From an uncultured Tolumonas sp. (GTDB lineage: Bacteria; Pseudomonadota; Gammaproteobacteria; Enterobacterales; Aeromonadaceae), in the NCBI RefSeq assembly GCF_963556105.2, contig NZ_OY829944.1, positions 1,523,501-1,587,500 on the forward strand: a DNA stretch of 64,000 bases, read 5' to 3'. Shown in pieces: positions 1 to 64,000 of this stretch; positions within the stretch are counted from its first letter, which is position 1, and the number at the start of each line of letters is the position of its first letter. Made by a program: the position numbers and the translations under genes. The notes beneath the pieces were generated by a model. It saw only the letters and a list, made by a program, of their open reading frames with translations. It was not told where the DNA came from and ran no database searches.

Positions 1-73
1 GCAGATAGCGAGCAGAAGGCTCTCACCCTGATACCTTTCTCAAATAGAGTCTGATATCAGGGCTAAACATACA
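1..73 (-). mobile_element. IS110-family element, partial third copy (transposase-upstream end)
   Basis: This stretch matches positions 11931-12003 of the complete element except for T instead of C at position 37. It is the non-coding end upstream of the transposase; the rest lies left of the window. It is followed by the AG dinucleotide (74-75) that also borders the other two copies, and then by the right half of a long attC. The one-base difference shows it is not a copy-paste duplicate of the other two. Confidence 0.9.
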
Positions 74-74
74 A

Positions 75-107
75 GCAACGCGAACGGCGTTGAACGCCTT
101 GTTATGC
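75..107 (-). repeat. attC of c1, right half (interrupted by IS)
   Basis: Right half of a long-form attC ending in the arm GTTATGC at 101-107. The left half is beyond the IS and outside the window. The arm is complementary to GCATAAC at 397-403, the right end of the same cassette. Confidence 0.85.
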
Positions 108-396
108 AGTATTGAAAAAATGAACTCGAATTCGTCTCGGAAGTAACGACTGATTTCTCGGGCTAGCGTTCAAAACCACAAACAGAAAAAATGGTTGTAA
201 GGAATTACCCACTGACGGCGTTGATGTGCAGAAGCGCATAATCGGCGCGTCGAAATTGCTGAAACCCACTGTTAAAATGTTTGGCGTATTATGCGCGGGC
301 ACCACTCTCGGTAGTGAGCCGTAAACAACGCAGGACTTGCAGCCAACGCCGCTTTAAAACTCGAATTTCCCGCAAAACTACCAGCAAATTGAAACT
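108..396 (-). repeat. ORF-less repeat cassette, family B (c1)
   Basis: One of six near-full copies of a roughly 290-bp cassette body without a conserved reading frame (others at 15333, 26417, 27984, 57430 and 60351). Short open frames exist on both strands, but they are shifted or broken from copy to copy, so I do not call a gene. The function is unknown. Confidence 0.8.
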
Positions 397-456
397 GCAT
401 AACTTCTTTTTATGCGGTGGCACGCAGTGCCATCCGACATTAAATATTTGTTATGA
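397..456 (-). repeat. attC of c2
   Basis: Short attC with apex GGTGGCACGCAGTGCC and arms GCATAAC / GTTATGA. The right arm matches the far end of its own cassette at 926-932. Confidence 0.9.
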
Positions 457-462
457 GTGGCC

Positions 463-897
463 TTAATGAATATTGATACCGGATTTTACTTGTGACAAGT
501 ATGAACTGAAATGCTCATTATTACTCTCAATAGGGAAACTGAATCTACTTATTTGAAGCTCACCTTCTTGGCGCTCCAATAAAAGAAGATACGTTGAATT
601 CTCCTTGAAATATAATGGGCATGCAGCACGAGGATCTTCGATCTTCGCAGATACATGTATTACCTGATTCGGAGTTAATGCACCTTTTATTTTTTCTAAG
701 ACAGCAGCATCAAAGGACATCAATGGACTATACATTTCGTCGTCATTATGTTTTGAAGTGATTATCCGAGCGACGATAACATCACTATAACCAGAGAAAT
801 TCGTAATCTGGTATTTATCTTTATAAAGAGGGTCTTTGCACGCAAAGGAATATGTCGAGGCAAATACCAATAAAATACAGCTAATTATTTTTATCAT
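463..897 (-). CDS. secreted protein, NTR/TIMP-like (c2)
   Basis: This 144-residue protein begins with a clear signal peptide (residues 1-19, hydrophobic core IISCILLVFAS) with likely cleavage before Cys20. The mature part has a leading cysteine, a segment VIVARIITS, and later IKGALTPNQVIHVSA, RAACPLYF and STYLLLL. That layout resembles small secreted OB-fold (NTR/TIMP-like) proteins of bacteria, in which a CxP-type start is followed by a kG..v.V segment and a C-containing segment. Only the general pattern is recognised; the role is unknown. It is the only gene of its cassette, with a weak GAGAG ribosome site upstream. Confidence 0.7.
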   Translation of the reverse strand: MIKIISCILLVFASTYSFACKDPLYKDKYQITNFSGYSDVIVARIITSKHNDDEMYSPLMSFDAAVLEKIKGALTPNQVIHVSAKIEDPRAACPLYFKENSTYLLLLERQEGELQISRFSFPIESNNEHFSSYLSQVKSGINIH

Positions 898-925
898 GCA
901 AGAATCTCTCTGGTGTTCATGCCAC

Positions 926-984
926 TCATAACTTCCAATTGTGGGGCGGTTGAAAACCGTCCCACACTAATTGTTTGTTAACTG
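926..984 (-). repeat. attC of c3
   Basis: Short attC with apex GGCGGTTGAAAACCGTCC, arms TCATAAC / GTTAACT. This exact attC version (left stem CCAATTGTGG, right stem CACTAATTG) occurs with every family C cassette. Confidence 0.9.
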
Positions 985-1003
985 GTAGTTGAGTTGAACT
1001 TGT

Positions 1004-1252
1004 TTATGGCTCGACGGGATTTTGCGAACCACCGTCGTTGTTGATAAACATATCTATGTTCGGCCATAACTTGAGTTCACAACAGAATTTACTATCTTCA
1101 CGACTCAAATAATGCGCAAATTTTGAATTTATGGCTGAACTTGCTTTCGCTGAAATTGAATTCAACGCAAATCTTGCTGTGCCCAGAAGTGCAGGGAGCG
1201 GCGTTGAAAATTTCGACAAACTGTCTACACCAGCGAAAAACAAAACACACAA
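1004..1252 (-). CDS. family C repeat cassette with 82-codon frame (c3)
   Basis: First of six copies of a short cassette whose only frame in the array direction is 82 codons, starting at TTG (residues CVLFFAGVDSLSK after the start). No Shine-Dalgarno sequence precedes it. The frame is open in all six copies, but the copies differ mainly by amino-acid-changing substitutions, so coding is doubtful. Treat this as a repeat unit that may encode a small hypothetical protein. Confidence 0.35.
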   Translation of the reverse strand: MCVLFFAGVDSLSKFSTPLPALLGTARFALNSISAKASSAINSKFAHYLSREDSKFCCELKLWPNIDMFINNDGGSQNPVEP

Positions 1253-1263
1253 CCAACAAAACC

Positions 1264-1319
1264 AGTTAACTTTTACTTGTGGGGTTGCGTAGCAATCCCA
1301 CACCAAGTTTTTGTTATGT
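1264..1319 (-). repeat. attC of c4
   Basis: Short attC with apex GGTTGCGTAGCAATCC, arms AGTTAAC / GTTATGT. The right arm matches the cassette end ACATAAC at 1892. Confidence 0.9.
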
Positions 1320-1374
1320 GTTTTTAAATCGATATAACAGATGGTTAATTAAAATATCATTAACTATGGAATTA

Positions 1375-1683
1375 TTAGATCTTGTATCGGTGATCATCAG
1401 CGGAAACATGTCTGGCTAGGGCTATGATTATTTGATCGCCAATTTCACAATTGGCCAAAAGATAGTTACCTGACCAGTTATCAAATCCAGCAGCAATAGT
1501 AACCGAATTTCTGACAAAAGAAGGAAGAATGCCTTCGTCAATGGTTACAATTGATGTTCTTGATTCTGAAAATCCTGAGCCTTTCAGCCATTCGAGAGCT
1601 AATCGCCATTGATTTGTTTCATAATCTTCGAAAGTAAGGAAATTGTGGCCATTAGCCGCAATTGTCAGTAAAGCTGTAGTCAT
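1375..1683 (-). CDS. hypothetical protein (c4)
   Basis: A 102-residue soluble protein of unknown family, starting at an ATG after AGGCGAT/TAGGT. It has no signal peptide or membrane segment. Notable stretches are TFEDYETNQWRLALEWL near residues 17-33 and IALARHVSADDHRYKI at the C-terminus. The small acidic single-gene cassette would fit an immunity or accessory protein, but nothing in the sequence proves that. The 200 bases upstream (1684-1891) are AT-rich and show no gene. Confidence 0.6.
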   Translation of the reverse strand: MTTALLTIAANGHNFLTFEDYETNQWRLALEWLKGSGFSESRTSIVTIDEGILPSFVRNSVTIAAGFDNWSGNYLLANCEIGDQIIIALARHVSADDHRYKI

Positions 1684-1891
1684 ACCTATTTATCGCCTTA
1701 AAAAAAGGACTGTTCAATGAAATTAAGTTGTGAGCCATAACCATAGAAATTTGAGAATGTTAAATATCTAATGCAGACAATAATTATATAATTTCTTAAG
1801 CAACAAAGTTTATGGTAAAAAAATTAAATTATTACGATGGTTTAGGCTTTTAGTATTTAATAAACAGCATACAAATTCAAATTTCTTAAAC

Positions 1892-1947
1892 ACATAACTT
1901 CGACTTGTGGGGTTGCGAAGCAATCCCACACCAAGTTTTTGTTATGT
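1892..1947 (-). repeat. attC of c5
   Basis: Short attC with apex GGTTGCGAAGCAATCC, arms ACATAAC / GTTATGT. Its right arm supplies the stop codon of the c5 gene. Confidence 0.9.
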
Positions 1948-2637
1948 GCGTGCATGAGCTACTATTTGCGCCACCAAGGAAATAGCATCATTGGTTTGCT
2001 GAACAATATCAATTTTCACCCCTTTGAAGGATGTATCGATACTAGGCAGATTAGCTTTGATTAGTTCCTTGGTTTCTTTTGGAATAAAATCGATTGCCAG
2101 CGATGCCTGAACTGCTTTTTTGAAGTCCGATTCCTCAGCGACAGGAATTTTGGCGCCTTCTCTTTTCAATAGGCCACTCAGGCTTGTTAATATTTCGTCT
2201 GTCAGATTGCAGCATAAAGTTAGAATGTCTTCTCTGGGTGGGTCGAACGGAATTATTTTGCCATGTCCGTCTATACGTCTTAGTGGGCCGATTATGTAGT
2301 TTTTTGTTCCTTGCCCAGAGTTGATTAAATGATACCCATCATGTGTCGCGGCATTTCTGCAATAAAAGATGAAGTCCCCATATGTTGGCGAAAGCTCGTT
2401 CCAGGAAAAACTTACTCCCATTGCTGTCTTGAACCCATCTTTGAGCGATTGGATTGCATTCAGATACGCGCTAAAGAAGTAGTTTAGTTTGTCTAGCTCG
2501 ACATTTAATGGATAGTCCTGACGCAGATGCTTTTGTTCAATTGTTCTTGTGACGCCAGCTATTTGTTGCAGGAAAAAACCGAGTTCGCTAATCTTTCCCT
2601 TTAAACTATTTCCGACAGCCACTCTAAAATCTCTCAT
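1942..2637 (-). CDS. HEPN-motif protein (c5)
   Basis: A 231-residue soluble, largely helical protein. The start at 2637 is chosen because AAGGAG lies five bases upstream; the longer open frame would read through the neighbouring attC. At R94-N-A-A-T-H99 it has the R-x4-H signature of HEPN RNases, in a context (FIFYCRNAATHDGYHL) typical of that motif. HEPN proteins often cut tRNA or mRNA during abortive infection; that role is inferred here from the motif alone. The TAA stop lies inside the attC arm. Confidence 0.65.
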   Translation of the reverse strand: MRDFRVAVGNSLKGKISELGFFLQQIAGVTRTIEQKHLRQDYPLNVELDKLNYFFSAYLNAIQSLKDGFKTAMGVSFSWNELSPTYGDFIFYCRNAATHDGYHLINSGQGTKNYIIGPLRRIDGHGKIIPFDPPREDILTLCCNLTDEILTSLSGLLKREGAKIPVAEESDFKKAVQASLAIDFIPKETKELIKANLPSIDTSFKGVKIDIVQQTNDAISLVAQIVAHART

Positions 2638-2652
2638 GTTTCTCCTTAAAGC

Positions 2653-2709
2653 ACATAACTTTAACTTGTGGGGCCGCAAAGCGGTCCCACACTAAGTTTT
2701 TGTTAGACT
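2653..2709 (-). repeat. attC of c6
   Basis: Short attC with apex GGCCGCAAAGCGGTCC, arms ACATAAC / GTTAGAC. The right arm matches GTCTAAC at 3397. Confidence 0.9.
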
Positions 2710-2789
2710 TATGAACTAGAGCTCCATTCTATACACACTTTGTTTGTCATGAGAAAATAGGGTGTCAATGTATTATTCAAACATACGTG

Positions 2790-3161
2790 TTAACACATAT
2801 TTTTACCCCACCAGACACCATTTTCTAGGTGGTTTAAAATAATATTGTTTTGAATGAAAAAACCATCTGTATGATATCCAACATAACCACCATATGAATT
2901 TTTTGCATTCACAGTGGCGCATACTAGATAACCATATTTAACACCTTGAAATCTATCTCCTAAAACTGTTTTTATTGGAGGAGAAATGTATTTATATACA
3001 GCCGAATCTGGATCTTTAAGACTTTTAGAATAAAATGTTTTAACGATTTCAGTTGAATTGGATGGATATTCACCATAGTCTGCCAAATTAATTTCTTGTT
3101 GTGTCGGCATTTGGGCGCAAGCTGGTAGAAAAAACATGAGTAGAATCGTAAATTTTTTCAT
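2790..3161 (-). CDS. putative lipoprotein (c6)
   Basis: A 123-residue exported protein. The start at 3161 follows AAGGAC at good spacing and gives a classical signal (MKKFTILLMFFLPAC) ending in a lipobox-like LPAC, so it is probably lipid-anchored in an envelope membrane. The mature part includes IVKTFYSKSLKDPDSAVYKY and a glycine/tyrosine-rich NSYGGYVGYHTDGFF segment, similar to small envelope proteins that act on solute or surface stress. I do not recognise a named family. About 235 AT-rich bases upstream hold no gene. Confidence 0.7.
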   Translation of the reverse strand: MKKFTILLMFFLPACAQMPTQQEINLADYGEYPSNSTEIVKTFYSKSLKDPDSAVYKYISPPIKTVLGDRFQGVKYGYLVCATVNAKNSYGGYVGYHTDGFFIQNNIILNHLENGVWWGKNMC

Positions 3162-3396
3162 GGCATGTCCTTGATTATGAAAGATATATACATCAATGAA
3201 ATAACGTAAAATTAGTTTAGTCATTATCGATACATTTTCTCCTGTTGGTTATATACCTTATGTTCAAAGATTAATCTTGTACACCTAAATTTTGATTCAT
3301 AGTATTAACTTTTGTTAAAGCGATGTGAGTAAATCTACCGTTTTTTATTATTCCATTCTAAGAGAAAAAGAAAGCATTTTTTAGTGACACAAAAAA

Positions 3397-3454
3397 GTCT
3401 AACTTCCAATTGTGGGGCGGTTGAAAACCGTCCCACACTAATTGTTTGTTAACT
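3397..3454 (-). repeat. attC of c7
   Basis: Family C type attC, apex GGCGGTTGAAAACCGTCC, arms GTCTAAC / GTTAACT. Confidence 0.9.
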
Positions 3455-3474
3455 GGTAGTTGAGTTGAACTTGT

Positions 3475-3723
3475 TTATGGCTCGACGGGATTTTGCGAAC
3501 CATCGTCGTTGTTGATAAACATTTCTATGTTCGGCCATAACTTGAGTTCACAACAGAATTTACTATCTTCACGACTCAAATAATGCGCAAATTTTGAATT
3601 TATGGCTGAACTTGCTTTCGCTGAAATTGAATTCAACGCAAATCTTGCTGTGCCCAGAAGTGCAGGGAGCGGCGTTGAAAATTTCGACAAACTGTCTACA
3701 CCAGCGAAAAACGAAACACACAA
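3475..3723 (-). CDS. family C repeat cassette with 82-codon frame (c7)
   Basis: Second copy of the family C cassette. It differs from the c3 copy at only a few positions (for example CVSFF instead of CVLFF and DD instead of GG near the C-terminus). The start codon is TTG with no ribosome site. Coding status is uncertain. Confidence 0.35.
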   Translation of the reverse strand: MCVSFFAGVDSLSKFSTPLPALLGTARFALNSISAKASSAINSKFAHYLSREDSKFCCELKLWPNIEMFINNDDGSQNPVEP

Positions 3724-3734
3724 CCAACAAAACC

Positions 3735-3794
3735 AGTTAACTTCGTTTTATGCGGTGGCACGTAGTGCCATCCGACATTAAAATTTTGTTAAGT
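3735..3794 (-). repeat. attC of c8
   Basis: Short attC with apex GGTGGCACGTAGTGCC, arms AGTTAAC / GTTAAGT. The right arm matches ACTTAAC at 4466. Confidence 0.9.
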
Positions 3795-3817
3795 TTGCTC
3801 TTTGACGTTATCGATCA

Positions 3818-4105
3818 TTACATCAGTTTTAATAATCGTTCACTTCGCCACACTCTGATGACTTGCACTTCATCTGCTTTCAGCAGATAAACAATACGGT
3901 AGGGCGGATGAATGAGTTCTCGGAGCGATGGAAGGCCATATTCAGGGACAATTCGACCCATCTGAGGATGTTCAGATAGATTTTCAATATGATTAAAAAC
4001 ATCATCAACATGTTTCTCCCTGATATGTTCAACACCTTCAAGTTTATAATGTTCTTTGATATCGATAAGATCTTCGTAAGCAGAATCGGTGATCGTAATT
4101 TTCAT
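3818..4105 (-). CDS. ParE/RelE-family toxin (c8)
   Basis: A 95-residue protein with the ParE/RelE fold signature: an N-terminal beta strand (MKITITDSAYEDL), two helices, then HPQMGRIVPEYGLPSLRELI, PYRIVYLL and VQVIRVWRSERLL. ParE members poison gyrase and RelE members cut mRNA; the sequence alone does not decide which. It is the second gene of a two-gene cassette and shares one base (TAATG) with the antitoxin gene, so the two are translationally coupled, antitoxin first. Confidence 0.88.
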   Translation of the reverse strand: MKITITDSAYEDLIDIKEHYKLEGVEHIREKHVDDVFNHIENLSEHPQMGRIVPEYGLPSLRELIHPPYRIVYLLKADEVQVIRVWRSERLLKLM

Positions 4106-4374
4106 TAGCGCAAACCCAGTTTCTTCTTGGCATCATCAAGAGACATTGTTCTGCCTTCTTGAACATCCGTAAGACCCTGAGCAATTGCTTTGAGAAAAGC
4201 GCATTCTTCTTCACGAGTTTCGTATTCAGCTAAGGACTGAACGACAGCAACACCACGACCTCTACTGGTAAGAAGAATAGGGCGTTGAGTTTCAACAGTT
4301 TGATTAACAATTTTGCCTGGGTTCACTTTGAGATCTGACAATGGAACCACATCTTCAGAGAATTTGACTTGCAT
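4105..4374 (-). CDS. Phd/YefM-family antitoxin (c8)
   Basis: An 89-residue Phd/YefM antitoxin: an N-terminal DNA-binding fold (VVPLSDLKVNPGKIVNQTVETQRPILLTSRGRG with the usual pi(l/v)lT..G..vaVv pattern), and a C-terminal part that would bind the toxin. It precedes the ParE-like toxin in the same cassette. By family rule it binds its own promoter and neutralises the toxin. Such toxin-antitoxin cassettes are known to stabilise large chromosomal integrons against loss of cassettes. Confidence 0.88.
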   Translation of the reverse strand: MQVKFSEDVVPLSDLKVNPGKIVNQTVETQRPILLTSRGRGVAVVQSLAEYETREEECAFLKAIAQGLTDVQEGRTMSLDDAKKKLGLR

Positions 4375-4465
4375 TATGGTATCTCGATTGCGATGAGTAG
4401 ACCTGATTATAGCACCAGTTAACAGGTCTTCAATGTTTCGTCGAGGCTTGCTATGACAAATAAGA

Positions 4466-4525
4466 ACTTAACTATTACTTATGGGGCAGCACGCAGTGCT
4501 GTCCGCCATTAAGTTTTTGTTATGT
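4466..4525 (-). repeat. attC of c9
   Basis: Short attC with apex GGCAGCACGCAGTGCTGTCC, arms ACTTAAC / GTTATGT. The right arm matches ACATAAC at 6056. Confidence 0.88.
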
Positions 4526-4549
4526 GATTTTGGTTGCAGCCAAAGCCGG

Positions 4550-4720
4550 TTTTTTGAGAGCAAAAGCTACCGCACTGACTATCGACAATCAGATGCCCAA
4601 CACCCGTGTTTTGCTCTTGATTTACTCATATGAACATGATGCCGAATGGTACTGAAAGAGACAAATGAAATCGGGGACTCAATTAATGAAAACTGTACTA
4701 TATCAATGCTGTGTATCATA
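4550..4720. repeat. family D remnant inside c9
   Basis: Non-coding stretch between attC and gene stop. It shares blocks (GCTACCGCACTGACTATCGA, ATGATGCCGAATG, AAATGAAAT and TATATCAATG) with 16938-17090 and 30058-30180. I read it as the remains of an older ORF-less cassette fused into this one. Confidence 0.6.
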
Positions 4721-4760
4721 TCTGTGCAAGGTGATGATAGATTAATCTGAACTAGTACAA

Positions 4761-6026
4761 TTAATCAGATTCATCTAGTCGATTTATATATGCCATTAGT
4801 ACTCTTTTTGCCAGACCATAAGAGTCATAATATATCTTCAACATTTCATCACGATTATTTTCTAAAACACCAGCATGAACTAATTGAGACCTGTAATCAT
4901 AAAGCTTGTAAAATAATTTTGCGTCTTTACTACCAAGTAAATCCTTTACTAAAGCCTTACAACTCTTACTAATTGATTGATACCTCAATGAGGTTAGGGC
5001 TTTAGTGATAGATTCCTTTTCACTCTGATCAATATCAGACTTCTCATCCAACACATTGGTTAGATAATCCAACACTCTGAGCTCTTCATCACTTCTAGAT
5101 ACTTTATCCGACAATACTTCTATGACTGTCATTGATAGTATTATCTTATTAATAAGTGAATCTTCAAAAATAGATGTAGTTAGTATGGATGTGGCTATCT
5201 CGATTTTATTAAAATTCCTTCCTATGACCTGCAAGCCTTTCAGATTGTCATAGACACTAGAAAATATTGCATCAAGCTTAGTTATATCTACTGGTTCTTT
5301 TTCTTCATTAGCGTTGCTATCCCAAGGAAATGATCTCTCTTGAAACAAAACCACACCAAACTTATCACTGAAATGAAACAAGGGTCTTTCATAATGTGAA
5401 TCATATAGTTTAGTGTGTTGTTTTAAGAACTGAATTTCAGCTTCTCTCTTTATTTTTTCAAGCGTGGCTTCTGAAGCTAAGTTTTCGGGATAAGCAACCC
5501 CAATACCTAACTCCGCAAGTCCCAATATTAAAGCTTGTTCAACCTTTTTTGACTCAAACATTATCTCACGATAGGTCATACTATCTGAGCTTGTCAGAAT
5601 CAGAATATTATCGTCTTTTAATGATTGTTTTTTAGCTGGCTTAATTTGATAGTTTCCAAGGAAGTCTATTGCGTTCTGATCCAAACCTAAAGGTTCGGAA
5701 ACTTTAAACCGGATATAAAAATTCCACTTTGTTTCTGATGGGTCAATACTTTCAAAGTCATTATCAACTGACTTTGTCATTCTAGTAGAGCACTCGCTTT
5801 CAAATAGCTCTAAGAATATCTCAGATTCTTCTGGCTCAAGCTGTTCTGCAAAATTTAAAACTTCACTTATAATATTTTTCATTGTATCGTCAAAGCTTTT
5901 ACCATCAAAATTTGCTTGTTCTATAACCACCTTCGGAATAATTTCAACTATTTGAATAATATTATTCAGTTCGATTGGTCGACTTACAGCAATACCAAAC
6001 AATTCACCTAATAGGCTCTTTCTCAT
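4761..6026 (-). CDS. large protein with C-terminal HEPN motif (c9)
   Basis: A 421-residue soluble protein. The C-terminal region carries R379-S-Q-L-V-H384 in the context YDYRSQLVHAG, the HEPN R-x4-H signature as found in Apea-like HEPN domains. The first 300 residues are helical and acidic with no recognised domain and may sense a trigger. It is the only gene of its cassette. An abortive-infection RNase role is inferred from the motif; no family is identified for the N-terminal part. Confidence 0.72.
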   Translation of the reverse strand: MRKSLLGELFGIAVSRPIELNNIIQIVEIIPKVVIEQANFDGKSFDDTMKNIISEVLNFAEQLEPEESEIFLELFESECSTRMTKSVDNDFESIDPSETKWNFYIRFKVSEPLGLDQNAIDFLGNYQIKPAKKQSLKDDNILILTSSDSMTYREIMFESKKVEQALILGLAELGIGVAYPENLASEATLEKIKREAEIQFLKQHTKLYDSHYERPLFHFSDKFGVVLFQERSFPWDSNANEEKEPVDITKLDAIFSSVYDNLKGLQVIGRNFNKIEIATSILTTSIFEDSLINKIILSMTVIEVLSDKVSRSDEELRVLDYLTNVLDEKSDIDQSEKESITKALTSLRYQSISKSCKALVKDLLGSKDAKLFYKLYDYRSQLVHAGVLENNRDEMLKIYYDSYGLAKRVLMAYINRLDESD

Positions 6027-6055
6027 ATTAATCTCTATATTTTCGGGGGCAAATC

Positions 6056-6113
6056 ACATAACTTCGACTTATGGGGCGGTTGAAAACCGTCCCACATTAA
6101 GTTTTTGTTATGT
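6056..6113 (-). repeat. attC of c10
   Basis: Short attC, apex GGCGGTTGAAAACCGTCC, arms ACATAAC / GTTATGT. The end of the c10 gene runs into it. Confidence 0.92.
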
Positions 6114-6858
6114 TTATGATTCTGCCTGAGATGCCACCATTAGTGATAGTGCATAAAACGAGACATGGGTCAGAATCATTCGCTGAAATACATACATTGC
6201 CATCAGTGTCCCATGCTCGACTGTTGCCATTCGATAACCAGCCACCAGTTTCACCAATATAGTTAGTCATGACGATGTTTAATTTGTGTTCAATGGCTTT
6301 GCGTCTCAGGATCTCACTGTCATGAGCAAAGCCATTTTTAGAGATCAGAACACTGGATAAATAAATATCTGCATGGTCTTCATTTGCATCAATCCAATGT
6401 TGTGAATTAGTGAAATCAGCACATATGCCTAAAAACATCTTTCTCTGCTTGAACTCAAAACTATAATTTTTGGAACCAGCAGACATAAATTTGTCTTCGC
6501 CTGGATGCAGATATTGTTTTCGATAAAAATCAGTTTGCCCTGACGGAAATGAAACCAACGCACCGATATATGGTTTATCAGTGCTATTTATCAATGGGAT
6601 GCCGGAGATAATAACCACATTATTATCAATAGCAGCATTCGATAAGTTAGTAATGATCGATGATGTGCCATCTATCGCCAGTTTTGATGCTAACTCTAAT
6701 TCATAGCCAGTTAGTGATAGCTCAGGAAAAATGACTATATCAGCGCCAGACTCAGCAGATAATTTAATATGTTTTATATGGTTATTAAGATTATTTTTGA
6801 TATCACCTTTGATTGAAGAATATTGAACTAGGCTGAAGGTAATTTTTTCATTATTCAC
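6097..6858 (-). CDS. carbon-nitrogen hydrolase, nitrilase superfamily (c10)
   Basis: A protein of about 253 residues with the nitrilase-fold catalytic triad Glu46 (FPELSLTGYE), Lys114 (YRKQYLHPGE) and Cys146 (GICADFT). These enzymes hydrolyse amides or nitriles in the cytoplasm; the substrate cannot be read from the sequence. I prefer the GTG start at 6858, with AAGGA seven bases upstream. An ATG at 6879 lies inside the next attC arm and has no ribosome site. The last residues (NITKT) and the stop are encoded by the attC itself. Confidence 0.85.
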   Translation of the reverse strand: MNNEKITFSLVQYSSIKGDIKNNLNNHIKHIKLSAESGADIVIFPELSLTGYELELASKLAIDGTSSIITNLSNAAIDNNVVIISGIPLINSTDKPYIGALVSFPSGQTDFYRKQYLHPGEDKFMSAGSKNYSFEFKQRKMFLGICADFTNSQHWIDANEDHADIYLSSVLISKNGFAHDSEILRRKAIEHKLNIVMTNYIGETGGWLSNGNSRAWDTDGNVCISANDSDPCLVLCTITNGGISGRIINITKT

Positions 6859-6875
6859 AGGGATATCCTTAATAA

Positions 6876-6933
6876 ACATAACTTCAAATTGTGCGGTGGC
6901 TGAAAGCCATCCGACACTAATTTTTTGTTAGAA
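6876..6933 (-). repeat. attC of c11
   Basis: Short attC, apex GGTGGCTGAAAGCCATCC, arms ACATAAC / GTTAGAA. It encodes the last four residues of the c11 protein. Confidence 0.92.
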
Positions 6934-8182
6934 CTGCTGAAAACTTCAAGTCATCGAACCAGTCCATAAACATATCCTGATTTCTAAATTTAGGAATATT
7001 TTTTACACAAAATGAAATTGTAGATAATACAATGTAAGTTAATGTATTAAGATCATTGTCTGATATCGTTTTTTTACCACCATGTGCAACTGCACTCCTT
7101 TTGCCATAATAATCCCTCATTAATTTAACGAGACTCTTTCTGGATTCCAGAGTGTTCGCTAACATTAGTGCTACGCATTCAGAAACTGTACCTGTGATAG
7201 AGTTGCCACTTTTTTGTTTAAACAAGGACTCTAATGCAGCTATTAAGAATAGAAATGAATTTCCAGTTTCATCTTGTATTAGAGATATTGATAACCAATG
7301 TACGGCTTGTATTAATGATTCTTCGTAATTTGTTGTTTGTTTCTTTTTAAGCATCTCAGAAAAGTATGGTATTCCAATCTCATTCATTCTCTTAAGTTCT
7401 ATTTCGGTTACATCAAAATATCTGCGAGAGCCTAAATTGTCATTTTTTGTATTAAATGAATCATCAGAAAGTATAAACCCTAATCGGCTAGATGTGGGGC
7501 GCTCGCCTTTTAAACCAATTCGGATGTCTTCATTAATTGGATATAGAAATTTACTTGCATATCTCAATATATCAATCGAGCGTTGTATTTCTTCTTTTGC
7601 TAATTCAAAAGCTCGTTCTGGTTCTGCATTGACTTTTACAATCGCAATAGTGAAATCTAATAACTCATCATTGAATTCATTTGTTATTTGGTTTGATATT
7701 GATTCTTTTTCCTGTTCTGAGTTTTTTGTTAATGCCAAAACAGAGTTCATTTTGTTTTTTAATTGTGCGATGGCGTTATTATTGCCATTAATAAACTTCA
7801 CATTTCCTATTTCGAATTCAACATTTGTTTTTAATCCTTCAATCCTCATATGTATGGTTTTTGAATCTATGTCTTTTTCAAGGAATCGAATTAACTCATA
7901 AAACTCTTCATTTAGTTGGATTTTTGGGTTTTTTAGATATTTTGCGAGGATTTTCTTTACTTCTACTTCAATGTATCCGCTTGAAAACTTTGATGAAAAA
8001 TTCTTGTGTTTTAATATCTTGCTAATTAATTCATTGAATTCAACAGCGGCTTCAGTTGATAAACCATATGCAACACCATCATGCATGCGTAAGTTTCCGA
8101 AGTTGCTGCTACTTAGTGGTGTTGATTTTGATACAATATTTTTAAGAGAATCTGTTAGCGAGGCAATAGTTTTTTTGTCCAT
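6917..8182 (-). CDS. large protein with C-terminal HEPN motif (c11)
   Basis: A 421-residue soluble protein with an Apea-like HEPN region near the C-terminus: R362-S-A-V-A-H367 in YYGKRSAVAHGGK, followed by a long helix. Upstream, FLFLIAALESLFKQKSG fits the first helices of this domain class. It is the same length as the c9 protein but not a close copy, so the two may be distant relatives with a shared build. The start follows AGGTAGGT. The C-terminus (AVLTKN) is encoded within the attC. Confidence 0.75.
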   Translation of the reverse strand: MDKKTIASLTDSLKNIVSKSTPLSSSNFGNLRMHDGVAYGLSTEAAVEFNELISKILKHKNFSSKFSSGYIEVEVKKILAKYLKNPKIQLNEEFYELIRFLEKDIDSKTIHMRIEGLKTNVEFEIGNVKFINGNNNAIAQLKNKMNSVLALTKNSEQEKESISNQITNEFNDELLDFTIAIVKVNAEPERAFELAKEEIQRSIDILRYASKFLYPINEDIRIGLKGERPTSSRLGFILSDDSFNTKNDNLGSRRYFDVTEIELKRMNEIGIPYFSEMLKKKQTTNYEESLIQAVHWLSISLIQDETGNSFLFLIAALESLFKQKSGNSITGTVSECVALMLANTLESRKSLVKLMRDYYGKRSAVAHGGKKTISDNDLNTLTYIVLSTISFCVKNIPKFRNQDMFMDWFDDLKFSAVLTKN

Positions 8183-8196
8183 ATTTACCTACCTAG

Positions 8197-8254
8197 TTCT
8201 AACTTTTAATTGTGCGGTGGCTGAAAGCCATCCGACACTAATTTTTTGTTATAT
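8197..8254 (-). repeat. attC of c12
   Basis: Short attC, apex GGTGGCTGAAAGCCATCC, arms TTCTAAC / GTTATAT. Confidence 0.92.
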
Positions 8255-8267
8255 TTATGCTTGTAAT

Positions 8268-8846
8268 TTACAGTACTGTGGTGCTGAAAGAACCATGAGT
8301 GAATGTTTCTTGTATTTCAATATTCGCAGCAGTCAACCATTCGTTCCATATTTTGTCTATGTCTTCTTTGCACTCTCTCATAAATTCAATAGTACAAAGA
8401 TCATAAAAACTATTTTCTAAGTCCACATCAGGATTTCGTTCGTTGTTTAACAACTCTATTATTTCATTTTTGTTAATGTGTAAAGGCTTTCCATGTGCAA
8501 TTGAATCACGATAATCCTTCAGGGTTAAAATGGTTTTGTATGGTCTTGAGTCCTTAATTAAATTTAACTTGAGAGATTTATATATCGTTTTCGTTTTGTT
8601 ATGAAAATTATCTCGTTCATTCCATTCTTTAATTTTCATGTGTCCAATGAAGTTTACTTTAGCTTCAAATTCAAAGGCCAGCATAATCAAACAAGACATA
8701 ATGTCTAAAGAAATACCTTCTTCTATTCCATTTATCTTGTTCGATTCAATTCTAGAGCTTAAGTGATGTGCAGCATTAGCTATATCGTTATGGACATATA
8801 TGTTTTTATTTATCTCTTGCTCTACTCGTAATTTTTTAGACACCAT
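8268..8846 (-). CDS. HEPN-motif protein (c12)
   Basis: A 192-residue soluble protein. R113-D-S-I-A-H118 in LKDYRDSIAHGKPL is a HEPN R-x4-H motif, preceded by long helices with many lysines (YKSLKLNLIKDSRPYKTIL). It resembles the MAE_28990-like HEPN group in layout. It is the only gene of the cassette; the ATG follows GAGG. A nuclease-type defence or toxin role is inferred from the motif. Confidence 0.72.
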   Translation of the reverse strand: MVSKKLRVEQEINKNIYVHNDIANAAHHLSSRIESNKINGIEEGISLDIMSCLIMLAFEFEAKVNFIGHMKIKEWNERDNFHNKTKTIYKSLKLNLIKDSRPYKTILTLKDYRDSIAHGKPLHINKNEIIELLNNERNPDVDLENSFYDLCTIEFMRECKEDIDKIWNEWLTAANIEIQETFTHGSFSTTVL

Positions 8847-8858
8847 TATGCCTCATAA

Positions 8859-8936
8859 ATATAACTTTCAATTAAACGGCGGCACGCAGTGCCGTCCAGT
8901 GAGCGAATGCGAACGTGTTTGAATTGGTTGTTGTGT
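8859..8936 (-). repeat. attC of c13 (long form)
   Basis: Long-form attC, 78 bp, with apex GGCGGCACGCAGTGCCGTCC followed by the AG(C) segment that is the IS target in other copies. Arms ATATAAC / GTTGTGT; the cassette end at 9768 is ACATAAC, one mismatch to the right arm. Confidence 0.9.
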
Positions 8937-9694
8937 CATTGTGGATCAAATAATTTAAGTAATTCGCCATGACCCTCTAATAAACTCGATTTGCCAATGA
9001 ATGTATCATTCAAAAGATATTTTTCACATATGGCTTTAATGCTACTTTCAAAAAGACTGTCAGAATATGGAGATATATAGATTTTATTTATAAGTACGGA
9101 TGTTTCTACATTGATAAACTCTGGTTTAATGCTTTCACCAATGTCATGATCAATATATAGTCTTATTTCATTTTCATGCTCATACGATTTTCTTTTTATT
9201 AAAGGACTCAATGTTCTCTCGTTTATTACATAATCTTCAGGTCTAAGTTCGGCATTGAAGAAGTCCAAATATTCTACTTTTCCTATATGTATTGTTTTAT
9301 TTGACCCACCTAACTCAATCGATTTTATTAGATTATCAACTGTTGTGGATATACAAATCCCCTTGTTATTTTCTGAATATAGTTTCCACATTGCTTCTGA
9401 TTCATAATCATTCATATGCCAACAATTAACTTTTGTTCCTTTCATCATATCTAAGTACATTGCTTTGAATTTATTGTCTGCTTCTTTTCTTATGACGTTC
9501 CACTCAGAGTTTTCAGGTAGCTGTGCGGCAATAACTCTAAGAAAATTGGTGTCTTTATTTTTAAACTGGATGTATTTTTCTAAGCATGCTTTTGGTTGAA
9601 AGCCTTCAAATGGATCTGTCTTTGCGTACCACTCCAATGGTGTAAAAAATAATTTATTTGTTTCTAATAAGTTAATTAGTTTATCTAGAGTCAT
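8936..9694 (-). CDS. DUF2971-family protein (c13)
   Basis: A 252-residue soluble protein with the DUF2971 pattern: an N-terminal segment NKLFFTPLEWYAKTDPFEG, then VNCWHMNDYESEAMWKLYS, GICISTTVDNL, VEYLDFF and KRKSYEHENEIRLY. The function of the family is not established; members are often found in defence and mobile contexts. A strong GGAGAT ribosome site precedes the ATG. The TGA stop touches the attC arm. Confidence 0.82.
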   Translation of the reverse strand: MTLDKLINLLETNKLFFTPLEWYAKTDPFEGFQPKACLEKYIQFKNKDTNFLRVIAAQLPENSEWNVIRKEADNKFKAMYLDMMKGTKVNCWHMNDYESEAMWKLYSENNKGICISTTVDNLIKSIELGGSNKTIHIGKVEYLDFFNAELRPEDYVINERTLSPLIKRKSYEHENEIRLYIDHDIGESIKPEFINVETSVLINKIYISPYSDSLFESSIKAICEKYLLNDTFIGKSSLLEGHGELLKLFDPQ

Positions 9695-9767
9695 ATATCT
9701 CCAGATTTTTTTCTTGTATATTCTTTTATGTTTTGCCCTAACACTATATTACTCATAGATTCCTTTG

Positions 9768-9827
9768 ACATAACTTCGTTTTATGCGGTGGCACGTAGTG
9801 CCATCCGACATTAAAATTTTGTTAGCT
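9768..9827 (-). repeat. attC of c14
   Basis: Short attC, apex GGTGGCACGTAGTGCC, arms ACATAAC / GTTAGCT. Confidence 0.92.
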
Positions 9828-10742
9828 TTTTTTCTGTGAATTGGTTGACGTTCGTGTGCAGTTAGCAACATAAAAACCATATGAATTATCTGAATCTTTT
9901 TTGGCCAAAATGATTTTTTCACTGTCAAGATAATGGATGTAATCACTAGTTTTATATTTTTCAATGCAACTATTTTTATAGTGATCAAATGATGATAATA
10001 ACACCACATCAACCACATGGGAGTTTATATGATTACTATATAAATCTGAATATATCACCTGAGGGACAAATCTTAATATAACAAACAAACTGGCAAATGC
10101 AGCCTGATCTATGTAACCATTAAGCGGTTTGGGGATGTATTTTAAATTTGTTATTATTGTGATGGATTTATAGCATTGAGCAATATATTTAATTTGCAAC
10201 ATTGTCTTGAAACAGGTTAGAGCAGCTAAAGCAAAATAGAATAAAAACAATATTAAGATCACAACACCCAACCAGAACAATGGTGCGAATGTTACGGTTA
10301 GTATTTTTTCTGCATTTGGAAAAAAAGATGATGGGAGGTTCGTTTTCTCGGTAATAAGTGTATCTACATATGTTAGAGTTAGAATGGCTATTGTTAGAGC
10401 AATAACGCCAAATGTATAACTAATAATTTTCTCATTATTTTTTATAAAAGATAAAATGTTAAATCTAATAATTGTTAATGAAATCCCTAGAATGAGGCAA
10501 GATATTAAAACAGCATAAATAGGGTGTGGATTGTTTGAAACATTGAAGTGTTTTATTTTTGAGAAATAAAACATAAATGCCATATTTATCCATATAAGAG
10601 TTGCTATGGTATATTCTTTGTTAAAGTACTCTCTATACTTGGATAATCTTTTTATTTTATATTTATCTCGATTATGCTCGGCTATGCCGTAAAGAATGGA
10701 GAATATTGAAAAAGGCATTATGTAATAAACTATAAAATCCAT
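9822..10742 (-). CDS. integral membrane protein (c14)
   Basis: A 306-residue protein with about five predicted membrane segments in the first two thirds (for example residues 3-19, 47-60, 76-95, 107-126 and 150-175) and a soluble C-terminal domain of about 110 residues rich in Asp, Ser and Tyr. No family is recognised. The layout, a membrane bundle with a cytoplasmic tail, is common among cassette-encoded effectors, but no function is claimed. GGAAAG precedes the ATG; the stop lies in the attC arm. Confidence 0.68.
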   Translation of the reverse strand: MDFIVYYIMPFSIFSILYGIAEHNRDKYKIKRLSKYREYFNKEYTIATLIWINMAFMFYFSKIKHFNVSNNPHPIYAVLISCLILGISLTIIRFNILSFIKNNEKIISYTFGVIALTIAILTLTYVDTLITEKTNLPSSFFPNAEKILTVTFAPLFWLGVVILILFLFYFALAALTCFKTMLQIKYIAQCYKSITIITNLKYIPKPLNGYIDQAAFASLFVILRFVPQVIYSDLYSNHINSHVVDVVLLSSFDHYKNSCIEKYKTSDYIHYLDSEKIILAKKDSDNSYGFYVANCTRTSTNSQKKS

Positions 10743-10758
10743 TAATACTTTCCAAAAA

Positions 10759-10803
10759 AGCTAACTTTTAGTTAAACGGCGGCACGTAGTGCCGTCCAGT
10801 GAG
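10759..10803 (-). repeat. attC of c15, left half (IS-interrupted)
   Basis: Left half of a long-form attC (arm AGCTAAC, stem TTTTAGTTAAACGGCGG, apex GGCACGTAGTGCC). It is interrupted after CCAGTGAG by the IS110-family element and resumes at 12004. Confidence 0.92.
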
Positions 10804-10818
10804 ATCCTATGTTGTTGA

Positions 10819-11781
10819 TCAAGCCGTTTTAGTTAAAAACGGGGATGAAAAACGATCTATTTTGAATTCTTCACCGCTTTGCCAGATAGCAAAAGCGATC
10901 CTGATCAGTTTACGTGCTAACGCAATAACGGCGCCGGCATAAGGTAAACGTTCTCGAAATTTATCAAGTAAAGGCTTAAATAAACCACGGCCAGCAGCGG
11001 CTGCTGCATTGTAAAGTAATCGACGCGCTTCGGAAGGGCCTCGCTTACTAAGTCGGCGTTTACCTTGTTTTTTCCCAGAGTCAGCAAACTTCAAATCCAT
11101 TCCTAAAAAACAAACTGCCTGATCACTGGAATGAAAGGGAACCCGGGAAAATAAACCAGCCAAATAAGCCGCAGTAAGAGGGCCAATACCGTAGATCCCA
11201 CGCATAGCCATCATTCGGTTGTAGTATTCATCACCTTGTTTCTTGCTGAGATGCAGGATCTGTTTTCCGATACTATCAATCAAACGTTGCATAGAAAGTA
11301 AGGCCGCAGCTAATTCAGTATCAACACCAGTCAAAGTTGATGTAGTCATCATCAGAGCATGCCTTATTTTAACTAAGGAGCTGCGACGCAGGAAAAGAGC
11401 ATGAATTTGTTCTTGTTCCTGACTCATGGGCAGCCACTCACGGAGGAGAGGTTGCTCCGCAGCCAAATAACGGGCAATGAGAAGAGCATCCCCGCGATCT
11501 GTTTTTGCCCGGCGACCGACTCCTTTGGCATAATAGTGTATGTCTTTGGGATTAAGCACATAGACTCGCATTCCGGCAGCAAAAGCGAGTTTGGCTAGCA
11601 GTAAATGATAACGTCCCGTCACTTCCATACCGATAATGGAAGCTTTAGGAATTTGTTCTAACCATTCAGAAATGGCCTCGATGGAATTATCAATATGAAG
11701 ATTGGAAGCGGAGCCATATTGATTAATATCAAGCCAGAGGCTGGACACATCAACGCCAAACAACACGAGATCAACTTGCAT
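10819..11781 (-). CDS. IS110-family DEDD transposase, copy 1
   Basis: A 320-residue transposase. The N-terminal RuvC-like domain shows D11, E53 (GMEVTGRY), D95 and D98 (KTDRGDA); the C-terminal Transposase_20 domain has GIGPLTAAYLAG, then FADSG with the likely nucleophile Ser235, and SKRGPSEARRLLYNAA. The start at 11781 is chosen for the GGGGG ribosome site four bases upstream; a longer frame to 11826 has none. The protein is identical to the second copy. It would work as a recombinase guided by the RNA from the adjoining end. Confidence 0.95.
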   Translation of the reverse strand: MQVDLVLFGVDVSSLWLDINQYGSASNLHIDNSIEAISEWLEQIPKASIIGMEVTGRYHLLLAKLAFAAGMRVYVLNPKDIHYYAKGVGRRAKTDRGDALLIARYLAAEQPLLREWLPMSQEQEQIHALFLRRSSLVKIRHALMMTTSTLTGVDTELAAALLSMQRLIDSIGKQILHLSKKQGDEYYNRMMAMRGIYGIGPLTAAYLAGLFSRVPFHSSDQAVCFLGMDLKFADSGKKQGKRRLSKRGPSEARRLLYNAAAAAGRGLFKPLLDKFRERLPYAGAVIALARKLIRIAFAIWQSGEEFKIDRFSSPFLTKTA

Positions 11782-11826
11782 AAATCCCCCTGTATTGCTT
11801 AGATTGAACAAATCAGGGTGGCACAT

Positions 11827-12003
11827 GTCTGACGTTAGCTTGCGAATAAATCGGCTTTACGAAGCCAGATCCCTCATAGACGTTCTCACATGTGATGGAG
11901 CATTTCTCAGTCAGTCTGTCCAGGCTAGTGGCAGATAGCGAGCAGAAGGCTCTCACCCTGATACCTTCCTCAAATAGAGTCTGATATCAGGGCTAAACAT
12001 ACA
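11827..12003 (-). ncRNA. putative bridge/seek RNA of the IS110 element, copy 1
   Basis: This is the only sizeable non-coding part of the element. On the transposase strand it can form an 8-bp stem (CCCTGATA/TATCAGGG, plus strand 11956-11963 with 11985-11992) and a stem GGCTT/AAGCC (11853-11866). That second stem is bracketed by GGATCT (11867-11872), equal to the left donor end with its CT core, and CGCAAG (11839-11844), sharing CAAG with the right donor end. Segments CUCGCU (11937-11942) and ACUGAG (11906-11911) nearly match the two sides of the attC target. The order fits known bridge RNAs; pairing is my inference by eye. Confidence 0.5.
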
Positions 12004-12038
12004 AGCGAATGCGAACGTGTTTGAACTTTTTGTTATGC
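12004..12038 (-). repeat. attC of c15, right half
   Basis: Resumes the interrupted long attC and ends in GTTATGC, complementary to the cassette end GCATAAC at 13042. Confidence 0.92.
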
Positions 12039-12267
12039 AGTATTAAAAATACTAACTCAATTTCAACGCAATAATAACGATAAGTTTCAGAGCAGGAGCA
12101 TATTTCGGTTATTTTTTATTTATCAGGTGTATGATGTTAAAGATCTCAGTAAAAATTATTTTTTTTGATAAATCATGAAATATAAATCGCTACTTCTGAT
12201 CGAGAACAACCGAAATAAAAAATATGATCCTCCATGGTATTCTATTAGAGCTGTTTTTTATGCTTAT
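12039..12267. other. non-coding stretch with family B fragment (c15)
   Basis: The first 60 bases resemble the start of family B cassettes (AGTATTAAAAATACTAACTC, then AACGATAAGTTTC). The rest is AT-rich and I see no gene or clear signal in it. Confidence 0.5.
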
Positions 12268-12843
12268 CTAAACCTTTCTATTTTTCCACTCATTTTTTAT
12301 TACTATGACTAATGTTATTAATAAAATAATTAAAGCTTTTTTTAAGTCTTTTTTTTCATTTTCAATTTGCGTTAACCTTTGTTTGTAGTCGTATTTATAT
12401 CCATCTACCATCTCATTGTAATTAAACATTGGTTTCCCATCAACTTCAGCCTCATAAATTAGCTTCTCTTTCATATATGGGTACCATTTCGCATGTATTG
12501 GAACAGCATACACATCTGAACTCAAAGTTATATGTTCCCAGTTTTTTTTAAAATAACTGCAACTGCCAATGAAAAATCTTGAGCAAAGATAAAAATCAGT
12601 TTTATTTCCATCATTAATAAATAACAAGGTTGGTCTGCCAGTGTGGACCCTGCCAACCAAGTGGCTTTCTGCCATGTCTTTTTCTATTATTCCGCTAACT
12701 GTATATAGACTTTCGTATCTAGGAAGAACATATGGATCAGGAAATGGCAGCATGTTCTTTATGCAAAAATAACTATATATTACACATAATAAACAGATAA
12801 AAATTAACCCTTGTTGTAACTCTGATCGTTTAGTTTTGTTCAT
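12268..12843 (-). CDS. membrane-anchored hypothetical protein (c15)
   Basis: A 191-residue protein with a membrane segment at residues 12-30 (GLIFICLLCVIYSYFCI), a soluble domain of about 130 residues with two cysteines (LCSRFFIGSC) and a second hydrophobic segment near the C-terminus (ALIILLITLVIVI), preceded by a charged helix. The central domain would be periplasmic if both segments span. No family is recognised. AAGGAAAG precedes the ATG. The 200 bases upstream hold no gene. Confidence 0.65.
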   Translation of the reverse strand: MNKTKRSELQQGLIFICLLCVIYSYFCIKNMLPFPDPYVLPRYESLYTVSGIIEKDMAESHLVGRVHTGRPTLLFINDGNKTDFYLCSRFFIGSCSYFKKNWEHITLSSDVYAVPIHAKWYPYMKEKLIYEAEVDGKPMFNYNEMVDGYKYDYKQRLTQIENEKKDLKKALIILLITLVIVIKNEWKNRKV

Positions 12844-13041
12844 TATTATCTTTCCTTAAAGCTTTCACTTTTATATTTCATCACTCCGTTTCCCAGTTTT
12901 TATTTCTACTGTCACGGTCATATTCATGTCTGGCATGCTAAGCGTTTCATCAGGCATATGACATTAAAATAAAAGTATGATCACGTCCTTGCTTCAACAC
13001 TGTAAATAGAAATAACGGCTGAAAAAGTTTCCCGCTAAGCT

Positions 13042-13099
13042 GCATAACTTCGACTTATGGGGCGGTTGAAAACCGTCCCACATTAAGTTTTTGTTAAAT
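13042..13099 (-). repeat. attC of c16
   Basis: Short attC, apex GGCGGTTGAAAACCGTCC, arms GCATAAC / GTTAAAT. Confidence 0.92.
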
Positions 13100-13112
13100 T
13101 TTTCTTTATGGA

Positions 13113-13667
13113 TCAGACTGGCTCTTTTGATGCAAAAAATCCGTAAACATTGGCATCAACATAGCCGCTTTTAAGTTGAATTCGTTGTTTATCGACGTAT
13201 TCAAATCTAGCACCCGATTTAATTGCAACACGATTGCTAGGTTTGTTATCAATCGCAGCAACGATTTCTAAACGAAGTAGTTTTAATTCTCGAAAGCCAA
13301 ATTGTTTAATCGCTAGAACAGCCTCATGGGCATAACCTAGACCTTGCTTGGATCCGCGTACCCAATAACCGATATTGCCAATTTTCATATCGGGTTTGAG
13401 TTGGTTAATTGTCACGCTACCAATGAGTTGATTCGTCTCTTTATCGAATAAACCGAACGTAAATGCTTCACCTTCTTTCATTGCATCATCACAAATAACG
13501 AACCATTCAGCGGCATTTTTTACTGTGTAGTCAGGTGTACACCATGATAACCAACGACCTACAGTTGCAACTGACTCAAGCACAGCCTCGGTTTGTTCAT
13601 TGATATCTGAGGCAGAATAAGGCCGAATGAATAATCGAGAGGTTTCAATAGGAAAATCAAAACTCAT
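13113..13667 (-). CDS. GNAT acetyltransferase, RimJ/RimL type (c16)
   Basis: A 184-residue N-acetyltransferase. It shows IETSRLFIRPY at the N-terminus, FGLFDKETNQLIGSVTI, then IGYWVRGSKQGLGYAHEAV (acetyl-CoA loop of the RimJ/RimL group) and LEIVAAIDNKPSNRVAIKSG. Such enzymes acetylate protein N-termini or small amines. The start at 13667 is preferred because it begins the domain. It overlaps the end of the upstream gene by eleven bases, so the two are probably co-translated in a two-gene cassette. Confidence 0.87.
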   Translation of the reverse strand: MSFDFPIETSRLFIRPYSASDINEQTEAVLESVATVGRWLSWCTPDYTVKNAAEWFVICDDAMKEGEAFTFGLFDKETNQLIGSVTINQLKPDMKIGNIGYWVRGSKQGLGYAHEAVLAIKQFGFRELKLLRLEIVAAIDNKPSNRVAIKSGARFEYVDKQRIQLKSGYVDANVYGFFASKEPV

Positions 13668-13968
13668 AATCACGTTCAACTTTGGCGATTCTTGTTTTAA
13701 AAGTTTTATACCATTTATCACGGCCAAGCTTTTGCGCTAGTAAGTGCTCAGAGTTTGATTTCCACTGCTTGATTGAATCAAGGTCAAGCCAATAAGAAAC
13801 GGTAATACCAACGTCATTTCGTGCAGATTCAACACCAAGAAAGCCAGGCTGTTTTTCAGCTAATGCAACCATTGCATCAGCAGTCAGACCGTAACCTTCA
13901 TCAATATCAGTGCGAATAGAAGTAAAAATCACAGCGTAGTAGGGTGGTGCTGGCGTTTTGGCAATCAT
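13657..13968 (-). CDS. antibiotic biosynthesis monooxygenase-like (ABM) protein (c16)
   Basis: A 103-residue protein of the dimeric alpha/beta-barrel ABM type. It shows YYAVIFTSIRTDIDEGY, then MVALAEKQPGFLGVESARN and GITVSYWLDLDSIKQWKSNSEH, which is the usual pattern, ending with WYKTFKTRIAKVERDYEF. Family members are heme-degrading or small-molecule monooxygenases, and many have no known substrate. It is the first gene of a two-gene cassette with a GNAT enzyme, a pairing common in cassettes. Confidence 0.85.
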   Translation of the reverse strand: MIAKTPAPPYYAVIFTSIRTDIDEGYGLTADAMVALAEKQPGFLGVESARNDVGITVSYWLDLDSIKQWKSNSEHLLAQKLGRDKWYKTFKTRIAKVERDYEF

Positions 13969-13984
13969 GGAATATCTCAGAAAA

Positions 13985-14042
13985 ATTTAACTTCGACTTA
14001 TGGGGCGGTTGAAAACCGTCCCACATTAAGTTTTTGTTAGAT
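13985..14042 (-). repeat. attC of c17
   Basis: Short attC, apex GGCGGTTGAAAACCGTCC, arms ATTTAAC / GTTAGAT. Confidence 0.92.
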
Positions 14043-14594
14043 TTATTTTCGTGTAAGACAAGCCATTTCATAATAATGGTTATTATTGAAACTAAACTCC
14101 GATATCACATCAAGGCCCAACTTTCTTTTATGAGCTTCATAGGAGCGGCCATTGATTTTGTTCACGAAAGTTACCAAAACAGGGTATCGTTTGGACATTT
14201 CAGCCAAAGAGAATTCAAAAATTTCTTTCAACAAACCTGAGCCGCGAACACTTTTATCTAAACAGATAGGACCATATTGATAAGAGTTTTCTGCGCTTAA
14301 TTGATAGCCTTCATATTGGAGATTAGGTAGACCTTGAACCATATATGCAAACATTGGCCATGAGGACCAAAATTGCCATGATGCAGCCATAATGTAAGCG
14401 ACTACAGCTTTATCATTTCTGGCAATAAAGAGTCCATTCTCTTGTTTAATTAAAGCAGTCATTTCTTCTTTGGTGAAAGGTGTTGTGACAAAACCATCTT
14501 TTTTATCTTCTTCAGAGATTGAGTTAATTTGGTATTTGTAATGAAGAGAAAGAATGTCATCGATATCTGAAATTTCAGCGATCTTAAGTTGCAT
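14043..14594 (-). CDS. GNAT-family acetyltransferase (c17)
   Basis: A 183-residue GNAT protein. It begins with the usual LKIAEISDIDDILSLHYKY, has FIARNDKAVVAYIMAASW in the middle and YGPICLDKSVRGSGLLKEIF as the acetyl-CoA-binding segment, then VTFVNKINGRSYEAHKRKLGL. The start at 14594 is chosen because AAGGATG lies at the right distance; the ATG nine bases earlier overlaps that site. The substrate is unknown. Confidence 0.82.
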   Translation of the reverse strand: MQLKIAEISDIDDILSLHYKYQINSISEEDKKDGFVTTPFTKEEMTALIKQENGLFIARNDKAVVAYIMAASWQFWSSWPMFAYMVQGLPNLQYEGYQLSAENSYQYGPICLDKSVRGSGLLKEIFEFSLAEMSKRYPVLVTFVNKINGRSYEAHKRKLGLDVISEFSFNNNHYYEMACLTRK

Positions 14595-14619
14595 AGTTAT
14601 CATCCTTGATTGCTTATAA

Positions 14620-14677
14620 ATCTAACTTCGACTTATGGGGCGGTTGAAAACCGTCCCACATTAAGTTTTTGTTAGCT
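14620..14677 (-). repeat. attC of c18
   Basis: Short attC, apex GGCGGTTGAAAACCGTCC, arms ATCTAAC / GTTAGCT. Confidence 0.92.
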
Positions 14678-14809
14678 GCATTTCATTGAAATCAAATACC
14701 TGCGAATTTTTGTTATTTACTATGGCGTCATTCGACTAATGAGATCAACATTTTTTTGAGAACCACATAGACCAAATTATCTATGATAGAGAACTATTTT
14801 TTAATAGAA

Positions 14810-15226
14810 TTAAATTGTAAATGCTTCGAATATAGAAATAATCTTATGAAGATTTGATGGATTAATTTCAAATTCACCTTTTAAAAAAGTTGGTCGATAT
14901 TTTGTTCCATCAAATTGATAACAGTGTAGCTGTACCTCTATTTCCATATGGCCTAGATTATCAAAAGAACGAACCTCAAAAAGTAGCTCATCTGGGCTCA
15001 CACTAGCTATCTTGGCACTTCCTCTGTGTGACGACTCAAGATTCTTTACTTCAGATAAAAATCTCATTATTTCAGAGTGTTCGAGCCAAACTTCATCATA
15101 TGATCCTTGGAAAGAATGCAATTTTAGAGTTATTTCCGCTTTTATGTTACCGGCACATGGACTTCCTGCCGCATTTCTATCTATTTCAATAATATTTATG
15201 TATTCGTGTTCTGAACCAATATGCAT
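14810..15226 (-). CDS. hypothetical protein, WapI-immunity-like pattern (c18)
   Basis: A 138-residue soluble, beta-rich protein. The pattern SAKIASVSPDELLFEVRSFDNLGHMEIEVQL followed by FLKGEFEINPSNLHKIISIF recalls small proteins grouped with WapI-type immunity proteins, but I hold this loosely. The start at 15226 (ATG) has GGGA about ten bases upstream; a TTG at 15241 lies against the next attC and is less likely. It is the only gene of the cassette. Confidence 0.65.
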   Translation of the reverse strand: MHIGSEHEYINIIEIDRNAAGSPCAGNIKAEITLKLHSFQGSYDEVWLEHSEIMRFLSEVKNLESSHRGSAKIASVSPDELLFEVRSFDNLGHMEIEVQLHCYQFDGTKYRPTFLKGEFEINPSNLHKIISIFEAFTI

Positions 15227-15245
15227 TAAATGAATTCCCAAAGGC

Positions 15246-15332
15246 AGCTAACTTCAAGTTAACGGGCTGGGCGTAGCGAAGCGGAGACCAGTCCAGTGAG
15301 CAACGCGAACGGCGTTGAACGCCTTGTTATGC
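15246..15332 (-). repeat. attC of c19 (long form)
   Basis: Long attC of 87 bp, the longest here. The apex is GGGCGTAGCGAAGCGGAG flanked by GGCTGG/CCAGTCC. Arms AGCTAAC / GTTATGC. Confidence 0.88.
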
Positions 15333-15621
15333 AGTATTGAAAAGATTAACTCGATTTCAGCGCAAAAAATAACGATTGGTTTCTCGGGCTAGCGTTCAAC
15401 ACTGTAAACAGAAAAAATGGTTGTAAGGAATTACCCTCGACGGCGCTGATGTGCAGAAGCTCATAATCGCCGCGTCGAATTTACTGAGCCCACGGCTAAA
15501 ATGTTTGGCGTATTATGAGCGGGCACCACGCTTCGGTAGTGAGCTGTAAACAACACTGAACTTGCAGCCAACACCGCTCTAAAACTTGAATTTCCCGCAA
15601 AACTATCAGCAAATTAAAACT
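15333..15621 (-). repeat. ORF-less repeat cassette, family B (c19)
   Basis: Family B copy, about 290 bp, beginning AGTATTGAAAAGATTAACTC and ending GCAAATTAAAACT. It contains the shared block TGGTTGTAAGGAATTACC and GTTTGGCGTATTATGAGCGG. No frame is conserved with the other copies. Confidence 0.8.
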
Positions 15622-15677
15622 GCATAACTTCGAATTATGGGGCCACGAAGTGGTCCCACATTAATTTTTTGTTAGCT
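15622..15677 (-). repeat. attC of c20
   Basis: Short attC, apex GGCCACGAAGTGGTCC, arms GCATAAC / GTTAGCT. Confidence 0.92.
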
Positions 15678-16113
15678 ATCGCTTTTGAGGGAAAACTTTT
15701 TCGTCAGCATTTTGCAGTTCTCGCCGGATCTTCATCAGGATTTCACCCGTCATATTCGTGCCATGACCATCAACACCAATGCCCCAGAAATTGTCTGCCG
15801 CTGAGTGATCATAGAGTTTACGCTTGGTGAGTTTCAGTGCTTTAGCCAGTTCGGGATGTTGCTCAAAACGTGCTCGAATAGCTTGCTCCATCACCGACAC
15901 TTTAATGTTTTCCCAATCATCACGAATTTTAAAACGTCTGGTTTGTCCGATGGCGGCACAACGGAACGGACTTTCACAGGCTTTAATTTTCTCAATGATT
16001 TCATCATCAGTGAATTTAGCCGCCTGAAAGAATTGTTCGGCGGAATGCCATGTAAACCCAGCCAAAGAAAAAGGAATGATGGACAGATTTGAAAAAATAT
16101 CTTCTTCAGTCAT
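15676..16113 (-). CDS. NADAR-family protein, YbiA-like (c20)
   Basis: A 145-residue NADAR (DUF1768) protein with WHSAEQFFQAAKF (residues 22-34), AAIGQTRRFKIRDDWENIK and the C-terminal SAADNFWGIGVDGHG. Family members are N-glycosidases acting on riboflavin-pathway intermediates or on ADP-ribosyl groups. The N-terminus is shorter than in YbiA. It follows a GNAT gene in the same cassette, almost without a gap. A close second copy lies in c27 at 20535. Confidence 0.9.
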   Translation of the reverse strand: MTEEDIFSNLSIIPFSLAGFTWHSAEQFFQAAKFTDDEIIEKIKACESPFRCAAIGQTRRFKIRDDWENIKVSVMEQAIRARFEQHPELAKALKLTKRKLYDHSAADNFWGIGVDGHGTNMTGEILMKIRRELQNADEKVFPQKR

Positions 16114-16115
16114 GG

Positions 16116-16592
16116 TCACGCTGATTTTCTCATATGGATCAGAGCAATCGCATGATCATTGTGGTCAGAACGCTGCTCAATATGAAAGGGGACAAAGCCA
16201 CGACGAGCATAAAGTAATAACGCCTGCGTGTTGGTGTTAAAGCATGAAATTTCGATGTGAGTGGCAGAGTAGGAGGTTTTTGCCAAAGTCATCATATGTT
16301 CTAGCAGAAAGGAACCCGCACCTTGCCCTCGATAGTCTGGCTTAACAATAAAATTGCCAATTTTGCAGCAACCCTGATTTTCCCAGTGATAGAAATTAGC
16401 AAACCCGATCACCGAATTATTATGAGTAAGCACCGTAGAGTTTTGCCGATTATCAATGGCAAACTGTAATTGTTCGTGTGTAAGAGGATAAATTGCTTTC
16501 GGATAAACAAAATAGAGTTCATCTGCATTTTTAGGAAATGAACAAATATGCTCTAAATCGTTTGGCTCAACAGGCCGACAATTGAAATTCAT
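16116..16592 (-). CDS. GNAT acetyltransferase (c20)
   Basis: A 158-residue GNAT protein. It shows FNCRPVEPNDLEHICSF at the start, SVIGFANFYHWE, then IGNFIVKPDYRGQGAGSFLL with the classical Q/RxxGxG/A acetyl-CoA loop, and CFNTNTQALLLYARRGF. It is the first gene of a GNAT-NADAR two-gene cassette; a TAGGGAT ribosome site precedes the ATG. A deletion derivative of the same gene is in c27. Confidence 0.9.
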   Translation of the reverse strand: MNFNCRPVEPNDLEHICSFPKNADELYFVYPKAIYPLTHEQLQFAIDNRQNSTVLTHNNSVIGFANFYHWENQGCCKIGNFIVKPDYRGQGAGSFLLEHMMTLAKTSYSATHIEISCFNTNTQALLLYARRGFVPFHIEQRSDHNDHAIALIHMRKSA

Positions 16593-16620
16593 CGAATATC
16601 CCTATGAATTTACCCAAGAT

Positions 16621-16678
16621 AGCTAACTTCGACTTATGGGGCGGTTGAAAACCGTCCCACATTAAGTTTTTGTTATGT
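16621..16678 (-). repeat. attC of c21
   Basis: Short attC, apex GGCGGTTGAAAACCGTCC, arms AGCTAAC / GTTATGT. It supplies the stop of the c21 gene. Confidence 0.92.
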
Positions 16679-16900
16679 GATTTTTGGTGATTGAGCCCAG
16701 CGTAGATAAATCGAATCAAGCGCGGTAACAACTCGATTTATACCCCAGAAACAAAATATAAATACAAAAAAATAAATGCACCAATGCAACAAGAAATTAC
16801 TGATGGTGATGTTGATATGCGCCATCAATGTAACGGTAAGCCACGTAACGAAGACGGCTTGGAAAAAATTAAAAACACGGTCGTTAATGATTGGTCGCAT
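16673..16900 (-). CDS. small membrane protein, DUF2798-like (c21)
   Basis: A 75-residue protein with two membrane segments (FFQAVFVTWLTVTLMAHI and LLHWCIYFFVFIFCFWGI) and a charged C-terminal tail. This two-helix layout with a W..sw turn resembles DUF2798 proteins, a loose match. The ATG at 16900 has AGGTGAG at good spacing; a GTG twelve bases upstream is less likely. The TAA stop lies in the attC arm. Confidence 0.65.
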   Translation of the reverse strand: MRPIINDRVFNFFQAVFVTWLTVTLMAHINITISNFLLHWCIYFFVFIFCFWGINRVVTALDSIYLRWAQSPKIT

Positions 16901-16923
16901 AAATATACTCACCTATTTCTACG

Positions 16924-17095
16924 TGTTATGCAGGGGCAAGGCTACCGCACTGATTAATGACTGACCAGATGCCCAAACCCGATGTTGATTTTTAAGTTTT
17001 TCATAGATTAATGATGCCGAATGACGCTGACAGAAACAAATGAAATTTGGGGCTCAATAAACCAAAACTGAGCTATATCAATGTTGTGGTGGGGG
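16924..17095. repeat. family D remnant in c21
   Basis: Begins with GTTATGC, like a leftover attC right arm, then GGCTACCGCACTGATTAATG, GATGCCGAATGACGCTGA, AAATGAAAT and CTATATCAATG, matching the remnants in c9 and c38. It suggests that c21 is a fusion of two cassettes whose middle attC was lost. Confidence 0.55.
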
Positions 17096-17260
17096 ATAAT
17101 CAGAAAGATTTGCAATGTTATAATTTGGCACTTCCAGCAAAGCTAGCACCATTGGGGCGGTCGGATATGCTCTGTTGAAAATTGCACTGAGTTTTGAAAT
17201 CGGAGTATAGCGAAAATCAGAAAGTTTATGCCTAAGCCTGAATTTATCATCAAAGGCCAT
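17078..17260 (-). CDS. small hypothetical protein (c21)
   Basis: A 60-codon frame at the promoter-proximal end of c21, with a good ribosome site (AGAGGT five bases before the ATG). The product is MAFDDKFRLRHKLSDFRY followed by a proline/alanine-containing tail; no family is recognised, and it could be a truncated remnant. It overlaps the end of the family D remnant by a few bases. Confidence 0.4.
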   Translation of the reverse strand: MAFDDKFRLRHKLSDFRYTPISKLSAIFNRAYPTAPMVLALLEVPNYNIANLSDYPPPQH

Positions 17261-17274
17261 GATTACCTCTAATC

Positions 17275-17356
17275 ACATAACTTTTAATTAAACGGCGGCA
17301 CGTAGTGCCGTCCAGTGAGCAGCGTAGCGCGAACGGGTTTGAATTAGTTGTTAGGT
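17275..17356 (-). repeat. attC of c22 (long form)
   Basis: Long attC, apex GGCGGCACGTAGTGCCGTCC followed by AGTGAGCAGCGTAGCGCG, arms ACATAAC / GTTAGGT. Confidence 0.9.
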
Positions 17357-17761
17357 ATGAACAAAGAAAAATATATTCATCATCAACAACAAAACTGGCT
17401 AAGTGGAACCACAGGCTGCAATGTTGCAACTGTGCCAGCTTTAAACCACCGCTTGGAATTACTCGCTGACAATATCGGATCAGCGAAATGTGCTGAATTC
17501 TTAAATTAGCTCATTTAATGAGCGGGCAGTGGTTGCTAAAAAACTGCGCCTTGATGATGAGCCGCTTTAGGCGTACACACTGACGGCGCTGATGGTTGCC
17601 GAAGACGTAACCCGCGCAGGCTTTCAGTTTGCCACTTCACGTGAATTCATGTGTTGTGCGAGGCAACCCCCTCGCAGGTAGTGAGCTGCAAACAACACTG
17701 GACCATCTGCACCGCCGCTTTAGGGCTAGAATTCATCGCCACCAATAAAGCCGTTTTTATT
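17357..17761. repeat. ORF-less repeat cassette, family A (c22)
   Basis: One of nine copies of a body of roughly 400 bp. It starts with a plus-strand ATGAACAAAGAAAAATAT frame that here ends after about 36 codons. Shared blocks include GATGATGAGCCGCTT, GAAGACGTAACCCGCGCAGG and GAATTCATGTGTTGCGCGAG. I see no conserved minus-strand gene. Confidence 0.8.
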
Positions 17762-17817
17762 ACCTAACTTTTAATTATGGGGCCACGAAGTGGTCCCACA
17801 TTAATTTTTTGTTAGGC
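17762..17817 (-). repeat. attC of c23
   Basis: Short attC, apex GGCCACGAAGTGGTCC, arms ACCTAAC / GTTAGGC. Confidence 0.92.
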
Positions 17818-18462
17818 GTTTGTATCGTTCAACAAATCTTCAGATTTAATCCAGTTTTTATAATCACTATAGCTATACATATCAATCATGTTATTTAAAA
17901 CATGCTTAGCCCCAACCCATATATGTAATTTTGGAGTTTGTTTTGCTCTGGTGATCATATTGTCTACTGCTGCATACTTTAGCATTTCGTCATCGTACCC
18001 TAGCTTTAACGTTTCATCGTAAGGAAATTTACGGATAAAAGTTTCAAAAGGGCTATATGAAATTGCAAAATTTTTTATAGTATTGGAATCAAAATTCAAG
18101 ACCATTTTCTCAAGGCTGAACTCTGAGTTTCTTACATCATGGACCAATTTATTTCTTAACTCTGACAGAGCAGAGATTAGTCGTCGCTCTTCCGTACCTA
18201 GTAGTTCAAGTTCACTAAGAAAGGCAATTTTCCCTGTGGTTTTATTACTAAGCTCTAATCTCGAAATAGTTTTAGCTAGTTGAGGTTCTTTAAAATGAAA
18301 GAGTAAAAGATGGGTACACGCAGCTTCGAAAAGTGCATGTAATTTTATAATAAATGACCAGTCATCTTCATTTAATAAATTTCTGAAAAAATTAGATTTA
18401 ACACCTATTTTCTCTTCTAATTCCAGGATTGAATCTCCTACTTGAATTTGGTCAGAAGTCAT
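17812..18462 (-). CDS. HEPN-motif protein (c23)
   Basis: A 216-residue helical protein with R103-N-K-L-V-H108 in LSELRNKLVHDV, preceded by IIKLHALFEAACTHLLLFHF and ISALSELRN. This helix-RNKLVH arrangement is shared by MltR-like and HEPN proteins. The ATG at 18462 has AGGA seven bases upstream; the ATG six bases earlier is too close to it. An RNase or regulator role is inferred from the motif. The stop lies in the attC arm. Confidence 0.72.
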   Translation of the reverse strand: MTSDQIQVGDSILELEEKIGVKSNFFRNLLNEDDWSFIIKLHALFEAACTHLLLFHFKEPQLAKTISRLELSNKTTGKIAFLSELELLGTEERRLISALSELRNKLVHDVRNSEFSLEKMVLNFDSNTIKNFAISYSPFETFIRKFPYDETLKLGYDDEMLKYAAVDNMITRAKQTPKLHIWVGAKHVLNNMIDMYSYSDYKNWIKSEDLLNDTNA

Positions 18463-18484
18463 ATTCATTTCCTAAGTTGAAGAA

Positions 18485-18517
18485 GCCTAACGAAGTGCCC
18501 AGATGGTTTTGTTGCAC
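18485..18517 (-). repeat. degenerate attC remnant between c23 and c24
   Basis: The left arm GCCTAAC is intact and matches c23, but the rest is short and ends in GTTGCAC, and the stem is hard to fold. It looks like a decayed or deleted attC, so the gene to its right may now travel with c23. Confidence 0.45.
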
Positions 18518-18545
18518 TTAAATATTGAAACTACTCGTGCTTTTG

Positions 18546-19190
18546 TCATTTGAGTAACCGAGCTTTTAGGCGAAGTGCTGCGGGATGTTCCGGAGCAACC
18601 CGCAGTGCGGCTTCCATAGCCTCAAGTGCCCCCTCCCGAAAACCATCAATCATGTATTTTTCGGCTGCCTTTATGTACCACTCAGCTGCAATATACTTGG
18701 ATTTATTAACACCCCATCCATTCTCGTACATGAGCCCGATGTTGAACGAAGAACGAGGTATTCCACCATCGCTGGCAATCTTGAAGCTTTCAAACGTTTC
18801 GACCCAGCAGCGCTGACCCGCATCGCCTGTGCTTTTGTTGGTCTCAAGCACACTGCAGATACGAGAGTTGTGGCGCCCCCAATAATATGCGCCGTAAGGT
18901 TCTTTGGCGTTGCGCTTTGCTTCCAATGCGGATGCATAGCCACCTGCCTTAAGAGTATCGTCGTCTGTTAGGTCGGGTATGGCCGACCCTCGATTTTTGA
19001 GCGCTATGATGGTACGAAGTCTTTCAATTTCGTCAAAAACTTGCGGTGCTGCGAGTTTTAAGGCTTCTTGTTTGTAATGCTCCATGCGCGCAGTGGCCGT
19101 CTCGGCCAACTGGGTTGGCGGGAGCCCTTGGGCACTCACATTGCATGTGAGCCCTATCAAAACAGAGGCCAACAAAGAACGAGCTTTCAT
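18546..19190 (-). CDS. secreted Sel1-repeat protein (c24)
   Basis: A 214-residue exported protein: a signal peptide (MKARSLLASVLIGLTCNVSA, cleavage after SA), a helical middle part, then a Sel1/TPR-like segment SSFNIGLMYENGWGVNKSKY, AAEWYIKAAEKYM and ALEAMEAALRVAPEHPAAL. Sel1 repeats bind proteins, often in the periplasm. The gene is visibly more GC-rich than its neighbours and its attC is degenerate, which points to a different origin. Confidence 0.75.
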   Translation of the reverse strand: MKARSLLASVLIGLTCNVSAQGLPPTQLAETATARMEHYKQEALKLAAPQVFDEIERLRTIIALKNRGSAIPDLTDDDTLKAGGYASALEAKRNAKEPYGAYYWGRHNSRICSVLETNKSTGDAGQRCWVETFESFKIASDGGIPRSSFNIGLMYENGWGVNKSKYIAAEWYIKAAEKYMIDGFREGALEAMEAALRVAPEHPAALRLKARLLK

Positions 19191-19264
19191 CTCTGGATTT
19201 TTCCTTTTTATAGCGCAGTATTATTAATCAAAATAGACAAGCAGGCCGTGATTGCGTCAAAGAC

Positions 19265-19320
19265 GCCTAACTTTAACTTGTGGGGCCGCAAAGCGGTCCC
19301 ACACCAAGTTTTTGTTAAAC
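19265..19320 (-). repeat. attC of c25
   Basis: Short attC, apex GGCCGCAAAGCGGTCC, arms GCCTAAC / GTTAAAC. Confidence 0.92.
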
Positions 19321-20007
19321 GTTTTCTTCTTGGTTGCTGTTTAGAAATTCTTTGATTTTTTCAGCTGCATTATATGGCCAATTTTGACGTAAGTAGCCTA
19401 AACCTGATACGAACATAAATGACATTTGTGCTAAGAGTATTAATGCTAAATATATAGTTAGACTATGAGCTATAAACAATGCAAGGGTATAAATTAGAAT
19501 CAGAAAAGAAAAAATAGCAGAACCTATGCCGATGATTTTATTGAAGTAAAAATTGGCTATATTAAATTTTGTGAACTCTTTGTATTTGATTGATTCATCG
19601 ATGCAATCGACATACTCTAGTGATAGTCTAATTTGCTCCCATGTAAAATTAGAGTTTAGTTGTTTATGTAACTTAATCAAAGCATTTCTTTTTTTAGATT
19701 CAGCATAAATTTTTGTTATTTCTTTGAAATAAAGAGCATCGCGAACGTCTTTTGCAGCAGCAATAAGATCTTCATCGACAGATTCAGTGGCTATTATTTC
19801 ATTCAATGTTTTAATCTTTTGACGTTTGTGTTGCTCAAATCGTGTGAATGCTGAAGGGATATTTAATTTTGGCGTGAGCACTACAACAGCCAATAGGACT
19901 ATAATCCAACTGGATGTTGAATTAATCATACTGTTGATGTGTTCAGTATTCGAACTGTAGTTAACAATCAAATCTAATATCTTTGATAAAAAATCTATAA
20001 GAATCAC
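19315..20007 (-). CDS. membrane protein with central helical domain (c25)
   Basis: A 230-residue protein with one membrane segment near residues 33-48 (SWIIVLLAVVVL), a charged cytoplasmic middle of about 110 residues with probable coiled coil, and two segments near the C-terminus (IIGIGSAIFSFLILIYTLALFI and TIYLALILLAQMSFMFV). GTG start after AGGAT. No family is recognised. The stop lies in the attC arm. Confidence 0.65.
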   Translation of the reverse strand: MILIDFLSKILDLIVNYSSNTEHINSMINSTSSWIIVLLAVVVLTPKLNIPSAFTRFEQHKRQKIKTLNEIIATESVDEDLIAAAKDVRDALYFKEITKIYAESKKRNALIKLHKQLNSNFTWEQIRLSLEYVDCIDESIKYKEFTKFNIANFYFNKIIGIGSAIFSFLILIYTLALFIAHSLTIYLALILLAQMSFMFVSGLGYLRQNWPYNAAEKIKEFLNSNQEENV

Positions 20008-20023
20008 ATTTGTATCCTAAAAC

Positions 20024-20079
20024 GTTTAACTTCTAATTGTGGGGCAGCGTAGCTGTCCCACACCAATTATTTGTTAAAT
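20024..20079 (-). repeat. attC of c26
   Basis: Short attC, apex GGCAGCGTAGCTGTCC, arms GTTTAAC / GTTAAAT. It encodes the last codons of the c26 gene. Confidence 0.92.
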
Positions 20080-20480
20080 GCCGACTGATAGTATATTTCA
20101 ATATTAACGGAATCTATTCTTTTTTCAGACTTAAAAATACGTATTGGCTTTATCGTATGAATAGTAAGATGGTCAGATGACAACCAGTTTATTGTTATTG
20201 TCTGTTCATCCGAGATGTTTTCAGCAACATAAGCATTACCTATATCAATTTTTTCATTTGCTGGGATCACTGAAACATTTAATGAATCAGATGTTGTAGC
20301 ACCACACCCTCGAATAAATGATACGGCTTTTAATGACTTATCTGGACTTAACTCTTCAGACAGGACTGAGTTTTCACACATGCCATTGCTGAGATTTTTA
20401 TAAGAAAAATAGATTAGTGCTGTTAAAATAAATAATACGATAGCAATGAATGTTGTTGCTTTCTTAATCAATGATTTCAT
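20067..20480 (-). CDS. membrane-anchored protein, DUF5412-like (c26)
   Basis: A 137-residue protein with an N-terminal membrane anchor (ATTFIAIVLFILTALIYF) and an outside domain: CENSVLSEELSPDKSLKAV, FIRGCGATTSDSLNVSV, IDIGNAYV and INWLSSDHLTI. The SPD..kAV.F.R.CGATT pattern matches a small family I associate with DUF5412; the function is unknown. No ribosome site is visible for either of two nearby ATG codons; I chose the one that begins MKSLIKK. The final residues FNK are attC-encoded. Confidence 0.75.
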   Translation of the reverse strand: MKSLIKKATTFIAIVLFILTALIYFSYKNLSNGMCENSVLSEELSPDKSLKAVSFIRGCGATTSDSLNVSVIPANEKIDIGNAYVAENISDEQTITINWLSSDHLTIHTIKPIRIFKSEKRIDSVNIEIYYQSAFNK

Positions 20481-20484
20481 AGGC

Positions 20485-20540
20485 ATTTAACTTCGAATTA
20501 TGGGGCCACGAAGTGGTCCCACATTAATTTTTTGTTAGCT
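20485..20540 (-). repeat. attC of c27
   Basis: Short attC, apex GGCCACGAAGTGGTCC, arms ATTTAAC / GTTAGCT. Same version as c20. Confidence 0.92.
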
Positions 20541-20975
20541 ATCGCTTTTGAGTGAAAATTCTTCATCAGCATCTTGCAGTTCACGCCGGATCTTCATCAG
20601 GATTTCACCCGTCGTATTCATGCCATGACCATCAACACCAATGCCCCAGAAATTGTCTGCCGCTGAGTGATCATAGAGTTTACGCTTGGTGAGCTTGAGT
20701 GCTTTAGCCAGTTCGGGGTGTTGCTCAAAACGTGCTCGAATAGCTTGCTCCATCACCGACACTTTAATGTTTTCCCAATCATCGCGAATTTTAAACCGTC
20801 TGGTTTGTCCGATGGCGGCACAACGGAACGGACTTTCACAGGCTTTAATTTTCTCAATGATTTCATCATCAGTGAACTTAGCCGCCTGAAAGAATTGTTC
20901 GGCGGAATGCCATGTAAACCCAGCCAAAGAAAAAGGAATGATGGCCAGATTTGAAAAAATATCTTCTTCAGTCAT
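20535..20975 (-). CDS. NADAR-family protein, second copy (c27)
   Basis: A 146-residue NADAR protein nearly identical to the c20 protein (same WHSAEQFFQAAKF and SAADNFWGIGVDGHG motifs). Differences are concentrated in the last ten residues, where c27 ends in EFSLKSDS. The cassette is a deletion derivative of c20: the upstream GNAT gene has lost its middle and end but kept a stop just before this ATG. Confidence 0.9.
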   Translation of the reverse strand: MTEEDIFSNLAIIPFSLAGFTWHSAEQFFQAAKFTDDEIIEKIKACESPFRCAAIGQTRRFKIRDDWENIKVSVMEQAIRARFEQHPELAKALKLTKRKLYDHSAADNFWGIGVDGHGMNTTGEILMKIRRELQDADEEFSLKSDS

Positions 20976-20977
20976 GA

Positions 20978-21115
20978 TCAAGCTGATTTTAGTTGTTCGC
21001 ACGTTAGCGGATAAATTGCTTTCGGATAAATGAAATAGAGTTCGTCTGCATTTTTAGGAAATGAACAAATGTGCTCTAAATCGTTTGGCTCAACAGGCCG
21101 ACAATTGAAATTCAT
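20978..21115 (-). pseudogene. truncated GNAT gene remnant (c27)
   Basis: A 45-codon remnant of the c20 GNAT gene (MNFNCRPVEPNDLEH onward), joined after YPLT to a new tail ending KSA. Compared with c20, roughly 330 bases covering the catalytic part are missing. The remnant ends two bases before the NADAR start codon, so it may still couple translation of that gene although the enzyme is lost. Confidence 0.85.
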
Positions 21116-21143
21116 CGAATATTCCTATGAACTTACCCAAGAT

Positions 21144-21199
21144 AGCTAACGTCCTTTTATGTGGCGGCGAAGCCGTCCAACATTAAATGCTTGTTAATT
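21144..21199 (-). repeat. attC of c28
   Basis: Short attC, apex GGCGGCGAAGCCGTCC, arms AGCTAAC / GTTAATT. The left stem (GTCCTTTTATG) differs from all other sites. Confidence 0.88.
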
Positions 21200-21370
21200 G
21201 GCGATTAGAACACTTTTAAAAGAGTGTTAGCCTCAGGTTTTAATTATTGTAACGCAACACTTACGTGAGTCAAAAATCATAAATGATTATATATGAATTG
21301 ACCAATAATGCAGAACTCAATATCTTACCTATTGATTTAAATGATCGACAACTTTAAGTTTGCAGTGTAA

Positions 21371-21460
21371 AATATTAGCAATATTAGCAATATTAGCAAT
21401 ATTAGCAATATTAGCAATATTAGCAATATTAGCAATATTAGCAATATTAGCAATATTAGC
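21371..21460. repeat. minisatellite, 10 x 9 bp
   Basis: Ten perfect tandem copies of AATATTAGC directly at the 3' end of the c28 gene; the gene's stop codon lies in the last copy. Perfect identity suggests slippage-driven, recent expansion. It is too regular and short-unit to be a CRISPR array. The stretch 21200-21370 before it holds no gene. Confidence 0.95.
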
Positions 21461-21902
21461 AATATTCAGCAATTGCCTTTTTTACTGTAAATATTAACTC
21501 GTCAAATTCTGCTCTGGATTTTCTGTTTTTGTCAATTGGACCTTTAGAACCATTGGATTTAACTATAAATAACCTATATTTTGCTCTGAGTGAGTAACCT
21601 AGTATAAAAAATATAGACATTAATATTATCGAACCCAAAATTTGAGTGTGTTCGAATGCATCATTTCTGTTTTCTGATTCGATAAAAGCCCCAATGAGAA
21701 CTGTTATTATACTTCCTGGGATAAAGGAAAAAAAGAAACCCCAGATACTTAGTGTTAACCCGGCAATTATTTTTTGTTTTTTACCATTTTCCACAACATA
21801 TAGATCTGCAATATTTTTCAATGGCTCTGTGTACCCTTGATAGGTGAAGTTAGTCGGTGTTAATTTATAATTTTTTCTTGAGTATATTACATGGTTTGAC
21901 AT
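21456..21902 (-). CDS. small membrane protein, DUF6232-like (c28)
   Basis: A 148-residue protein: an N-terminal domain of about 45 residues (YSRKNYKLTPTNFTYQGY, ADLYVVENGKK), two membrane segments (IIAGLTLSIWGFFFSFIPGSI and ILGSIILMSIFFILGYSL), then a C-terminal cytoplasmic part. The layout recalls DUF6232; this is tentative. The C-terminus IAEYC and stop run into the 9-bp minisatellite, which could change the protein's end if the repeat boundary shifts. Confidence 0.68.
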   Translation of the reverse strand: MSNHVIYSRKNYKLTPTNFTYQGYTEPLKNIADLYVVENGKKQKIIAGLTLSIWGFFFSFIPGSIITVLIGAFIESENRNDAFEHTQILGSIILMSIFFILGYSLRAKYRLFIVKSNGSKGPIDKNRKSRAEFDELIFTVKKAIAEYC

Positions 21903-22021
21903 TTTTATCTGCTCTTAATGATTATTAAATGAAAAAATTGATATCATGATTTTTTAACAAATGCAAATATCTTGCGTTTTTTTAGTACTGGAATGTCTAC
22001 CTAAATATAGGTGCAAAAGCC

Positions 22022-22079
22022 AATTAACTTCAACTTATGGGGCGGTTGAAAACCGTCCCACATTAAGTTTTTGTTAGCT
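22022..22079 (-). repeat. attC of c29
   Basis: Short attC, apex GGCGGTTGAAAACCGTCC, arms AATTAAC / GTTAGCT. Confidence 0.92.
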
Positions 22080-22084
22080 GATTT

Positions 22085-22504
22085 TTAACTATGAGGATAA
22101 ACACTATAATTATGATCAAACCATAAGACATAAAAAATATTTTTTTGTCGATAACCAACCATTGGCTTTTTGCCGTGAAAACGAAATGCTAAAAAATAGT
22201 CGACATCTTCGGTTATAAATTTTGGAATGGGGGCCTTAATGGATGACTTATCTATTTTTTCAAAACCGATACCATGTCTTGGTGCTTGTTTTAGCTCTCG
22301 CCAAGATTTGTCTTTTCTCTTAAATATTGAATCGGCGAATGCTGCCTTATGTTCTTGATCTAGTTCGCTAAGGCAATACTCACCGGATTGCAATCTTTCT
22401 AATGAGAATATAGGTGGGCGTTCATCATGATTTATCGTTGGTTCTGAAATAGACAACCTAGTACTTGTATTTTGTTCTGGAGCTTTAATTCTACGTTTAG
22501 CCAT
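22085..22504 (-). CDS. toxin partner of Panacea antitoxin (c29)
   Basis: A 139-residue protein directly after a Panacea (DUF4065) gene, three bases apart. The N-terminus is basic and disordered (MAKRRIKAPEQNTSTRL). The C-terminal domain has KSWRELKQAPRHGIGFEKI, YFLAFRFHGKKPMVGYR and FYVLWFDHNYSVYPH, a pattern seen in small proteins paired with Panacea domains. By analogy with PanAT systems it is the toxin, but its target cannot be read from the sequence. Confidence 0.78.
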   Translation of the reverse strand: MAKRRIKAPEQNTSTRLSISEPTINHDERPPIFSLERLQSGEYCLSELDQEHKAAFADSIFKRKDKSWRELKQAPRHGIGFEKIDKSSIKAPIPKFITEDVDYFLAFRFHGKKPMVGYRQKNIFYVLWFDHNYSVYPHS

Positions 22505-22507
22505 AAA

Positions 22508-22942
22508 TTAATGAACTCTAGTTTTAAAATACTCATGCATTTCAGCAATAGATATTTCACTAGCATCCGACTCATGTAATAACCATGGCATTTCTTCATG
22601 AGTTAGATCTCTAAGTTTCCAAGCACTAAATTGCCCGAATATTTCATACACCTCTTGAATTAACTCAATTTGATCATCGGACAATTTCCCTGCTGGATCG
22701 AATTCTATATTTTCAATAGGACCTTTTCCGAATTTTTTGTATTCATGATAAAGATCTGGCGCTACAGGGCCATGTGTCCAAGCTTCGATTTTTTCATCGA
22801 AAAGTGGTTGACCTTCAAAAAGCGCCAAATGAAAACCTTGGGCGTAATACACCAATTTCTGAAGTTTCAGATTAGAAATTGCATCTTCATTTTTAGTGCT
22901 TAAGCTTAGGAAAAGCTTCGCTACATCATGAACAGTTGCCAT
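22508..22942 (-). CDS. Panacea-domain (DUF4065/SocA-like) antitoxin (c29)
   Basis: A 144-residue Panacea domain protein: VHDVAKLFLSLS, then ISNLKLQKLVYYAQGFHLA, the signature segment, FDEKIEAWTHGPVAPDLYHEY and the C-terminal FGQFSAWKLRDLTHEEMPW. Panacea domains act as antitoxins against very different toxins. It is the first gene of a two-gene cassette, with strong ribosome site GGAGATGAT, as usual for an antitoxin that must be in excess. Confidence 0.9.
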   Translation of the reverse strand: MATVHDVAKLFLSLSTKNEDAISNLKLQKLVYYAQGFHLALFEGQPLFDEKIEAWTHGPVAPDLYHEYKKFGKGPIENIEFDPAGKLSDDQIELIQEVYEIFGQFSAWKLRDLTHEEMPWLLHESDASEISIAEMHEYFKTRVH

Positions 22943-23050
22943 ATCATCTCCATATGAAGCAATTTTGGGGCGCGTATTGTACTGTATATATAACCACTAT
23001 TAAACAAGTATAGTATCTATTATTCAAAGCGCAAAAGCTAAGCTTAAAGC

Positions 23051-23110
23051 AGCTAACTTCGTTTTATGCGGTGGCACGTAGTGCCATCCGACATTAAATA
23101 TTTGTTAGGC
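23051..23110 (-). repeat. attC of c30
   Basis: Short attC, apex GGTGGCACGTAGTGCC, arms AGCTAAC / GTTAGGC. Confidence 0.92.
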
Positions 23111-23115
23111 AATAT

Positions 23116-23814
23116 TCACGCATTTAAATTGTTGTGTGACATTTGATAATGTTTATCTATGCCAATGCGTAGAGTAATGCTTAATGAAGGAAATGTTTTC
23201 GTTAAGTATTTGCTTATTTGTTCTTGATATGTTTCGTAATGAGTTAAGGTGAAGTCATCAAAGTTAATTATTATGTATATAATCCCATTTTCTGAGTGTT
23301 TGGAAATTTGATCGCTTGCAATGCTAATGGTGTTTTGAAGTTTATTAAAAAAATTTTCATTTAACTCTTTGTATATTGATGAGTTAAACACTTCGCTGGT
23401 TTGCTGTAACTTCAATTCATTATCAGAAGCACCAATGGTTTTAACTTCACAAAAATAATCTATTCCATTGCAAGTGAATTTAATGTCAGGCATTTTATGC
23501 TTTTTTACTTCTTGAAGTAAATGTACATTATGAAATCCAGTATTAATTAAATATTCATACGCGAGTGCTTCGTTTAAAGTGTCAAAAAATTGATGTTTGC
23601 CGCGTGAATTATGGTTCGATGAAAATGCCAGTTTGGCTTTTTCGAACATTATTTTTTTAGAGTCATTATCCATAACCTCCAAAGCTTTTTCATGCACGTT
23701 CAATTCGTTTTCTAATTCTGGAAAAAGTTTAATGCTTTCTTTTCGACTATTAATCCACCAATCATCAGGATTTTCATCTTCTATGCTTTTAATTAATTCA
23801 GAAAGAAATGTCAT
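23116..23814 (-). CDS. PD-(D/E)XK nuclease-like protein (c30)
   Basis: A 232-residue protein with a restriction-endonuclease-like core: EALAYEYLINTGFHNVHLL (helix and strand), HKMPDIKFTCNG and FCEVKTIG, giving P-D followed by E-x-K, the catalytic pattern of PD-(D/E)XK enzymes. The N-terminal 75 residues are helical, and the C-terminus has IIYIIINFDDF. It probably cuts DNA or RNA; no methylase is near, so a defence nuclease or a toxin are both possible. Confidence 0.75.
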   Translation of the reverse strand: MTFLSELIKSIEDENPDDWWINSRKESIKLFPELENELNVHEKALEVMDNDSKKIMFEKAKLAFSSNHNSRGKHQFFDTLNEALAYEYLINTGFHNVHLLQEVKKHKMPDIKFTCNGIDYFCEVKTIGASDNELKLQQTSEVFNSSIYKELNENFFNKLQNTISIASDQISKHSENGIIYIIINFDDFTLTHYETYQEQISKYLTKTFPSLSITLRIGIDKHYQMSHNNLNA

Positions 23815-23823
23815 ATTTATATT

Positions 23824-23878
23824 GCCTAACTTTTACTTGTGGGGTGCGATAGCATCCCACACCAAGTTTTTGTTAGCA
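23824..23878 (-). repeat. attC of c31
   Basis: Short attC, apex GGTGCGATAGCATCC, arms GCCTAAC / GTTAGCA. Confidence 0.92.
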
Positions 23879-24892
23879 TTATGACTGCAGCGGATGCCAT
23901 GTAATACGATTTGCTTCGTATGAATTTTTAGAGAATTTTAAATTGAAAAACATGTTTTTTGTTTCATTGGTGAAAAGTCTTTCAATAACTGGTATGAATT
24001 TTTGATGACTTGCTATGTTATTTTTAATTTCATAATCAGCAAGAGTGCCGGCAATCAAATCTGGAATCCTATTCATTGAGTCATACCAGACATTTTTATC
24101 ATTATTAGAGTCTGGTACGCCGAAAACTAATTTATTCTCTGATTTGATACCCTCAGAGTTACAAAATAAGTAATATAAATGTTCTGCAAAATCAAATATG
24201 ATAGGTGATTTAAATTTAGTTGCCTTATATGAAAGCATTGAGTCTCTATCAGAAAACCAACCAATAATTTCAATATCAATTCTTTTGGTAATTTCAAAAG
24301 CGATGTATGCAGCCAAGGATGATAATATCTCTATATCTCGAATAACTTTCATGTTACCACCAGCGCTCGACGCTACATTAGATAAAATATCAAGTTTTTT
24401 AATAAACTCTAGATAGTTTTGTTTGCCTTCAGGGGTGGTTTCACACCAATATAAAAGCTGTTTTTTCATCATTGAAAATCTAGTTTCAAAGTAAAGTCTT
24501 TCATCTTGATGTAGTTTTCTCTTTCTATCTAAACAAAAGCTAATATTTAGAATTGGTGCATCGGTTAAAAAATTAATGAAATTAGCGTTAACTTTCTTGG
24601 ATTTTTTTAAATCGGCTGGCGATAAATTGTTTAATATCTTTTTAAGATCATCAAAGCCAATTATATATGGTATAAGTGTAAATGTAATGACATCTTGTTT
24701 TTTGCTTTTGTCGTAAAGGGCATAATCAGAAAAGATCAGCCATTTTTTCACATCTTTATATTGATTTAGGTATGAATCAAGAATTTTATTTCCACTTTTA
24801 TAAAAGGTATCATTAAAAGCTTGTAAAAAATAATGGATTCCAAAACCATGTTCAGGGGTTGATTCTGGCTGTGCAAATTTTTCAAAATTCAC
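23879..24892 (-). CDS. hypothetical protein (c31)
   Basis: A 337-residue soluble protein of unknown family, with GTG start after TGAGGAAC. Two acidic-aromatic segments are similar in kind, KKWLIFSDYALYDKSKK (near residue 50) and IIGWFSDRDSMLSYKA (near residue 210), the latter followed by PIIFDFAEHLYYLFC and VFGVPDSNNDKNVWYD. Conserved Asp residues on strand ends would fit an RNase H-like or nuclease core, but I cannot establish this. It is the only gene of its cassette. Confidence 0.65.
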   Translation of the reverse strand: MNFEKFAQPESTPEHGFGIHYFLQAFNDTFYKSGNKILDSYLNQYKDVKKWLIFSDYALYDKSKKQDVITFTLIPYIIGFDDLKKILNNLSPADLKKSKKVNANFINFLTDAPILNISFCLDRKRKLHQDERLYFETRFSMMKKQLLYWCETTPEGKQNYLEFIKKLDILSNVASSAGGNMKVIRDIEILSSLAAYIAFEITKRIDIEIIGWFSDRDSMLSYKATKFKSPIIFDFAEHLYYLFCNSEGIKSENKLVFGVPDSNNDKNVWYDSMNRIPDLIAGTLADYEIKNNIASHQKFIPVIERLFTNETKNMFFNLKFSKNSYEANRITWHPLQS

Positions 24893-24907
24893 AGAAGTTC
24901 CTCATGA

Positions 24908-24967
24908 TGCTAACTTCGATTTAAGTGGCGGCACATAGTGCCGTCCAACTTTAAATTTTTGTTAGGT
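24908..24967 (-). repeat. attC of c32
   Basis: Short attC, apex GGCGGCACATAGTGCCGTCC, arms TGCTAAC / GTTAGGT. Confidence 0.92.
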
Positions 24968-25258
24968 TTTTGATTGCAGCAATGTTTGCTTTCTGAATTC
25001 TGTAAACTGCCACCATGACTGTGCGTCTTCACCTGCCATGAATCGTGTTACAGAGATAAACACATCAATGACACATGGATCGTGACGAATACCGGTCATT
25101 TGACAGAGTGAGTCGTACATTTCAAATGGACATCGCCCAATTAAGTCTTTTGGAGTATGGATACCTAATAACTGCAAATCCATAGCACTAGCTTTACCAA
25201 TATTAGGCAAGTCAGTAAGTAGTTTGACATTTTCTCGTACTACTTTTTGAGGATTCAT
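24962..25258 (-). CDS. Cdd1-like helix-hairpin-helix protein (c32)
   Basis: A 98-residue protein with LLTDLPNIGKASAMDLQLLGI (helix-hairpin-helix) and DLIGRCPFEMYDSLCQMTG, HDPCVIDVFISVTRFM, WWQFTEFRKQ, the pattern of the pathogenicity-locus Cdd1 family. HhH proteins of this type bind DNA; the role is unknown. The ATG at 25258 is chosen as the natural domain start. It follows a VOC gene in the same cassette; the stop lies in the attC arm. Confidence 0.85.
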   Translation of the reverse strand: MNPQKVVRENVKLLTDLPNIGKASAMDLQLLGIHTPKDLIGRCPFEMYDSLCQMTGIRHDPCVIDVFISVTRFMAGEDAQSWWQFTEFRKQTLLQSKT

Positions 25259-25275
25259 TTTTATATTGAATATTA

Positions 25276-25668
25276 TTAATTGTTCATCGGTGAACAAAGT
25301 TCAATCAGTATGCCGCTTGGAGTTTGAATATATGATACGCGTTGTCCCCAAGGTTTTTGTTTTGGTACAGACAGTTCAGTTGCACCCGCAGTTATGGCTT
25401 TTAGATGTGCCATATCAACATCATCAACAACGAATGCCAGCTCAAAGCCTAAAGGCTTAGGAGTATCATTCACAGCGATATAGCCATTCGGCAGATTTAT
25501 CTCACCTAGGTTATGTGATGCAAAAGCTAGCGTTGTATCACCGGTATTTAGTTCACCATATTCGCCTGATTCATGGATGAATTTTCTTTTCCAGCTAAAA
25601 GCCTGTTCGAAGAAAGAGAGGGTTTGTTCTACATCTGGAACATATACTATTGCATAGCCAAATTTCAT
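25276..25668 (-). CDS. VOC/glyoxalase-family protein (c32)
   Basis: A 130-residue VOC-superfamily protein: FGYAIVYVPDVEQTLSFFEQAF, GELNTGDTTLAFASH, PLGFELAFVVDDVDMAHLKAI, QRVSYIQTPSGILIELCSP. It has the paired beta-alpha-beta-beta-beta build and a terminal Glu (IEL) for metal binding. Members detoxify small molecules or bind drugs such as bleomycin. It is the first gene of the cassette; a strong AGGAAATAATC ribosome site precedes the ATG. Confidence 0.9.
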   Translation of the reverse strand: MKFGYAIVYVPDVEQTLSFFEQAFSWKRKFIHESGEYGELNTGDTTLAFASHNLGEINLPNGYIAVNDTPKPLGFELAFVVDDVDMAHLKAITAGATELSVPKQKPWGQRVSYIQTPSGILIELCSPMNN

Positions 25669-25685
25669 GATTATTTCCTGAGAAA

Positions 25686-25740
25686 ACCTAACTTCTAATT
25701 GTGGGGTGCGTAAGCATCCCACACCAATTATTTGTTATGA
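25686..25740 (-). repeat. attC of c33
   Basis: Short attC, apex GGTGCGTAAGCATCC, arms ACCTAAC / GTTATGA. Confidence 0.92.
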
Positions 25741-25742
25741 TG

Positions 25743-26324
25743 CTATTCGTCTATTTTTTTAGCTACTAACCCAATGAATCCAACACCTTCTGGTGGTTGT
25801 TTATCGTTAGTGTTGTACCAACGAGAGTCAGGCACCCATTTTTTAATTTCTCGTCTTTCTTTTTTCACCCATTCTGGTCTGTAATATAATCGCAACACTA
25901 TGCAGACAATGGCATTTATTAGACGAAACCGAGTTGTAATCTGTTCTGGTTTTGAATTATCAGGAAGCGGTGATTTTAGGCTAGTGCACAGACCTTTAAT
26001 CTTTTCACTTTCGAATGACAAACCATGTCTAGCATGTGCGAATTCATTTCTAATCTTTCTTATAAGTCCAATTTCTTGATATTCAAATTGGTCAATCAAG
26101 GCTAGTGAATAGCAGGCTTCGATTTTTGCTGAAAATGTGCCTAATGGAGCATTGGGATCAGTTAATAGTTTTTTGGATGATTTGCTATCAACAAAGAAAG
26201 ACTCCAGTGTCTTATGTAGTTTTTCATCGATTAGTGCAGCACCAACAAGTGGTAATCCACGGTCTGTTTCGGCTTGTAATTCTTGAATGAAGTTTGCCAG
26301 ATCTTCAGCATGTTCTAATAACAT
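25743..26324 (-). CDS. MltR-family (HEPN-like) protein (c33)
   Basis: A 193-residue protein of the MltR (mannitol repressor-like) type: DRGLPLVGAALIDEKLHKTLE, LGTFSAKIEACYSLALID, EIGLIRKIRNEFAHARHG, LINAIVCIVLRLYY. It contains R92-N-E-F-A-H97. MltR-like proteins share the HEPN-type helical build; many in cassettes have no link to mannitol. The start follows AGGGATAATAA. It is the only gene of its cassette. Confidence 0.85.
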   Translation of the reverse strand: MLLEHAEDLANFIQELQAETDRGLPLVGAALIDEKLHKTLESFFVDSKSSKKLLTDPNAPLGTFSAKIEACYSLALIDQFEYQEIGLIRKIRNEFAHARHGLSFESEKIKGLCTSLKSPLPDNSKPEQITTRFRLINAIVCIVLRLYYRPEWVKKERREIKKWVPDSRWYNTNDKQPPEGVGFIGLVAKKIDE

Positions 26325-26339
26325 TTATTATCCCTAGCA

Positions 26340-26416
26340 TCATAACTTCAAGTTAACGGGCGGCACGTAGTGCCGTCCAACGAGCAAAGCGAGTGGCGTT
26401 GAACGCCTTGTTATGC
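26340..26416 (-). repeat. attC of c34 (long form)
   Basis: Long attC, apex GGCGGCACGTAGTGCCGTCC followed by AACGAGCAAAGCGAGTGGCG, arms TCATAAC / GTTATGC. Confidence 0.9.
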
Positions 26417-26704
26417 AGTATTGAAAAAATGAACCCGATTTCGCCTCGGAAATAACGACTGGATTCACAGGCTGGCAGTCAACTTTGCGATTAAAAACAG
26501 GGTTGTAAGGAATTACCCACGACGGCACTGAAGTGCAGAAGCTCATAATCGCCGCCCTGAATTTGCTGCAGCTCTCGGCTAACCTTATTTGGCGTATTAT
26601 GAGCGGGCACCACTCTCGATAGTGAGCCGTAAACAACACTGGACTTGCAGCCAACACCGCTTTAAAACTTGAATTCCCCGCAAGGCTACCAACAGATTGA
26701 AACT
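26417..26704 (-). repeat. ORF-less repeat cassette, family B (c34)
   Basis: Family B copy. A minus-strand frame starting ATGCAGTTTCAATC is open across the cassette and into the attC, but its sequence goes out of register with other copies after about 30 codons, so it is not a conserved gene. Confidence 0.8.
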
Positions 26705-26749
26705 GCATAACTTTTAATTAAACGGCGGCACGCAGTGCCGTCCAGTGAG
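26705..26749 (-). repeat. attC of c35, left half (IS-interrupted)
   Basis: Left half of a long attC (arm GCATAAC, apex GGCGGCACGCAGTGCCGTCC), cut after CCAGTGAG by the second IS copy. It continues at 27950. Confidence 0.92.
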
Positions 26750-26764
26750 ATCCTATGTTGTTGA

Positions 26765-27727
26765 TCAAGCCGTTTTAGTTAAAAACGGGGATGAAAAACG
26801 ATCTATTTTGAATTCTTCACCGCTTTGCCAGATAGCAAAAGCGATCCTGATCAGTTTACGTGCTAACGCAATAACGGCGCCGGCATAAGGTAAACGTTCT
26901 CGAAATTTATCAAGTAAAGGCTTAAATAAACCACGGCCAGCAGCGGCTGCTGCATTGTAAAGTAATCGACGCGCTTCGGAAGGGCCTCGCTTACTAAGTC
27001 GGCGTTTACCTTGTTTTTTCCCAGAGTCAGCAAACTTCAAATCCATTCCTAAAAAACAAACTGCCTGATCACTGGAATGAAAGGGAACCCGGGAAAATAA
27101 ACCAGCCAAATAAGCCGCAGTAAGAGGGCCAATACCGTAGATCCCACGCATAGCCATCATTCGGTTGTAGTATTCATCACCTTGTTTCTTGCTGAGATGC
27201 AGGATCTGTTTTCCGATACTATCAATCAAACGTTGCATAGAAAGTAAGGCCGCAGCTAATTCAGTATCAACACCAGTCAAAGTTGATGTAGTCATCATCA
27301 GAGCATGCCTTATTTTAACTAAGGAGCTGCGACGCAGGAAAAGAGCATGAATTTGTTCTTGTTCCTGACTCATGGGCAGCCACTCACGGAGGAGAGGTTG
27401 CTCCGCAGCCAAATAACGGGCAATGAGAAGAGCATCCCCGCGATCTGTTTTTGCCCGGCGACCGACTCCTTTGGCATAATAGTGTATGTCTTTGGGATTA
27501 AGCACATAGACTCGCATTCCGGCAGCAAAAGCGAGTTTGGCTAGCAGTAAATGATAACGTCCCGTCACTTCCATACCGATAATGGAAGCTTTAGGAATTT
27601 GTTCTAACCATTCAGAAATGGCCTCGATGGAATTATCAATATGAAGATTGGAAGCGGAGCCATATTGATTAATATCAAGCCAGAGGCTGGACACATCAAC
27701 GCCAAACAACACGAGATCAACTTGCAT
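26765..27727 (-). CDS. IS110-family DEDD transposase, copy 2
   Basis: A 320-residue protein identical to the transposase at 10819-11781, with D11, E53, D95, D98 and Ser235 all present, so it should be active. The start codon at 27727 again follows GGGGGATTT. Confidence 0.95.
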   Translation of the reverse strand: MQVDLVLFGVDVSSLWLDINQYGSASNLHIDNSIEAISEWLEQIPKASIIGMEVTGRYHLLLAKLAFAAGMRVYVLNPKDIHYYAKGVGRRAKTDRGDALLIARYLAAEQPLLREWLPMSQEQEQIHALFLRRSSLVKIRHALMMTTSTLTGVDTELAAALLSMQRLIDSIGKQILHLSKKQGDEYYNRMMAMRGIYGIGPLTAAYLAGLFSRVPFHSSDQAVCFLGMDLKFADSGKKQGKRRLSKRGPSEARRLLYNAAAAAGRGLFKPLLDKFRERLPYAGAVIALARKLIRIAFAIWQSGEEFKIDRFSSPFLTKTA

Positions 27728-27772
27728 AAATCCCCCTGTATTGCTTAGATTGAACAAATCAGGGTGGCACAT

Positions 27773-27949
27773 GTCTGACGTTAGCTTGCGAATAAATCGG
27801 CTTTACGAAGCCAGATCCCTCATAGACGTTCTCACATGTGATGGAGCATTTCTCAGTCAGTCTGTCCAGGCTAGTGGCAGATAGCGAGCAGAAGGCTCTC
27901 ACCCTGATACCTTCCTCAAATAGAGTCTGATATCAGGGCTAAACATACA
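27773..27949 (-). ncRNA. putative bridge/seek RNA of the IS110 element, copy 2
   Basis: Same structured end as in copy 1: the CCCTGATA/TATCAGGG stem, the GGCTT/AAGCC stem and the GGATCT donor-guide candidate are all present. The target side here reads GTTGCT|CACTGG on the transposase strand (copy 1: TTCGCT|CACTGG), so guide pairing must tolerate variation on the left side. Confidence 0.5.
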
Positions 27950-27983
27950 AGCAACGCGAACGGCGTTGAACGCCTTGTTATGC
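27950..27983 (-). repeat. attC of c35, right half
   Basis: Right half of the interrupted attC, ending GTTATGC. The arm matches GCATAAC at 28273. Confidence 0.92.
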
Positions 27984-28272
27984 AGTATTGAAAAAATGAA
28001 CCCGATTTCCTCTCGAAAATAACGACTGGTTTCTCGGGCTAGCGTTCAAAACCATAAACAGAAAAAATGGTTGTAAGGAATTACCCACGACGGCGTTGAT
28101 GTGCAGAAGCTCATAATCGCCGCGTCGAAATTGCTGAAGCCCACGGCTAAAATGTTTGGCGTATTATGAGCGGGCACCACGCGGCGACAGTGAGCCGTAA
28201 ACAACACTGAACTCGCAGCCAACACCGCTTTAAAACTCGAATTCCCCGCAAAACTACCAGCAAATTGAAACT
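27984..28272 (-). repeat. ORF-less repeat cassette, family B (c35)
   Basis: Family B copy. In this copy a minus-strand frame of 76 codons begins at an ATG inside the arm of the next attC (28046-28276), but it has no ribosome site and is not kept in the other copies. Confidence 0.8.
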
Positions 28273-28330
28273 GCATAACTTCGACTTATGGGGCGGTTGA
28301 AAACCGTCCCACATTAAGTTTTTGTTAGGC
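28273..28330 (-). repeat. attC of c36
   Basis: Short attC, apex GGCGGTTGAAAACCGTCC, arms GCATAAC / GTTAGGC. Confidence 0.92.
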
Positions 28331-29044
28331 ATTTTTTTGCTGGTGAACAACTTGCTGAAATAAACTTTTTGTAGTGCTAATTTCTATTAGCGCTGTGGTT
28401 AAAGCGTTTAGTAAAATATCTGATGCATAGTAGAACTTTGTTAATGCCGGTGCAAATTGTGTAATTTCTAAATTAGTTATGATTTCATACTGGCGTAGCG
28501 CATCAGCTTCTCTGTGAGCAATTGTATTATGCCTCGTTTCTGAAAGCTGACTTTCTATGTCCTTGCGAGCTTTCTTTAGTTCTTTTAAAGCCATAACTAC
28601 TGCGCTCTTAGATGTATCTGATAATCCAGTGACTTCATAAATAAACTGCATTCTTCGGCCAGTCACTTTGCTCATATCCCACTCATAGATTGTTAATAAT
28701 AGTGTTCTGAGAGCAATGTTTCTTTTAGTTTTGTTGGGATGAGCAAAAGCATCTGCTTTTAAAGCTTGAACGTCTCGCTCAGCGAGCAAAAAAAATAATC
28801 CAATGTTGAAAAGCTGCTTGGTTGCAGGAAACAGATTTTCATCTATTCTGCGATATTCAAATACAGTTGTGTCAATGGCGTGATTAATTGCTTTATCAAC
28901 CACACGAAAATTTTTATTAAGTTTGCGGTGTAGATGCCAAAGAAACAAAATTTTCAGTTTGTGTCCAAATATTTTTTGGAACTTACTACGATACCAACGC
29001 TCTTGTACCGAGGGATTTTTCTGAAGAAATTTACTACTAAACAT
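28325..29044 (-). CDS. HEPN-like helical protein (c36)
   Basis: A 239-residue helical, basic protein. R171-H-N-T-I-A-H177 in SETRHNTIAHREAD resembles the AbiU2-type HEPN motif (R followed by ..iAHr). The preceding helix (AVVMALKELKKARKDIESQL) and the following segment with ITQFAPALTKFYYASDILL fit that build. It is the only gene of the cassette and its stop lies in the attC arm. An abortive-infection role is inferred only. Confidence 0.7.
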   Translation of the reverse strand: MFSSKFLQKNPSVQERWYRSKFQKIFGHKLKILFLWHLHRKLNKNFRVVDKAINHAIDTTVFEYRRIDENLFPATKQLFNIGLFFLLAERDVQALKADAFAHPNKTKRNIALRTLLLTIYEWDMSKVTGRRMQFIYEVTGLSDTSKSAVVMALKELKKARKDIESQLSETRHNTIAHREADALRQYEIITNLEITQFAPALTKFYYASDILLNALTTALIEISTTKSLFQQVVHQQKNA

Positions 29045-29063
29045 ATTATTACCACTGTTCAGT

Positions 29064-29123
29064 GCCTAACTTTGACTTAAATGGCGGCACGGAGTGCCGT
29101 CCAGTTTCAAGTTTTTGTTAGGT
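29064..29123 (-). repeat. attC of c37
   Basis: Short attC, apex GGCGGCACGGAGTGCCGTCC, arms GCCTAAC / GTTAGGT. Confidence 0.92.
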
Positions 29124-29903
29124 TTATTCTAGAATTCGAAGATAAAAAGATGTATCGGTTTGCTCATAGCCGTCATCTATTAAATTTAACTTCAGTGATA
29201 GCTCATGCCTTAGCTTGGTTATGGCATTGTTTTCAGCCATTTTATCTTGGCTAAATGGCTTTTTTTCAACAACAATGGGAGCCAATTCAATTAGTAATAA
29301 TTTCATTTTTCTTTTTGTTGAGATAATACTTAATGCATTTTTATAGTAAGTATGATTATGGCCGCTTGCTCCAGCAAACAGCGAATATTTTTCATTATGG
29401 GATGTGATTTTTGAAAACTCGGATAAATCAAGATGATCAACTTTGTCATTAAATAAAAAAGTCTTTCTGATGACACTTAAAGTTCTTTTATCTAAGAGGA
29501 AAATGATTTTTCTTTGTTTGTCTCGATAGATATCCCAAAATGATGATATTAAAAAGATGATGTTGGCGATGGATATATATAATAATAACTGGCTTTTATT
29601 CTCTCTGTTAAGATAAATAATCATAGATAAAGATATAATCAAAGCAATTGAAGTGTACATCGAAGAATGTAAACCAACATTAGGGTGGATGACTATTTGA
29701 GTGTCATTCTCTTGAATGTTTGAAATATTCGAATTTTTGCTTTTTATGGTTATAGCATCCAAGCCTAGACCAAAAAAGATCAATGGTGAAATCAGTAAAA
29801 TTTCTATTGAATAATTCGGATAAGTGCTAAGTATTATAAAGGATGAAAAAAGTAGAACTAACATCCTAAAAATTATAGATGGATAGAAATATTTATTTTT
29901 CAT
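29124..29903 (-). CDS. membrane protein (c37)
   Basis: A 259-residue protein with four membrane segments in two pairs (residues about 12-27, 33-48, 82-97 and 106-120) and a C-terminal cytoplasmic domain of about 130 residues (KIIFLLDKRTLSVIRKTFLF, SLFAGASGHNHTYYKNALSI) that could be PH-like. No family name is recognised. No strong ribosome site is seen before the ATG. Confidence 0.65.
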   Translation of the reverse strand: MKNKYFYPSIIFRMLVLLFSSFIILSTYPNYSIEILLISPLIFFGLGLDAITIKSKNSNISNIQENDTQIVIHPNVGLHSSMYTSIALIISLSMIIYLNRENKSQLLLYISIANIIFLISSFWDIYRDKQRKIIFLLDKRTLSVIRKTFLFNDKVDHLDLSEFSKITSHNEKYSLFAGASGHNHTYYKNALSIISTKRKMKLLLIELAPIVVEKKPFSQDKMAENNAITKLRHELSLKLNLIDDGYEQTDTSFYLRILE

Positions 29904-29923
29904 ATATGAATTAACCGATATAA

Positions 29924-30006
29924 ACCTAACTTCAAGTTAACGGGCTGCGACGCGTAGCGGAGCAGTCCAGTGAGCAACGCGAACGGCGTTGAACGCCTTG
30001 TTATGC
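29924..30006 (-). repeat. attC of c38 (long form)
   Basis: Long attC with a different apex, GGCTGCGACGCGTAGCGGAG, arms ACCTAAC / GTTATGC. Confidence 0.88.
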
Positions 30007-30198
30007 GTTTTTGCTCTTGATGTGCGTGATGCTGTCGATGTCAGGTATAAATGAAAAAAAGCTACCGCACCGACTATCGACGTGTCGGATGCCAAGACCA
30101 CTGTATGTGCAAGGAAATGCTCATAGGTTTATGATGCCGAATGGCGCTTTTGTTGGCAAATGAAACCAGAGCTAAAGTTAACAAAATAAGCAGAAAGG
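30007..30198. repeat. family D remnant in c38
   Basis: Non-coding. It carries AAAGCTACCGCACCGACTAT, GGATGCC, ATGATGCCGAATGGCGC and CAAATGAAACC, in the same order as in c9 and c21. Confidence 0.6.
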
Positions 30199-30624
30199 CT
30201 ATGCGTTAATGCTGACGTGAGAAAACCAAACCGCTTGCCAACGCGCAATTTTTTCAGCGGTGGAGAGTTTCTTGGGAGACGCAGAACAGGTGTCACCAAA
30301 ACCAGCCTCTTTGATGATATTTGCATTGATGGTGGCGTAAGTATGTTGGGCTTGTTGAAAAGACACACCGACTAATACGCCACATTGGCGACAAAAGAGA
30401 AAATCAGCAGTACCACTGCCTTGATGATATCGGCCTAACAATGACGGTTCATTTACAGATATGGTGAGTTTACCTTGAGGGTCAGAAATGTAAGCTGCGC
30501 CATGTTCACGGCAGAAATCGCAATCACATGCACGAGGATTAAATGCTGAGGGCGGTGAAGAAAGTTCAATATCAGCAGTGATATTGCTGCAATGACAACC
30601 GCCTTTTAGATTGTAAACAGACAT
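30199..30624 (-). CDS. GFA/CENP-V domain protein (c38)
   Basis: A 141-residue zinc-binding GFA-fold protein. Metal ligands are in the usual places: GGC10-H-C12, C33-D-C35-D-F-C38 and C78-R-Q-C81. The family includes glutathione-dependent formaldehyde-activating enzyme-like proteins; the actual substrate is usually unknown. It starts after AAGGATGATTT and is the only gene of its cassette. Confidence 0.92.
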   Translation of the reverse strand: MSVYNLKGGCHCSNITADIELSSPPSAFNPRACDCDFCREHGAAYISDPQGKLTISVNEPSLLGRYHQGSGTADFLFCRQCGVLVGVSFQQAQHTYATINANIIKEAGFGDTCSASPKKLSTAEKIARWQAVWFSHVSINA

Positions 30625-30680
30625 AAATCATCCTTGAAAAAACTAGAATTTAGCACAGAAAATTGAGCAGAAAACAGAAC

Positions 30681-30736
30681 GCATAACTTCGAATTATGGG
30701 GCCACGAAGTGGTCCCACATTAATTTTTTGTTATGT
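30681..30736 (-). repeat. attC of c39
   Basis: Short attC, apex GGCCACGAAGTGGTCC, arms GCATAAC / GTTATGT. Confidence 0.92.
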
Positions 30737-30741
30737 GATTT

Positions 30742-31218
30742 TTACAGTTTTCTGCCAAGGCGTTTTTCGATTTGCCGCTTTTCCCAAGCAGGGCTAAAGA
30801 AATGAAACACTTCAAACACATTTAATCCATGTGATAAAACACCAATGCCCCAGCCAAGCATTGGCCACCAAGCCCAGATATAGCTGCGGTCGGTAGTAAA
30901 ATTAATAATAAACAAGATAGAAATAACAACGACGTATTTTATGACGTGGGAATAAAACCCTTTAATGTCACGCACGTATTCAATTGCTTTCTGTTCTGTC
31001 TCATCAAGTTGAGTTGTCTGATTTACTTGAGTCATGTCATTCTCCATTTGTAGTTCAGTGACATGAACATCAAAAACAGCCGCCAGTGATTTTAATGAAT
31101 CAAGACCCGGAGTTTGACCGCGTTCAATTCGCTGAATAGTACGAATGCTGAGGCCACTCAGTTGAGCAAGTTGATCTTGAGACCAACCACGTTGAAGTCT
31201 TAATTTACGAACAATCAT
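30742..31218 (-). CDS. helix-turn-helix regulator with 2TM domain (c39)
   Basis: A 158-residue protein. Residues 1-55 form an XRE-type helix-turn-helix (LRLQRGWSQDQLAQLSGLSIRTIQRIERGQ). A linker follows, then a 2TM domain: AIEYVRDIKGFYSHVIKYVVVISILFII and IWAWWPMLGWGIGVLSHGL, ending FSPAWEKRQIEKRLGRKL. This fusion (XRE plus 2TM) is a known architecture for membrane-tethered regulators. A related copy is in c53. Confidence 0.9.
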   Translation of the reverse strand: MIVRKLRLQRGWSQDQLAQLSGLSIRTIQRIERGQTPGLDSLKSLAAVFDVHVTELQMENDMTQVNQTTQLDETEQKAIEYVRDIKGFYSHVIKYVVVISILFIINFTTDRSYIWAWWPMLGWGIGVLSHGLNVFEVFHFFSPAWEKRQIEKRLGRKL

Positions 31219-31389
31219 TGTTATCCCTCTGTCTCTGGTGTTCGACTGAAACTATGAGACAAAATAAGAAGCTGGTGTAACGACATATCTACGACACGAA
31301 CATGACAAACTAAGTAAATCAGATAGTTATAAATATAAAATTGCTTATTGCGTGGTGGTGCTGGAACACAAATACAGAATCAACTAATC

Positions 31390-31447
31390 ACATAACTTCG
31401 AATTGTGCGGTGGCTGAAAGCCATCCGACACTAATTTTTTGTTAGGT
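31390..31447 (-). repeat. attC of c40
   Basis: Short attC, apex GGTGGCTGAAAGCCATCC, arms ACATAAC / GTTAGGT. Confidence 0.92.
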
Positions 31448-31729
31448 GCGCTAGCTGATATAATTATAAAAATCAACGGTAATTTAGTTAATTTATAGGA
31501 TCTACTAATATTAAAAACTTCGATGATGGCTACAACATTAATATCGAGTTTTTCGAAGTCATCGTATTAGATTGGTTCTCTTATACGTACTGACTGCATA
31601 GTTTTTCCATGAAAATTTTTAGGTTAAAAAACATCTAATTGGATGCTACTGAAAATAAAACATACAACTGTTTAGGTATTGAAATTTTTTATTTTTCATA
31701 AACATATTAGCAATATATTCCGTGATGAA
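31448..31729. other. AT-rich stretch without a gene (c40)
   Basis: About 280 bases between the attC and the stop of the c40 gene. No frame, repeat family or clear terminator is visible. Confidence 0.5.
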
Positions 31730-32038
31730 TTAGAGACCATAAGCTAAAGAGCCATTACTCAGCCTTACAGGTGCTAGAAAATAATATTGAGATGAACCTG
31801 AAAGCGACTGCCAGTGCCAAGAATCTGGATTTTTTGCAACCGAAATGGCCTGTATCTTTTCGAGAACGATTGGATATTGGTGTTCATTTGAATAGGTATA
31901 TAGTTCAACTAAACCATGCTCAAGAAGTTCTAGTACTCTGCAATGAATTTCATTAGCTAATGATTCATGGCCAATAAGAAGATCTGCAAGATGGTCTTGA
32001 TCTAAAACCCCAAATTTTATTATTTCTTCAATATCCAT
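31730..32038 (-). CDS. hypothetical protein (c40)
   Basis: A 102-residue soluble acidic protein starting after GAGAATG. The N-terminal half looks like a winged-helix-type fold (MDIEEIIKFGVLDQDHLADLL, CRVLELLEHGLVELYTYSN) and the C-terminal half is rich in Ser and aromatic residues (WHWQSLSGSSQYYFLAPVRL). No family is recognised. Confidence 0.6.
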   Translation of the reverse strand: MDIEEIIKFGVLDQDHLADLLIGHESLANEIHCRVLELLEHGLVELYTYSNEHQYPIVLEKIQAISVAKNPDSWHWQSLSGSSQYYFLAPVRLSNGSLAYGL

Positions 32039-32075
32039 TTTTCATTCTCAAACCAAGAGTCTATTGCTCATAGCC

Positions 32076-32134
32076 ACCTAACTTCGACTTAAGTGGCTGC
32101 ACAAGTGCAGTCCACCTTTAAGTTTTTGTTAGCT
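32076..32134 (-). repeat. attC of c41
   Basis: Short attC, apex GGCTGCACAAGTGCAGTCC, arms ACCTAAC / GTTAGCT. Confidence 0.9.
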
Positions 32135-32140
32135 GTATTT

Positions 32141-33463
32141 TTATCGCATTAGTTGAATATATGAGCCATTGACTGCATTAGGGACACTCGCTGGATCAAT
32201 TAAATTAAGCACTTGTCTAAAATGGAAGCGATATGATCCACCGGAAAGAACTCTTCGACCAAGAGGATTATTATTATTCGTAGCAGAGCGAATTAACGTG
32301 GCGATTTCTCTAGGCGAAAAATTTTGAATCATCTGATCGTAATATTTGACAGCAGCATTAGATATTCCATAACCATTACCAACACGACAACAAGCAACCG
32401 TTTGTACATACTCTTCATGAACAGTTTCAGGGATGGCTCCTTGCAGTGAAACCTCTAATAACCGTTCTGCAAAAGCAGGCTCATTATAAAAATTATTCAT
32501 ACCATTATGGACTGTCCATAATCTTTCAACAGCACGAGAAAATATATGATGTTGTTCTGATTCGTTCAATAAACCTAGTAAGCCAAGTCTTTCAAAAAAC
32601 TGTAAAGATGCAGCATGCTTATCTTGATGTCCCTTAGCTACTAGTTCTGTATGATTATTGATTAGCTCAGATCGTATTGAGGCCGTAAAACTATTAGTTA
32701 GTCCATTACAAATATCTATGGAGTTTAATCTGGCCTGTTCGGGGGTATTCGGATCACAATATATGCCATGTGCCATTGTTATGAGCATTTGACGTTGGGC
32801 ATCATGAGTCTCATTTAGCCGTTGTACCCATATACCAGATTGGTTGTGATTAAATCTTGGTCCTTTAACTGCAGATATAAATGAACTTATATCTACACCT
32901 CTAGGAGATGATGAGTCAGCCAGTGCATATCGAACGCATCTATTTAAAAATGTTGTAAATTCTCTATCGTTAACTTTACCTAATGTTGGATGTGCTGCTG
33001 AGAAATTGTTTCTTACATCTCTACATTGATCGAGGAAAAAGAAACCATCTTCGTCAACAATATTTAATTTCAAGCATAATTCAAGAAGTTTGCTATCTTG
33101 AAGTTCAAGAAGGTGTTTTTCTTCAAAATCACTTTGGCGTATTTGAGCTACAACGGGTAAACCGAAAGTTCTAATTTTGTTTCGTAAATGCAATACAGCT
33201 GCATTCCATATGTAGTTCATCGCACCATCAAATAGGCCGGTACTCACAGCCACACACATTCGGGCAATAAGTTCGCCACGTAATTCTGCTGGTATTTCGC
33301 GAAGCTCACGAGGGAGATCTCGCCAAGCGTATTCTATTTCCTCTGAACTTGCTAATACTGTACGAGGAATTCCTAGAGCACTGACAAGTCGATCCAACGC
33401 TGGCAATACGGTTTCTGGTAAAGAAGGTAAAGATGGTGTTTCTTTAGGAATTAACTCATTCAT
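32141..33463 (-). CDS. large helical protein with HEPN-like motif (c41)
   Basis: A 440-residue soluble protein, one of the largest in the window. The N-terminus is proline-rich (PKETPSLPSLPETVLPALDRL). R151-N-N-F-S-A-A-H158 in QCRDVRNNFSAAHPTLG fits R-x6-H HEPN-type motifs. The C-terminal 250 residues are helical, with GNGYGISNAAVKYYDQMIQ near the end. No family is recognised; the length and motif suggest an abortive-infection type effector, as inference. Confidence 0.68.
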   Translation of the reverse strand: MNELIPKETPSLPSLPETVLPALDRLVSALGIPRTVLASSEEIEYAWRDLPRELREIPAELRGELIARMCVAVSTGLFDGAMNYIWNAAVLHLRNKIRTFGLPVVAQIRQSDFEEKHLLELQDSKLLELCLKLNIVDEDGFFFLDQCRDVRNNFSAAHPTLGKVNDREFTTFLNRCVRYALADSSSPRGVDISSFISAVKGPRFNHNQSGIWVQRLNETHDAQRQMLITMAHGIYCDPNTPEQARLNSIDICNGLTNSFTASIRSELINNHTELVAKGHQDKHAASLQFFERLGLLGLLNESEQHHIFSRAVERLWTVHNGMNNFYNEPAFAERLLEVSLQGAIPETVHEEYVQTVACCRVGNGYGISNAAVKYYDQMIQNFSPREIATLIRSATNNNNPLGRRVLSGGSYRFHFRQVLNLIDPASVPNAVNGSYIQLMR

Positions 33464-33488
33464 AACCTAGTACCTATATTGAAAATAC

Positions 33489-33570
33489 AGCTAACTTTTA
33501 ATTAAACGGCGGCACGTAGTGCCGTCCAGTGAGCAGCGTAGCGCGAACGGGTTTGAATTAGTTGTTAGGT
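33489..33570 (-). repeat. attC of c42 (long form)
   Basis: Long attC, apex GGCGGCACGTAGTGCCGTCC then AGTGAGCAGCGTAGCGCG, arms AGCTAAC / GTTAGGT. Confidence 0.9.
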
Positions 33571-33974
33571 ATGAACAAAGAAAAATATATTCATTATCAA
33601 CAACAAAACTGGCTAAGTGGAACCACAGGCTGCAATGTTGCGACTACGCCAGCTTTAAAAAACCGCTTGGAATTACTCGCCGACAATATCGAATCAGCGA
33701 AATTGGCTGAAACATCGACTGACTTATTCAGAGAGCGGGAGTGGTTGCTAAAAACACAGCGCCCTGATGATGAGCCGCTTAGGCGTTACACACTGACGGC
33801 GTTGAAGGTTGCCGAAGACGTAACCCGCGCAGGCTGTGAGCTTGTCGAATCAACGTGAATTCATGTGTTGCGCGAGGCAACCCACGCTCAGGTGTGAGCC
33901 GCTAACACTACTGGACCATCTGCACAGCCGCTTTAGGGCTCGAATTCACCGCCAACAACAAAGTCGCTTTTATT
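33571..33974. repeat. repeat cassette, family A (c42), with longest plus-strand frame
   Basis: Family A copy. Here the plus-strand frame that begins at 33571 (MNKEKYIHYQQQNWLSGTTG) stays open to 33858, about 95 codons. In most other copies it is broken by stops or replaced sequence. It may be the best-preserved version of a decayed gene on the strand opposite to the array. Confidence 0.75.
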
Positions 33975-34034
33975 ACCTAACTTCGTTTTATGCGGTGGCA
34001 CGCAGTGCCATCCGACATTAAAATTTTGTTATGA
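33975..34034 (-). repeat. attC of c43
   Basis: Short attC, apex GGTGGCACGCAGTGCC, arms ACCTAAC / GTTATGA. It has the usual orientation although the genes of this cassette are inverted. Confidence 0.92.
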
Positions 34035-34040
34035 CTCATA

Positions 34041-34074
34041 TTGCCACAGGTGTAGCGTATTGCTACGATTGTGG
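34041..34074 (+). promoter_or_regulatory. promoter with palindromic operator of the c43 toxin-antitoxin pair
   Basis: TTGCCA (34041-34046) and TACGAT (34064-34069) are spaced by 17 bases, a fair sigma-70 promoter. A palindrome CCACA-n3-GTAGC-n5-GCTAC-n3-TGTGG (34044-34074; 10 of 13 positions pair) covers it. This is what autoregulation by the antitoxin would look like. Confidence 0.6.
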
Positions 34075-34097
34075 CGTGAATCACAACGGAGATAGAT

Positions 34098-34319
34098 ATG
34101 TCTACAGTAAGCATTAGACTTGACCAAGATCTTGTCGATAAGGCAGCAATCATGGCAAAAGCGTTGAATCGCACAACGCCTAAACAAATTGAACACTGGG
34201 CCAAAATCGGCGAAATGATGGAAGATAATCCTGATTTGCCATACGAATTCGTCAAGCAAGCTATTATCGCTAAAGCCGAAAAGGAAGCTGGTAAGCTGGA
34301 GAGCTACAGCTTTGGCTAA
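34098..34319 (+). CDS. ParD-like antitoxin (c43)
   Basis: A 73-residue protein with a ribbon-helix-helix N-terminus (MSTVSIRLDQDLVDKAAIMA) and a TPKQIEHWAKIGEMMEDNPDL segment typical of ParD-like/TA_anti proteins. It is on the plus strand, against the array, with its own promoter and a GGAGATAG ribosome site. It overlaps the toxin gene by eight bases. It should bind the palindrome upstream and neutralise the toxin. Confidence 0.88.
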   Translation: MSTVSIRLDQDLVDKAAIMAKALNRTTPKQIEHWAKIGEMMEDNPDLPYEFVKQAIIAKAEKEAGKLESYSFG

Positions 34320-34602
34320 AATAACCCAAGTTCTTCAAACACCTACATTTAAAAAAGCGGTTAAAAAGCTTCATAAGAATCAAAAAGCAGATCTGGATGA
34401 AGCAATTAAAGAATTGATGATAAATCCTCTTTTAGGTGAGCAAAAGAAAGGGGATCTTGCTTTTCTACGCGTACATAAATTTAGTATGGTGAACCAGCTA
34501 ACATTACTTGGTTACAGCTATGAAGATGGCACAGTCACTTTGGAGTTGATGGCTTTAGGCTCGCATGAAAACTTTTACCGCGATATCAAAAAAATCTTTT
34601 GA
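34312..34602 (+). CDS. RelE/ParE-type toxin (c43)
   Basis: A 96-residue toxin of the RelE/ParE superfamily: ITQVLQTPTFKKAVKKLHKNQ, LDEAIKELMINPLLGEQKKGDL, FLRVHKFSMVNQLTLLGYSY and LELMALGSHENFYRDIKKIF. The last segment with GSHENFYRD resembles YafQ/HigB-like mRNA-cutting toxins. It starts at TTG within the antitoxin gene, with GGAG upstream. Independent expression from the opposite strand should keep this cassette addictive wherever it sits. Confidence 0.87.
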   Translation: MAKITQVLQTPTFKKAVKKLHKNQKADLDEAIKELMINPLLGEQKKGDLAFLRVHKFSMVNQLTLLGYSYEDGTVTLELMALGSHENFYRDIKKIF

Positions 34603-34603
34603 G

Positions 34604-34663
34604 TCATAACTTTTACTTAAATGGCGGCACGCAGTGCCGTCCAGTTTCAAGTTTTTGTTATGC
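34604..34663 (-). repeat. attC of c44
   Basis: Short attC, apex GGCGGCACGCAGTGCCGTCC, arms TCATAAC / GTTATGC. Confidence 0.92.
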
Positions 34664-35833
34664 CGGGCTAAATAATTTTTTTATCCGTTCAGATTCTTCT
34701 TGAAACTCACCAATGTTTCTAATCGCCATTGATAGTTTTAAATTAACTTCCGTGGGTTTTTCAGCAACTAGAGCTTCTCTAATTAATGTATATGCTTGAT
34801 TTATGAATAGTTCAATTTTTTCAATAGGATCAATAGCAAAATCGGATATAATATTAATTATGCGGCGAAAATCATTTTCGATATTGTCGCTCAGTAGTAA
34901 ATTATTAAAGGATAATTTCCAGTCAAGAATCTTGTTGTATATATCAACTATTTTTTGGCAAGCATATTGAATGTGTTCTGCATCGCCAGCTACACTATCA
35001 GGCCCTAAAGCATCTATCAGCACTACATTTACTGATTTTTCAGCAAGACTTACTAATGATGCCAGTTCATCATTTTTATCTGATATAAGAGATATTACGT
35101 CAGATGGGTTTTCTATCTTTGTCTTTTTGCCAAAAGATATTTGATATTTAAGATCTAATCTTTTTTCTTGCAGGTTGTTGTAGTAAAACATTAATAATTC
35201 GGAAAATAAAAGATATTCCCAAGCTTTAGGTTTTTCAACAATAATTCTAACTGATTCAGGGTTGTATTTTTCTGATGGAGTTTTGATGTCTAATGCTGTT
35301 AGTCTTTTACGTTGAGTTAGTGCATCCATGAATAAATATGGAATTTGAATAAGTAAAGTTTCTTTAATGTTCTGAGCCCGTGAAAATGAATACACCCAAT
35401 TAGATGAAAAATGCTTTAAGTTTTTGATGAACTCAAAAACCTTTGTTGAATCAACAACGCTTGAAAAGTCAGCATCAGGATTTGACTCCCAAATTGGAAG
35501 TATATTTTGTATGTTCTCTGCAATGAACACATAAATTGGTATGCCTTTTTTCTTGGCTTCTAAATATTCAAGATTAGTAATCGATTTACCATTTTCAGTT
35601 TGGAATCCATATCTGCCACCGACAATAAGAATGAAGATATCAGCTTTGTCTCTGACATTTTGCAAACAGGCTGAAACAGTATCTAAGTTTGTATTAATTG
35701 GAAATGAATCATATTCGGATAGCACTGGTTCTAGACCAAGCGAATGAATTAGGTCTCTGATATCGGCTCGAACCTGACCCAAATCATAGCAAGTTGAACT
35801 AACGAAAACTGCGGGTTTGTAACCTATAGGCAC
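34658..35833 (-). CDS. DUF4062-domain protein (c44)
   Basis: A 391-residue protein. The N-terminal 160 residues form a DUF4062 domain: AVFVSSTCYDLGQVRADIRD, EPVLSEYDSFPI, DIFILIVGGRYGFQ, SITNLEYLEAKKKGIPIYVF. This TIR-like fold is common as a sensor or effector domain in multi-domain defence proteins. The C-terminal half is helical with no family. GTG start after AGAGGT; the stop lies in the attC arm. Confidence 0.85.
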   Translation of the reverse strand: MPIGYKPAVFVSSTCYDLGQVRADIRDLIHSLGLEPVLSEYDSFPINTNLDTVSACLQNVRDKADIFILIVGGRYGFQTENGKSITNLEYLEAKKKGIPIYVFIAENIQNILPIWESNPDADFSSVVDSTKVFEFIKNLKHFSSNWVYSFSRAQNIKETLLIQIPYLFMDALTQRKRLTALDIKTPSEKYNPESVRIIVEKPKAWEYLLFSELLMFYYNNLQEKRLDLKYQISFGKKTKIENPSDVISLISDKNDELASLVSLAEKSVNVVLIDALGPDSVAGDAEHIQYACQKIVDIYNKILDWKLSFNNLLLSDNIENDFRRIINIISDFAIDPIEKIELFINQAYTLIREALVAEKPTEVNLKLSMAIRNIGEFQEESERIKKLFSPA

Positions 35834-35852
35834 AGTAGACCTCTCTATTAGG

Positions 35853-35911
35853 GCATAACTTCCAATTGTGGGGCGGTTGAAAACCGTCCCACACTAATTG
35901 TTTGTTAACTG
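35853..35911 (-). repeat. attC of c45
   Basis: Family C type attC, apex GGCGGTTGAAAACCGTCC, arms GCATAAC / GTTAACT. Confidence 0.92.
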
Positions 35912-35930
35912 GTAGTTGAGTTGAACTTGT

Positions 35931-36179
35931 TTATGGCTCGACGAGATTTTGCGAACCACCGTCGTTGTTGATAAACATTTCTATGTTCGGCCATAACTTG
36001 AGTTCACAACAGAATTTACTATCTTCACGACTCAAATAATGCGCAAAATTTGAATTTATGGCTGAACTTGCTTTCGCTGAAATTGAATTCAACGCAAATC
36101 TTGCTGTGCCCAGAAGTGCAGGGAGCGGCGTTGAAAATTTCGACAAACTGTCTACGCCAGCGAAAAACAAAACACACAA
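35931..36179 (-). CDS. family C repeat cassette with 82-codon frame (c45)
   Basis: Third family C copy; the frame ends GGSQNLVEP where other copies have QNPVEP. TTG start, no ribosome site. Coding doubtful. Confidence 0.35.
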   Translation of the reverse strand: MCVLFFAGVDSLSKFSTPLPALLGTARFALNSISAKASSAINSNFAHYLSREDSKFCCELKLWPNIEMFINNDGGSQNLVEP

Positions 36180-36190
36180 CCAACAAAACC

Positions 36191-36248
36191 AGTTAACTTC
36201 GAATTGTGCGGTGGCTGAAAGCCATCCGACACTAATTTTTTGTTAGGG
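36191..36248 (-). repeat. attC of c46
   Basis: Short attC, apex GGTGGCTGAAAGCCATCC, arms AGTTAAC / GTTAGGG. The cassette end at 37150 differs from the right arm by one base. Confidence 0.9.
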
Positions 36249-37103
36249 GCTGTATTGGTATTCATTTTGAAGATCATTAAGTGTAGTGATATGAATCTTA
36301 ACCTTCACTTTATAGCGCTTAACAAATATATGTAAATTATTTTTGAGTCTATCAATTTCGACTTCAGGCGAATCAATTACTGCGAATATATGTAAGATAA
36401 AGTTCTTGGGATCAAAACCTTTAAAGTGTTGTGCTGCTTGCTCTGATTGCTCAAGCACTCTTGCAAATCGAGACGGATCAATATGCTTTGCTTTAAATAG
36501 CTTCACTTCTATGGCGTGAATTTCGTTATCGTTAATGGCCAAAGCATCATATACAGCAGGCCGTTTGACTTCAGGCAAATCAATACGTACATCAGTTTTA
36601 AAATCTAGGCTAAGTTCCTTTGAGAGCTTATTTACTGCTAGCTTCTCGGCTAGAGTAACATCAGCCATTAACTGTCGATGTCTTGCTGCAGTTGTTTCCA
36701 TCGCTTGCACAAATTGATTTTGGACTGAGTCTGCGTCTGCCTTTATCTCTTTTGACTCTGTTTCAGAATTCGATCCTACTGTTGAATCTGCCGCTTCTAT
36801 TTCTTCGACTTCGTCTCGTAATTTTTTGCCTTGTTCGTCAGGCGAGGCTTTGCCATATGGATTTACAAAGTTCTTTTCATCTTTGTAGTCTGAAGGTGCA
36901 TAGAGCACCCGATGATTAAAATTAAGCGTTAAAAAAAAGGTGCCAACAAGAAATATGGGAAATAACATCAAAAACCAAATATAGATACCCTGATTATCAG
37001 ACGCTATGAAAGGAAGGACTGTTGTACCACTTATTTCAGAAATTGCAGAAAATATGGCAATTACCGTAAGTGGATTTTTTATATGACCTATTTTTTCTAC
37101 CAA
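36243..37103 (-). CDS. membrane-anchored PD-(D/E)XK-like protein (c46)
   Basis: A 286-residue protein with two N-terminal membrane segments (TVIAIFSAISEISGTTVLPFI and IYIWFLMLFPIFLVGTFFLTL), a Glu-rich coiled-coil linker, and a C-terminal domain with VYDALAINDNEIHAIEVKLF, where Asp and E-x-K are spaced as in restriction-endonuclease-like folds. FILHIFAVID and VKIHITTL are likely core strands. TTG start after AGGAGAT. It may be a membrane-tethered nuclease that acts on incoming DNA, as inference. Confidence 0.7.
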   Translation of the reverse strand: MVEKIGHIKNPLTVIAIFSAISEISGTTVLPFIASDNQGIYIWFLMLFPIFLVGTFFLTLNFNHRVLYAPSDYKDEKNFVNPYGKASPDEQGKKLRDEVEEIEAADSTVGSNSETESKEIKADADSVQNQFVQAMETTAARHRQLMADVTLAEKLAVNKLSKELSLDFKTDVRIDLPEVKRPAVYDALAINDNEIHAIEVKLFKAKHIDPSRFARVLEQSEQAAQHFKGFDPKNFILHIFAVIDSPEVEIDRLKNNLHIFVKRYKVKVKIHITTLNDLQNEYQYSP

Positions 37104-37149
37104 TTCAGATCTCCTGAATTATTCTTCTTTCTCATAAACCGGCCAAAGC

Positions 37150-37226
37150 CCTTAACTTTTAATTAAACGGCGGCACGCAGTGCCGTCCAGTGAACGAAGT
37201 GAACGGGTTTGAATTAGTTGTTAGGT
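37150..37226 (-). repeat. attC of c47 (long form)
   Basis: Long attC, apex GGCGGCACGCAGTGCCGTCC then AGTGAACGAAGTGAACGG, arms CCTTAAC / GTTAGGT. Confidence 0.9.
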
Positions 37227-37632
37227 ATGAACAAGGAAAAGTCATTTGTTAGCAACAATAGAACTGGCTAATTGTGACCACGGACTTTCAATTTTCACCG
37301 CACTTGATTCAAAGAACCGCTTGGAATTACTCGCCGACAATATCGAATCAGCGAAATTTTCTGAATTCTCAAATTTGTTCATTTTAGTGAACGAGTAGTG
37401 GTTGCTAAAAACACTGCGCCCCGATGATGAGCCGCTTAGGCGTTACACACTGACGGCGCTGAAGGTTGCCGAAGACGTAACCCGCGCAGGCTGTCAGTTT
37501 GCCACTTCACGTGAATTCATGTGTTGCGCGAGGCAACCTACGCTCAGGTAGTGAGCTGCAAAAACCACAGGACCATCTGCACAGCCGCTTTAGGGCTCAA
37601 ATTCACCGCCACCAATAAAAGCCGCTTTTATT
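37227..37632. repeat. ORF-less repeat cassette, family A (c47)
   Basis: Family A copy that appears identical, including its attC, to c69 at 53400-53805. The plus-strand frame is broken early here. Confidence 0.85.
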
Positions 37633-37690
37633 ACCTAACTTCGACTTATGGGGCGGTTGAAAACCGTCCCACATTAAGTTTTTGTTAAGC
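37633..37690 (-). repeat. attC of c48
   Basis: Short attC, apex GGCGGTTGAAAACCGTCC, arms ACCTAAC / GTTAAGC. Confidence 0.92.
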
Positions 37691-38311
37691 AGAGATTTGA
37701 GCTATGTATTTGAATAATTTAACACCGTGCTCTGTTAATTTATCATCAGAGTTTATTATCTCAATTTTATCGAAGCCGTCAGAGTGTAAGTTTCGGATGC
37801 CAGTTATAGAACCACCATTTAATCCATCAACAAGGCCATTCAATATTCTATTTTGAACTACTTGAAAGAAGTTTATTAGCTCTTGTGAAGTCATAGTGTT
37901 TGTGTTTTCTATTCCTATAACATTTCTAACAATAGTCTGTAAGATAAAAACTCTTGGTGGACTAATATTGAAACCACAAAAATTTATCGAATCTGGAAAT
38001 GTAGGTGTCTTATCTATGGTTGCATCGTTCATTTCAACTTTAGCTCCATTTAAGGCTGTTACAATTTTGTCGGCACCTAGGATGACATCATTGTTGCTGA
38101 TCACTGAACAATCACCATCAGCGTGCAAATAGCTTGCTGCACCTGTTGAAAAGTTATTAGAGAGATTTATGCCGACATTCTGAGTAAGTCCACCATCAAC
38201 GTCGCGGAATCTCAAAAGTTCATTACATTTAGGGCATTTATGTGGTCGAGAAGGTAATAACATGGATAATTTCAAACCACATCGAGAGCAATTAATTTTA
38301 AATTTATTCAT
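37685..38311 (-). CDS. zinc-ribbon protein, second gene of a two-gene cassette (c48)
   Basis: A 208-residue protein. The N-terminus is a zinc ribbon (C9-x2-C12 and C26-x2-C29: NCSRCG, HKCPKCNELL). A stretch of short Asn/Gly-rich strand repeats follows (GINLSNNFSTGAASYLHADG, CSVISNNDVILGADK, KVEMNDATIDKTP) resembling a small right-handed beta-helix. The C-terminus is helical. It overlaps its membrane-protein partner by four bases (ATGA), so both are made together. No family is recognised. Confidence 0.72.
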   Translation of the reverse strand: MNKFKINCSRCGLKLSMLLPSRPHKCPKCNELLRFRDVDGGLTQNVGINLSNNFSTGAASYLHADGDCSVISNNDVILGADKIVTALNGAKVEMNDATIDKTPTFPDSINFCGFNISPPRVFILQTIVRNVIGIENTNTMTSQELINFFQVVQNRILNGLVDGLNGGSITGIRNLHSDGFDKIEIINSDDKLTEHGVKLFKYIAQISA

Positions 38312-38763
38312 TTGTTCTCTACATCAGTATCATTGAGTTCAATAGAACTGTTATCATTTGCCTTGGCTACTTTTGAATAGTTTTTTATCTTGCTTCTATT
38401 AATTGTAATAGAACTACCATGGCTGGCCTCAAATGCAGCAGATTTTTGTTTTTTCTTAAATTCAATAATATTGTTTTTGGAAAATTCGATCTGTTCTTTA
38501 TGCTCAATATAGCGATTAATTATAATTAAAATAGATCCTAGAATTATACTTAATACAGATAATGCAACTGAAACAGGATTTGCACTATAAACTTCTGTTT
38601 TTGTTGCGATATTCAATGAGTTTCTAATTATATCTTCTATAAGAGGAAACCAATAGGGTAAGGAAACTCCGGCCAATCCGGAGGAGACTAGCAGTCCTCC
38701 AATTAAATAGCATTGATTTGGTTTAAGTGCTTTGATGATTTTCAGTATGGCATCTAGATTCAT
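38308..38763 (-). CDS. 2TM membrane protein, first gene of a two-gene cassette (c48)
   Basis: A 151-residue protein with two membrane segments (CYLIGGLLVSSGLAGVSLPYW and VALSVLSIILGSILIIINRYI) and a cytoplasmic tail ending in short strand-like repeats (GSSITINRSKIKNYS, NSSIELNDTDVEN) similar in style to the repeats of its partner. The shared repeat style suggests the two proteins stack together. No family is recognised. Confidence 0.7.
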   Translation of the reverse strand: MNLDAILKIIKALKPNQCYLIGGLLVSSGLAGVSLPYWFPLIEDIIRNSLNIATKTEVYSANPVSVALSVLSIILGSILIIINRYIEHKEQIEFSKNNIIEFKKKQKSAAFEASHGSSITINRSKIKNYSKVAKANDNSSIELNDTDVENK

Positions 38764-38815
38764 AGTGATTTCTTTTTTCAGTTTTTCGTAATAACGATAT
38801 ATAGGGTTATTTTCT

Positions 38816-38871
38816 GCTTAACTTCGAATTATGGGGCCACGAAGTGGTCCCCCATTAATTTTTTGTTATGA
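38816..38871 (-). repeat. attC of c49
   Basis: Short attC, apex GGCCACGAAGTGGTCC, with CCCCCATT on the right side instead of CCCACATT. Arms GCTTAAC / GTTATGA. Confidence 0.9.
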
Positions 38872-39936
38872 GCTTCGTAGGTTCTTGATTAATGAACCAA
38901 TTTGCTCAATGCCATCAAAAGTGCTTGGTATTTTTTCTGGGTCAGTCAGCACACTGCTGAATATCAGATTTTCAAATTTATCTAATACGCTTGAGTCTTT
39001 TTCTTTAATTTTCATCGAATATTCAGAGTAGTTTTGAATAAACTGACATAGAGTTTTTCTGAGTTCTATTTGCACTAATTGAGCTTTTACTGATGTGTAT
39101 TGAGCAAGGATTATTCTAAAATAATAAATCAAAATTATTTCTATAGATATAATTGGAATTATTGTGTAAAGGGTATTTAAACTGAATTCATTATTGTTAT
39201 TGGATTTATATATAGATAGAATTAGCTCGGTGATTAATGGACTCAGAATCATGAAGCCCATAAAAACCAAAAAGAATAGCAACCATTTAAGTTCTGATGA
39301 TTTCTTGTTTGATAACTGACTGAACCCGTCATATAATCCGACGAAATTAAATCCAGTCTCATATTTGTCAAGTTTGTCTTTTATTGTATTTACTGATTCG
39401 TTCTTTTGAGAGATTTCATTATCCCAATCAGCTTTTAATTTTTCGGCTTTCTCAACAGTGCTTTTGAATTCTTGCATGTGAGTAAAAGACGGGTTGTTAA
39501 TCATTTCTTTAAGGATGCTTGTTGGCATTATATACGAAGCATATATAAGCTGAGATCTTAAGTCTGAATTAAGGTTATCTAGATTATCAAATATCTGCTG
39601 TTTTATATGTGAAAGCTCAAAGTTGAGCTCTTTATTTTCTTCAATTGTAAAATCATATTCGCATAAAAATCTATATGAAAAGACATATATTATATCTATT
39701 GAATCAGGTTCGTTGGTGCTAAAATTACTAATTCCATTAATGAATTGCTCTCCAATGTGCTTAATATTAAATTTGCATTTTTCATCCCATCTCTCGGGTT
39801 GGTTTAGAATAAATTTAATTATAGTGGCAGAGATGTTTAATCTTGTTTGCTGATCTTTATTGTTAAGCGTTACTGAGTTTGCTTTCTGCAAGAAAGAATT
39901 CATAATATTCAATTTGTCAGCGTTTTTAAAAAACAT
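38866..39936 (-). CDS. coiled-coil 2TM membrane protein (c49)
   Basis: A 356-residue protein. The first 190 residues are soluble and helical, then a coiled coil (FKSTVEKAEKLKADWDNEIS), two membrane segments (LKWLLFFLVFMGFMILSPLI and LYTIIPIISIEIILIYYFRII) and a helical C-terminus. The start at 39936 is chosen for AGAGG; the ATG at 39966 lies in the next attC arm. No family is recognised. Confidence 0.68.
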   Translation of the reverse strand: MFFKNADKLNIMNSFLQKANSVTLNNKDQQTRLNISATIIKFILNQPERWDEKCKFNIKHIGEQFINGISNFSTNEPDSIDIIYVFSYRFLCEYDFTIEENKELNFELSHIKQQIFDNLDNLNSDLRSQLIYASYIMPTSILKEMINNPSFTHMQEFKSTVEKAEKLKADWDNEISQKNESVNTIKDKLDKYETGFNFVGLYDGFSQLSNKKSSELKWLLFFLVFMGFMILSPLITELILSIYKSNNNNEFSLNTLYTIIPIISIEIILIYYFRIILAQYTSVKAQLVQIELRKTLCQFIQNYSEYSMKIKEKDSSVLDKFENLIFSSVLTDPEKIPSTFDGIEQIGSLIKNLRSS

Positions 39937-39962
39937 AATACCTCTGTGATGCATTGTTTTGC

Positions 39963-40039
39963 TCATAACTTTTAATTAAACGGCGGCACGTAGTGCCGTC
40001 CAGTGAGCAACGCGAACGGGTTTGAATTAGTTGTTAGGT
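39963..40039 (-). repeat. attC of c50 (long form)
   Basis: Long attC, apex GGCGGCACGTAGTGCCGTCC, arms TCATAAC / GTTAGGT. Confidence 0.9.
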
Positions 40040-40407
40040 ATGAACAAAGAAAAGCCATTTATCAACAACAATAGAACTGGCTAACTGTGACCACGGACTT
40101 TCAATTTTCACTGCGCCAGCTTTAAACAACCGCTCGGAATTACTCGCCGGCAATATTGATGCAGCGAAATTTGCTGAACATTCACATATTTTCATTTAAC
40201 GAGCGGGGAGTGGTTGCTAAAAACACGGTGCCTTGATGATGAGCCGCTTAGGCGTTATACACTGACGGCGTTGAAGGTTGCCGAAGACGTAACCCGCGCA
40301 GGCTTTCAGTTTGCCAGTTCACGTGAATTCATGTGTTGCGCGAGGCAACCCACTCGCTGGTAGTGAGCCGTAAAAACCACTGGACCATCTGCACAGCCGC
40401 TTTTATT
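40040..40407. repeat. ORF-less repeat cassette, family A (c50)
   Basis: Shorter family A copy (about 370 bp); it lacks part of the block before the final CAGCCGCTTTTATTACC. The plus-strand frame is broken. Confidence 0.8.
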
Positions 40408-40484
40408 ACCTAACTTTTAACTAACCGGCGGCACAAGGTGCCGTCCAGTGAGCAACGCGAACGAGGTTTAGTTTTTTGTTATGC
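40408..40484 (-). repeat. attC of c51 (long form)
   Basis: Long attC with divergent stem (CTAACCGGCGGCACAAGGTG), arms ACCTAAC / GTTATGC. It encodes the end of the c51 protein. Confidence 0.9.
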
Positions 40485-41028
40485 GCTGTAAAAAATGCTT
40501 AACGGATCTACTCTCTGAAATGGGAGTATAGAAGGCAAGTCTATTGCCAGTAGGCCGTAATTCAGCGTCTCTAATTATCATGTTTAACATTTTTTGGCCA
40601 TCAATTATTAAATCCTCTAATGCTTGGGTTGTGATGTATCCATCCACAAGCTTTTTGCCAAGTTTTGCGTCAAGGTCAAAGTGGCCAACAAGTTTGTTTC
40701 TAAATAATTTCAAGTTCATTAACTGTAAATTTTTATTGATATTATCTCTTAATGCGTTTGTATCTGGTGCAAGCTTATTCTCATATCTCGCGTATAAGTT
40801 ATTAAAGGACATATTTTCGGAACCGAAGCTCTTTTCTGGGTCTGTAAATAGAGCTGCACAGCCAATAATCAAATTAGTACTTAAGGATTTTTTTAATGCA
40901 GCTCCAATTTCGCGAAACTCTAAAAATAGAATATCAGCATCTTCTTTTTCCTGAAATAGACCTTTATACACATCTAAACATGATTGCAACTCTGCAAGAG
41001 CAAAAGCCATTCTATTTACTTGCCCCAT
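40468..41028 (-). CDS. AbiU2-type HEPN protein (c51)
   Basis: A 186-residue helical protein with R110-N-K-L-V-G-H116 in LKLFRNKLVGHFDLD, the AbiU2-like R-N-K-x3-H version of the HEPN motif, followed by a dimer-type helix (ALEDLIIDGQKMLNMII). AbiU2 is part of a lactococcal abortive-infection system; the role here is inferred. The start at 41028 follows GAGGT. The last residues (ITKN) and the stop are encoded inside the long attC. Confidence 0.78.
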   Translation of the reverse strand: MGQVNRMAFALAELQSCLDVYKGLFQEKEDADILFLEFREIGAALKKSLSTNLIIGCAALFTDPEKSFGSENMSFNNLYARYENKLAPDTNALRDNINKNLQLMNLKLFRNKLVGHFDLDAKLGKKLVDGYITTQALEDLIIDGQKMLNMIIRDAELRPTGNRLAFYTPISESRSVKHFLQRITKN

Positions 41029-41041
41029 AATCGACCTCAGC

Positions 41042-41097
41042 GCATAACTTTTACTTGTGGGGTTGCGTAGCAATCCCACACCAAGTTTTTGTTAGCT
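41042..41097 (-). repeat. attC of c52
   Basis: Short attC, apex GGTTGCGTAGCAATCC, arms GCATAAC / GTTAGCT. Confidence 0.92.
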
Positions 41098-41271
41098 TTC
41101 GCATATTAAATTGAAATTATATAAAATAAAACAAACTATTGGATTGCTAATAGTTTAAATTGAATAGACATTTATTTAGATAAATATTCTTTATCAATTC
41201 ATGTTCATGTCTATAAATCAAAGCCTCAGTTGAACAGATAAAAGCTTGCTTTGATAATTATAGTTTTGATA

Positions 41272-41505
41272 TTAATCATCAATGATTTTTTCACCACAAC
41301 TTTCACAAATGAGATGACGGGAAAATTCATCCATAGAAGCAATAAAACTGCCTAAGAACCAGCTTTTGATGAAACCAGCAATGAATTCCTTAAGTTTTCT
41401 ATTAGAAGAATTTTCAAAACCAGTTTTCTTTCTTACCAAAATCAATACATGATTCGTTTCTTTACAACAGCATTTACAATAGTGCCTTTCAATTTTATCG
41501 GCCAT
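41272..41505 (-). CDS. small zinc-ribbon-like protein (c52)
   Basis: A 77-residue protein with cysteine clusters HYCKCCCKETNH near the N-terminus and ICESCGEK near the C-terminus, so it probably holds one zinc ion. Between them lies a helix with hydrophobic patches (LKEFIAGFIKSWFLGSFIA). The start at 41505 has an excellent TTGGAGATAG ribosome site; a longer frame reads into the next attC. The 170 bases after the stop are empty. No family is recognised. Confidence 0.65.
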   Translation of the reverse strand: MADKIERHYCKCCCKETNHVLILVRKKTGFENSSNRKLKEFIAGFIKSWFLGSFIASMDEFSRHLICESCGEKIIDD

Positions 41506-41520
41506 ATCTATCTCCAAGAA

Positions 41521-41576
41521 AGCTAACTTCGAATTGTGGGGCAGCGTAGCTGTCCCACACCAATTTTTTGTTATGT
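41521..41576 (-). repeat. attC of c53
   Basis: Short attC, apex GGCAGCGTAGCTGTCC, arms AGCTAAC / GTTATGT. Confidence 0.92.
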
Positions 41577-41578
41577 GT

Positions 41579-42052
41579 TTATAGCTTGCGGCCAAGACGC
41601 TTTTCTATTTGACGTTTTTCCCACGCGGGGCTGAAGAAATGAAAAACTTCAAACACATTCAGGCCATGAGAAAGCACACCCAAACCCCAGCCAAGCATTG
41701 GCCACCAAGCCCAAATATAATCGGGGTTTGTTGTTAGATTTATGATAAATAGGGTCGTGATCACAACCACGTATTTAATCAGGTGTGAATAGAAACCCTT
41801 AATATCTCGTACATATTCAATCGCTTTTGCTTCGTCACTCGTAATTTGTTGTTGAGTATCCATGTCATTCTCCGGTGCAGAGTGTAAATCAGAGACCTGA
41901 ACCTCAAACACAGCAGCTAAAGACTTAAGTGAATCAAGACCAGGATTTTGACCACGCTCAATGCGCTGAATAGTACGGATGCTTAACCCAGAAAACTCAG
42001 CCAATTGCTCTTGAGACCAACCTCGTTGAAGTCTTAATTTACGAATAATCAT
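41579..42052 (-). CDS. helix-turn-helix regulator with 2TM domain, paralogue of c39 (c53)
   Basis: A 157-residue protein very similar to the c39 product: the same XRE helix-turn-helix (LRLQRGWSQEQLAEFSGLSI) and 2TM domain (WAWWPMLGWGLGVLSHGL, FSPAWEKRQIEKRLGRKL). The linker between them differs most (APENDMDTQQQITSDEAK). The cassettes have different attC versions, so they were captured or diverged separately. Confidence 0.9.
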   Translation of the reverse strand: MIIRKLRLQRGWSQEQLAEFSGLSIRTIQRIERGQNPGLDSLKSLAAVFEVQVSDLHSAPENDMDTQQQITSDEAKAIEYVRDIKGFYSHLIKYVVVITTLFIINLTTNPDYIWAWWPMLGWGLGVLSHGLNVFEVFHFFSPAWEKRQIEKRLGRKL

Positions 42053-42232
42053 TGAATTGCCCTAGTTGTGAAGTTCGAAATGACTATGAATAAATAAACC
42101 TAAAATTGTAACGACAGCAAGGCGACATGAATATGACAACATAGAAAAATCAATAGAATAGTACACACAGAACGGAGATTGATTAGAACTCATTCTTTTG
42201 GACTATCTGCAACCAAATGCTATTTCTTAAAC

Positions 42233-42288
42233 ACATAACTTCGAATTATGGGGCCACGAAGTGGTCCCACATTAATTTTTTGTTATGC
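42233..42288 (-). repeat. attC of c54
   Basis: Short attC, apex GGCCACGAAGTGGTCC, arms ACATAAC / GTTATGC. The following CAGTATTGAAAAA is shared with family B cassettes. Confidence 0.92.
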
Positions 42289-42302
42289 AGTATTGAAAAA
42301 TC

Positions 42303-43139
42303 TCAGCGACGTAGTGCTTTTAGCATTTGTCTGTCTGCTTCGAAGTACCTCTGCATATTCGGTTCGGCACTACCTTGCGGTCTCCATGCATCAGGATTCA
42401 CTGACGCGTATCCACAACCAAGAAATCTGTAGTCAGGGTTGCCATAACTATTGCCGTGCGCCAAGAAAACTGACGTAAGTATCCTCGATATTCCCTCGCC
42501 ACCGAACAGATACTCAGATTTTTTAATAACAAGCGAACCTGATGCTATCTCACTTAGTGAATAATTTACTTTGAATGTTGGCACCTTCCACCAGGATGTG
42601 ATGCGTTGTACGGGGCTTGATCGAAAGATATATTTGCTTTCAAATCTAGGGACATTAATAGTCGTAGATGTTCTTATAGAGTCGCTATTTAATACACGTC
42701 GATATGGCATATTTGTACATATGGAGCATTCCATTGGGGGTAACTCATAGTATGCAAAAATCCTATTCATCAACATTAAATTGGGTGATGTGTCGTTGCT
42801 CCATTGATATTCATAAAAATGACCAATTGACGAAAAATCATAGAGAAAACCGTCCTGTGTGCGTTGAGGTACATTGGTCGCTCTTGTTTCTGAGATGCTT
42901 GTACATAGGGATTTATATTCGAGATACCCATTAAAAAACCACGCAAGTGTTAGAGCTGAAACAACTATAGGAACAGTTGCATAATAGTGCTTGCTCTTAA
43001 GTAGTCGGTCGAATGTTGCTCCAATTACCCAAAGTGCTGATAAGCCTAAAGCTATGCACACATAAGGGTAAATGTAGCTAAAGAATCCTCTTAGAACGCC
43101 TATCAACAATAGTATACCGAGCACGAATACTGCAGCCAT
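42303..43139 (-). CDS. membrane protein with large outer domain (c54)
   Basis: A 278-residue protein with three membrane segments in the first 72 residues (AVFVLGILLLIGVLRGFFSY, YVCIALGLSALWVIGATF, ATVPIVVSALTLAWFFNGY) and a soluble, probably periplasmic, domain of about 200 residues with four cysteines (MECSICTN, FLGCGYASV). It starts after TAAGGAAAGG. No family is recognised. Confidence 0.67.
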   Translation of the reverse strand: MAAVFVLGILLLIGVLRGFFSYIYPYVCIALGLSALWVIGATFDRLLKSKHYYATVPIVVSALTLAWFFNGYLEYKSLCTSISETRATNVPQRTQDGFLYDFSSIGHFYEYQWSNDTSPNLMLMNRIFAYYELPPMECSICTNMPYRRVLNSDSIRTSTTINVPRFESKYIFRSSPVQRITSWWKVPTFKVNYSLSEIASGSLVIKKSEYLFGGEGISRILTSVFLAHGNSYGNPDYRFLGCGYASVNPDAWRPQGSAEPNMQRYFEADRQMLKALRR

Positions 43140-43260
43140 TTTGCCTTTCCTTAAGTTATCAAGAAATGGGATTGGGGTTATCTATTTATCAAAATTCCGG
43201 AGATTCTCTTGCTGAATATGCTTTCTAGTAGCCTATTTGCTATATATCGTATTTTTTGCT

Positions 43261-43315
43261 GCATAACTTCGACTTATGGGGCGCGTTAGCGTCCCACATT
43301 AAGTTTTTGTTAAAT
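43261..43315 (-). repeat. attC of c55
   Basis: Short attC, apex GGCGCGTTAGCGTCC, arms GCATAAC / GTTAAAT. Confidence 0.92.
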
Positions 43316-43318
43316 TTT

Positions 43319-43828
43319 TCAGTTTAAACGTTCGATAATGGTATGTTGCTGATTTTCTTTTACAAACATTTCAGCAAATTGATGATTATCAAATTCTAAG
43401 ACATATTCTTTCGTGCTGAATTTTGTCTTGTTTATTGGAATCTGTTTTCTAAGAAAATGACTGAATAGCATATAAGCGACAAATATTACTAATATATAAG
43501 GCACGGATATATCAGAAAAACGAGTATGAATTAGCTGTAACGGCAAAGTAATAAGAAATATGCTGAATAAAATAGTTGCAAAAGAAGAAACCAAACGGAC
43601 TAAAGTCATTGTTCCGCAGCCATCAACCGACAAGTTAGCCAACGCTAACCATTTTGCATGTTTTTCACAGACAAAGTATTCAAGTTGCGGATCAGTTTTT
43701 GCTATTTTTGTGGTGAGTTTATTTTCTAACGAGATCACATTCTTCAAATGCTGAGTATTACCACATCTAGCACAGACATGGGGCCACGTTATTTCGTAAA
43801 TATTTGCAACTTTGACTTTTTTACTCAT
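43319..43828 (-). CDS. membrane protein with N-terminal metal-binding domain (c55)
   Basis: A 169-residue protein. The first 70 residues hold a likely zinc site (HVCARCGN and FVCEKHAKW). Two membrane segments follow (LVRLVSSFATILFSIFLITL and ISVPYILVIFVAYMLFSHFL), then a C-terminal domain (EYVLEFDNHQFAEMFVKEN). The arrangement resembles small membrane proteins with an intracellular sensor domain; no family name is recognised. Confidence 0.67.
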   Translation of the reverse strand: MSKKVKVANIYEITWPHVCARCGNTQHLKNVISLENKLTTKIAKTDPQLEYFVCEKHAKWLALANLSVDGCGTMTLVRLVSSFATILFSIFLITLPLQLIHTRFSDISVPYILVIFVAYMLFSHFLRKQIPINKTKFSTKEYVLEFDNHQFAEMFVKENQQHTIIERLN

Positions 43829-43946
43829 GATTCACAACGATTAGTAAATTTTTTTGATTATAACATTTCATGGAATTTGCTGTGTATTAGAACCAGATGG
43901 AAAGGTGGCTTTCGTCATAATTTCACACAGGGCTGTCTGCTGAAGA

Positions 43947-44006
43947 ATTTAACTTTTACTTAAATGGCGGCACGTAGTGCCGTCCAGTTTCAAGTTTTTG
44001 TTATAT
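43947..44006 (-). repeat. attC of c56
   Basis: Short attC, apex GGCGGCACGTAGTGCCGTCC, arms ATTTAAC / GTTATAT. Confidence 0.92.
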
Positions 44007-45107
44007 TTTTGTATATGTGCTAATCCAATGCATTTTAAAGAATCCCACTCGTTCTGTTATATTTATGTGATCATTAATTTTTATTTCGTAGTAATCGCTG
44101 GCACTCATTGGGAGATCGATGGTTTTATTTTCTTGCGTTTTAATGGTAGCCAAGTAACTATTGTGTCTTTTACCATGGTGTATGTGTTTATCAATTACCG
44201 AGGTGTTGTATGAAATTTGGGGAGAAACGTCGAAAAAAGCATTAGCATAACGAATGGTAAAGTTTGTAATTGATAAAGTACCTAGTGAGCCTAAGATAAA
44301 AATATAAGAAAGAATAAGGTGTGTTCGAGATGATTTTTTAATTGATCTTATTGCCAATAAGGATAGACATCCAATTATTATAAATGTTGCCAAAATAGAT
44401 ATGCATAATGAATATTCAAAATCAATATCGATGTGTCTGATGCCGAATAAGGAATGCCCTGCAAATAATAAAGCCCCATAAATAAATAGGGAAGTCGAGA
44501 TCGCTGAATATTTATTGTCAATTTTTTTTGATTTATCGTTTTGGATGTTTAATTTTACTAGTTTTTGCATTACTTTAATGTTGATTGGTTTTAATCTGTC
44601 TAGCAAGGTTTGAGATATGTAATCAACATTATTTTGAGTTACACTACTACCAGCTGATAAAGAAAGCCATAGTTTGCCATTTTCAAGAAATATCTTTTGT
44701 GTTACGCAATTGTAAGTGGTGTCATAAAAAACAGACAATATTAAATCTTGTAACTCATCATCTCTAAATATAGCATTTAATTCTGCTGCGTCTGAAATAA
44801 TATATAACCGATCATCAAATTCTTCCGTTCCTACTTGATACTCATTGGAAATTCTTAATTTTTTTGCATACACATCATAATTATCTTCATTTTTTAGTAT
44901 GAAGGAGCAATCGTCAATAGATCGCAAACCAATGTGAATATCAGTTATTTCTAATTTTTTGGTTTCTATATGTCTAAAGTATTGGATGTCTCCATATTGT
45001 TCGGTGGTTGGATTCCATTGTTTTTCTAATGTTAGATTGACAAGCAACATATACAAGATTGGTATTATGAATAAAGGTGCAATAAAAATAATATAATTTT
45101 CGTTCAT
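44001..45107 (-). CDS. membrane protein (c56)
   Basis: A 368-residue protein: an N-terminal membrane segment (IIFIAPLFIIPILYMLLVNLT), a cytoplasmic domain of about 175 residues, three more segments (SLFIYGALLFAGHSLFGI, LCISILATFIIIGCLSLLA, LILSYIFILGSLGTLSI) and a C-terminal domain with HHGKRHNSYLATIKTQE. No family is recognised. A TAGGGAAATAC ribosome site precedes the ATG; the stop lies in the attC arm. Confidence 0.67.
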   Translation of the reverse strand: MNENYIIFIAPLFIIPILYMLLVNLTLEKQWNPTTEQYGDIQYFRHIETKKLEITDIHIGLRSIDDCSFILKNEDNYDVYAKKLRISNEYQVGTEEFDDRLYIISDAAELNAIFRDDELQDLILSVFYDTTYNCVTQKIFLENGKLWLSLSAGSSVTQNNVDYISQTLLDRLKPINIKVMQKLVKLNIQNDKSKKIDNKYSAISTSLFIYGALLFAGHSLFGIRHIDIDFEYSLCISILATFIIIGCLSLLAIRSIKKSSRTHLILSYIFILGSLGTLSITNFTIRYANAFFDVSPQISYNTSVIDKHIHHGKRHNSYLATIKTQENKTIDLPMSASDYYEIKINDHINITERVGFFKMHWISTYTKI

Positions 45108-45121
45108 GTATTTCCCTAAAA

Positions 45122-45198
45122 ATATAACTTCTAATTAAACGGCGGCACGCAGTGCCGTCCAGTGAGCAACGCGAACGTGTTTGAATTATTTGTTAGGC
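45122..45198 (-). repeat. attC of c57 (long form)
   Basis: Long attC, apex GGCGGCACGCAGTGCCGTCC, arms ATATAAC / GTTAGGC. It is an uninterrupted version of the IS target. Confidence 0.9.
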
Positions 45199-45891
45199 AT
45201 TATTTTCTGGATAAATTGAATGGGTGTAATGGCATACAGGATCATATAAGTAAATTTCTAAAAACGATGTTTTTGGTAAATTTTCTTGAACCTGCTCCAT
45301 AAGAGCAAACCACTCATTTCGCATATATAAATTATTTAGATCACATTGAACTATTAATATGGAGTCTATTGGATATGGCTTTGTTGATTTTTTAGTGATT
45401 TGAGTAATTATTAATTGGCTATATAAACTAATAAATTCAACATTAGAATAACTGAACGGTACGGATTCTATACTTCTATCTTTTAATCGACTGATACCAT
45501 CAAGTCCGAATGCAATCCCTTTTTCATTTAGCAACTCTCGAGCAAGATATTCTTTAGGGTGTTTGATACATGTGATCTCGATATGTGCATTTTCTGGATA
45601 GTAATTCTGGGATACCAATTCTCCTTTTTGGAAAATTTTTGCGTCATATGTTTGACTGCCATCAACCCATTGGACAGAAATATATCGACCTGGTCGGTAG
45701 CTGGACTGGACATATTTGCAAATAGGCATCAACTCTTCGAGTAATTTTTTCTCTAACCGACTAGATAGCATTAATAAACGTGTAGGACCATTTGGGCTTG
45801 ATTTTATCGCTTCAAAAAGACTATAAACTTTAGAGCAAAACTCTAACCCATCGAATTTATTTTCACTAAAGGTCAATAAAGATTCAGTCAT
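45193..45891 (-). CDS. hypothetical protein (c57)
   Basis: A 232-residue soluble protein. The start at 45891 (MTESLLTFSENK) lies just inside the cassette; the longer open frame crosses the next attC and its neighbour and is not credible. Notable segments: LLMLSSRLEKKLLEELMPICK, YRPGRYISVQWVDGSQTYDAK, IDSILIVQCDLNNLYMRNEW. No family or motif is recognised. The stop lies in the attC arm. Confidence 0.62.
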   Translation of the reverse strand: MTESLLTFSENKFDGLEFCSKVYSLFEAIKSSPNGPTRLLMLSSRLEKKLLEELMPICKYVQSSYRPGRYISVQWVDGSQTYDAKIFQKGELVSQNYYPENAHIEITCIKHPKEYLARELLNEKGIAFGLDGISRLKDRSIESVPFSYSNVEFISLYSQLIITQITKKSTKPYPIDSILIVQCDLNNLYMRNEWFALMEQVQENLPKTSFLEIYLYDPVCHYTHSIYPENNA

Positions 45892-45894
45892 AAT

Positions 45895-45952
45895 GCCTAA
45901 CTTCGAATTGTGCGGTGGCTGAAAGCCATCCGACACTAATTTTTTGTTATGT
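45895..45952 (-). repeat. attC of c58
   Basis: Short attC, apex GGTGGCTGAAAGCCATCC, arms GCCTAAC / GTTATGT. Confidence 0.92.
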
Positions 45953-46393
45953 GCGTTGCAAGAGCATTGGCACAAAATGGATACCATTAAATTCAGATTC
46001 GTCGCCACAAGTCTTAAACCCATTACAGCGATAAAAACTGACTGCATTTACAGAAGCTCTAAGCGTGATTTCTTGTGCATCGGTCGAATTAAGTAGAGTT
46101 GCTAATAATTTTTTACCAATTCCTTTTCCTTGCACTGATTTCGACACAAATAAATGAGTTAAATAATTTCCAGATCTAAGTGCGCCAAAACCAACTATTT
46201 CGTTATCGATGACAGCTTTAATACTTATAAATTCGTTTGTATTGAACGTAGTATCGATAGATGGTAATACGTTAGATCTATAGGCTTCTTTTCCTTGAGT
46301 GTTAAATTTTGGCAACACATCATATTCTGACACGTCTGCTATTAGTTTGCGCACAGATTCTAAATCAATGTTTTCTACCTTTTGAATTTTCAT
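45947..46393 (-). CDS. GNAT-family acetyltransferase (c58)
   Basis: A 148-residue GNAT enzyme: ENIDLESVRKLIADVSEY, IKAVIDNEIVGFGALRSG, YLTHLFVSKSVQGKGIGKKL (the Q/RxxGxG/A loop is intact) and EITLRASVNAVSFYRCNGF. The substrate is unknown. It is the second gene of a two-gene cassette and has its own strong ribosome site (GGAGAAGAC). The stop lies in the attC arm. Confidence 0.9.
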   Translation of the reverse strand: MKIQKVENIDLESVRKLIADVSEYDVLPKFNTQGKEAYRSNVLPSIDTTFNTNEFISIKAVIDNEIVGFGALRSGNYLTHLFVSKSVQGKGIGKKLLATLLNSTDAQEITLRASVNAVSFYRCNGFKTCGDESEFNGIHFVPMLLQRT

Positions 46394-46544
46394 GTCTTCT
46401 CCGAAAAATTACATCAATCTAAATTTCCGTGATTTATTCCGAACTATTGTACGGTATTTGCTATGTGCAGATTAATAAATTAAATGCCTTGTTTTGTTTG
46501 CGATAGTGACTACTACATGCTAGAGATATATTTCTTTGTCCAAA

Positions 46545-46763
46545 CTAAACACCTGCTTTAACCATATCCTTAATTTTGCTTGCTTTCTCGAAGTGATCTA
46601 ATTTATGAATTTCGATCCACCATCGAGCTGCTTCCATAAGAACTTCAGGCTGATCGTTCTTATTTTTAAAGAATGCATAAAAGGATAGGCCAACATCAGC
46701 ACCATTTTTTTCAATTTTTCGATCACAAATTTCGATGATCTTTTCTCTAAGTTCTTTCCGCAA
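46545..46763 (-). CDS. small protein, DUF6500-like (c58)
   Basis: A 72-residue protein: LREKIIEICDRKIEKNGADV, GLSFYAFFKNKN, PEVLMEAARWWIEIHKLDHF, EKASKIKDM. The pattern resembles the small family DUF6500, of unknown role. It starts at TTG; AAGGA lies about nine bases upstream. The 150 bases between it and the GNAT gene are AT-rich and empty. Confidence 0.7.
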   Translation of the reverse strand: MRKELREKIIEICDRKIEKNGADVGLSFYAFFKNKNDQPEVLMEAARWWIEIHKLDHFEKASKIKDMVKAGV

Positions 46764-46789
46764 AGTAGCATTCCTTGGTGATATTTAGC

Positions 46790-46847
46790 ACATAACTTCC
46801 AATTGTGGGGCGGTTGAAAACCGTCCCACACTAATTGTTTGTTAACT
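46790..46847 (-). repeat. attC of c59
   Basis: Family C type attC, apex GGCGGTTGAAAACCGTCC, arms ACATAAC / GTTAACT. Confidence 0.92.
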
Positions 46848-46867
46848 GGTAGTTGAGTTGAACTTGT

Positions 46868-47116
46868 TTATGGCGCGACAGGATTTTGCGAACCATCGTC
46901 GTTGTTGATAAACATTTCTGTGTTCGGCCGTAACTTGAGTTCACAACAGGATTTACTATCTTCACGACTCAAATAATGCGCAAATTTTGAATTTATGGCT
47001 GAACTTGCTTTCGTTGAAATTGAATTCAACGCAAATCTTGCTGTACCCAGAAGTGCAAGGAGCGGCGCTGAAAATTTCGACAAACTGTCTATGCCAGCGA
47101 AAAACAAAACACACAA
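46868..47116 (-). CDS. family C repeat cassette with 82-codon frame (c59)
   Basis: Fourth family C copy and, with c80, part of a diverged subgroup (FAGIDSLSKFSAPL, NSISTKASS, KSCCELKL, NPVAP). The frame stays open despite about ten changes. Coding remains unproven. Confidence 0.35.
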   Translation of the reverse strand: MCVLFFAGIDSLSKFSAPLLALLGTARFALNSISTKASSAINSKFAHYLSREDSKSCCELKLRPNTEMFINNDDGSQNPVAP

Positions 47117-47127
47117 CCAACAAAACC

Positions 47128-47182
47128 AGTTAACTTTTAATTGTGGGGTGCGTAAGCATCCCACACCAATTATTTGTTAGGG
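47128..47182 (-). repeat. attC of c60
   Basis: Short attC, apex GGTGCGTAAGCATCC, arms AGTTAAC / GTTAGGG. Confidence 0.92.
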
Positions 47183-47545
47183 TGCATGCATTGATTGAAT
47201 ACATGCAAATATCATTAAACCAGCACCAAAAGAAAATGCAAATGTATGAACTAGAGAAATGAAAAATGACTTCATTAAATTGGTTTTACGAATGCTCAGT
47301 GCAAGATTAACTAAAAAGAATAATAAAATAAGACCTAATGATAGAGTTTTATAACTGTGACTTGTCCCGAAAACCAAAGGGGCCAAAATGAATCCAATAA
47401 AACAATTGATAGCCAACTTAGTAAAGACAGAAAAACTCTGGAATTTTATTGGTTCAGCATCGGGTGATTTTTTCCAACTAATAGTTGTCAGTGAACTGAT
47501 TACATCTAATAAACCAAGTATTAAATTTAAAAGACTCTCTGTCAT
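47177..47545 (-). CDS. small membrane protein (c60)
   Basis: A 122-residue protein with about four hydrophobic segments (LLNLILGLLDVISSLTTI, LAINCFIGFILAPLVFG, LSLGLILLFFLVNLALSI, FAFSFGAGLMIFACI). No family is recognised. It ends in the attC arm. Confidence 0.62.
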   Translation of the reverse strand: MTESLLNLILGLLDVISSLTTISWKKSPDAEPIKFQSFSVFTKLAINCFIGFILAPLVFGTSHSYKTLSLGLILLFFLVNLALSIRKTNLMKSFFISLVHTFAFSFGAGLMIFACIQSMHAP

Positions 47546-47573
47546 TTTGTGTTACCGAAAGTTTAGCTATGCA

Positions 47574-47649
47574 CCCTAACTTTTAATTAAACGGCGGCAC
47601 GCAGTGCCGTCCAGTGAGCACGCGAACGGGTTTGAATTAGTTGTTAGGT
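47574..47649 (-). repeat. attC of c61 (long form)
   Basis: Long attC, apex GGCGGCACGCAGTGCCGTCC then AGTGAGCACGCGAACGGG, arms CCCTAAC / GTTAGGT. Confidence 0.9.
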
Positions 47650-48052
47650 ATGAACAAAGAAAAATATAATCATCATCAACAACAAAACTGGCTAAGTGGA
47701 ACCACAGGCTTCAATGTTGCAACTGTGCCAGCTTTAAACCACCACTTGGAATTACGCACTGGCAATATTGATGCAGCGAAATTGGCTGAAACATCGACTG
47801 ACTTATTCAGTGAGCAGGAGTGGTTGTTAAAAACACAGCGCCCCGATGATGAGCCGCTCAGGCGTTATACTCTGACAATGCCGATGGTTGCCGACACGTA
47901 ACCCGTGCAGGCTTTCAGTTTGCCATTTCACGTGAATTCATGTGTTGCGCGAGGCAACCCACTCGAAGGTGGTGAACCGCTAACACCACTGGACCATCTG
48001 CACAGCCGCTTTAGGGCTGGAATTCGCAGCAAACAATGAAGCCGCTTTTATT
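47650..48052. repeat. repeat cassette, family A (c61)
   Basis: Family A copy in which the plus-strand frame from 47650 remains open for 83 codons (MNKEKYNHHQQQNWLSGTTG, LAETSTDLFSEQEWLLKTQR). It aligns in frame with the c42 copy; the two share TDLFxExEWLLKTQRPDDEP. Confidence 0.75.
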
Positions 48053-48110
48053 ACCTAACTTCCAATTGTGGGGCGGTTGAAAACCGTCCCACACTAATTG
48101 TTTGTTAACT
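48053..48110 (-). repeat. attC of c62
   Basis: Family C type attC, apex GGCGGTTGAAAACCGTCC, arms ACCTAAC / GTTAACT. Confidence 0.92.
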
Positions 48111-48130
48111 GGTAGTTGAGTTGAACTTGT

Positions 48131-48379
48131 TTATGGCTCGACGGGATTTTGCGAACCACCGTCGTTGTTGATAAACATATCTATGTTCGGCCATAACTTG
48201 AGTTCACAACAGAATTTACTATCTTCACGACTCAAATAATGCGCAAATTTTGAATTTATGGCTGAACTTGTTTTCGCTGAAATTGAATTCAACGCAAATC
48301 TTGCAGTGCCCAGAAGTGCAGGGAGCGGCGTTGAAAATTTCGACAAACTGTCTACACCAGCGAAAAACAAAACACACAA
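48131..48379 (-). CDS. family C repeat cassette with 82-codon frame (c62)
   Basis: Fifth family C copy, close to the c3 copy (NIDMFINNDGG). TTG start without ribosome site. Confidence 0.35.
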   Translation of the reverse strand: MCVLFFAGVDSLSKFSTPLPALLGTARFALNSISAKTSSAINSKFAHYLSREDSKFCCELKLWPNIDMFINNDGGSQNPVEP

Positions 48380-48390
48380 CCAACAAAACC

Positions 48391-48448
48391 AGTTAACTTC
48401 GACTTATGGGGCGGTTGAAAACCGTCCCACATTAAGTTTTTGTTGTGC
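48391..48448 (-). repeat. attC of c63
   Basis: Short attC, apex GGCGGTTGAAAACCGTCC, arms AGTTAAC / GTTGTGC. The unusual right arm pairs with GCACAAC at 49163. Confidence 0.9.
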
Positions 48449-48454
48449 GGCCAG

Positions 48455-48907
48455 TTACTCGCGCAAATGTTTAGCTAATGACGCCAGTTCATTGTCATCA
48501 GCGCGAAGATGATCATGAGAGGATAGATAGCCTTCATATTGAAGGAAATATTTATCAACGCGAGATTCAATAGGCCGCCAAGTCTTCAGATCTGAGGTGC
48601 CATGCATTGGAAACAGCTTGGCATGAACATGATCAACGCCAAAACCTTCGAATATCATGCCAGTCCGGCCAACATCATCTAATTTTGCATCAAGCAACTT
48701 TGCGACAGATTTTGTCGCTAGCATTAAATCAGTTAGTACATTGTCAGGTAAATCAAACGCGTAACTTGAATGGTGTGCTTTAGGTATAACAACGGTAACG
48801 CCTTTTGTATTTGGGAAAATAGATAAGAAAGCTAAATGATGTTCATTTTCCCAGACTTTATGACAAGGCGATTTACCGGCGACAATATCACAGAAAATAC
48901 AAGACAT
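48455..48907 (-). CDS. HIT-family protein (c63)
   Basis: A 150-residue histidine-triad protein. It shows CIFCDIVAGKSPCHKVWEN (zinc-binding start), FPNTKGVTVVIPKAHHSS, then GVDHVHAKLFPMHG in place of the H-x-H-x-H active site, where the third histidine is replaced by Lys. Family members hydrolyse nucleotide phosphoramidates or AppA-type dinucleotides; the altered triad may change or lower activity. GAGGTCATC precedes the ATG. Confidence 0.9.
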   Translation of the reverse strand: MSCIFCDIVAGKSPCHKVWENEHHLAFLSIFPNTKGVTVVIPKAHHSSYAFDLPDNVLTDLMLATKSVAKLLDAKLDDVGRTGMIFEGFGVDHVHAKLFPMHGTSDLKTWRPIESRVDKYFLQYEGYLSSHDHLRADDNELASLAKHLRE

Positions 48908-48935
48908 GATGACCTCGACTACAGCGCATCTTTAA

Positions 48936-49060
48936 AATGCTACCGCCCTTGGTAGCGAAACCAATAAAGAAAAATATGTGAAGAAAGAGAGTGGTAGCAT
49001 CCATGCTCGATAGGAGTTGATTGAGATTAGATTGACAAATGAAGCCAGAAATTGGAAGCA
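48936..49060. repeat. possible family D remnant downstream of attC c64 border (c63)
   Basis: Non-coding stretch with AATGCTACCGCCC, a GCTACC/GGTAGC inverted repeat (48939-48956) and GACAAATGAAGCCAGAAATT, weakly like family D. The rest up to 49162 shows nothing recognisable. Confidence 0.35.
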
Positions 49061-49162
49061 AAACACGAAAAAAAGTAAGGGAATTTCACGTTTGATTAAA
49101 ATTCAACCGTTGTTGTTTTTGGTGACTTGAATGTCACGCCGAAACATGAAAAGAGCATAGCC

Positions 49163-49218
49163 GCACAACTTCGAATTATGGGGCCACGAAGTGGTCCCAC
49201 ATTAATTTTTTGTTAGCT
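49163..49218 (-). repeat. attC of c64
   Basis: Short attC, apex GGCCACGAAGTGGTCC, arms GCACAAC / GTTAGCT. It encodes the last residues of the c64 protein. Confidence 0.92.
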
Positions 49219-49792
49219 TTCGGACTAAATTACAAAGAGAAGGAAAGCTTGCCGTTAAGACGAAAGTTGAGAAGATATAAAAAAAGATGGTTTTAGATAA
49301 GCTGATGAGTGATGCATTTGTTTCTCTTAATCTAGTGTATCTATTTTTGGCTTGATCATAAGATAAAATATTCGATCCATTCGCATCTAATCGGTATATG
49401 ACTTTTCCAGCCTCAGCTGATTCATACCACCACACTTTAGCATAAGTGCCGTCAATGATGTTTTTTGAAAATGTGGATTCACGCCCAAAGAAGATATCAT
49501 CACATTCACCACCATATTTATTCAGGCAATTATATGAAACGGCTATGTTGTTTTCTGTTTTTATGGACACTATATTGCTGTGATGTCTGCCATTAGTTTT
49601 TTTATGTGATACAGATAAATAGCCATCTGAATACTTAAGGTCACTTTCTTGTATTTGACTTTCGTTGAAGTTTGGCAATTCAGTAAGAAAATATAATCCT
49701 CCAGATAAGATGGATATGGCTAATGAAATCATTAAAATTATTTGCGATAGATGATTTCTGTTTTTAAAAAGAATGATGGTTTTTTTGTACAT
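49202..49792 (-). CDS. membrane-anchored protein (c64)
   Basis: A 196-residue protein with membrane segments near the N-terminus (IILMISLAISILSGGLYFL) and C-terminus (TIFFYIFSTFVLTASFPSL) and a soluble domain of about 120 residues between them, probably periplasmic. The start at 49792 is the first ATG after the neighbouring attC. No family is recognised. The C-terminus (RKLTKN) is encoded in the attC. Confidence 0.65.
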   Translation of the reverse strand: MYKKTIILFKNRNHLSQIILMISLAISILSGGLYFLTELPNFNESQIQESDLKYSDGYLSVSHKKTNGRHHSNIVSIKTENNIAVSYNCLNKYGGECDDIFFGRESTFSKNIIDGTYAKVWWYESAEAGKVIYRLDANGSNILSYDQAKNRYTRLRETNASLISLSKTIFFYIFSTFVLTASFPSLCNLVRKLTKN

Positions 49793-49819
49793 AGAGGTTA
49801 TGTATTCATAATAAAAGAA

Positions 49820-49877
49820 AGCTAACTTCGACTTATGGGGCGGTTGAAAACCGTCCCACATTAAGTTTTTGTTGTAG
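49820..49877 (-). repeat. attC of c65
   Basis: Short attC, apex GGCGGTTGAAAACCGTCC, arms AGCTAAC / GTTGTAG. The right arm pairs with CTACAAC at 50658. Confidence 0.9.
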
Positions 49878-49968
49878 GGCGGCAGCCATTTTAGAAACGC
49901 TACCGCCTGATAGTGAAATCAGTTGCGTGGTAAGCCGTTGAGACTAGCTTACCTAGAAATAGTATCGA

Positions 49969-49998
49969 TTGACAACAGAACTCAACCTATGGATTAAT
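49969..49998 (+). promoter_or_regulatory. candidate promoter of the inverted GST gene (c65)
   Basis: A perfect TTGACA (49969-49974) and ATTAAT (49993-49998) at 18-base spacing face the plus-strand gene that starts at 50031. It would let this inverted gene be expressed without the array promoter. Confidence 0.5.
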
Positions 49999-50030
49999 CG
50001 ATAACATCTTGTTAACACTGGTATGTTCTT

Positions 50031-50630
50031 ATGCTAAAAATCTACGGCGATATTCTTTCAGGCAACTGCTACAAAATTAAATTACTGACTTCATTACTGT
50101 CACTGGAGCATGAATGGATTGCAGTAAATATTCTTGCTGGCGAAACAAAAAATGCTGAATTTTTGGCAAAGAATCCGAACGGGAAAATACCATTGCTTGA
50201 ATTAGAGAATGGTGAATGTCTTTCTGAGTCAAATGCCATTTTGAACTATCTGGCCGAAGGTACTGATTTACTACCAAGCCAAGTATTCGAACATGCGAAA
50301 GTGTTGCAGTGGCAATTTTTTGAACAATATAGCCATGAGCCATACATCGCAGTTGCCAGATTTATAAATAAATATCTTGGTATGCCGCAAGATAGAAAAG
50401 AGGAATACCATCAGTTACAAAGCGGTGGCCATAAAGCACTTAAAGTCATGGAAGCGCAGCTTAAGCAAACACCTTTCTTGGTTGGTAAAAACCTAACAAT
50501 TGCTGATATTTCGCTTTATGGATATACACATGTAGCAGATGAAGGTGGCTTTGACTTATCAGGCTACCCAGCAATACAAGCATGGCTTCAACGAATTCAG
50601 GAACACCCTAAATATATTGGTATGAATTGA
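50031..50630 (+). CDS. glutathione S-transferase (c65)
   Basis: A 199-residue GST. N-terminal thioredoxin-like domain: LKIYGDILSGNCYKIKLLTS, NPNGKIPLLELENGE and the glutathione-binding ESNAIL. C-terminal helical domain: LLPSQVFEHAKVLQWQFFEQ, FLVGKNLTIADISLYGYTHV (the N-capping box of helix 6) and WLQRIQEHP. It conjugates glutathione to electrophiles or detoxifies peroxides in the cytoplasm. It is one of only three genes on the plus strand. Confidence 0.93.
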   Translation: MLKIYGDILSGNCYKIKLLTSLLSLEHEWIAVNILAGETKNAEFLAKNPNGKIPLLELENGECLSESNAILNYLAEGTDLLPSQVFEHAKVLQWQFFEQYSHEPYIAVARFINKYLGMPQDRKEEYHQLQSGGHKALKVMEAQLKQTPFLVGKNLTIADISLYGYTHVADEGGFDLSGYPAIQAWLQRIQEHPKYIGMN

Positions 50631-50657
50631 ATTCGACACTGCACCATCTCTGTTGCC

Positions 50658-50717
50658 CTACAACTTTGACTTAAATGGCGGCACGCAGTGCCGTCCAGTT
50701 TCAAGTTTTTGTTATAG
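50658..50717 (-). repeat. attC of c66
   Basis: Short attC, apex GGCGGCACGCAGTGCCGTCC, arms CTACAAC / GTTATAG. Confidence 0.92.
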
Positions 50718-50725
50718 TGCTTATT

Positions 50726-51607
50726 TCAACTTTCTTTTAATGCTATCGAAATTGCTTCTATACGCGAAATCAGCCCTGAATAGTTACATTTAATACAGCC
50801 TTGTTTGTTGCAACTTGGGCAGTTAAAATTCGTATAGTTATCCAAATCAATAAGTTTTGCTTCAATAGTTCGGATTCTTCCTACCCCTTTACATGCAGGG
50901 CAAAAATCACTACCTAGCTTCTCAACTCCTTCACAGACAGGACAAACTACGAGTGGTGAATCTCCTTGAGAAAGAGCATTATACTTTTTGCGCGCGAATA
51001 CCGCTGCATCTTCAAATCGAGTAATTTTTTGATTAATGAAATTTGATAAACAAGTTAGAAGATTATTTCTATTATCTTGATTATCCACTTCTTCTTTATA
51101 GTATGGGAGTACAGGCCCACCAATTTGATAGGTAATTTCTCTATTTCGTATAAAAGCATTCTTGACCTTACTTGGTTCTGTGTGACTTGAATGTCCCTCA
51201 TACTCAATAGCAATTGAGAATAACTCGCTTTCTTCCTTTCGGTGAGTTTGTACCACAGTCACTTTGATGTCAGGATGTAAATTCCGATTTGTAGTAGGGT
51301 TGCGAAATTCACACTGCATACCAAAATATATTATGTATTCTTTTACTTTTCCTGCCAGACACAACTTAGGCTTTTCTTGTGTATTTAGGTTGTAGTTGTG
51401 TATGTGTATTGGATAATATTGCTCCACAATGTATGCAATCATTTTAAGCTCATTAATTTGAACTTGAGCTCTTGACATCAAACTTAACAAAGCAAGGGTA
51501 GGGTATTTACCCAAAGTGCCAATAAATTGATTATAGAATGCCTGCCTACTTTTACTATAAATAAGTCCTGCTTTTAATTCGTCAAATTTATCTTCTAATT
51601 CTGACAT
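50726..51607 (-). CDS. Vsr-like nuclease with DnaJ-type zinc fingers (c66)
   Basis: A 293-residue protein. The middle shows LHPDIKVTVVQ and FSIAIEYEGHSSH, like the Asp and E-x-D/E-G-x-x-H part of Vsr/DUF559-type nucleases. The C-terminus has a DnaJ-like zinc finger set: CPVCEG, CPACKGVGRI, CPSCNKQ, CIKCNYSG. Such fingers bind nucleic acid or unfolded protein. It starts after GGAGTTTAA. With AbiGi- and FRG-type neighbours (c67, c68), it probably belongs to the defence stock, as inference. Confidence 0.72.
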   Translation of the reverse strand: MSELEDKFDELKAGLIYSKSRQAFYNQFIGTLGKYPTLALLSLMSRAQVQINELKMIAYIVEQYYPIHIHNYNLNTQEKPKLCLAGKVKEYIIYFGMQCEFRNPTTNRNLHPDIKVTVVQTHRKEESELFSIAIEYEGHSSHTEPSKVKNAFIRNREITYQIGGPVLPYYKEEVDNQDNRNNLLTCLSNFINQKITRFEDAAVFARKKYNALSQGDSPLVVCPVCEGVEKLGSDFCPACKGVGRIRTIEAKLIDLDNYTNFNCPSCNKQGCIKCNYSGLISRIEAISIALKES

Positions 51608-51630
51608 TTAAACTCCAAACTAAATTGGCA

Positions 51631-51686
51631 CTATAACTTCGAATTATGGGGCCACGAAGTGGTCCCACATTAATTTTTTGTTAGGT
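51631..51686 (-). repeat. attC of c67
   Basis: Short attC, apex GGCCACGAAGTGGTCC, arms CTATAAC / GTTAGGT. Confidence 0.92.
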
Positions 51687-52412
51687 TCATACATCACTAA
51701 TCAATGTTTCAAGGGATACTATTTTAGTAGATAAAATTTTAGCATCATTTGGATTGCTAACTTTTAGAGATTCATTAATGAAATCAAAAATAATAGGAAT
51801 TTCAGTGTCATTTTTAACAAAAATATACTTGATATCTTCAGGTTTGAAGGTTAATGGTTCGCTTTCTTGTAATACGTTCATATCATTGGTGCGATTTTTA
51901 ATGTCTTCTTCACCAATCAACATTTCAAATTTGTTAGGAACATAGCGCCATTCATTTTCTTGATAAAACTCTTTCTGTTTTAGTTCTCCATAAACCCGCA
52001 TAGTGCCAGCGAGGGGTTTTAAAAAAGGGAATAATTTATCAAAGAATACTTCAAGACTAGTTGGTTTATGTTCTTCATTGCAGTGATCGCAATTTAGTGG
52101 CTCATCTAAAATGAAATTCATTAATTCCGCTACTGGACCGGTCTCATGAGAGTAAATTACAGGGTGCAAATTATTTCTAATAGCCCAATCTTTTGATAGT
52201 CCAATGCCGTATTCTCCGTAAAAACGAGTATGTTCTGATATTCGAGAAATAGGAATATCGCAAAAACATACCATCGGATGTGCAATTTCATCACATTTAA
52301 TTAGACTTGAGTCTTCAGGACAGTATCTGGGATAAAACCCATTGCCTAATATTTTTTGAAGGAAATCAATCGATTTAGTGAAATGAAAAAGGCTATTAGC
52401 TCTTGGTTGCAT
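51687..52412 (-). CDS. AbiGi-like abortive infection protein (c67)
   Basis: A 241-residue protein of the AbiGi type: SLFHFTKSIDFLQKILGNGF, CEIAHPMVCFCDIPISRISEH-like start of the core (cysteines in FCDIP and the CNEEH cluster), YGEYGIGLSKDWAIRNNLHP, VIYSHETGPVAEL and FYQENEWRYVP. In lactococci AbiGi works with AbiGii in phage exclusion; no second component is seen in this cassette. The fold resembles ADP-ribosyltransferase-like proteins. Confidence 0.85.
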   Translation of the reverse strand: MQPRANSLFHFTKSIDFLQKILGNGFYPRYCPEDSSLIKCDEIAHPMVCFCDIPISRISEHTRFYGEYGIGLSKDWAIRNNLHPVIYSHETGPVAELMNFILDEPLNCDHCNEEHKPTSLEVFFDKLFPFLKPLAGTMRVYGELKQKEFYQENEWRYVPNKFEMLIGEEDIKNRTNDMNVLQESEPLTFKPEDIKYIFVKNDTEIPIIFDFINESLKVSNPNDAKILSTKIVSLETLISDV

Positions 52413-52431
52413 AAAATGGTATCTCTGATGA

Positions 52432-52489
52432 ACCTAACTTCGAATTGTGCGGTGGCTGAAAGCCATCCGACACTAATTTTTTGTTATAT
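52432..52489 (-). repeat. attC of c68
   Basis: Short attC, apex GGTGGCTGAAAGCCATCC, arms ACCTAAC / GTTATAT. Confidence 0.92.
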
Positions 52490-53302
52490 TTATATTGTTG
52501 GAGTAGGGGTAATCATTGTGCTGTTTTTCTTTATTTGCTCAATCATCTGATAATTTGCATATTCGGCTGAACCTGTTAAATCAGGGAATAATGTTAAATG
52601 ATTTATGTTCATTTTGTCTAGTGAGTCTAAGGCATAACGTTTTTCTGATGCCGGTATTAATATTTTAGCTAAACCAATATAATGCTCTTTGCTTAATGAT
52701 AGAAACCACTCATTTATGCACATCATATCTGGCGTTCGAACAAAAAGACCTCGTTGATTAATTAGTCTTGCATTTTCATCTAGATATGGTCTTAAAAATT
52801 CAATGTGATAGTCAGCTTTTATTTTGGACAACTCAGGAAACGAATTTATTGTCTTTGCTAACATCCAGATTGTAATATTTTCTGTGTGATGAGCATCAGA
52901 ATTGAAAGCAAAAAATGCGGCAACATATGGAGATTCACTCCAATCCAATAAGGGTGTTTTAAGTCCAAAATGCTGTCCAAGTGCCCACCACTCATTTTCA
53001 TCAAGATGGGCAGGATTGTGTCCTCTTCTCCCTAAGCAATATTTTTTGAACTCATTAAGGATATCTTTTTCAGCGGCTTTTGTGTCGACAACCTTATTTT
53101 TTTCGAATTCTCTCTTTAGGGTAGGTTTTAATTCCCAATTTTCGGATGCATGACCTCTGAAGCAGTATGTATTATTTAGTTTTAACGTTTGGTTGTCATG
53201 TAAGAAATCAATAAACGCAGTCCATGATTCGCATTTAATAGTTGCGGTGACAACACCTGTCGGTTCGGATAGCCATCCGTTTCCTTTAATAATGTCGCTC
53301 AT
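52490..53302 (-). CDS. FRG-domain protein (c68)
   Basis: A 270-residue FRG-domain protein: TYCFRGHASENWELKPTLKR, the motif that names the family, then WWALGQHFGLKTPLLDWSES (the QH.g..T.LLDwT.s signature), PYVAAFFAF, and RGLFVRTP. FRG proteins are frequent in mobile and defence islands; the molecular activity is not established. It is the only gene of its cassette. Confidence 0.92.
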   Translation of the reverse strand: MSDIIKGNGWLSEPTGVVTATIKCESWTAFIDFLHDNQTLKLNNTYCFRGHASENWELKPTLKREFEKNKVVDTKAAEKDILNEFKKYCLGRRGHNPAHLDENEWWALGQHFGLKTPLLDWSESPYVAAFFAFNSDAHHTENITIWMLAKTINSFPELSKIKADYHIEFLRPYLDENARLINQRGLFVRTPDMMCINEWFLSLSKEHYIGLAKILIPASEKRYALDSLDKMNINHLTLFPDLTGSAEYANYQMIEQIKKNSTMITPTPTI

Positions 53303-53322
53303 TGCAAAAAACTTCCCTATAA

Positions 53323-53399
53323 ATATAACTTTTAATTAAACGGCGGCACGCAGTGCCGTCCAGTGAACGAAGTGAACGGGTTTGAATTAGTTGTTAGGT
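53323..53399 (-). repeat. attC of c69 (long form)
   Basis: Long attC identical in its inner part to c47, apex GGCGGCACGCAGTGCCGTCC, arms ATATAAC / GTTAGGT. Confidence 0.9.
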
Positions 53400-53805
53400 A
53401 TGAACAAGGAAAAGTCATTTGTTAGCAACAATAGAACTGGCTAATTGTGACCACGGACTTTCAATTTTCACCGCACTTGATTCAAAGAACCGCTTGGAAT
53501 TACTCGCCGACAATATCGAATCAGCGAAATTTTCTGAATTCTCAAATTTGTTCATTTTAGTGAACGAGTAGTGGTTGCTAAAAACACTGCGCCCCGATGA
53601 TGAGCCGCTTAGGCGTTACACACTGACGGCGCTGAAGGTTGCCGAAGACGTAACCCGCGCAGGCTGTCAGTTTGCCACTTCACGTGAATTCATGTGTTGC
53701 GCGAGGCAACCTACGCTCAGGTAGTGAGCTGCAAAAACCACAGGACCATCTGCACAGCCGCTTTAGGGCTCAAATTCACCGCCACCAATAAAAGCCGCTT
53801 TTATT
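53400..53805. repeat. ORF-less repeat cassette, family A (c69), twin of c47
   Basis: Same length as and apparently identical to 37227-37632. Two identical cassettes 16 kb apart among diverged relatives point to a recent copy event. Confidence 0.85.
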
Positions 53806-53865
53806 ACCTAACTTCTTTTTATGCGGTGGCACGTAGTGCCATCCGACATTAAATATTTGTTAGGC
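53806..53865 (-). repeat. attC of c70
   Basis: Short attC, apex GGTGGCACGTAGTGCC, arms ACCTAAC / GTTAGGC. The right arm matches GCCTAAC at 54749, after the gene of this composite cassette. Confidence 0.9.
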
Positions 53866-54230
53866 AAAAGCAAAAAAGAATGGGCTATTTGCCTGAACAA
53901 CCTAAAAAACGGGCGCAATTTTCTCGTGTAACACGCCGACGGCGTTGAATAAATTAACAATGATGAATTCACGCCGCAATCAAATTAGTGAACGATGCTC
54001 GACTGCAAAAAACGCCGAGGCTGGGGCGCACACTGCTTATTGTGCTCTGAAGGAACACACACAGACGGCGCTGAAGGTTGCCGACACGTAACCAGTGCTG
54101 CCGCCTCATGTGAATTCATGTGTTGCGCGAGACAACCCACTCGCAGGAAGTGAGCCGCAAATAACTCCAGCCTCGCGTACTCATCGCTTTTGAGCTCGAA
54201 TTCAACACAAATAATGGTTAAAAATAACCC
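53866..54230. repeat. diverged family A body in composite cassette c70
   Basis: The second half carries family A blocks (GACGGCGCTGAAGGTTGCCG, GAATTCATGTGTTGCGCGAG), while the first half is different and richer in GC. No gene is convincing; a minus-strand frame at 53985-54254 is not conserved. Confidence 0.65.
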
Positions 54231-54287
54231 GCCGACGTTGGAAATCAGCCGCACCGGTACGGGGTCGGCTGCATTGGCTTGTTAGCC
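54231..54287 (-). repeat. foreign-type attC with damaged crossover site (inside c70)
   Basis: A 57-bp attC unlike all others here. Read on the minus strand it starts GGCTAACAAGCCAATGCAG, has GTACCGG at the apex and GCGGCTGATTTCCAACG on the return, as in attC sites of mobile-integron cassettes. The far arm reads GTCGGCG instead of GTTRRRY, so recombination there is probably lost. Confidence 0.7.
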
Positions 54288-54734
54288 ACGCAACTCCGCC
54301 TCAAATATTTGTTGGATTCTATTGAGTGTGGACTTTGCATCCGGCTTCTCAGGTTCATGTTTTCCACCACTAGCGCTACATTTCCAATATCGATCGACAA
54401 GATCAGAAAACTCCTGTCTATGAGACTCGCGTAGATATAGGCGAACTATGCGTTCATACCGCTTTGCATCTGCGAATGCATCTATGAGATCAAAGGCATT
54501 ATCAGTTCCCTTCTCGGCGTGCTCTATACGAATTCGGAATGAACTCTGAGCTGCGGTTTGTAGCTTTTCCAAGAAATTGGCAAAAACCTCAGACTGATTC
54601 TCTCGCAGCCACCGGATTCGTTCAGACGTACGGCTCACCCATGCCCCAATGAATGCGCCCAGAAGCGAGCAAAGGCCGGCGACGATTGCCACCACGATTG
54701 AGATACTTCCGGCATCTGGCTGAGCCATATTCAC
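54282..54734 (-). CDS. single-TM protein of foreign cassette (c70)
   Basis: A 150-residue protein with one N-terminal membrane segment (SISIVVAIVAGLCSLLGAFI) and a charged cytoplasmic helical domain (TSERIRWLRENQSEVFANFL, RYERIVRLYLRESHRQEFSD). The gene is richer in G+C than its neighbours and has a foreign-type attC, so it was brought in from another integron. No family is recognised. The stop lies in the attC arm. Confidence 0.7.
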   Translation of the reverse strand: MNMAQPDAGSISIVVAIVAGLCSLLGAFIGAWVSRTSERIRWLRENQSEVFANFLEKLQTAAQSSFRIRIEHAEKGTDNAFDLIDAFADAKRYERIVRLYLRESHRQEFSDLVDRYWKCSASGGKHEPEKPDAKSTLNRIQQIFEAELRG

Positions 54735-54748
54735 TCCTTGCTTTGCAT

Positions 54749-54804
54749 GCCTAACTTCGAATTATGGGGCCACGAAGTGGTCCCACATTAATTTTTTGTT
54801 AGAA
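54749..54804 (-). repeat. attC of c71
   Basis: Short attC, apex GGCCACGAAGTGGTCC, arms GCCTAAC / GTTAGAA. Confidence 0.92.
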
Positions 54805-54809
54805 AATTT

Positions 54810-55982
54810 TTAAAATGGGAGTTCTTCTTCAGATATAGTTGATGGCATCCATGGATATATATCTTTGCCAGCTATGAAATCTGTTTCAAATTGTCCCATT
54901 AGTCCCCAGAATTCAACATCGTCATTATTTGCAATTGCAGTAATAGTATTGTTTAGATTAAAACTCCAATATTCATGATTCCCGCTTTTTATGAATGAAG
55001 AAGATACTGTTTTGGTCTCTATAAATTGACCTCTAGCCATGTTATCTTGTGTTATTAGATTGGTCTCTTCATCAATGGATTTATAAATATTCGATATATC
55101 TTTAATTATTTCGTCTTCATTTTCTTCTAGTGTCTTGTTGCTAAAAATAATGCTAAATCTTTTATTGATTGTGGCGATTTCATCGTTCATTCTGCCTGAT
55201 GAGTTAAATTCATGTATGTATATGCAATGCTTTTTTATTGCTGGGTGTTTTTTTAATATTTGCTCTGTTCTCACATTTCCTATTAGGAAGTGTATATAAG
55301 TGTTTGTTAGTTTTCGTTGGTTTATGATTGGAGTGTTATATTTGAACTCTAATCTTACCCAGTGATCGTCTCTACTTTTATATAGAGTGTGTTGGCAGTT
55401 TTTTGAACTCAGTTCTGATAAGTCATTAAACCATTTTTTCTGGTAGTTTGATGGGATTCGATCTGATATTCCTGCTATTTGGTTTAGGGTTTTTTCAACC
55501 TCAAGCATTATATGTTTTGTGTTTTGCTTAATTAGTTCTATATCATCTTCTTTAATAGGTCTAAAGTGAGCTAAAGAATTTCTGACAGTGCCAATTTCTT
55601 GTAGCTTACTGGTTAAAATTGCTTTATTAGTTTTGAAATATGGAGCAAAATATTTCCAGTATGTTTCTGATGTTATTATGTCAATAATTTCACCGCTGTT
55701 AAGATAGAGCATTGGTGACGATAGTTCAAAACCCAAATAACCATGAGCTTTAGCTTGCGTTATACGTTTTTTTGTTTCGGATTTTATGGTGTTACCTTCT
55801 GAAATAACAGCATCACTCCACCTTTCGTTTAATGCATTCTTTAATATTATATACACAAATATTCTTAACGAGTTTTCAAATCTGAAAAGAATATTAAGTG
55901 CTTCATAGTAATACATGTGTAGCCATCTTGCTGGGATAGCGTATGTATTATCATCTTTTTTTTCTGCTTTTTTCCATTCCAT
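54810..55982 (-). CDS. Abi/Swt1-like HEPN protein (c71)
   Basis: A 390-residue protein. The N-terminal half has the Abi-like layout YYEALNILFRFENSLRIFVY, then R134-N-S-L-A-H139 in GTVRNSLAHFRPI, a HEPN R-x4-H motif as in Swt1/AbiD-related proteins. The C-terminal half (from about residue 180) is a separate alpha/beta domain with DHWVRLEFKYN and HEYWSFNLNNTITAI. It starts after GGTGACTT. An abortive-infection RNase is the best guess. Confidence 0.77.
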   Translation of the reverse strand: MEWKKAEKKDDNTYAIPARWLHMYYYEALNILFRFENSLRIFVYIILKNALNERWSDAVISEGNTIKSETKKRITQAKAHGYLGFELSSPMLYLNSGEIIDIITSETYWKYFAPYFKTNKAILTSKLQEIGTVRNSLAHFRPIKEDDIELIKQNTKHIMLEVEKTLNQIAGISDRIPSNYQKKWFNDLSELSSKNCQHTLYKSRDDHWVRLEFKYNTPIINQRKLTNTYIHFLIGNVRTEQILKKHPAIKKHCIYIHEFNSSGRMNDEIATINKRFSIIFSNKTLEENEDEIIKDISNIYKSIDEETNLITQDNMARGQFIETKTVSSSFIKSGNHEYWSFNLNNTITAIANNDDVEFWGLMGQFETDFIAGKDIYPWMPSTISEEELPF

Positions 55983-56003
55983 AAGTCACCATGTATCAAT
56001 ATT

Positions 56004-56059
56004 TTCTAACTTTTATTTGTGGGGTTGCGTAGCAATCCCACACCAAATTTTTGTTAGGC
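56004..56059 (-). repeat. attC of c72
   Basis: Short attC, apex GGTTGCGTAGCAATCC, arms TTCTAAC / GTTAGGC. Confidence 0.92.
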
Positions 56060-56088
56060 TGTGGGGATGATTTTCATTGATGGAGTGA

Positions 56089-56409
56089 TTATTTAATTTT
56101 TTTTCGTTTTTCAATGTGAAAACCTATTGTGTTTATAATTATGAATAAGATTAAAAAACCAACAAATGGCATGATGGCTGTATAAGGATAATAACTTGGT
56201 CCATTATAGAATATTAATGCGGCTAAGATTGGGCCAGGAAGAGCAAATCCTTCGCCACCGACAACCCCAATACCAAAACATAATGTTGATATCAGGGCGC
56301 GAAATATAACCCTGACAACAGGTTTCGAATTGGTTGTTTTCTTGATAATAAAACTACGCAAGTAAAAAAATCCAGCCCAGAGAAGGATAAAAAGTAAAAT
56401 AATCTCCAT
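56089..56409 (-). CDS. small membrane protein (c72)
   Basis: A 106-residue protein with three membrane segments (IILLFILLWAGFFYLRSFI, ISTLCFGIGVVGGEGFALPGP, IMPFVGFLILFIIINTIGF) and a basic C-terminus. The glycine-rich GVVGGEGFALPGP loop is notable. No family is recognised. AAAGAGAGC precedes the ATG. Confidence 0.63.
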   Translation of the reverse strand: MEIILLFILLWAGFFYLRSFIIKKTTNSKPVVRVIFRALISTLCFGIGVVGGEGFALPGPILAALIFYNGPSYYPYTAIMPFVGFLILFIIINTIGFHIEKRKKIK

Positions 56410-56523
56410 GTATGCTCTCTTTAGATGTATTTTAGAGATAAATCTCTATTTCATTCTATTAATAATGATTGATGAGTTGTAATTGTTGAGTTGGTCAATA
56501 ATTACACGAATTAACCGCTAGCA

Positions 56524-56600
56524 GCCTAACTTTTAGTTAAACGGCGGAACGTAGTGACGTCCAGTGAACGAAGTGAACGTGTTTGAACTTTTTGTTAGGC
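56524..56600 (-). repeat. attC of c73 (long form)
   Basis: Long attC with a changed apex pair, GGCGGAACGTAGTGACGTCC: C to A and C to A relative to the usual GGCACG..TGCCG. Arms GCCTAAC / GTTAGGC. Confidence 0.88.
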
Positions 56601-56604
56601 ATTT

Positions 56605-57333
56605 TTAATCGCGAATCAATTCATCAATATATTGGAATCTGGTGGCAAAGCCTAACGCATCATTTTTTTTGTAATCTGTGAATATGCCAACCACAAACGG
56701 TGGTATATTGTTTTCGGGTATAAACCACACAGGACCACCACTCATACCTTCAAGACTATGCCGAGCATTGCCATCTTCATTTTTATTTTGTATTTTCATC
56801 GCGATGTGAAATTGTTCATCTTTGTTATAGCTAGAGTAATCGACTGTGATTAATTCGACTGTGATTGATGATGAAACTGCCTCAAAGTTATTGGTGTTTC
56901 TATTTAGGATTTTAGGTTGCTTGTTTTTGCTTTCTGGATATCCTTGAAGTAATAAGCTGCCATTATAAGTCGAGCCCGCATCAAAAAAATTATTGATAGA
57001 TATGGATTTTAATAATTCATAATCATTATTGTCTTGTTGAATTTTTGTGGCCATTAAATCGACTGAGCATGAATGTCCATCCTTTGCATCTCCAATTGTT
57101 CTAATTGTACCGTATTTATCATTTATTGTTACAATCTTATTTGGTACGCCTATTTGAATTGCGCTTTTTGTCTTCTTTATTTCATCATAAACATGAGATG
57201 CTGATATTAAATATAGAGTTTCTTTGTGATTATAAATGAAACCAGAACCAAAAAAATTAACAGCTTTATTATGTAACTTTAGAAATGGGACAACATGTTT
57301 CTGAAGTTTAGTTGCTACAAGTTTAAGAGTCAT
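56605..57333 (-). CDS. trypsin-like serine protease (c73)
   Basis: A 242-residue protein without signal peptide, with the chymotrypsin-fold triad His47 (LYLISASHVYD), Asp92 (CSVDLMATKI) and Ser198 (LEGMSGGPVWF), so it should be an active cytoplasmic protease. The N-terminal FFGSGFIY is the usual lead-in. Trypsin-like proteases are known parts of several defence systems, where they cut a partner after phage sensing; no partner is in this cassette. Confidence 0.85.
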   Translation of the reverse strand: MTLKLVATKLQKHVVPFLKLHNKAVNFFGSGFIYNHKETLYLISASHVYDEIKKTKSAIQIGVPNKIVTINDKYGTIRTIGDAKDGHSCSVDLMATKIQQDNNDYELLKSISINNFFDAGSTYNGSLLLQGYPESKNKQPKILNRNTNNFEAVSSSITVELITVDYSSYNKDEQFHIAMKIQNKNEDGNARHSLEGMSGGPVWFIPENNIPPFVVGIFTDYKKNDALGFATRFQYIDELIRD

Positions 57334-57347
57334 GATTATCTCGAGAT

Positions 57348-57429
57348 GCCTAACTTTTAGTTAAACGGCGGAACGTAGTGACGTCCAGTGAGCAGCGTAG
57401 CGCGAACGAGTTTGAACTTTTTGTTATGC
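57348..57429 (-). repeat. attC of c74 (long form)
   Basis: Long attC with the same changed apex as c73 (GGCGGAACGTAGTGACGTCC), arms GCCTAAC / GTTATGC. Confidence 0.88.
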
Positions 57430-57719
57430 AGTATTGAAAAAACGAACCCGATTTCACCTCGGAAGTAACGATTGGTTTCGCGGGCTAGCAGCTCAACGCT
57501 GAAAATAGAAACAACGGTTGTAAGGAATTACACACGACGGCAATGAAGTGCAGAAGCGCATAATCGCAGATCGAGTTTGCTGATGATCACTGCCGGAATT
57601 GTTTGGCGTATTATGCGCGGGCACCACTCTCGGTAGTGAGCCGTAAATAACACAGGACTTGCAGCCAACACCGCTTTTAACACTCGAATTCAACGCAAAA
57701 CTGCCAGCGTAATAAAACT
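57430..57719 (-). repeat. ORF-less repeat cassette, family B (c74)
   Basis: The most diverged family B copy; the shared blocks ACGGTTGTAAGGAATTAC and TTTGGCGTATTATGCGCGGG remain. Frames are not conserved. Confidence 0.78.
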
Positions 57720-57779
57720 GCATAACTTTTACTTAAATGGCGGCACGTAGTGCCGTCCAATTTCAAGTTTTTGTTAGAG
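57720..57779 (-). repeat. attC of c75
   Basis: Short attC, apex GGCGGCACGTAGTGCCGTCC, arms GCATAAC / GTTAGAG. Confidence 0.92.
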
Positions 57780-57781
57780 GG

Positions 57782-58492
57782 TTACTTGAAACCTCGTTGT
57801 GATGCCTCGTAATCCATCATGAAAGCAGTCATGTAATCTGGATCAAAAACTAATCCACGTTTTTCCCAATATGCAGCTCTTTTGATATCATTAACCTTTT
57901 GATCCATCATAAATGCTGTCATATAGTCAGGATCAAATGTATAACCTTTAGCTTTCCAGTAGTTAGCTCTTTTTATATCAGAAACTTTCTGATCCATCAT
58001 AAATGCTGTCATGTAGTCAGGATCAAATGTATAACCTTCCTTTTTCCAGTATATCGAACGCTTTATATCGGAAACCTTCTGATCCATCATGAATGCTGTC
58101 ATATATTCAGGATCGAAATCGTAACCTTGTTTTTTCCAATACGTAGCACGATTTCGGTCAACATTTTTTTGTCGTTCTAGGTAAGTTGTTATTGAATCAG
58201 TTTGTTGTCGATAGGCTGTTGATGGAATTGTTCCGTTTAAAGTATTTATGCTTGGTGAGGTATGTGGAGTGAAAGAGGGATATTTCTTATGCCCTTCTTC
58301 ACCCGTATACGGATTAATATTTCCCTCGGTACTCCAATTGTTGTAGAAGTTTCCATCAGGAGCTGATCTATAATGAGGTTGTACATAAGTGCCATTTTTT
58401 CTGAAATATCCATTCACATGAACTGCACCGCGTCCGTAACATGGCAATATAGATGTGAAAATAAATATTATAAAAATAAGTATTCTGTACAT
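57782..58492 (-). CDS. secreted protein with four 30-residue repeats (c75)
   Basis: A 236-residue exported protein. Signal peptide MYRILIFIIFIFTSILPCYG, then a short domain (NGYFRKNGTYVQPHYRSAPD, INPYTGEEG) common at the front of secreted proteins, and four near-perfect 30-residue repeats, each with YWKKxGYxFDPDYMTAFMMD followed by QKVSDIKR. The start at 58492 has AGAGG upstream. The repeats are nearly identical in protein and close in DNA, so copy number may vary. The repeat function is unknown; a binding role is likely. Confidence 0.75.
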   Translation of the reverse strand: MYRILIFIIFIFTSILPCYGRGAVHVNGYFRKNGTYVQPHYRSAPDGNFYNNWSTEGNINPYTGEEGHKKYPSFTPHTSPSINTLNGTIPSTAYRQQTDSITTYLERQKNVDRNRATYWKKQGYDFDPEYMTAFMMDQKVSDIKRSIYWKKEGYTFDPDYMTAFMMDQKVSDIKRANYWKAKGYTFDPDYMTAFMMDQKVNDIKRAAYWEKRGLVFDPDYMTAFMMDYEASQRGFK

Positions 58493-58525
58493 ATCTAATC
58501 CTCTCACCATTACTTATGTGTAACC

Positions 58526-58580
58526 CTCTAACTTTTACTTGTGGGGTGCGTTAGCATCCCACACTAAGTTTTTGTTATGC
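58526..58580 (-). repeat. attC of c76
   Basis: Short attC, apex GGTGCGTTAGCATCC, arms CTCTAAC / GTTATGC. Confidence 0.92.
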
Positions 58581-58585
58581 GTTTT

Positions 58586-58915
58586 TTAGTCAACGATAAA
58601 AAGTTTGGCACCTGTAATTGTTGAAGAACGGTGTGCTTCAGCATTATCGGCAACTTGATAGCTCATACCAGATTTCAGAATAAACATTCTGCCATCCTCT
58701 AATTCTGTATGGAGTTCACCTTCAATACAGAAAAGAATATGACCTTTTTTACACCAATGATCTGCAATGTAACCCGGTGAATATTCAACCAGACGAACTC
58801 GAATGTTGCCAAATTGCTGTGTATGCCATAGTGCAAAGCCAGAATCACCAGCATGAGTAGTAGGGGTTATGTCTTTCCATGTGGTAACACAGAATGGAAT
58901 ATTTTGAATATCCAT
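58586..58915 (-). CDS. DHCW-motif cupin protein (c76)
   Basis: A 109-residue single-domain cupin. Barrel strands include VRLVEYSPGYIADHWCKKGH, with the D-H-W-C/DHCW-type motif giving metal ligands, ILFCIEGELHTELEDGR and MFILKSGMSYQVADNAEAH. It probably binds a metal and a small acid; the substrate is unknown. It follows a small membrane-protein gene in a two-gene cassette. A strong AAGGAATT ribosome site is present. Confidence 0.88.
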   Translation of the reverse strand: MDIQNIPFCVTTWKDITPTTHAGDSGFALWHTQQFGNIRVRLVEYSPGYIADHWCKKGHILFCIEGELHTELEDGRMFILKSGMSYQVADNAEAHRSSTITGAKLFIVD

Positions 58916-58937
58916 ATTCTAATTCCTTATCATGAAT

Positions 58938-59240
58938 TCAAATATATAAAAGAAATGATGAACACCAGCCGATGACTAAAGCAATTGGAGGAAAACTAAT
59001 GCACATTTTAGAAAGCGTTCGTTGGTAAATATTTTTAGTAACAATCAAAATAAGAGTTAGCAGCCATATACCAGAAAGTGTATAGAATGCCAAACCAGCT
59101 AACATATTGTATTTGTTGAATTGATTGTAATCACCAATGCCTGTTTTATCCATTGCCAAATCAGCCTGAAAACCTAAATAGCAGAATAATAGAACTAACA
59201 ATAATTGGATAATCAAGGAAATTTTGAGAATTTTATTCAT
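58938..59240 (-). CDS. small membrane protein (c76)
   Basis: A 100-residue protein with three hydrophobic segments (ISLIIQLLLVLLFCYLGFQA, LAFYTLSGIWLLTLILIV, FPPIALVIGWCSSFLLYI). It is the first gene of a cassette with a cupin gene 22 bases downstream. AGGATGCC precedes the ATG. No family is recognised. Confidence 0.68.
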   Translation of the reverse strand: MNKILKISLIIQLLLVLLFCYLGFQADLAMDKTGIGDYNQFNKYNMLAGLAFYTLSGIWLLTLILIVTKNIYQRTLSKMCISFPPIALVIGWCSSFLLYI

Positions 59241-59252
59241 GGCATCCTAAAC

Positions 59253-59329
59253 GCATAACTTTAAGCTAAACGGCGGCACGTAGTGCCGTCCAGTGAACGA
59301 AGTGAACGGGTTTGAGCGCCTTGTTAGGT
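59253..59329 (-). repeat. attC of c77 (long form)
   Basis: Long attC, apex GGCGGCACGTAGTGCCGTCC then AGTGAACGAAGTGAACGG, arms GCATAAC / GTTAGGT. Confidence 0.9.
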
Positions 59330-59737
59330 AAAAGAACAAGGAAACCGTATTTCATTGTTCACCACTAAATTTGCTAAGTGGTGCCACAATTTTCAATTTT
59401 GCCATTGCGTCATATTTTAACCACCGCTCAGAATTACGCGCCCACAATATTGATTCAGATAGATGGGCGGGCACTATAAAATATTTCATTTAGCGAATGG
59501 GCAGTGGGCGCAAAAAACACTGCGGTTAAACGATCAAGCCGCTTCAGGAACATACACCAGCGAGCTTGATAGTTGCTGTAGCCGCGGCCCGTGCAGGCTT
59601 GCCGCCGAAACTTTTCTCAAATGCATGTGTTGCGCGGAGGCAACTTCGCAGGAAGCCAAACCGTAAAAAACACAGAACTATCAGCACCAGCCGCTTTAGG
59701 GCTTTAATTTCCCACAAGCAATTAATAAGCTTTTATT
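59330..59737. repeat. diverged family A cassette (c77)
   Basis: About 410 bp. It keeps the start (AAAGAACAAGGAAACC), GTTGCGCG and the ending AGCTTTTATTACC of family A but has many changes and a GC-rich centre. No convincing gene. Confidence 0.7.
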
Positions 59738-59792
59738 ACCTAACTTTTATTTGTGGGGTGCGATAGCATCCCACACCAAATTTTTGTTAACC
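59738..59792 (-). repeat. attC of c78
   Basis: Short attC, apex GGTGCGATAGCATCC, arms ACCTAAC / GTTAACC. The right arm pairs with GGTTAAC at 60264. Confidence 0.92.
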
Positions 59793-60239
59793 CGCGTCAT
59801 TTTCGGTAAGGTCATCAAAGTATAAATACCCTAAGAAATCAGCAGATTCATTATGAATTTTATTTCTTAAATTTATGGCCTGTTTTTCTATTTGATCTAA
59901 TCTGATTTGAAATTCTTGAGCTGTTGATTCAAATAAGTCACCTTCATAATCTAAGCAATGTGATATTCCTTTATGGCTTAAGAAGTTACGCTCATCTTTG
60001 AATGCGCGTAGCTCTTTAACTAATTCTTCATTATTAGTGAGCTTTTGAAATGCCTCAATTAGTCTTTCAAGAGACGCATTAGCGTAATCGTCTCCAGAAA
60101 ATTTAAAAACCAATTTATTATTAATGCATTTATTTATAAGTTCAAAAGCCTGAGTTAAATACAATTTAAGTTCTTGTTCAATTAGTTGGCAACCAGATAG
60201 GGCATATGCAACTTTAAGATAAAACTCTTCATGTTTCAT
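59787..60239 (-). CDS. HEPN-motif protein (c78)
   Basis: A 150-residue helical protein: FYLKVAYALSGCQLIEQELK (typical first helix of this class), SLERLIEAFQKLTNNEELVK, then R84-N-F-L-S-H89 in KDERNFLSHKGI, an R-x4-H HEPN motif, and a last helix FQIRLDQIEKQAINLRNKI. The start at 60239 is the first ATG in the domain. The role is inferred as an RNase-type toxin or defence protein. The stop lies in the attC arm. Confidence 0.75.
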   Translation of the reverse strand: MKHEEFYLKVAYALSGCQLIEQELKLYLTQAFELINKCINNKLVFKFSGDDYANASLERLIEAFQKLTNNEELVKELRAFKDERNFLSHKGISHCLDYEGDLFESTAQEFQIRLDQIEKQAINLRNKIHNESADFLGYLYFDDLTENDAG

Positions 60240-60263
60240 AAAAATACAAGACCTATAAATGCG

Positions 60264-60350
60264 GGTTAACTTCAAGTTAACGGGCTGGGCGTAGCGAAGC
60301 GGAGACCAGTCCAGTGAGCAACGCGAACGGCGTTGAACGCCTTGTTATGC
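60264..60350 (-). repeat. attC of c79 (long form)
   Basis: Long attC identical in type to c19 (apex GGGCGTAGCGAAGCGGAG), arms GGTTAAC / GTTATGC. Confidence 0.88.
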
Positions 60351-60639
60351 AGTATTGAAAAAATGAACCCGATTTTATCTCGGAAGTAACGAGTGGTTCT
60401 CGGGCTAGCGTTCAACACTGTAAACAGAAAAAATGGTTGTAAGGAATTACCCACGACGGCGTTGATGTGCAGAAGCGCATAATCGCCACGCCAAATTTGC
60501 TGAAGCTCACGACTAACTTTGTTTGGCGTATTATGAGCGGGCACCACGCGGCGATAGTGAGCTGTAGATAACATAGGACTTGCAGCTAACACCGCTTTAA
60601 AACGTGAATTCCCCGCAAAACTTTCAGCAAATTAAAACT
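60351..60639 (-). repeat. ORF-less repeat cassette, family B (c79)
   Basis: Family B copy, with the shared blocks TGGTTGTAAGGAATTACC and TTTGGCGTATTATGAGCGGG. Frames are shifted relative to c34 and c35. Confidence 0.8.
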
Positions 60640-60697
60640 GCATAACTTCCAATTGTGGGGCGGTTGAAAACCGTCCCACACTAATTGTTTGTTAACT
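60640..60697 (-). repeat. attC of c80
   Basis: Family C type attC, apex GGCGGTTGAAAACCGTCC, arms GCATAAC / GTTAACT. Confidence 0.92.
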
Positions 60698-60717
60698 GGT
60701 AGTTGAGTTGAACTTGT

Positions 60718-60966
60718 TTATGGTGCGACAGGATTTTGCGAACCACCGTCGTTGTTGATAAACATTTCTGTGTTCGGCCATAACTTGAGTTCACAACAGG
60801 ATTTACTATCTTCATGACTCAAATAATGCGCAAATTTTGAATTTATGGCTGAACTTGCTTTCGTTGAAATTGAATTCAACGCAAATCTTGCTGTACCCAG
60901 AAGTGCAGGGAGCGGCGCTGAAAATTTCGACAAACTGTCTATGCCAGCGAAAAACAAAACACACAA
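60718..60966 (-). CDS. family C repeat cassette with 82-codon frame (c80)
   Basis: Sixth family C copy, of the same subgroup as c59 (FAGIDSLSKFSAPL, NPVAP), with YLSHEDSKS where others have YLSREDSK. TTG start, no ribosome site. Confidence 0.35.
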   Translation of the reverse strand: MCVLFFAGIDSLSKFSAPLPALLGTARFALNSISTKASSAINSKFAHYLSHEDSKSCCELKLWPNTEMFINNDGGSQNPVAP

Positions 60967-60977
60967 CCAACAAAACC

Positions 60978-61037
60978 AGTTAACTTCGTTTTATGCGGTG
61001 GCACGTAGTGCCATCCGACATTAAAATTTTGTTAGAT
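60978..61037 (-). repeat. attC of c81
   Basis: Short attC, apex GGTGGCACGTAGTGCC, arms AGTTAAC / GTTAGAT. This is a short-form attC on a family A body. Confidence 0.92.
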
Positions 61038-61440
61038 ATGAACAAATAAATGTTGTTTATTATCAACCAAAAAGCTGGCTAATTGGTGCCACAGACTTTC
61101 GTTTTTCACTGTGCTTGATTCAAACAACCGCTTGGAATTACTCGCCGGCAATATTGAATCAGCGAAATTTGCTGAATTCTCAAATTGGCTCATTTAATGA
61201 GCGTGCAGAGATTGCTAAAAACACTGCGCCCCGATGATGAGCCGCTCAGGCGTTACACACTGACAATGCTGATGGTTGCCGACACGTAACCAGCGCAGTC
61301 TTTCAGTTTGCCACTTCACGTGAATTCATGTGTTGCGCGAGGCAACCCACGCACAGGAAGTGAGCCGTAAACACCGCTGGACCATCTGCACAGCCGCTTT
61401 AGGGCTTGAATTCACCGCCAACAATTAAGTCGTTTTTATT
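61038..61440. repeat. ORF-less repeat cassette, family A (c81)
   Basis: Family A copy with broken plus-strand frame (ATGAACAAATAA stops at once). Blocks GATGATGAGCCGCTCAGGCG and GAATTCATGTGTTGCGCGAG are intact. Confidence 0.8.
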
Positions 61441-61496
61441 ATCTAACTTCTAATTGTGGGGCAGCGTAGCTGTCCCACACTAATTATTTGTTATGT
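61441..61496 (-). repeat. attC of c82
   Basis: Short attC, apex GGCAGCGTAGCTGTCC, arms ATCTAAC / GTTATGT. Confidence 0.92.
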
Positions 61497-61676
61497 TTTT
61501 TGTGTCCAGTATAGATATATAAAATTTTTGTCTTCAGATATTGAATAATTTAATTTATCTAAGGCAGTACATGTTCTGAATGATAAAATGCTGGATGCTT
61601 TAAGTTTGCAACCAGCATAATTATGTTTATATGGAAATTTTTCATTAACTGAAAGCCCTACTAATATGGCGTTCAT
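61491..61676 (-). CDS. small hypothetical protein (c82)
   Basis: A 61-residue frame (MNAILVGLSVNEKFPYKHNY, FIYLYWTQKT at the end) behind the putAbiC-like gene of the same cassette. The ATG at 61676 is preferred over a TTG at 61694; neither has a strong ribosome site. The stop lies in the attC arm. No family is recognised. Confidence 0.45.
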   Translation of the reverse strand: MNAILVGLSVNEKFPYKHNYAGCKLKASSILSFRTCTALDKLNYSISEDKNFIYLYWTQKT

Positions 61677-61727
61677 TGCCACCCAAACTCCCAATAATTT
61701 ATGATTATCCTGTGAAAATTTTAGGTT

Positions 61728-62138
61728 TTATTTTAATGACAATTCGCTTTTGAGCTCATCAGGCCCCAGTTGTTCAACCTGTTTATGCAAGAAATCTCTT
61801 ACGGTGTGATGTCCGTCGACTGGTTTTTCTAAAGCCAGCTCTAATTTATCTATGTAACTGTCAAATTCTCTTTTGTTATCTTGAATATAAGTAATGTCAT
61901 AGTTATATTCGTCTGCTTTTGCTTGGAATGATGTTTGATAGGCCAAAACCAACAGCGTAAAAAACGCTAAAATTGGAGAGTAAATTCCGCCTATAGCATT
62001 TCCCATTTCTGCCCATTCAGAATGATTACCCCAGATGCCAAAGCCGAACTTAAATGAATATAACAAAATTGGCAATAATAGAATAAGTATAAAAATAAGA
62101 TTGATTATAATTCTTTTTTTAGAGGATGATGACTTCAT
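61728..62138 (-). CDS. putAbiC-like 2TM membrane protein (c82)
   Basis: A 136-residue protein with a first membrane segment (IIINLIFILILLLPILLYSF), then SEWAEMGNAIGGIYSPILAF followed by a second segment (FTLLVLAYQT) and a cytoplasmic coiled tail. The W..mGn.iGGi.sPilaf pattern is that of putative phage abortive infection proteins (putAbiC). The start at 62138 follows AAAGGT. It is shorter than full-length family members, so it may be a short version. Confidence 0.72.
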   Translation of the reverse strand: MKSSSSKKRIIINLIFILILLLPILLYSFKFGFGIWGNHSEWAEMGNAIGGIYSPILAFFTLLVLAYQTSFQAKADEYNYDITYIQDNKREFDSYIDKLELALEKPVDGHHTVRDFLHKQVEQLGPDELKSELSLK

Positions 62139-62153
62139 TAATATACCTTTAAA

Positions 62154-62211
62154 ACATAACTTCGACTTATGGGGCGGCTGAAAGCCGTCCCACATTAAGT
62201 TTTTGTTAAAT
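62154..62211 (-). repeat. attC of c83
   Basis: Short attC, apex GGCGGCTGAAAGCCGTCC, a compensated variant of the GGCGGTTGAAAACCGTCC apex. Arms ACATAAC / GTTAAAT. Confidence 0.92.
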
Positions 62212-62981
62212 TATTTTTCTCGACTTATGTATATGGTTAGTGAAAGCACTACCAAGACTAATGATGTAATGATTTGTGCATATATTGCAATAAATGTTAA
62301 CTCTTTGGCTGTACCAATGTTTGATATAGTGCTGCGTCCAATGGAACTCAATAAAGATGGAAATGACCGATTGGATATTTCAATGGCATAATATAGAGAA
62401 GCAAAATTGAAAATGTTTTCCATGTAACTATTTAATGCAAGTTTAGCTCGATCAAATTTATTTAAAGTTGTTGATATTTGATTGTTGTCAAACACATCAT
62501 TTACAAATGCATAAATTATTTCTATGCATCTTGATGTGTTTCTTATCGAGCAAAATCCTAACACAAAAACCTTGAATGATATTATGCCAAGCTTATCATG
62601 TCCTAGAAAGTCGATTACAGAAAGAAGTGTGAAGAAGCCAGCGCTAAATGTTAAGTTGTAATGGTTTATATTTTTGACTAATGCTGTTCGAAGTTCTTTA
62701 ATTTTATATGTTGAGTTGATTTTTGATTTGAAATAGCTGGAGTAATAAAAACCTGGAGATAAAAGTAGCCAAAAATAAGATTTTTTTGTTGGAGATGCAG
62801 TATCTGTATTTTCTGATTTCAGCCGATTATGAGCACAGAGTCTAATGAATAGCTCCATAAAAAAAGCTAATAACATACCCAATAAGACAACAAAATAAAG
62901 ATAACTGAATTGTAAGTTCGAAAATTTGTCAATGATTAAAATTATGAAATTTAGAAGAAGAAAAAATAATGAAATCTTCAC
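62211..62981 (-). CDS. channel-like membrane protein lacking a selectivity filter (c83)
   Basis: A 256-residue membrane protein, paralogue of the potassium-channel-like protein in the next cassette. Shared: W-L-L-L-S-P then Y..Y.K.K, HYNLTFS, RAKLALNSYMENIFNFASLYY and the last segment IITSLVLVVLSLTIY. Where the channel has TTIGYGD this protein has STISNIGTAK (about residues 217-226), so it cannot conduct potassium in the usual way. It may be a regulatory partner or a changed channel. GTG start after AAGGT. Confidence 0.75.
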   Translation of the reverse strand: MKISLFFLLLNFIILIIDKFSNLQFSYLYFVVLLGMLLAFFMELFIRLCAHNRLKSENTDTASPTKKSYFWLLLSPGFYYSSYFKSKINSTYKIKELRTALVKNINHYNLTFSAGFFTLLSVIDFLGHDKLGIISFKVFVLGFCSIRNTSRCIEIIYAFVNDVFDNNQISTTLNKFDRAKLALNSYMENIFNFASLYYAIEISNRSFPSLLSSIGRSTISNIGTAKELTFIAIYAQIITSLVLVVLSLTIYISREK

Positions 62982-62995
62982 GGGTTACCTTAATA

Positions 62996-63051
62996 ATTTA
63001 ACTTCAACTTGTGGGGTTGCGTAGCAATCCCACACCAAGTTTTTGTTATGT
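62996..63051 (-). repeat. attC of c84
   Basis: Short attC, apex GGTTGCGTAGCAATCC, arms ATTTAAC / GTTATGT. Confidence 0.92.
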
Positions 63052-63789
63052 TTTTCTGAATTTTGCAGACTTTCTAGTTTTAGATGGCTTTTTAGTAGGA
63101 ATGCTAGGCTTGTTTGATAATGCCAAACTAGAATAGATAGTAAAACAAACCACTATAAGTGTAAATCCAGTTAGAACTTCAAAAATGGTTATTAGTTGTA
63201 CAAACCAATTCACCGGACTTATATCACCATAACCTATGGTTGTTATAGTTACAGCACTGAAATAAATAGCTTCGATAATTGAAGTAAATTGATGATTATC
63301 TTTGAAGAAACTTACGGGTATTAAAAAATAAAATGTCCCAAAGTTAATTATTAACTCTATATAACTAGTTAGGGATAATTTTAGCCTTTCTCCAAAAAGA
63401 AGGTTGCTATTTGAGTTTTTATGATTGAGTTTATCTATGGCATCATCGAGGAATGCTTTTAGTATTTCCACTGCTCTTGATAATAAAAACACCCAAGAAG
63501 TAAATATAACAACGATTATATATGCATAATAGAACGTCGTTTGGTATTGAGTAAAAGTTTCATCACAAATAAACCTTAACATCATGGTGTGTAAAAATTG
63601 GCTTGCTAAACAGATTAATATTGAAAATGTAAAGTAATTTTTATTGTATTTTTTTAATGCTTTTGAAAGAAAATATTGAGTTGTGCCTCTATTGATTAGT
63701 TTGTTTTTAGAGTATTCAGCATACTTATATGTGGGAGATATTAACCACCACAATTTGCTTGTAATGTTAATTTGCATTTGAGAACTCAT
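63046..63789 (-). CDS. potassium channel-type protein (c84)
   Basis: A 247-residue membrane protein with an N-terminal soluble part, two membrane segments (YFTFSILICLASQFLHTMM and YAYIIVVIFTSWVFLLSRAV), a charged loop, then a pore module: segment, pore helix, filter T184-I-G-Y-G-D189 followed by ISPVNWF, and a final segment (LTGFTLIVVCFTIYSSLAL). The C-terminus is very basic. It should conduct potassium. The filterless paralogue is in the adjacent cassette. Confidence 0.88.
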   Translation of the reverse strand: MSSQMQINITSKLWWLISPTYKYAEYSKNKLINRGTTQYFLSKALKKYNKNYFTFSILICLASQFLHTMMLRFICDETFTQYQTTFYYAYIIVVIFTSWVFLLSRAVEILKAFLDDAIDKLNHKNSNSNLLFGERLKLSLTSYIELIINFGTFYFLIPVSFFKDNHQFTSIIEAIYFSAVTITTIGYGDISPVNWFVQLITIFEVLTGFTLIVVCFTIYSSLALSNKPSIPTKKPSKTRKSAKFRKT

Positions 63790-63795
63790 TGTAAA

Positions 63796-63855
63796 ACATA
63801 ACTTTGACTTAATTGGCGGCACGTAGTGCCGTCCAAATTTAAGTTTTTGTTATAA
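63796..63855 (-). repeat. attC of c85
   Basis: Short attC, apex GGCGGCACGTAGTGCCGTCC, arms ACATAAC / GTTATAA. It supplies the stop of the c85 gene. Confidence 0.9.
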
Positions 63856-64000
63856 GTCGCCGACTGAAAAATATAATGAATCAGAACTGCTTTTGCCGAA
63901 AAATTTTTCATACTCATGGATAGCAAAAGAATCCATCATGCCAGAGATATGATCAATAACAATTCTTTCTTTTGGTTCTTCTAATTTTCGTAGTTCCGGA
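63850..64000 (-). CDS. dGTP triphosphohydrolase-type HD protein, C-terminal end (c85, partial)
   Basis: The last 49 residues of a gene that continues right of the window. RIVIDHISGMMDSFAIHEYE, then KFFG, matches the C-terminal helix of dGTPase-like HD-domain proteins (vcDyIaGMTDrfA..ey..lf pattern). Such enzymes cut dNTPs into nucleosides and triphosphate; as cassette or island genes they can starve phages of dNTPs. The HD motif itself is outside the window. Confidence 0.8.
   Translation of the reverse strand, partial: PELRKLEEPKERIVIDHISGMMDSFAIHEYEKFFGKSSSDSLYFSVGDL

What the first reader, a model, noticed from the sequence alone, without database searches (positions are those of the whole stretch)
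10804..12003. IS110-family element that targets long attC sites, with a likely bridge RNA
Two full copies and a third partial copy are inserted at exactly the same point (CCAGTG-AG-C) and in the same orientation of long-form attC sites, each flanked by the AG/CT core. The only non-coding end shows stems and an ordered set of guide candidates: GGATCT equals the left donor end with core, CGCAAG shares CAAG with the right donor, and CUCGCU and ACUGAG nearly match the two target sides. IS1111-attC elements are known to target cassettes; an RNA-guided explanation for attC targeting can be read from this copy.
Basis: partly seen in the sequence, partly recalled or inferred. Interest (0 to 1): 0.85.

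Follow-up and report, generated by a model that had tools for sequence, protein, structure and literature searches.

The report
RNA-guided IS110 element inside cassette sites
A small jumping gene of the RNA-guided IS110 kind has inserted five times in one genome, always at the same spot inside the recombination sites of gene cassettes; it carries a recognisable guide RNA, but that RNA matches its target less well than in its relatives.

Summary
Window 10804-12003 is a full 1.2-kb IS110 element. The genome holds five full copies, all at CCAGTG-AG-C inside long attC sites, in one orientation, with an AG/CT core on both sides. It is not an IS1111-attC element: the non-coding region is upstream of the transposase, the sub-terminal repeat is only 6 bp, and the family profile matches IS621/ISCro4 over nearly its whole length. 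A covariance model built from 30 relatives without this element finds its non-coding end at 63.3 bits (E 1.9e-16). Across 31 non-redundant elements (this one included) guides at fixed positions track the insertion sites far above 2000 shuffles, so a bridge RNA is well supported. The left donor guide fits this element's own end, and circle joining would create TTGATC-17-TATGTT. The weak point is the target guide: at each occupied attC it matches 3 of 7 left and 3 of 5 right non-core bases, tied lowest of 31, so it explains attC choice only in part. RNA-guided attC targeting is already published for IS1111 elements (ISKpn4, ISPst6). Apparently new: an IS110-type lineage doing it, inside attC, with a right guide shared with a repeat-targeting relative.

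The parts
10804..12003 (-). IS110-type insertion sequence, 1200 bp plus one copy of the CT core
   Evidence: five-copy comparison and junctions
10819..11781 (-). transposase, 320 aa (the start at 11826 is not supported by relatives)
   Evidence: Pfam PF01548 + PF02371; NF033542 'IS110 family RNA-guided transposase' E 2.9e-46; alignment A1; PDB ISCro4/IS621 with the A1 profile
11782..12003 (-). long upstream non-coding end (LE) that encodes the bridge RNA
11832..11965 (-). bridge RNA core, match to model R1 (63.3 bits)
   Evidence: exactly five in the genome
11956..11992 (-). predicted 5' stem-loop of the bridge RNA
   Evidence: the fold of 11832-11992 as a whole is not better than shuffles, z -0.73
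11937..11945 (-). left target guide CUGCUCGCU (with core CU)
   Evidence: position set by relatives
11906..11913 (-). right target guide UGACUGAG (with core AG); same letters in the closest relative L047
11867..11873 (-). left donor guide GGGAUCU, matches own right end GGATCT
11839..11843 (-). right donor guide GCAAG, shares CAAG with own left end
   Evidence: sequence; CAAG invariant in A2
10817..10822 (-). TTGATC, -35 half of the predicted circle-junction promoter
11996..12001 (-). TATGTT, -10 half of the predicted circle-junction promoter and left copy of the 6-bp sub-terminal repeat
10762..10803 (+). left part (42 nt) of the interrupted attC
12004..12035 (+). second AG core and right part (30 nt) of the interrupted attC
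26750..27949 (-). second full copy; its attC halves are of two different attC types (probable chimera)
1..73 (-). end of a third full copy that begins outside the window
8862..8933 (+). uninterrupted long attC with the same letters around the insertion point as the one at 10762

Best explanation
This is an IS110-group (IS621-like) insertion sequence that moves by bridge-RNA-guided recombination and in this genome uses the interior of long attC sites as its target. Inferred cycle: the transposase excises the element as a circle; joining right and left ends creates a promoter (TTGATC-17-TATGTT) that transcribes the upstream bridge RNA and then the transposase; the donor loop of the RNA pairs with the joined ends around the CT core; the target loop pairs with attC around the CT of GCT-CACTGG; strand exchange at CT inserts the circle without extra duplication. 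Shown by sequence: ends, core, five insertions at one point, RNA family membership, guide positions, left donor match, junction promoter letters. Inferred: expression, circle formation, RNA binding, and that the partial target pairing is what picks attC.
For: Five of five copies are at one attC point and orientation. Protein families, and homology of the A1 profile to IS621/ISCro4 over positions 3-310 of 315. R1, built from 30 relatives without this element, hits it at 63.3 bits and finds only the five copies in 4 Mb. At fixed positions LTG matches 5.29/7 and RTG 4.55/5 over 31 non-redundant elements (this one included) against shuffled means 2.87 and 2.60; none of 2000 shuffles reaches either. 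The 4 donor bases left of the core recur in the donor loop in 37 of 37 NCR types, across four donor variants (read from its table; the search pattern fixed some of those letters). The -35 score at spacer 17 is 4.08/6 in 37 elements against 0.03-2.76 at 31 other spacings. All five occupied sites score 6/12 with the guides, while 11 of 35 empty GTCCAGTGAGC sites score only 4.
Against: The element's own target guides match its five sites at only 3/7 and 3/5 outside the core, tied lowest (6 of 12, with L041) of 31 elements and close to the shuffled mean; 258 of 6668 CT positions in the window do as well. Occupied against empty attC by guide score: permutation p 0.18, and 24 of 35 empty sites score as well or better. 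Gapped pairing of the left guide is not significant (p 0.085-0.22). The predicted RNA fold is no better than shuffles (z -0.73, 43 of 200), and the consensus fold of the relatives is modest (-9.09 kcal/mol, 18 pairs, 9 with changes on both sides). The full 6-nt donor-left word with core occurs in the NCR in only 17 of 37 types. A site with all 14 guided bases lies empty at C2:502140. No Rfam family matched above gathering score, nor a bridge-RNA-like one at E up to 1.
Confidence: 0.75

Rival explanations
1. The bridge RNA guides only in part: attC is chosen mainly by something else (folded attC structure, protein-DNA contacts, or accessibility of the array), and the target loop contributes little beyond GCTCA around the core.
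For: Guide match no better than many other CT sites; a 14/14 guided site in the genome is empty; in some relatives one side is also barely matched, e.g. L039 left 2/7 and L077 right 2/5.
Against: In the family as a whole the guides track the target strongly; occupied attC sites all fall in the better-matching class, though not significantly. Folded as single-stranded DNA, four attC strands were not clearly more stable than shuffles (z -0.8 to -1.3).
Confidence: 0.2
2. It is a member of the known IS1111-attC group.
For: Inserted in attC sites in a fixed orientation.
Against: Non-coding region upstream and right end of 15 nt; sub-terminal repeat 6 bp; insertion after nt 42 of a 72-nt attC (52 of 81 for one copy), not at one end; homology of the family profile to IS621/ISCro4 over nearly the whole length. 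No tree with IS1111 transposases was built.
Confidence: 0.04
3. The copies were spread by cassette duplication or homologous recombination after one chance insertion, so there is no real target preference.
For: The copy at 26750 sits between two attC halves that occur together in 0 of 43 intact long attC sites, which points to recombination between copies.
Against: The other four copies have different outer flanks, and one of them has nine exact empty counterparts; the relatives insert at precise sites too.
Confidence: 0.06

Closest known systems
IS621 and ISCro4 (IS110 group, bridge RNA in the left end)
   Same: Both Pfam domains and homology over nearly the whole length, CT core, RNA upstream of the transposase, order of the four guides, ATA/TAT beside the core (PMC11208160, passages).
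   Different: Targets attC rather than REP (IS621 target from PMC11208160, passages); 6-bp sub-terminal repeat rather than 2-3 bp; own target guides fit poorly. For ISCro4 only the sequence match was seen.
IS1111-attC elements (ISKpn4, ISPst6, ISPa25, ISPa21)
   Same: Insert in attC sites; RNA-guided (seekRNA shown for ISKpn4 and ISPst6 in PMC11187229).
   Different: Their RNA is downstream of the transposase, IS1111 elements have longer sub-terminal repeats, and ISKpn4/ISPst6 use one end of attC; this one uses the interior of long attC.
ISEc21 (IS110 group, PMC11187229)
   Same: Upstream NCR, bottom-strand guide before top-strand guide, circle-junction promoter.
   Different: Targets a transposase gene of IS3 elements.
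Unnamed relatives found here (L037-L126), closest Endozoicomonas L047 at 43% identity
   Same: Right end CATAGRAYCT-like and left end CTTGTATGKT recognised in 72 of 90 relatives' loci, same RNA model; L047 has the same right target guide.
   Different: They insert at CT-CCCAC/CT-CCTAC sites, at CTTCGACARGCT-CAG repeats and at other sites. I did not test them systematically for attC; I saw none by eye.

Membership tests
IS110 group (IS621-like bridge-RNA elements) | DEDD N-terminal domain and Tnp_20 C-terminal domain with the conserved serine | tested here: met
   in A1 (10 sequences) D11, E53, D95, D98, S235 and G236 are invariant; which of them are catalytic is recalled
IS110 group (IS621-like bridge-RNA elements) | Long left end upstream of the transposase, short right end | tested here: met
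   222 nt upstream, 15 nt downstream
IS110 group (IS621-like bridge-RNA elements) | Structured RNA in the left end with target loop then donor loop | tested here: met
   model R1 hit 63.3 bits, rough E 1.9e-16
IS110 group (IS621-like bridge-RNA elements) | Core dinucleotide shared by target and donor | tested here: met
   CT/AG on both sides of all five copies
IS110 group (IS621-like bridge-RNA elements) | Donor guide complementary to own ends | tested here: met
   left side GGATCT, following the donor variants in the family; right side only CAAG
IS110 group (IS621-like bridge-RNA elements) | Target guides complementary to the insertion site | tested here: inconclusive
   family yes; this element 3/7 and 3/5
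IS110 group (IS621-like bridge-RNA elements) | Circular intermediate and RNA-bound transposase | not testable with these tools
   only the junction promoter letters were tested
IS1111-attC group | Non-coding region downstream of the transposase | tested here: not met
IS1111-attC group | Sub-terminal inverted repeats of about 11-13 bp | tested here: not met
   6 bp TATGTT
IS1111-attC group | Insertion at one end of attC | tested here: not met
   after nt 42 of 71-72, or 52 of 81
attC sites of an integron cassette array | Many co-oriented sites with complementary halves and TTGTTA-type ends between short genes | tested here: met
   a loose pattern gives 93 hits on + and 11 on - in the window, the 11 showing its background; no integrase above cut-off on the array's contig

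The most novel reading that the evidence does not exclude
Natural retargeting caught half-way: an IS110 lineage whose relative L047 uses the dispersed repeat TTCGACARG-CT-CAGTG has kept the right guide (UGACUGAG) and moved onto attC, whose TTCGNNNNG-CT-CACTG agrees with that repeat in register at 9 of 14 non-core bases for four copies (7 of 14 for the fifth), with a diverged left guide that does not yet fit well. If so, near-cognate pairing is enough for repeated precise transposition, and attC targeting arose independently in the IS110 and IS1111 groups.
Probability: 0.35. Interest if true: 0.65.

Novelty: new variant of a known kind. Interest (0 to 1): 0.5.

Why it matters
attC targeting was described for IS1111-type elements with a downstream RNA. 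An IS110-type element with an upstream RNA that uses the interior of attC would show that the same recombination sites have been invaded twice by RNA-guided elements of different build. Each insertion splits an attC by 1.2 kb, so it probably freezes that cassette boundary (inferred), and one copy seems to have taken part in recombination between attC sites. The poor target-guide fit is also a natural test of how much pairing a bridge RNA needs.

Tried and rejected
Rfam at gathering score and at E up to 1 over parts of the window gave no bridge-RNA family. Close relatives were sought and not found: genome contigs and viral contigs with the single protein, own genome plus 60 relatives (among hits in other genomes over most of the protein the best identity is 31%; a few short stretches reach 36%), 394 order genomes at E 1e-40 (own only), plasmids and phages (at most 34% in the rows listed), viral contigs with A1. 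Relatives of 35-43% came only from class/phylum samples and the A1 scan (which kept the best 80 of 264). A perfect guided site in the genome was followed up; by eye its sequence looks like coding DNA (no gene call), so I treat it as chance. Gapped guide pairing was tried and is not significant. Whether occupied attC sites fit the guides better than empty ones was tried: same direction, p 0.18. Whether the relative's repeat is enriched in the window was tried: 9 matches with up to 3 mismatches against 6.4 expected. Folding of relatives' joined target flanks gave no simple common rule, and folding of attC as DNA was unremarkable. The five-genome RNA search served only to read the targets of the CTTCGACA group.

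Rows dropped: of 90 relatives' loci, five are the same places fetched twice (L037=L078, L038=L060, L039=L084, L045=L055, L046=L062; seen), so 85 places. With this element 91 rows were examined and 73 had both ends recognised by my pattern, 69 of them distinct places. Two with short right flanks and eight without the hairpin pattern were left out of the fixed-position test, leaving 63, of which 31 are non-redundant by NCR; the repeats fall out at that step. L047 was not in that test because its right end, CATAGAGCCT and further downstream, was not recognised.

Full report
WHAT IS THERE. Window 10804-12003 (- strand) holds a 1200-bp element bounded by AG at 10802-10803 and 12004-12005. It encodes one 320-aa protein (ATG 11781, stop 10819) with both IS110 domains (NF033542 'IS110 family RNA-guided transposase', E 2.9e-46). 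The longer start at 11826 is not supported by the relatives in A1, most of which begin close to the same point. The 222 nt upstream of the gene is the only long non-coding part; the right end is 15 nt.

COPIES AND SITES. The genome has five full copies, all between C1:1447599 and C1:1551452. Four are identical; the fifth differs at 6 positions, none in a guide. All five interrupt a long attC at CCAGTG-AG-C in the same orientation, and the end/target 18-mer occurs exactly five times without mismatch. GTCCAGTGAGC occurs 36 times in the genome, 35 of them in the array and all on the + strand. The GTCCAGTGAA variant, which lacks the CT core, is intact at seven array sites and none of the five copies lies in one; with so few sites this proves little. 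The insertion point is after nt 42 of a 71-72 nt attC in four copies and after nt 52 of 81 in the fifth. Only the fifth (the copy at the window start) has letter-for-letter empty counterparts, nine of them among 43 intact long attC sites; the other four have none. The copy at 26750 has a left attC half of the TTTAATTAAACGG type and a right half of the GGCGTTGAACGCC type; that right half goes with the CAAG type of left half in 14 of 14 intact sites and never with another, so this copy probably arose by recombination between copies. The other four have different outer flanks, so I count at least four independent insertions.

FAMILY. No near relative was found in 60 relatives, 394 order genomes, plasmids, phages or viral contigs. 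The class and phylum samples gave ten loci of 36-41%, and a scan with their alignment A1 gave 80 loci of 35-43%, the best of 264; five of these are places already held. In 73 of 91 rows examined (69 distinct places) my patterns found a right end of the CATAGRAYCT kind (GGAACT in one group) after the stop codon and a left end CTTGTATGKT roughly 200-300 nt before the start. The sub-terminal repeat TATGKT... runs 4-7 bp, and its variable base agrees at both ends in 34 of 37 NCR types. The A1 profile finds ISCro4 (9t56) and IS621 (8wt6) over positions 3-310 of 315 at E 5.9e-47 and 3.4e-45.

BRIDGE RNA. In relatives the upstream region aligns as a target loop GGGGTGGAGGGAC-[left guide]-UCUG...CAGAC-[right guide]-...CCCACCCC followed by a donor loop; the consensus fold is modest, 18 pairs of which 9 show changes on both sides. 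With guides read at fixed positions, 31 non-redundant elements (this one included) match their own targets at 5.29 of 7 (left) and 4.55 of 5 (right) non-core bases, against 2.87 (sd 0.21) and 2.60 (sd 0.19) when targets are dealt out anew; the largest of 2000 shuffles were 3.61 and 3.32. Two guide offsets on the left and three on the right were allowed in both. A looser test on 36 elements agrees (7.28 and 7.39 of 9 against 6.30 and 6.52, 200 shuffles). The model R1 was built from 30 relatives without this element; it finds 11832-11965 at 63.3 bits, the best other hit in the window being 7.1 apart from the second copy, and only the five copies in the genome. The four donor bases left of the core (GAAT, GGAT, GAAC or GGAA) recur in the donor loop in 37 of 37 NCR types, this element's GGAT included; I read this from the table, whose pattern fixed some of these letters. 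The full 6-nt word with core is found in 17 of 37. Joining right and left end puts a -35-like TTGNNN exactly 17 nt before TATGKT in most elements: mean 4.08 of 6 in 37 against 0.03-2.76 at 31 other spacings; here TTGATC-17-TATGTT. This agrees with the junction promoters described for ISEc11 and ISEc21 (PMC11187229, section 12 and passages read).

THE WEAK POINT. This element's guides are CUGCUCG-CU and GACUG-AG. The predicted target is CTGCTCG-CT-CAGTC; the real ones are GCATTCG, CGCTTTG or CGCGTTG-CT-CACTG, that is 3/7 and 3/5 at each site, tied with L041 for the lowest total of the 31. Such a score is in the best 3.9% of CT positions in the window, but 258 of 6668 reach it. Nearest the core the fit is better (5 of 5 at one site, 4 of 5 at the others). 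All five occupied attC sites score 6; of 35 empty ones 24 score 6 or 7 and 11 score 4, p 0.18. So RNA guidance of the family is well supported, and guidance of this element to attC by these letters is plausible but not shown.

A POSSIBLE ORIGIN. The closest relative, L047 (Endozoicomonas arenosclerae, 43%), has the same right guide letters UGACUGAG. Its genome shows ten RNA matches, and all ten follow CTTCGACA(A/G/C)GCT (two share the same left flank). In the one place where the right end is held, CAGTGCGAACGG follows. In register this repeat and the attC target share TTCG....G-CT-CA.TG: 9 of 14 non-core bases for four copies and 7 of 14 for one (binomial 0.002 and 0.04 with equal base frequencies, not corrected for the choice of relative). 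I read this as possible retargeting by near-cognate pairing.

LITERATURE. From PMC11187229 I read the abstract, sections 12 and 13 and passages; from PMC11208160, PMC9229058, PMC11616780 and PMC11089894 passages only. Tetu and Holmes 2008 was not held; Post and Hall 2009 was not looked up. RNA-guided attC targeting is thus already shown for IS1111 elements. PMC11616780 writes in its abstract that 'IS110' disrupted attC sites, but its text names ISPa21 of the IS1111 group. My searches listed no report that I recognised as an IS110-type element with upstream RNA in attC; most of the papers listed were not opened. A Shewanella survey looked for IS in attC and saw none (PMC9229058). The library is open-access only, so this is no proof of novelty. 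Catalytic roles of residues are recalled.

VERDICT. Observation confirmed and enlarged. The IS1111 link is wrong, and the target-guide argument is the least secure part.

Noticed in passing
G000 C1:1447599-1600480 and C2:1010889-1011836: The only integron integrase above cut-off (444.8 bits) is on another contig, with no cassette array around it by a loose pattern (L135, hits at background level); the 150-kb array's contig has no integrase above cut-off, so it looks like an orphan array (CALIN).
   Followed up: partly
26750-27949 and its flanks: This copy joins two attC half-types found together in 0 of 43 intact long attC sites, a likely trace of recombination between IS copies.
   Followed up: partly
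L047, L141, L143-L151: Ten places of a relative in one Endozoicomonas genome, all after CTTCGACA(A/G/C)GCT, with a left guide that fits only with a one-base slip (by eye).
   Followed up: partly
L077, L081-L083, L092, L106, L107, L109-L111, L113: Many copies in one Burkholderiales bin; most share the left target TGCAGGCT (L109 and L111 vary) while the right flank varies beyond CTA: in this branch the left guide alone may suffice.
   Followed up: no
L052-L069, L104-L126 among others: Many relatives insert at CT-CCCAC or CT-CCTAC (Methyloversatilis, Pseudomonas, Alcanivorax and others), often beside a GC-rich self-complementary left flank (by eye), so the subfamily may favour dispersed palindromic repeats.
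   Followed up: partly
G000 C1 and C2, nine places: A different IS110-family gene in nine places at about 25 bits, none inside the array; target not examined.
   Followed up: no
window 920-1219, 3391-3690, 35847-36146, 46784-47083, 48047-48346, 60634-60933: One 300-nt repeat occurs six times in the array at 94-100% identity to the reference copy, probably a duplicated cassette.
   Followed up: no
window 3818-4374: Two small adjacent reading frames that look like a toxin-antitoxin pair (ParE/Phd-like by eye, no search made), a common kind of cassette.
   Followed up: no
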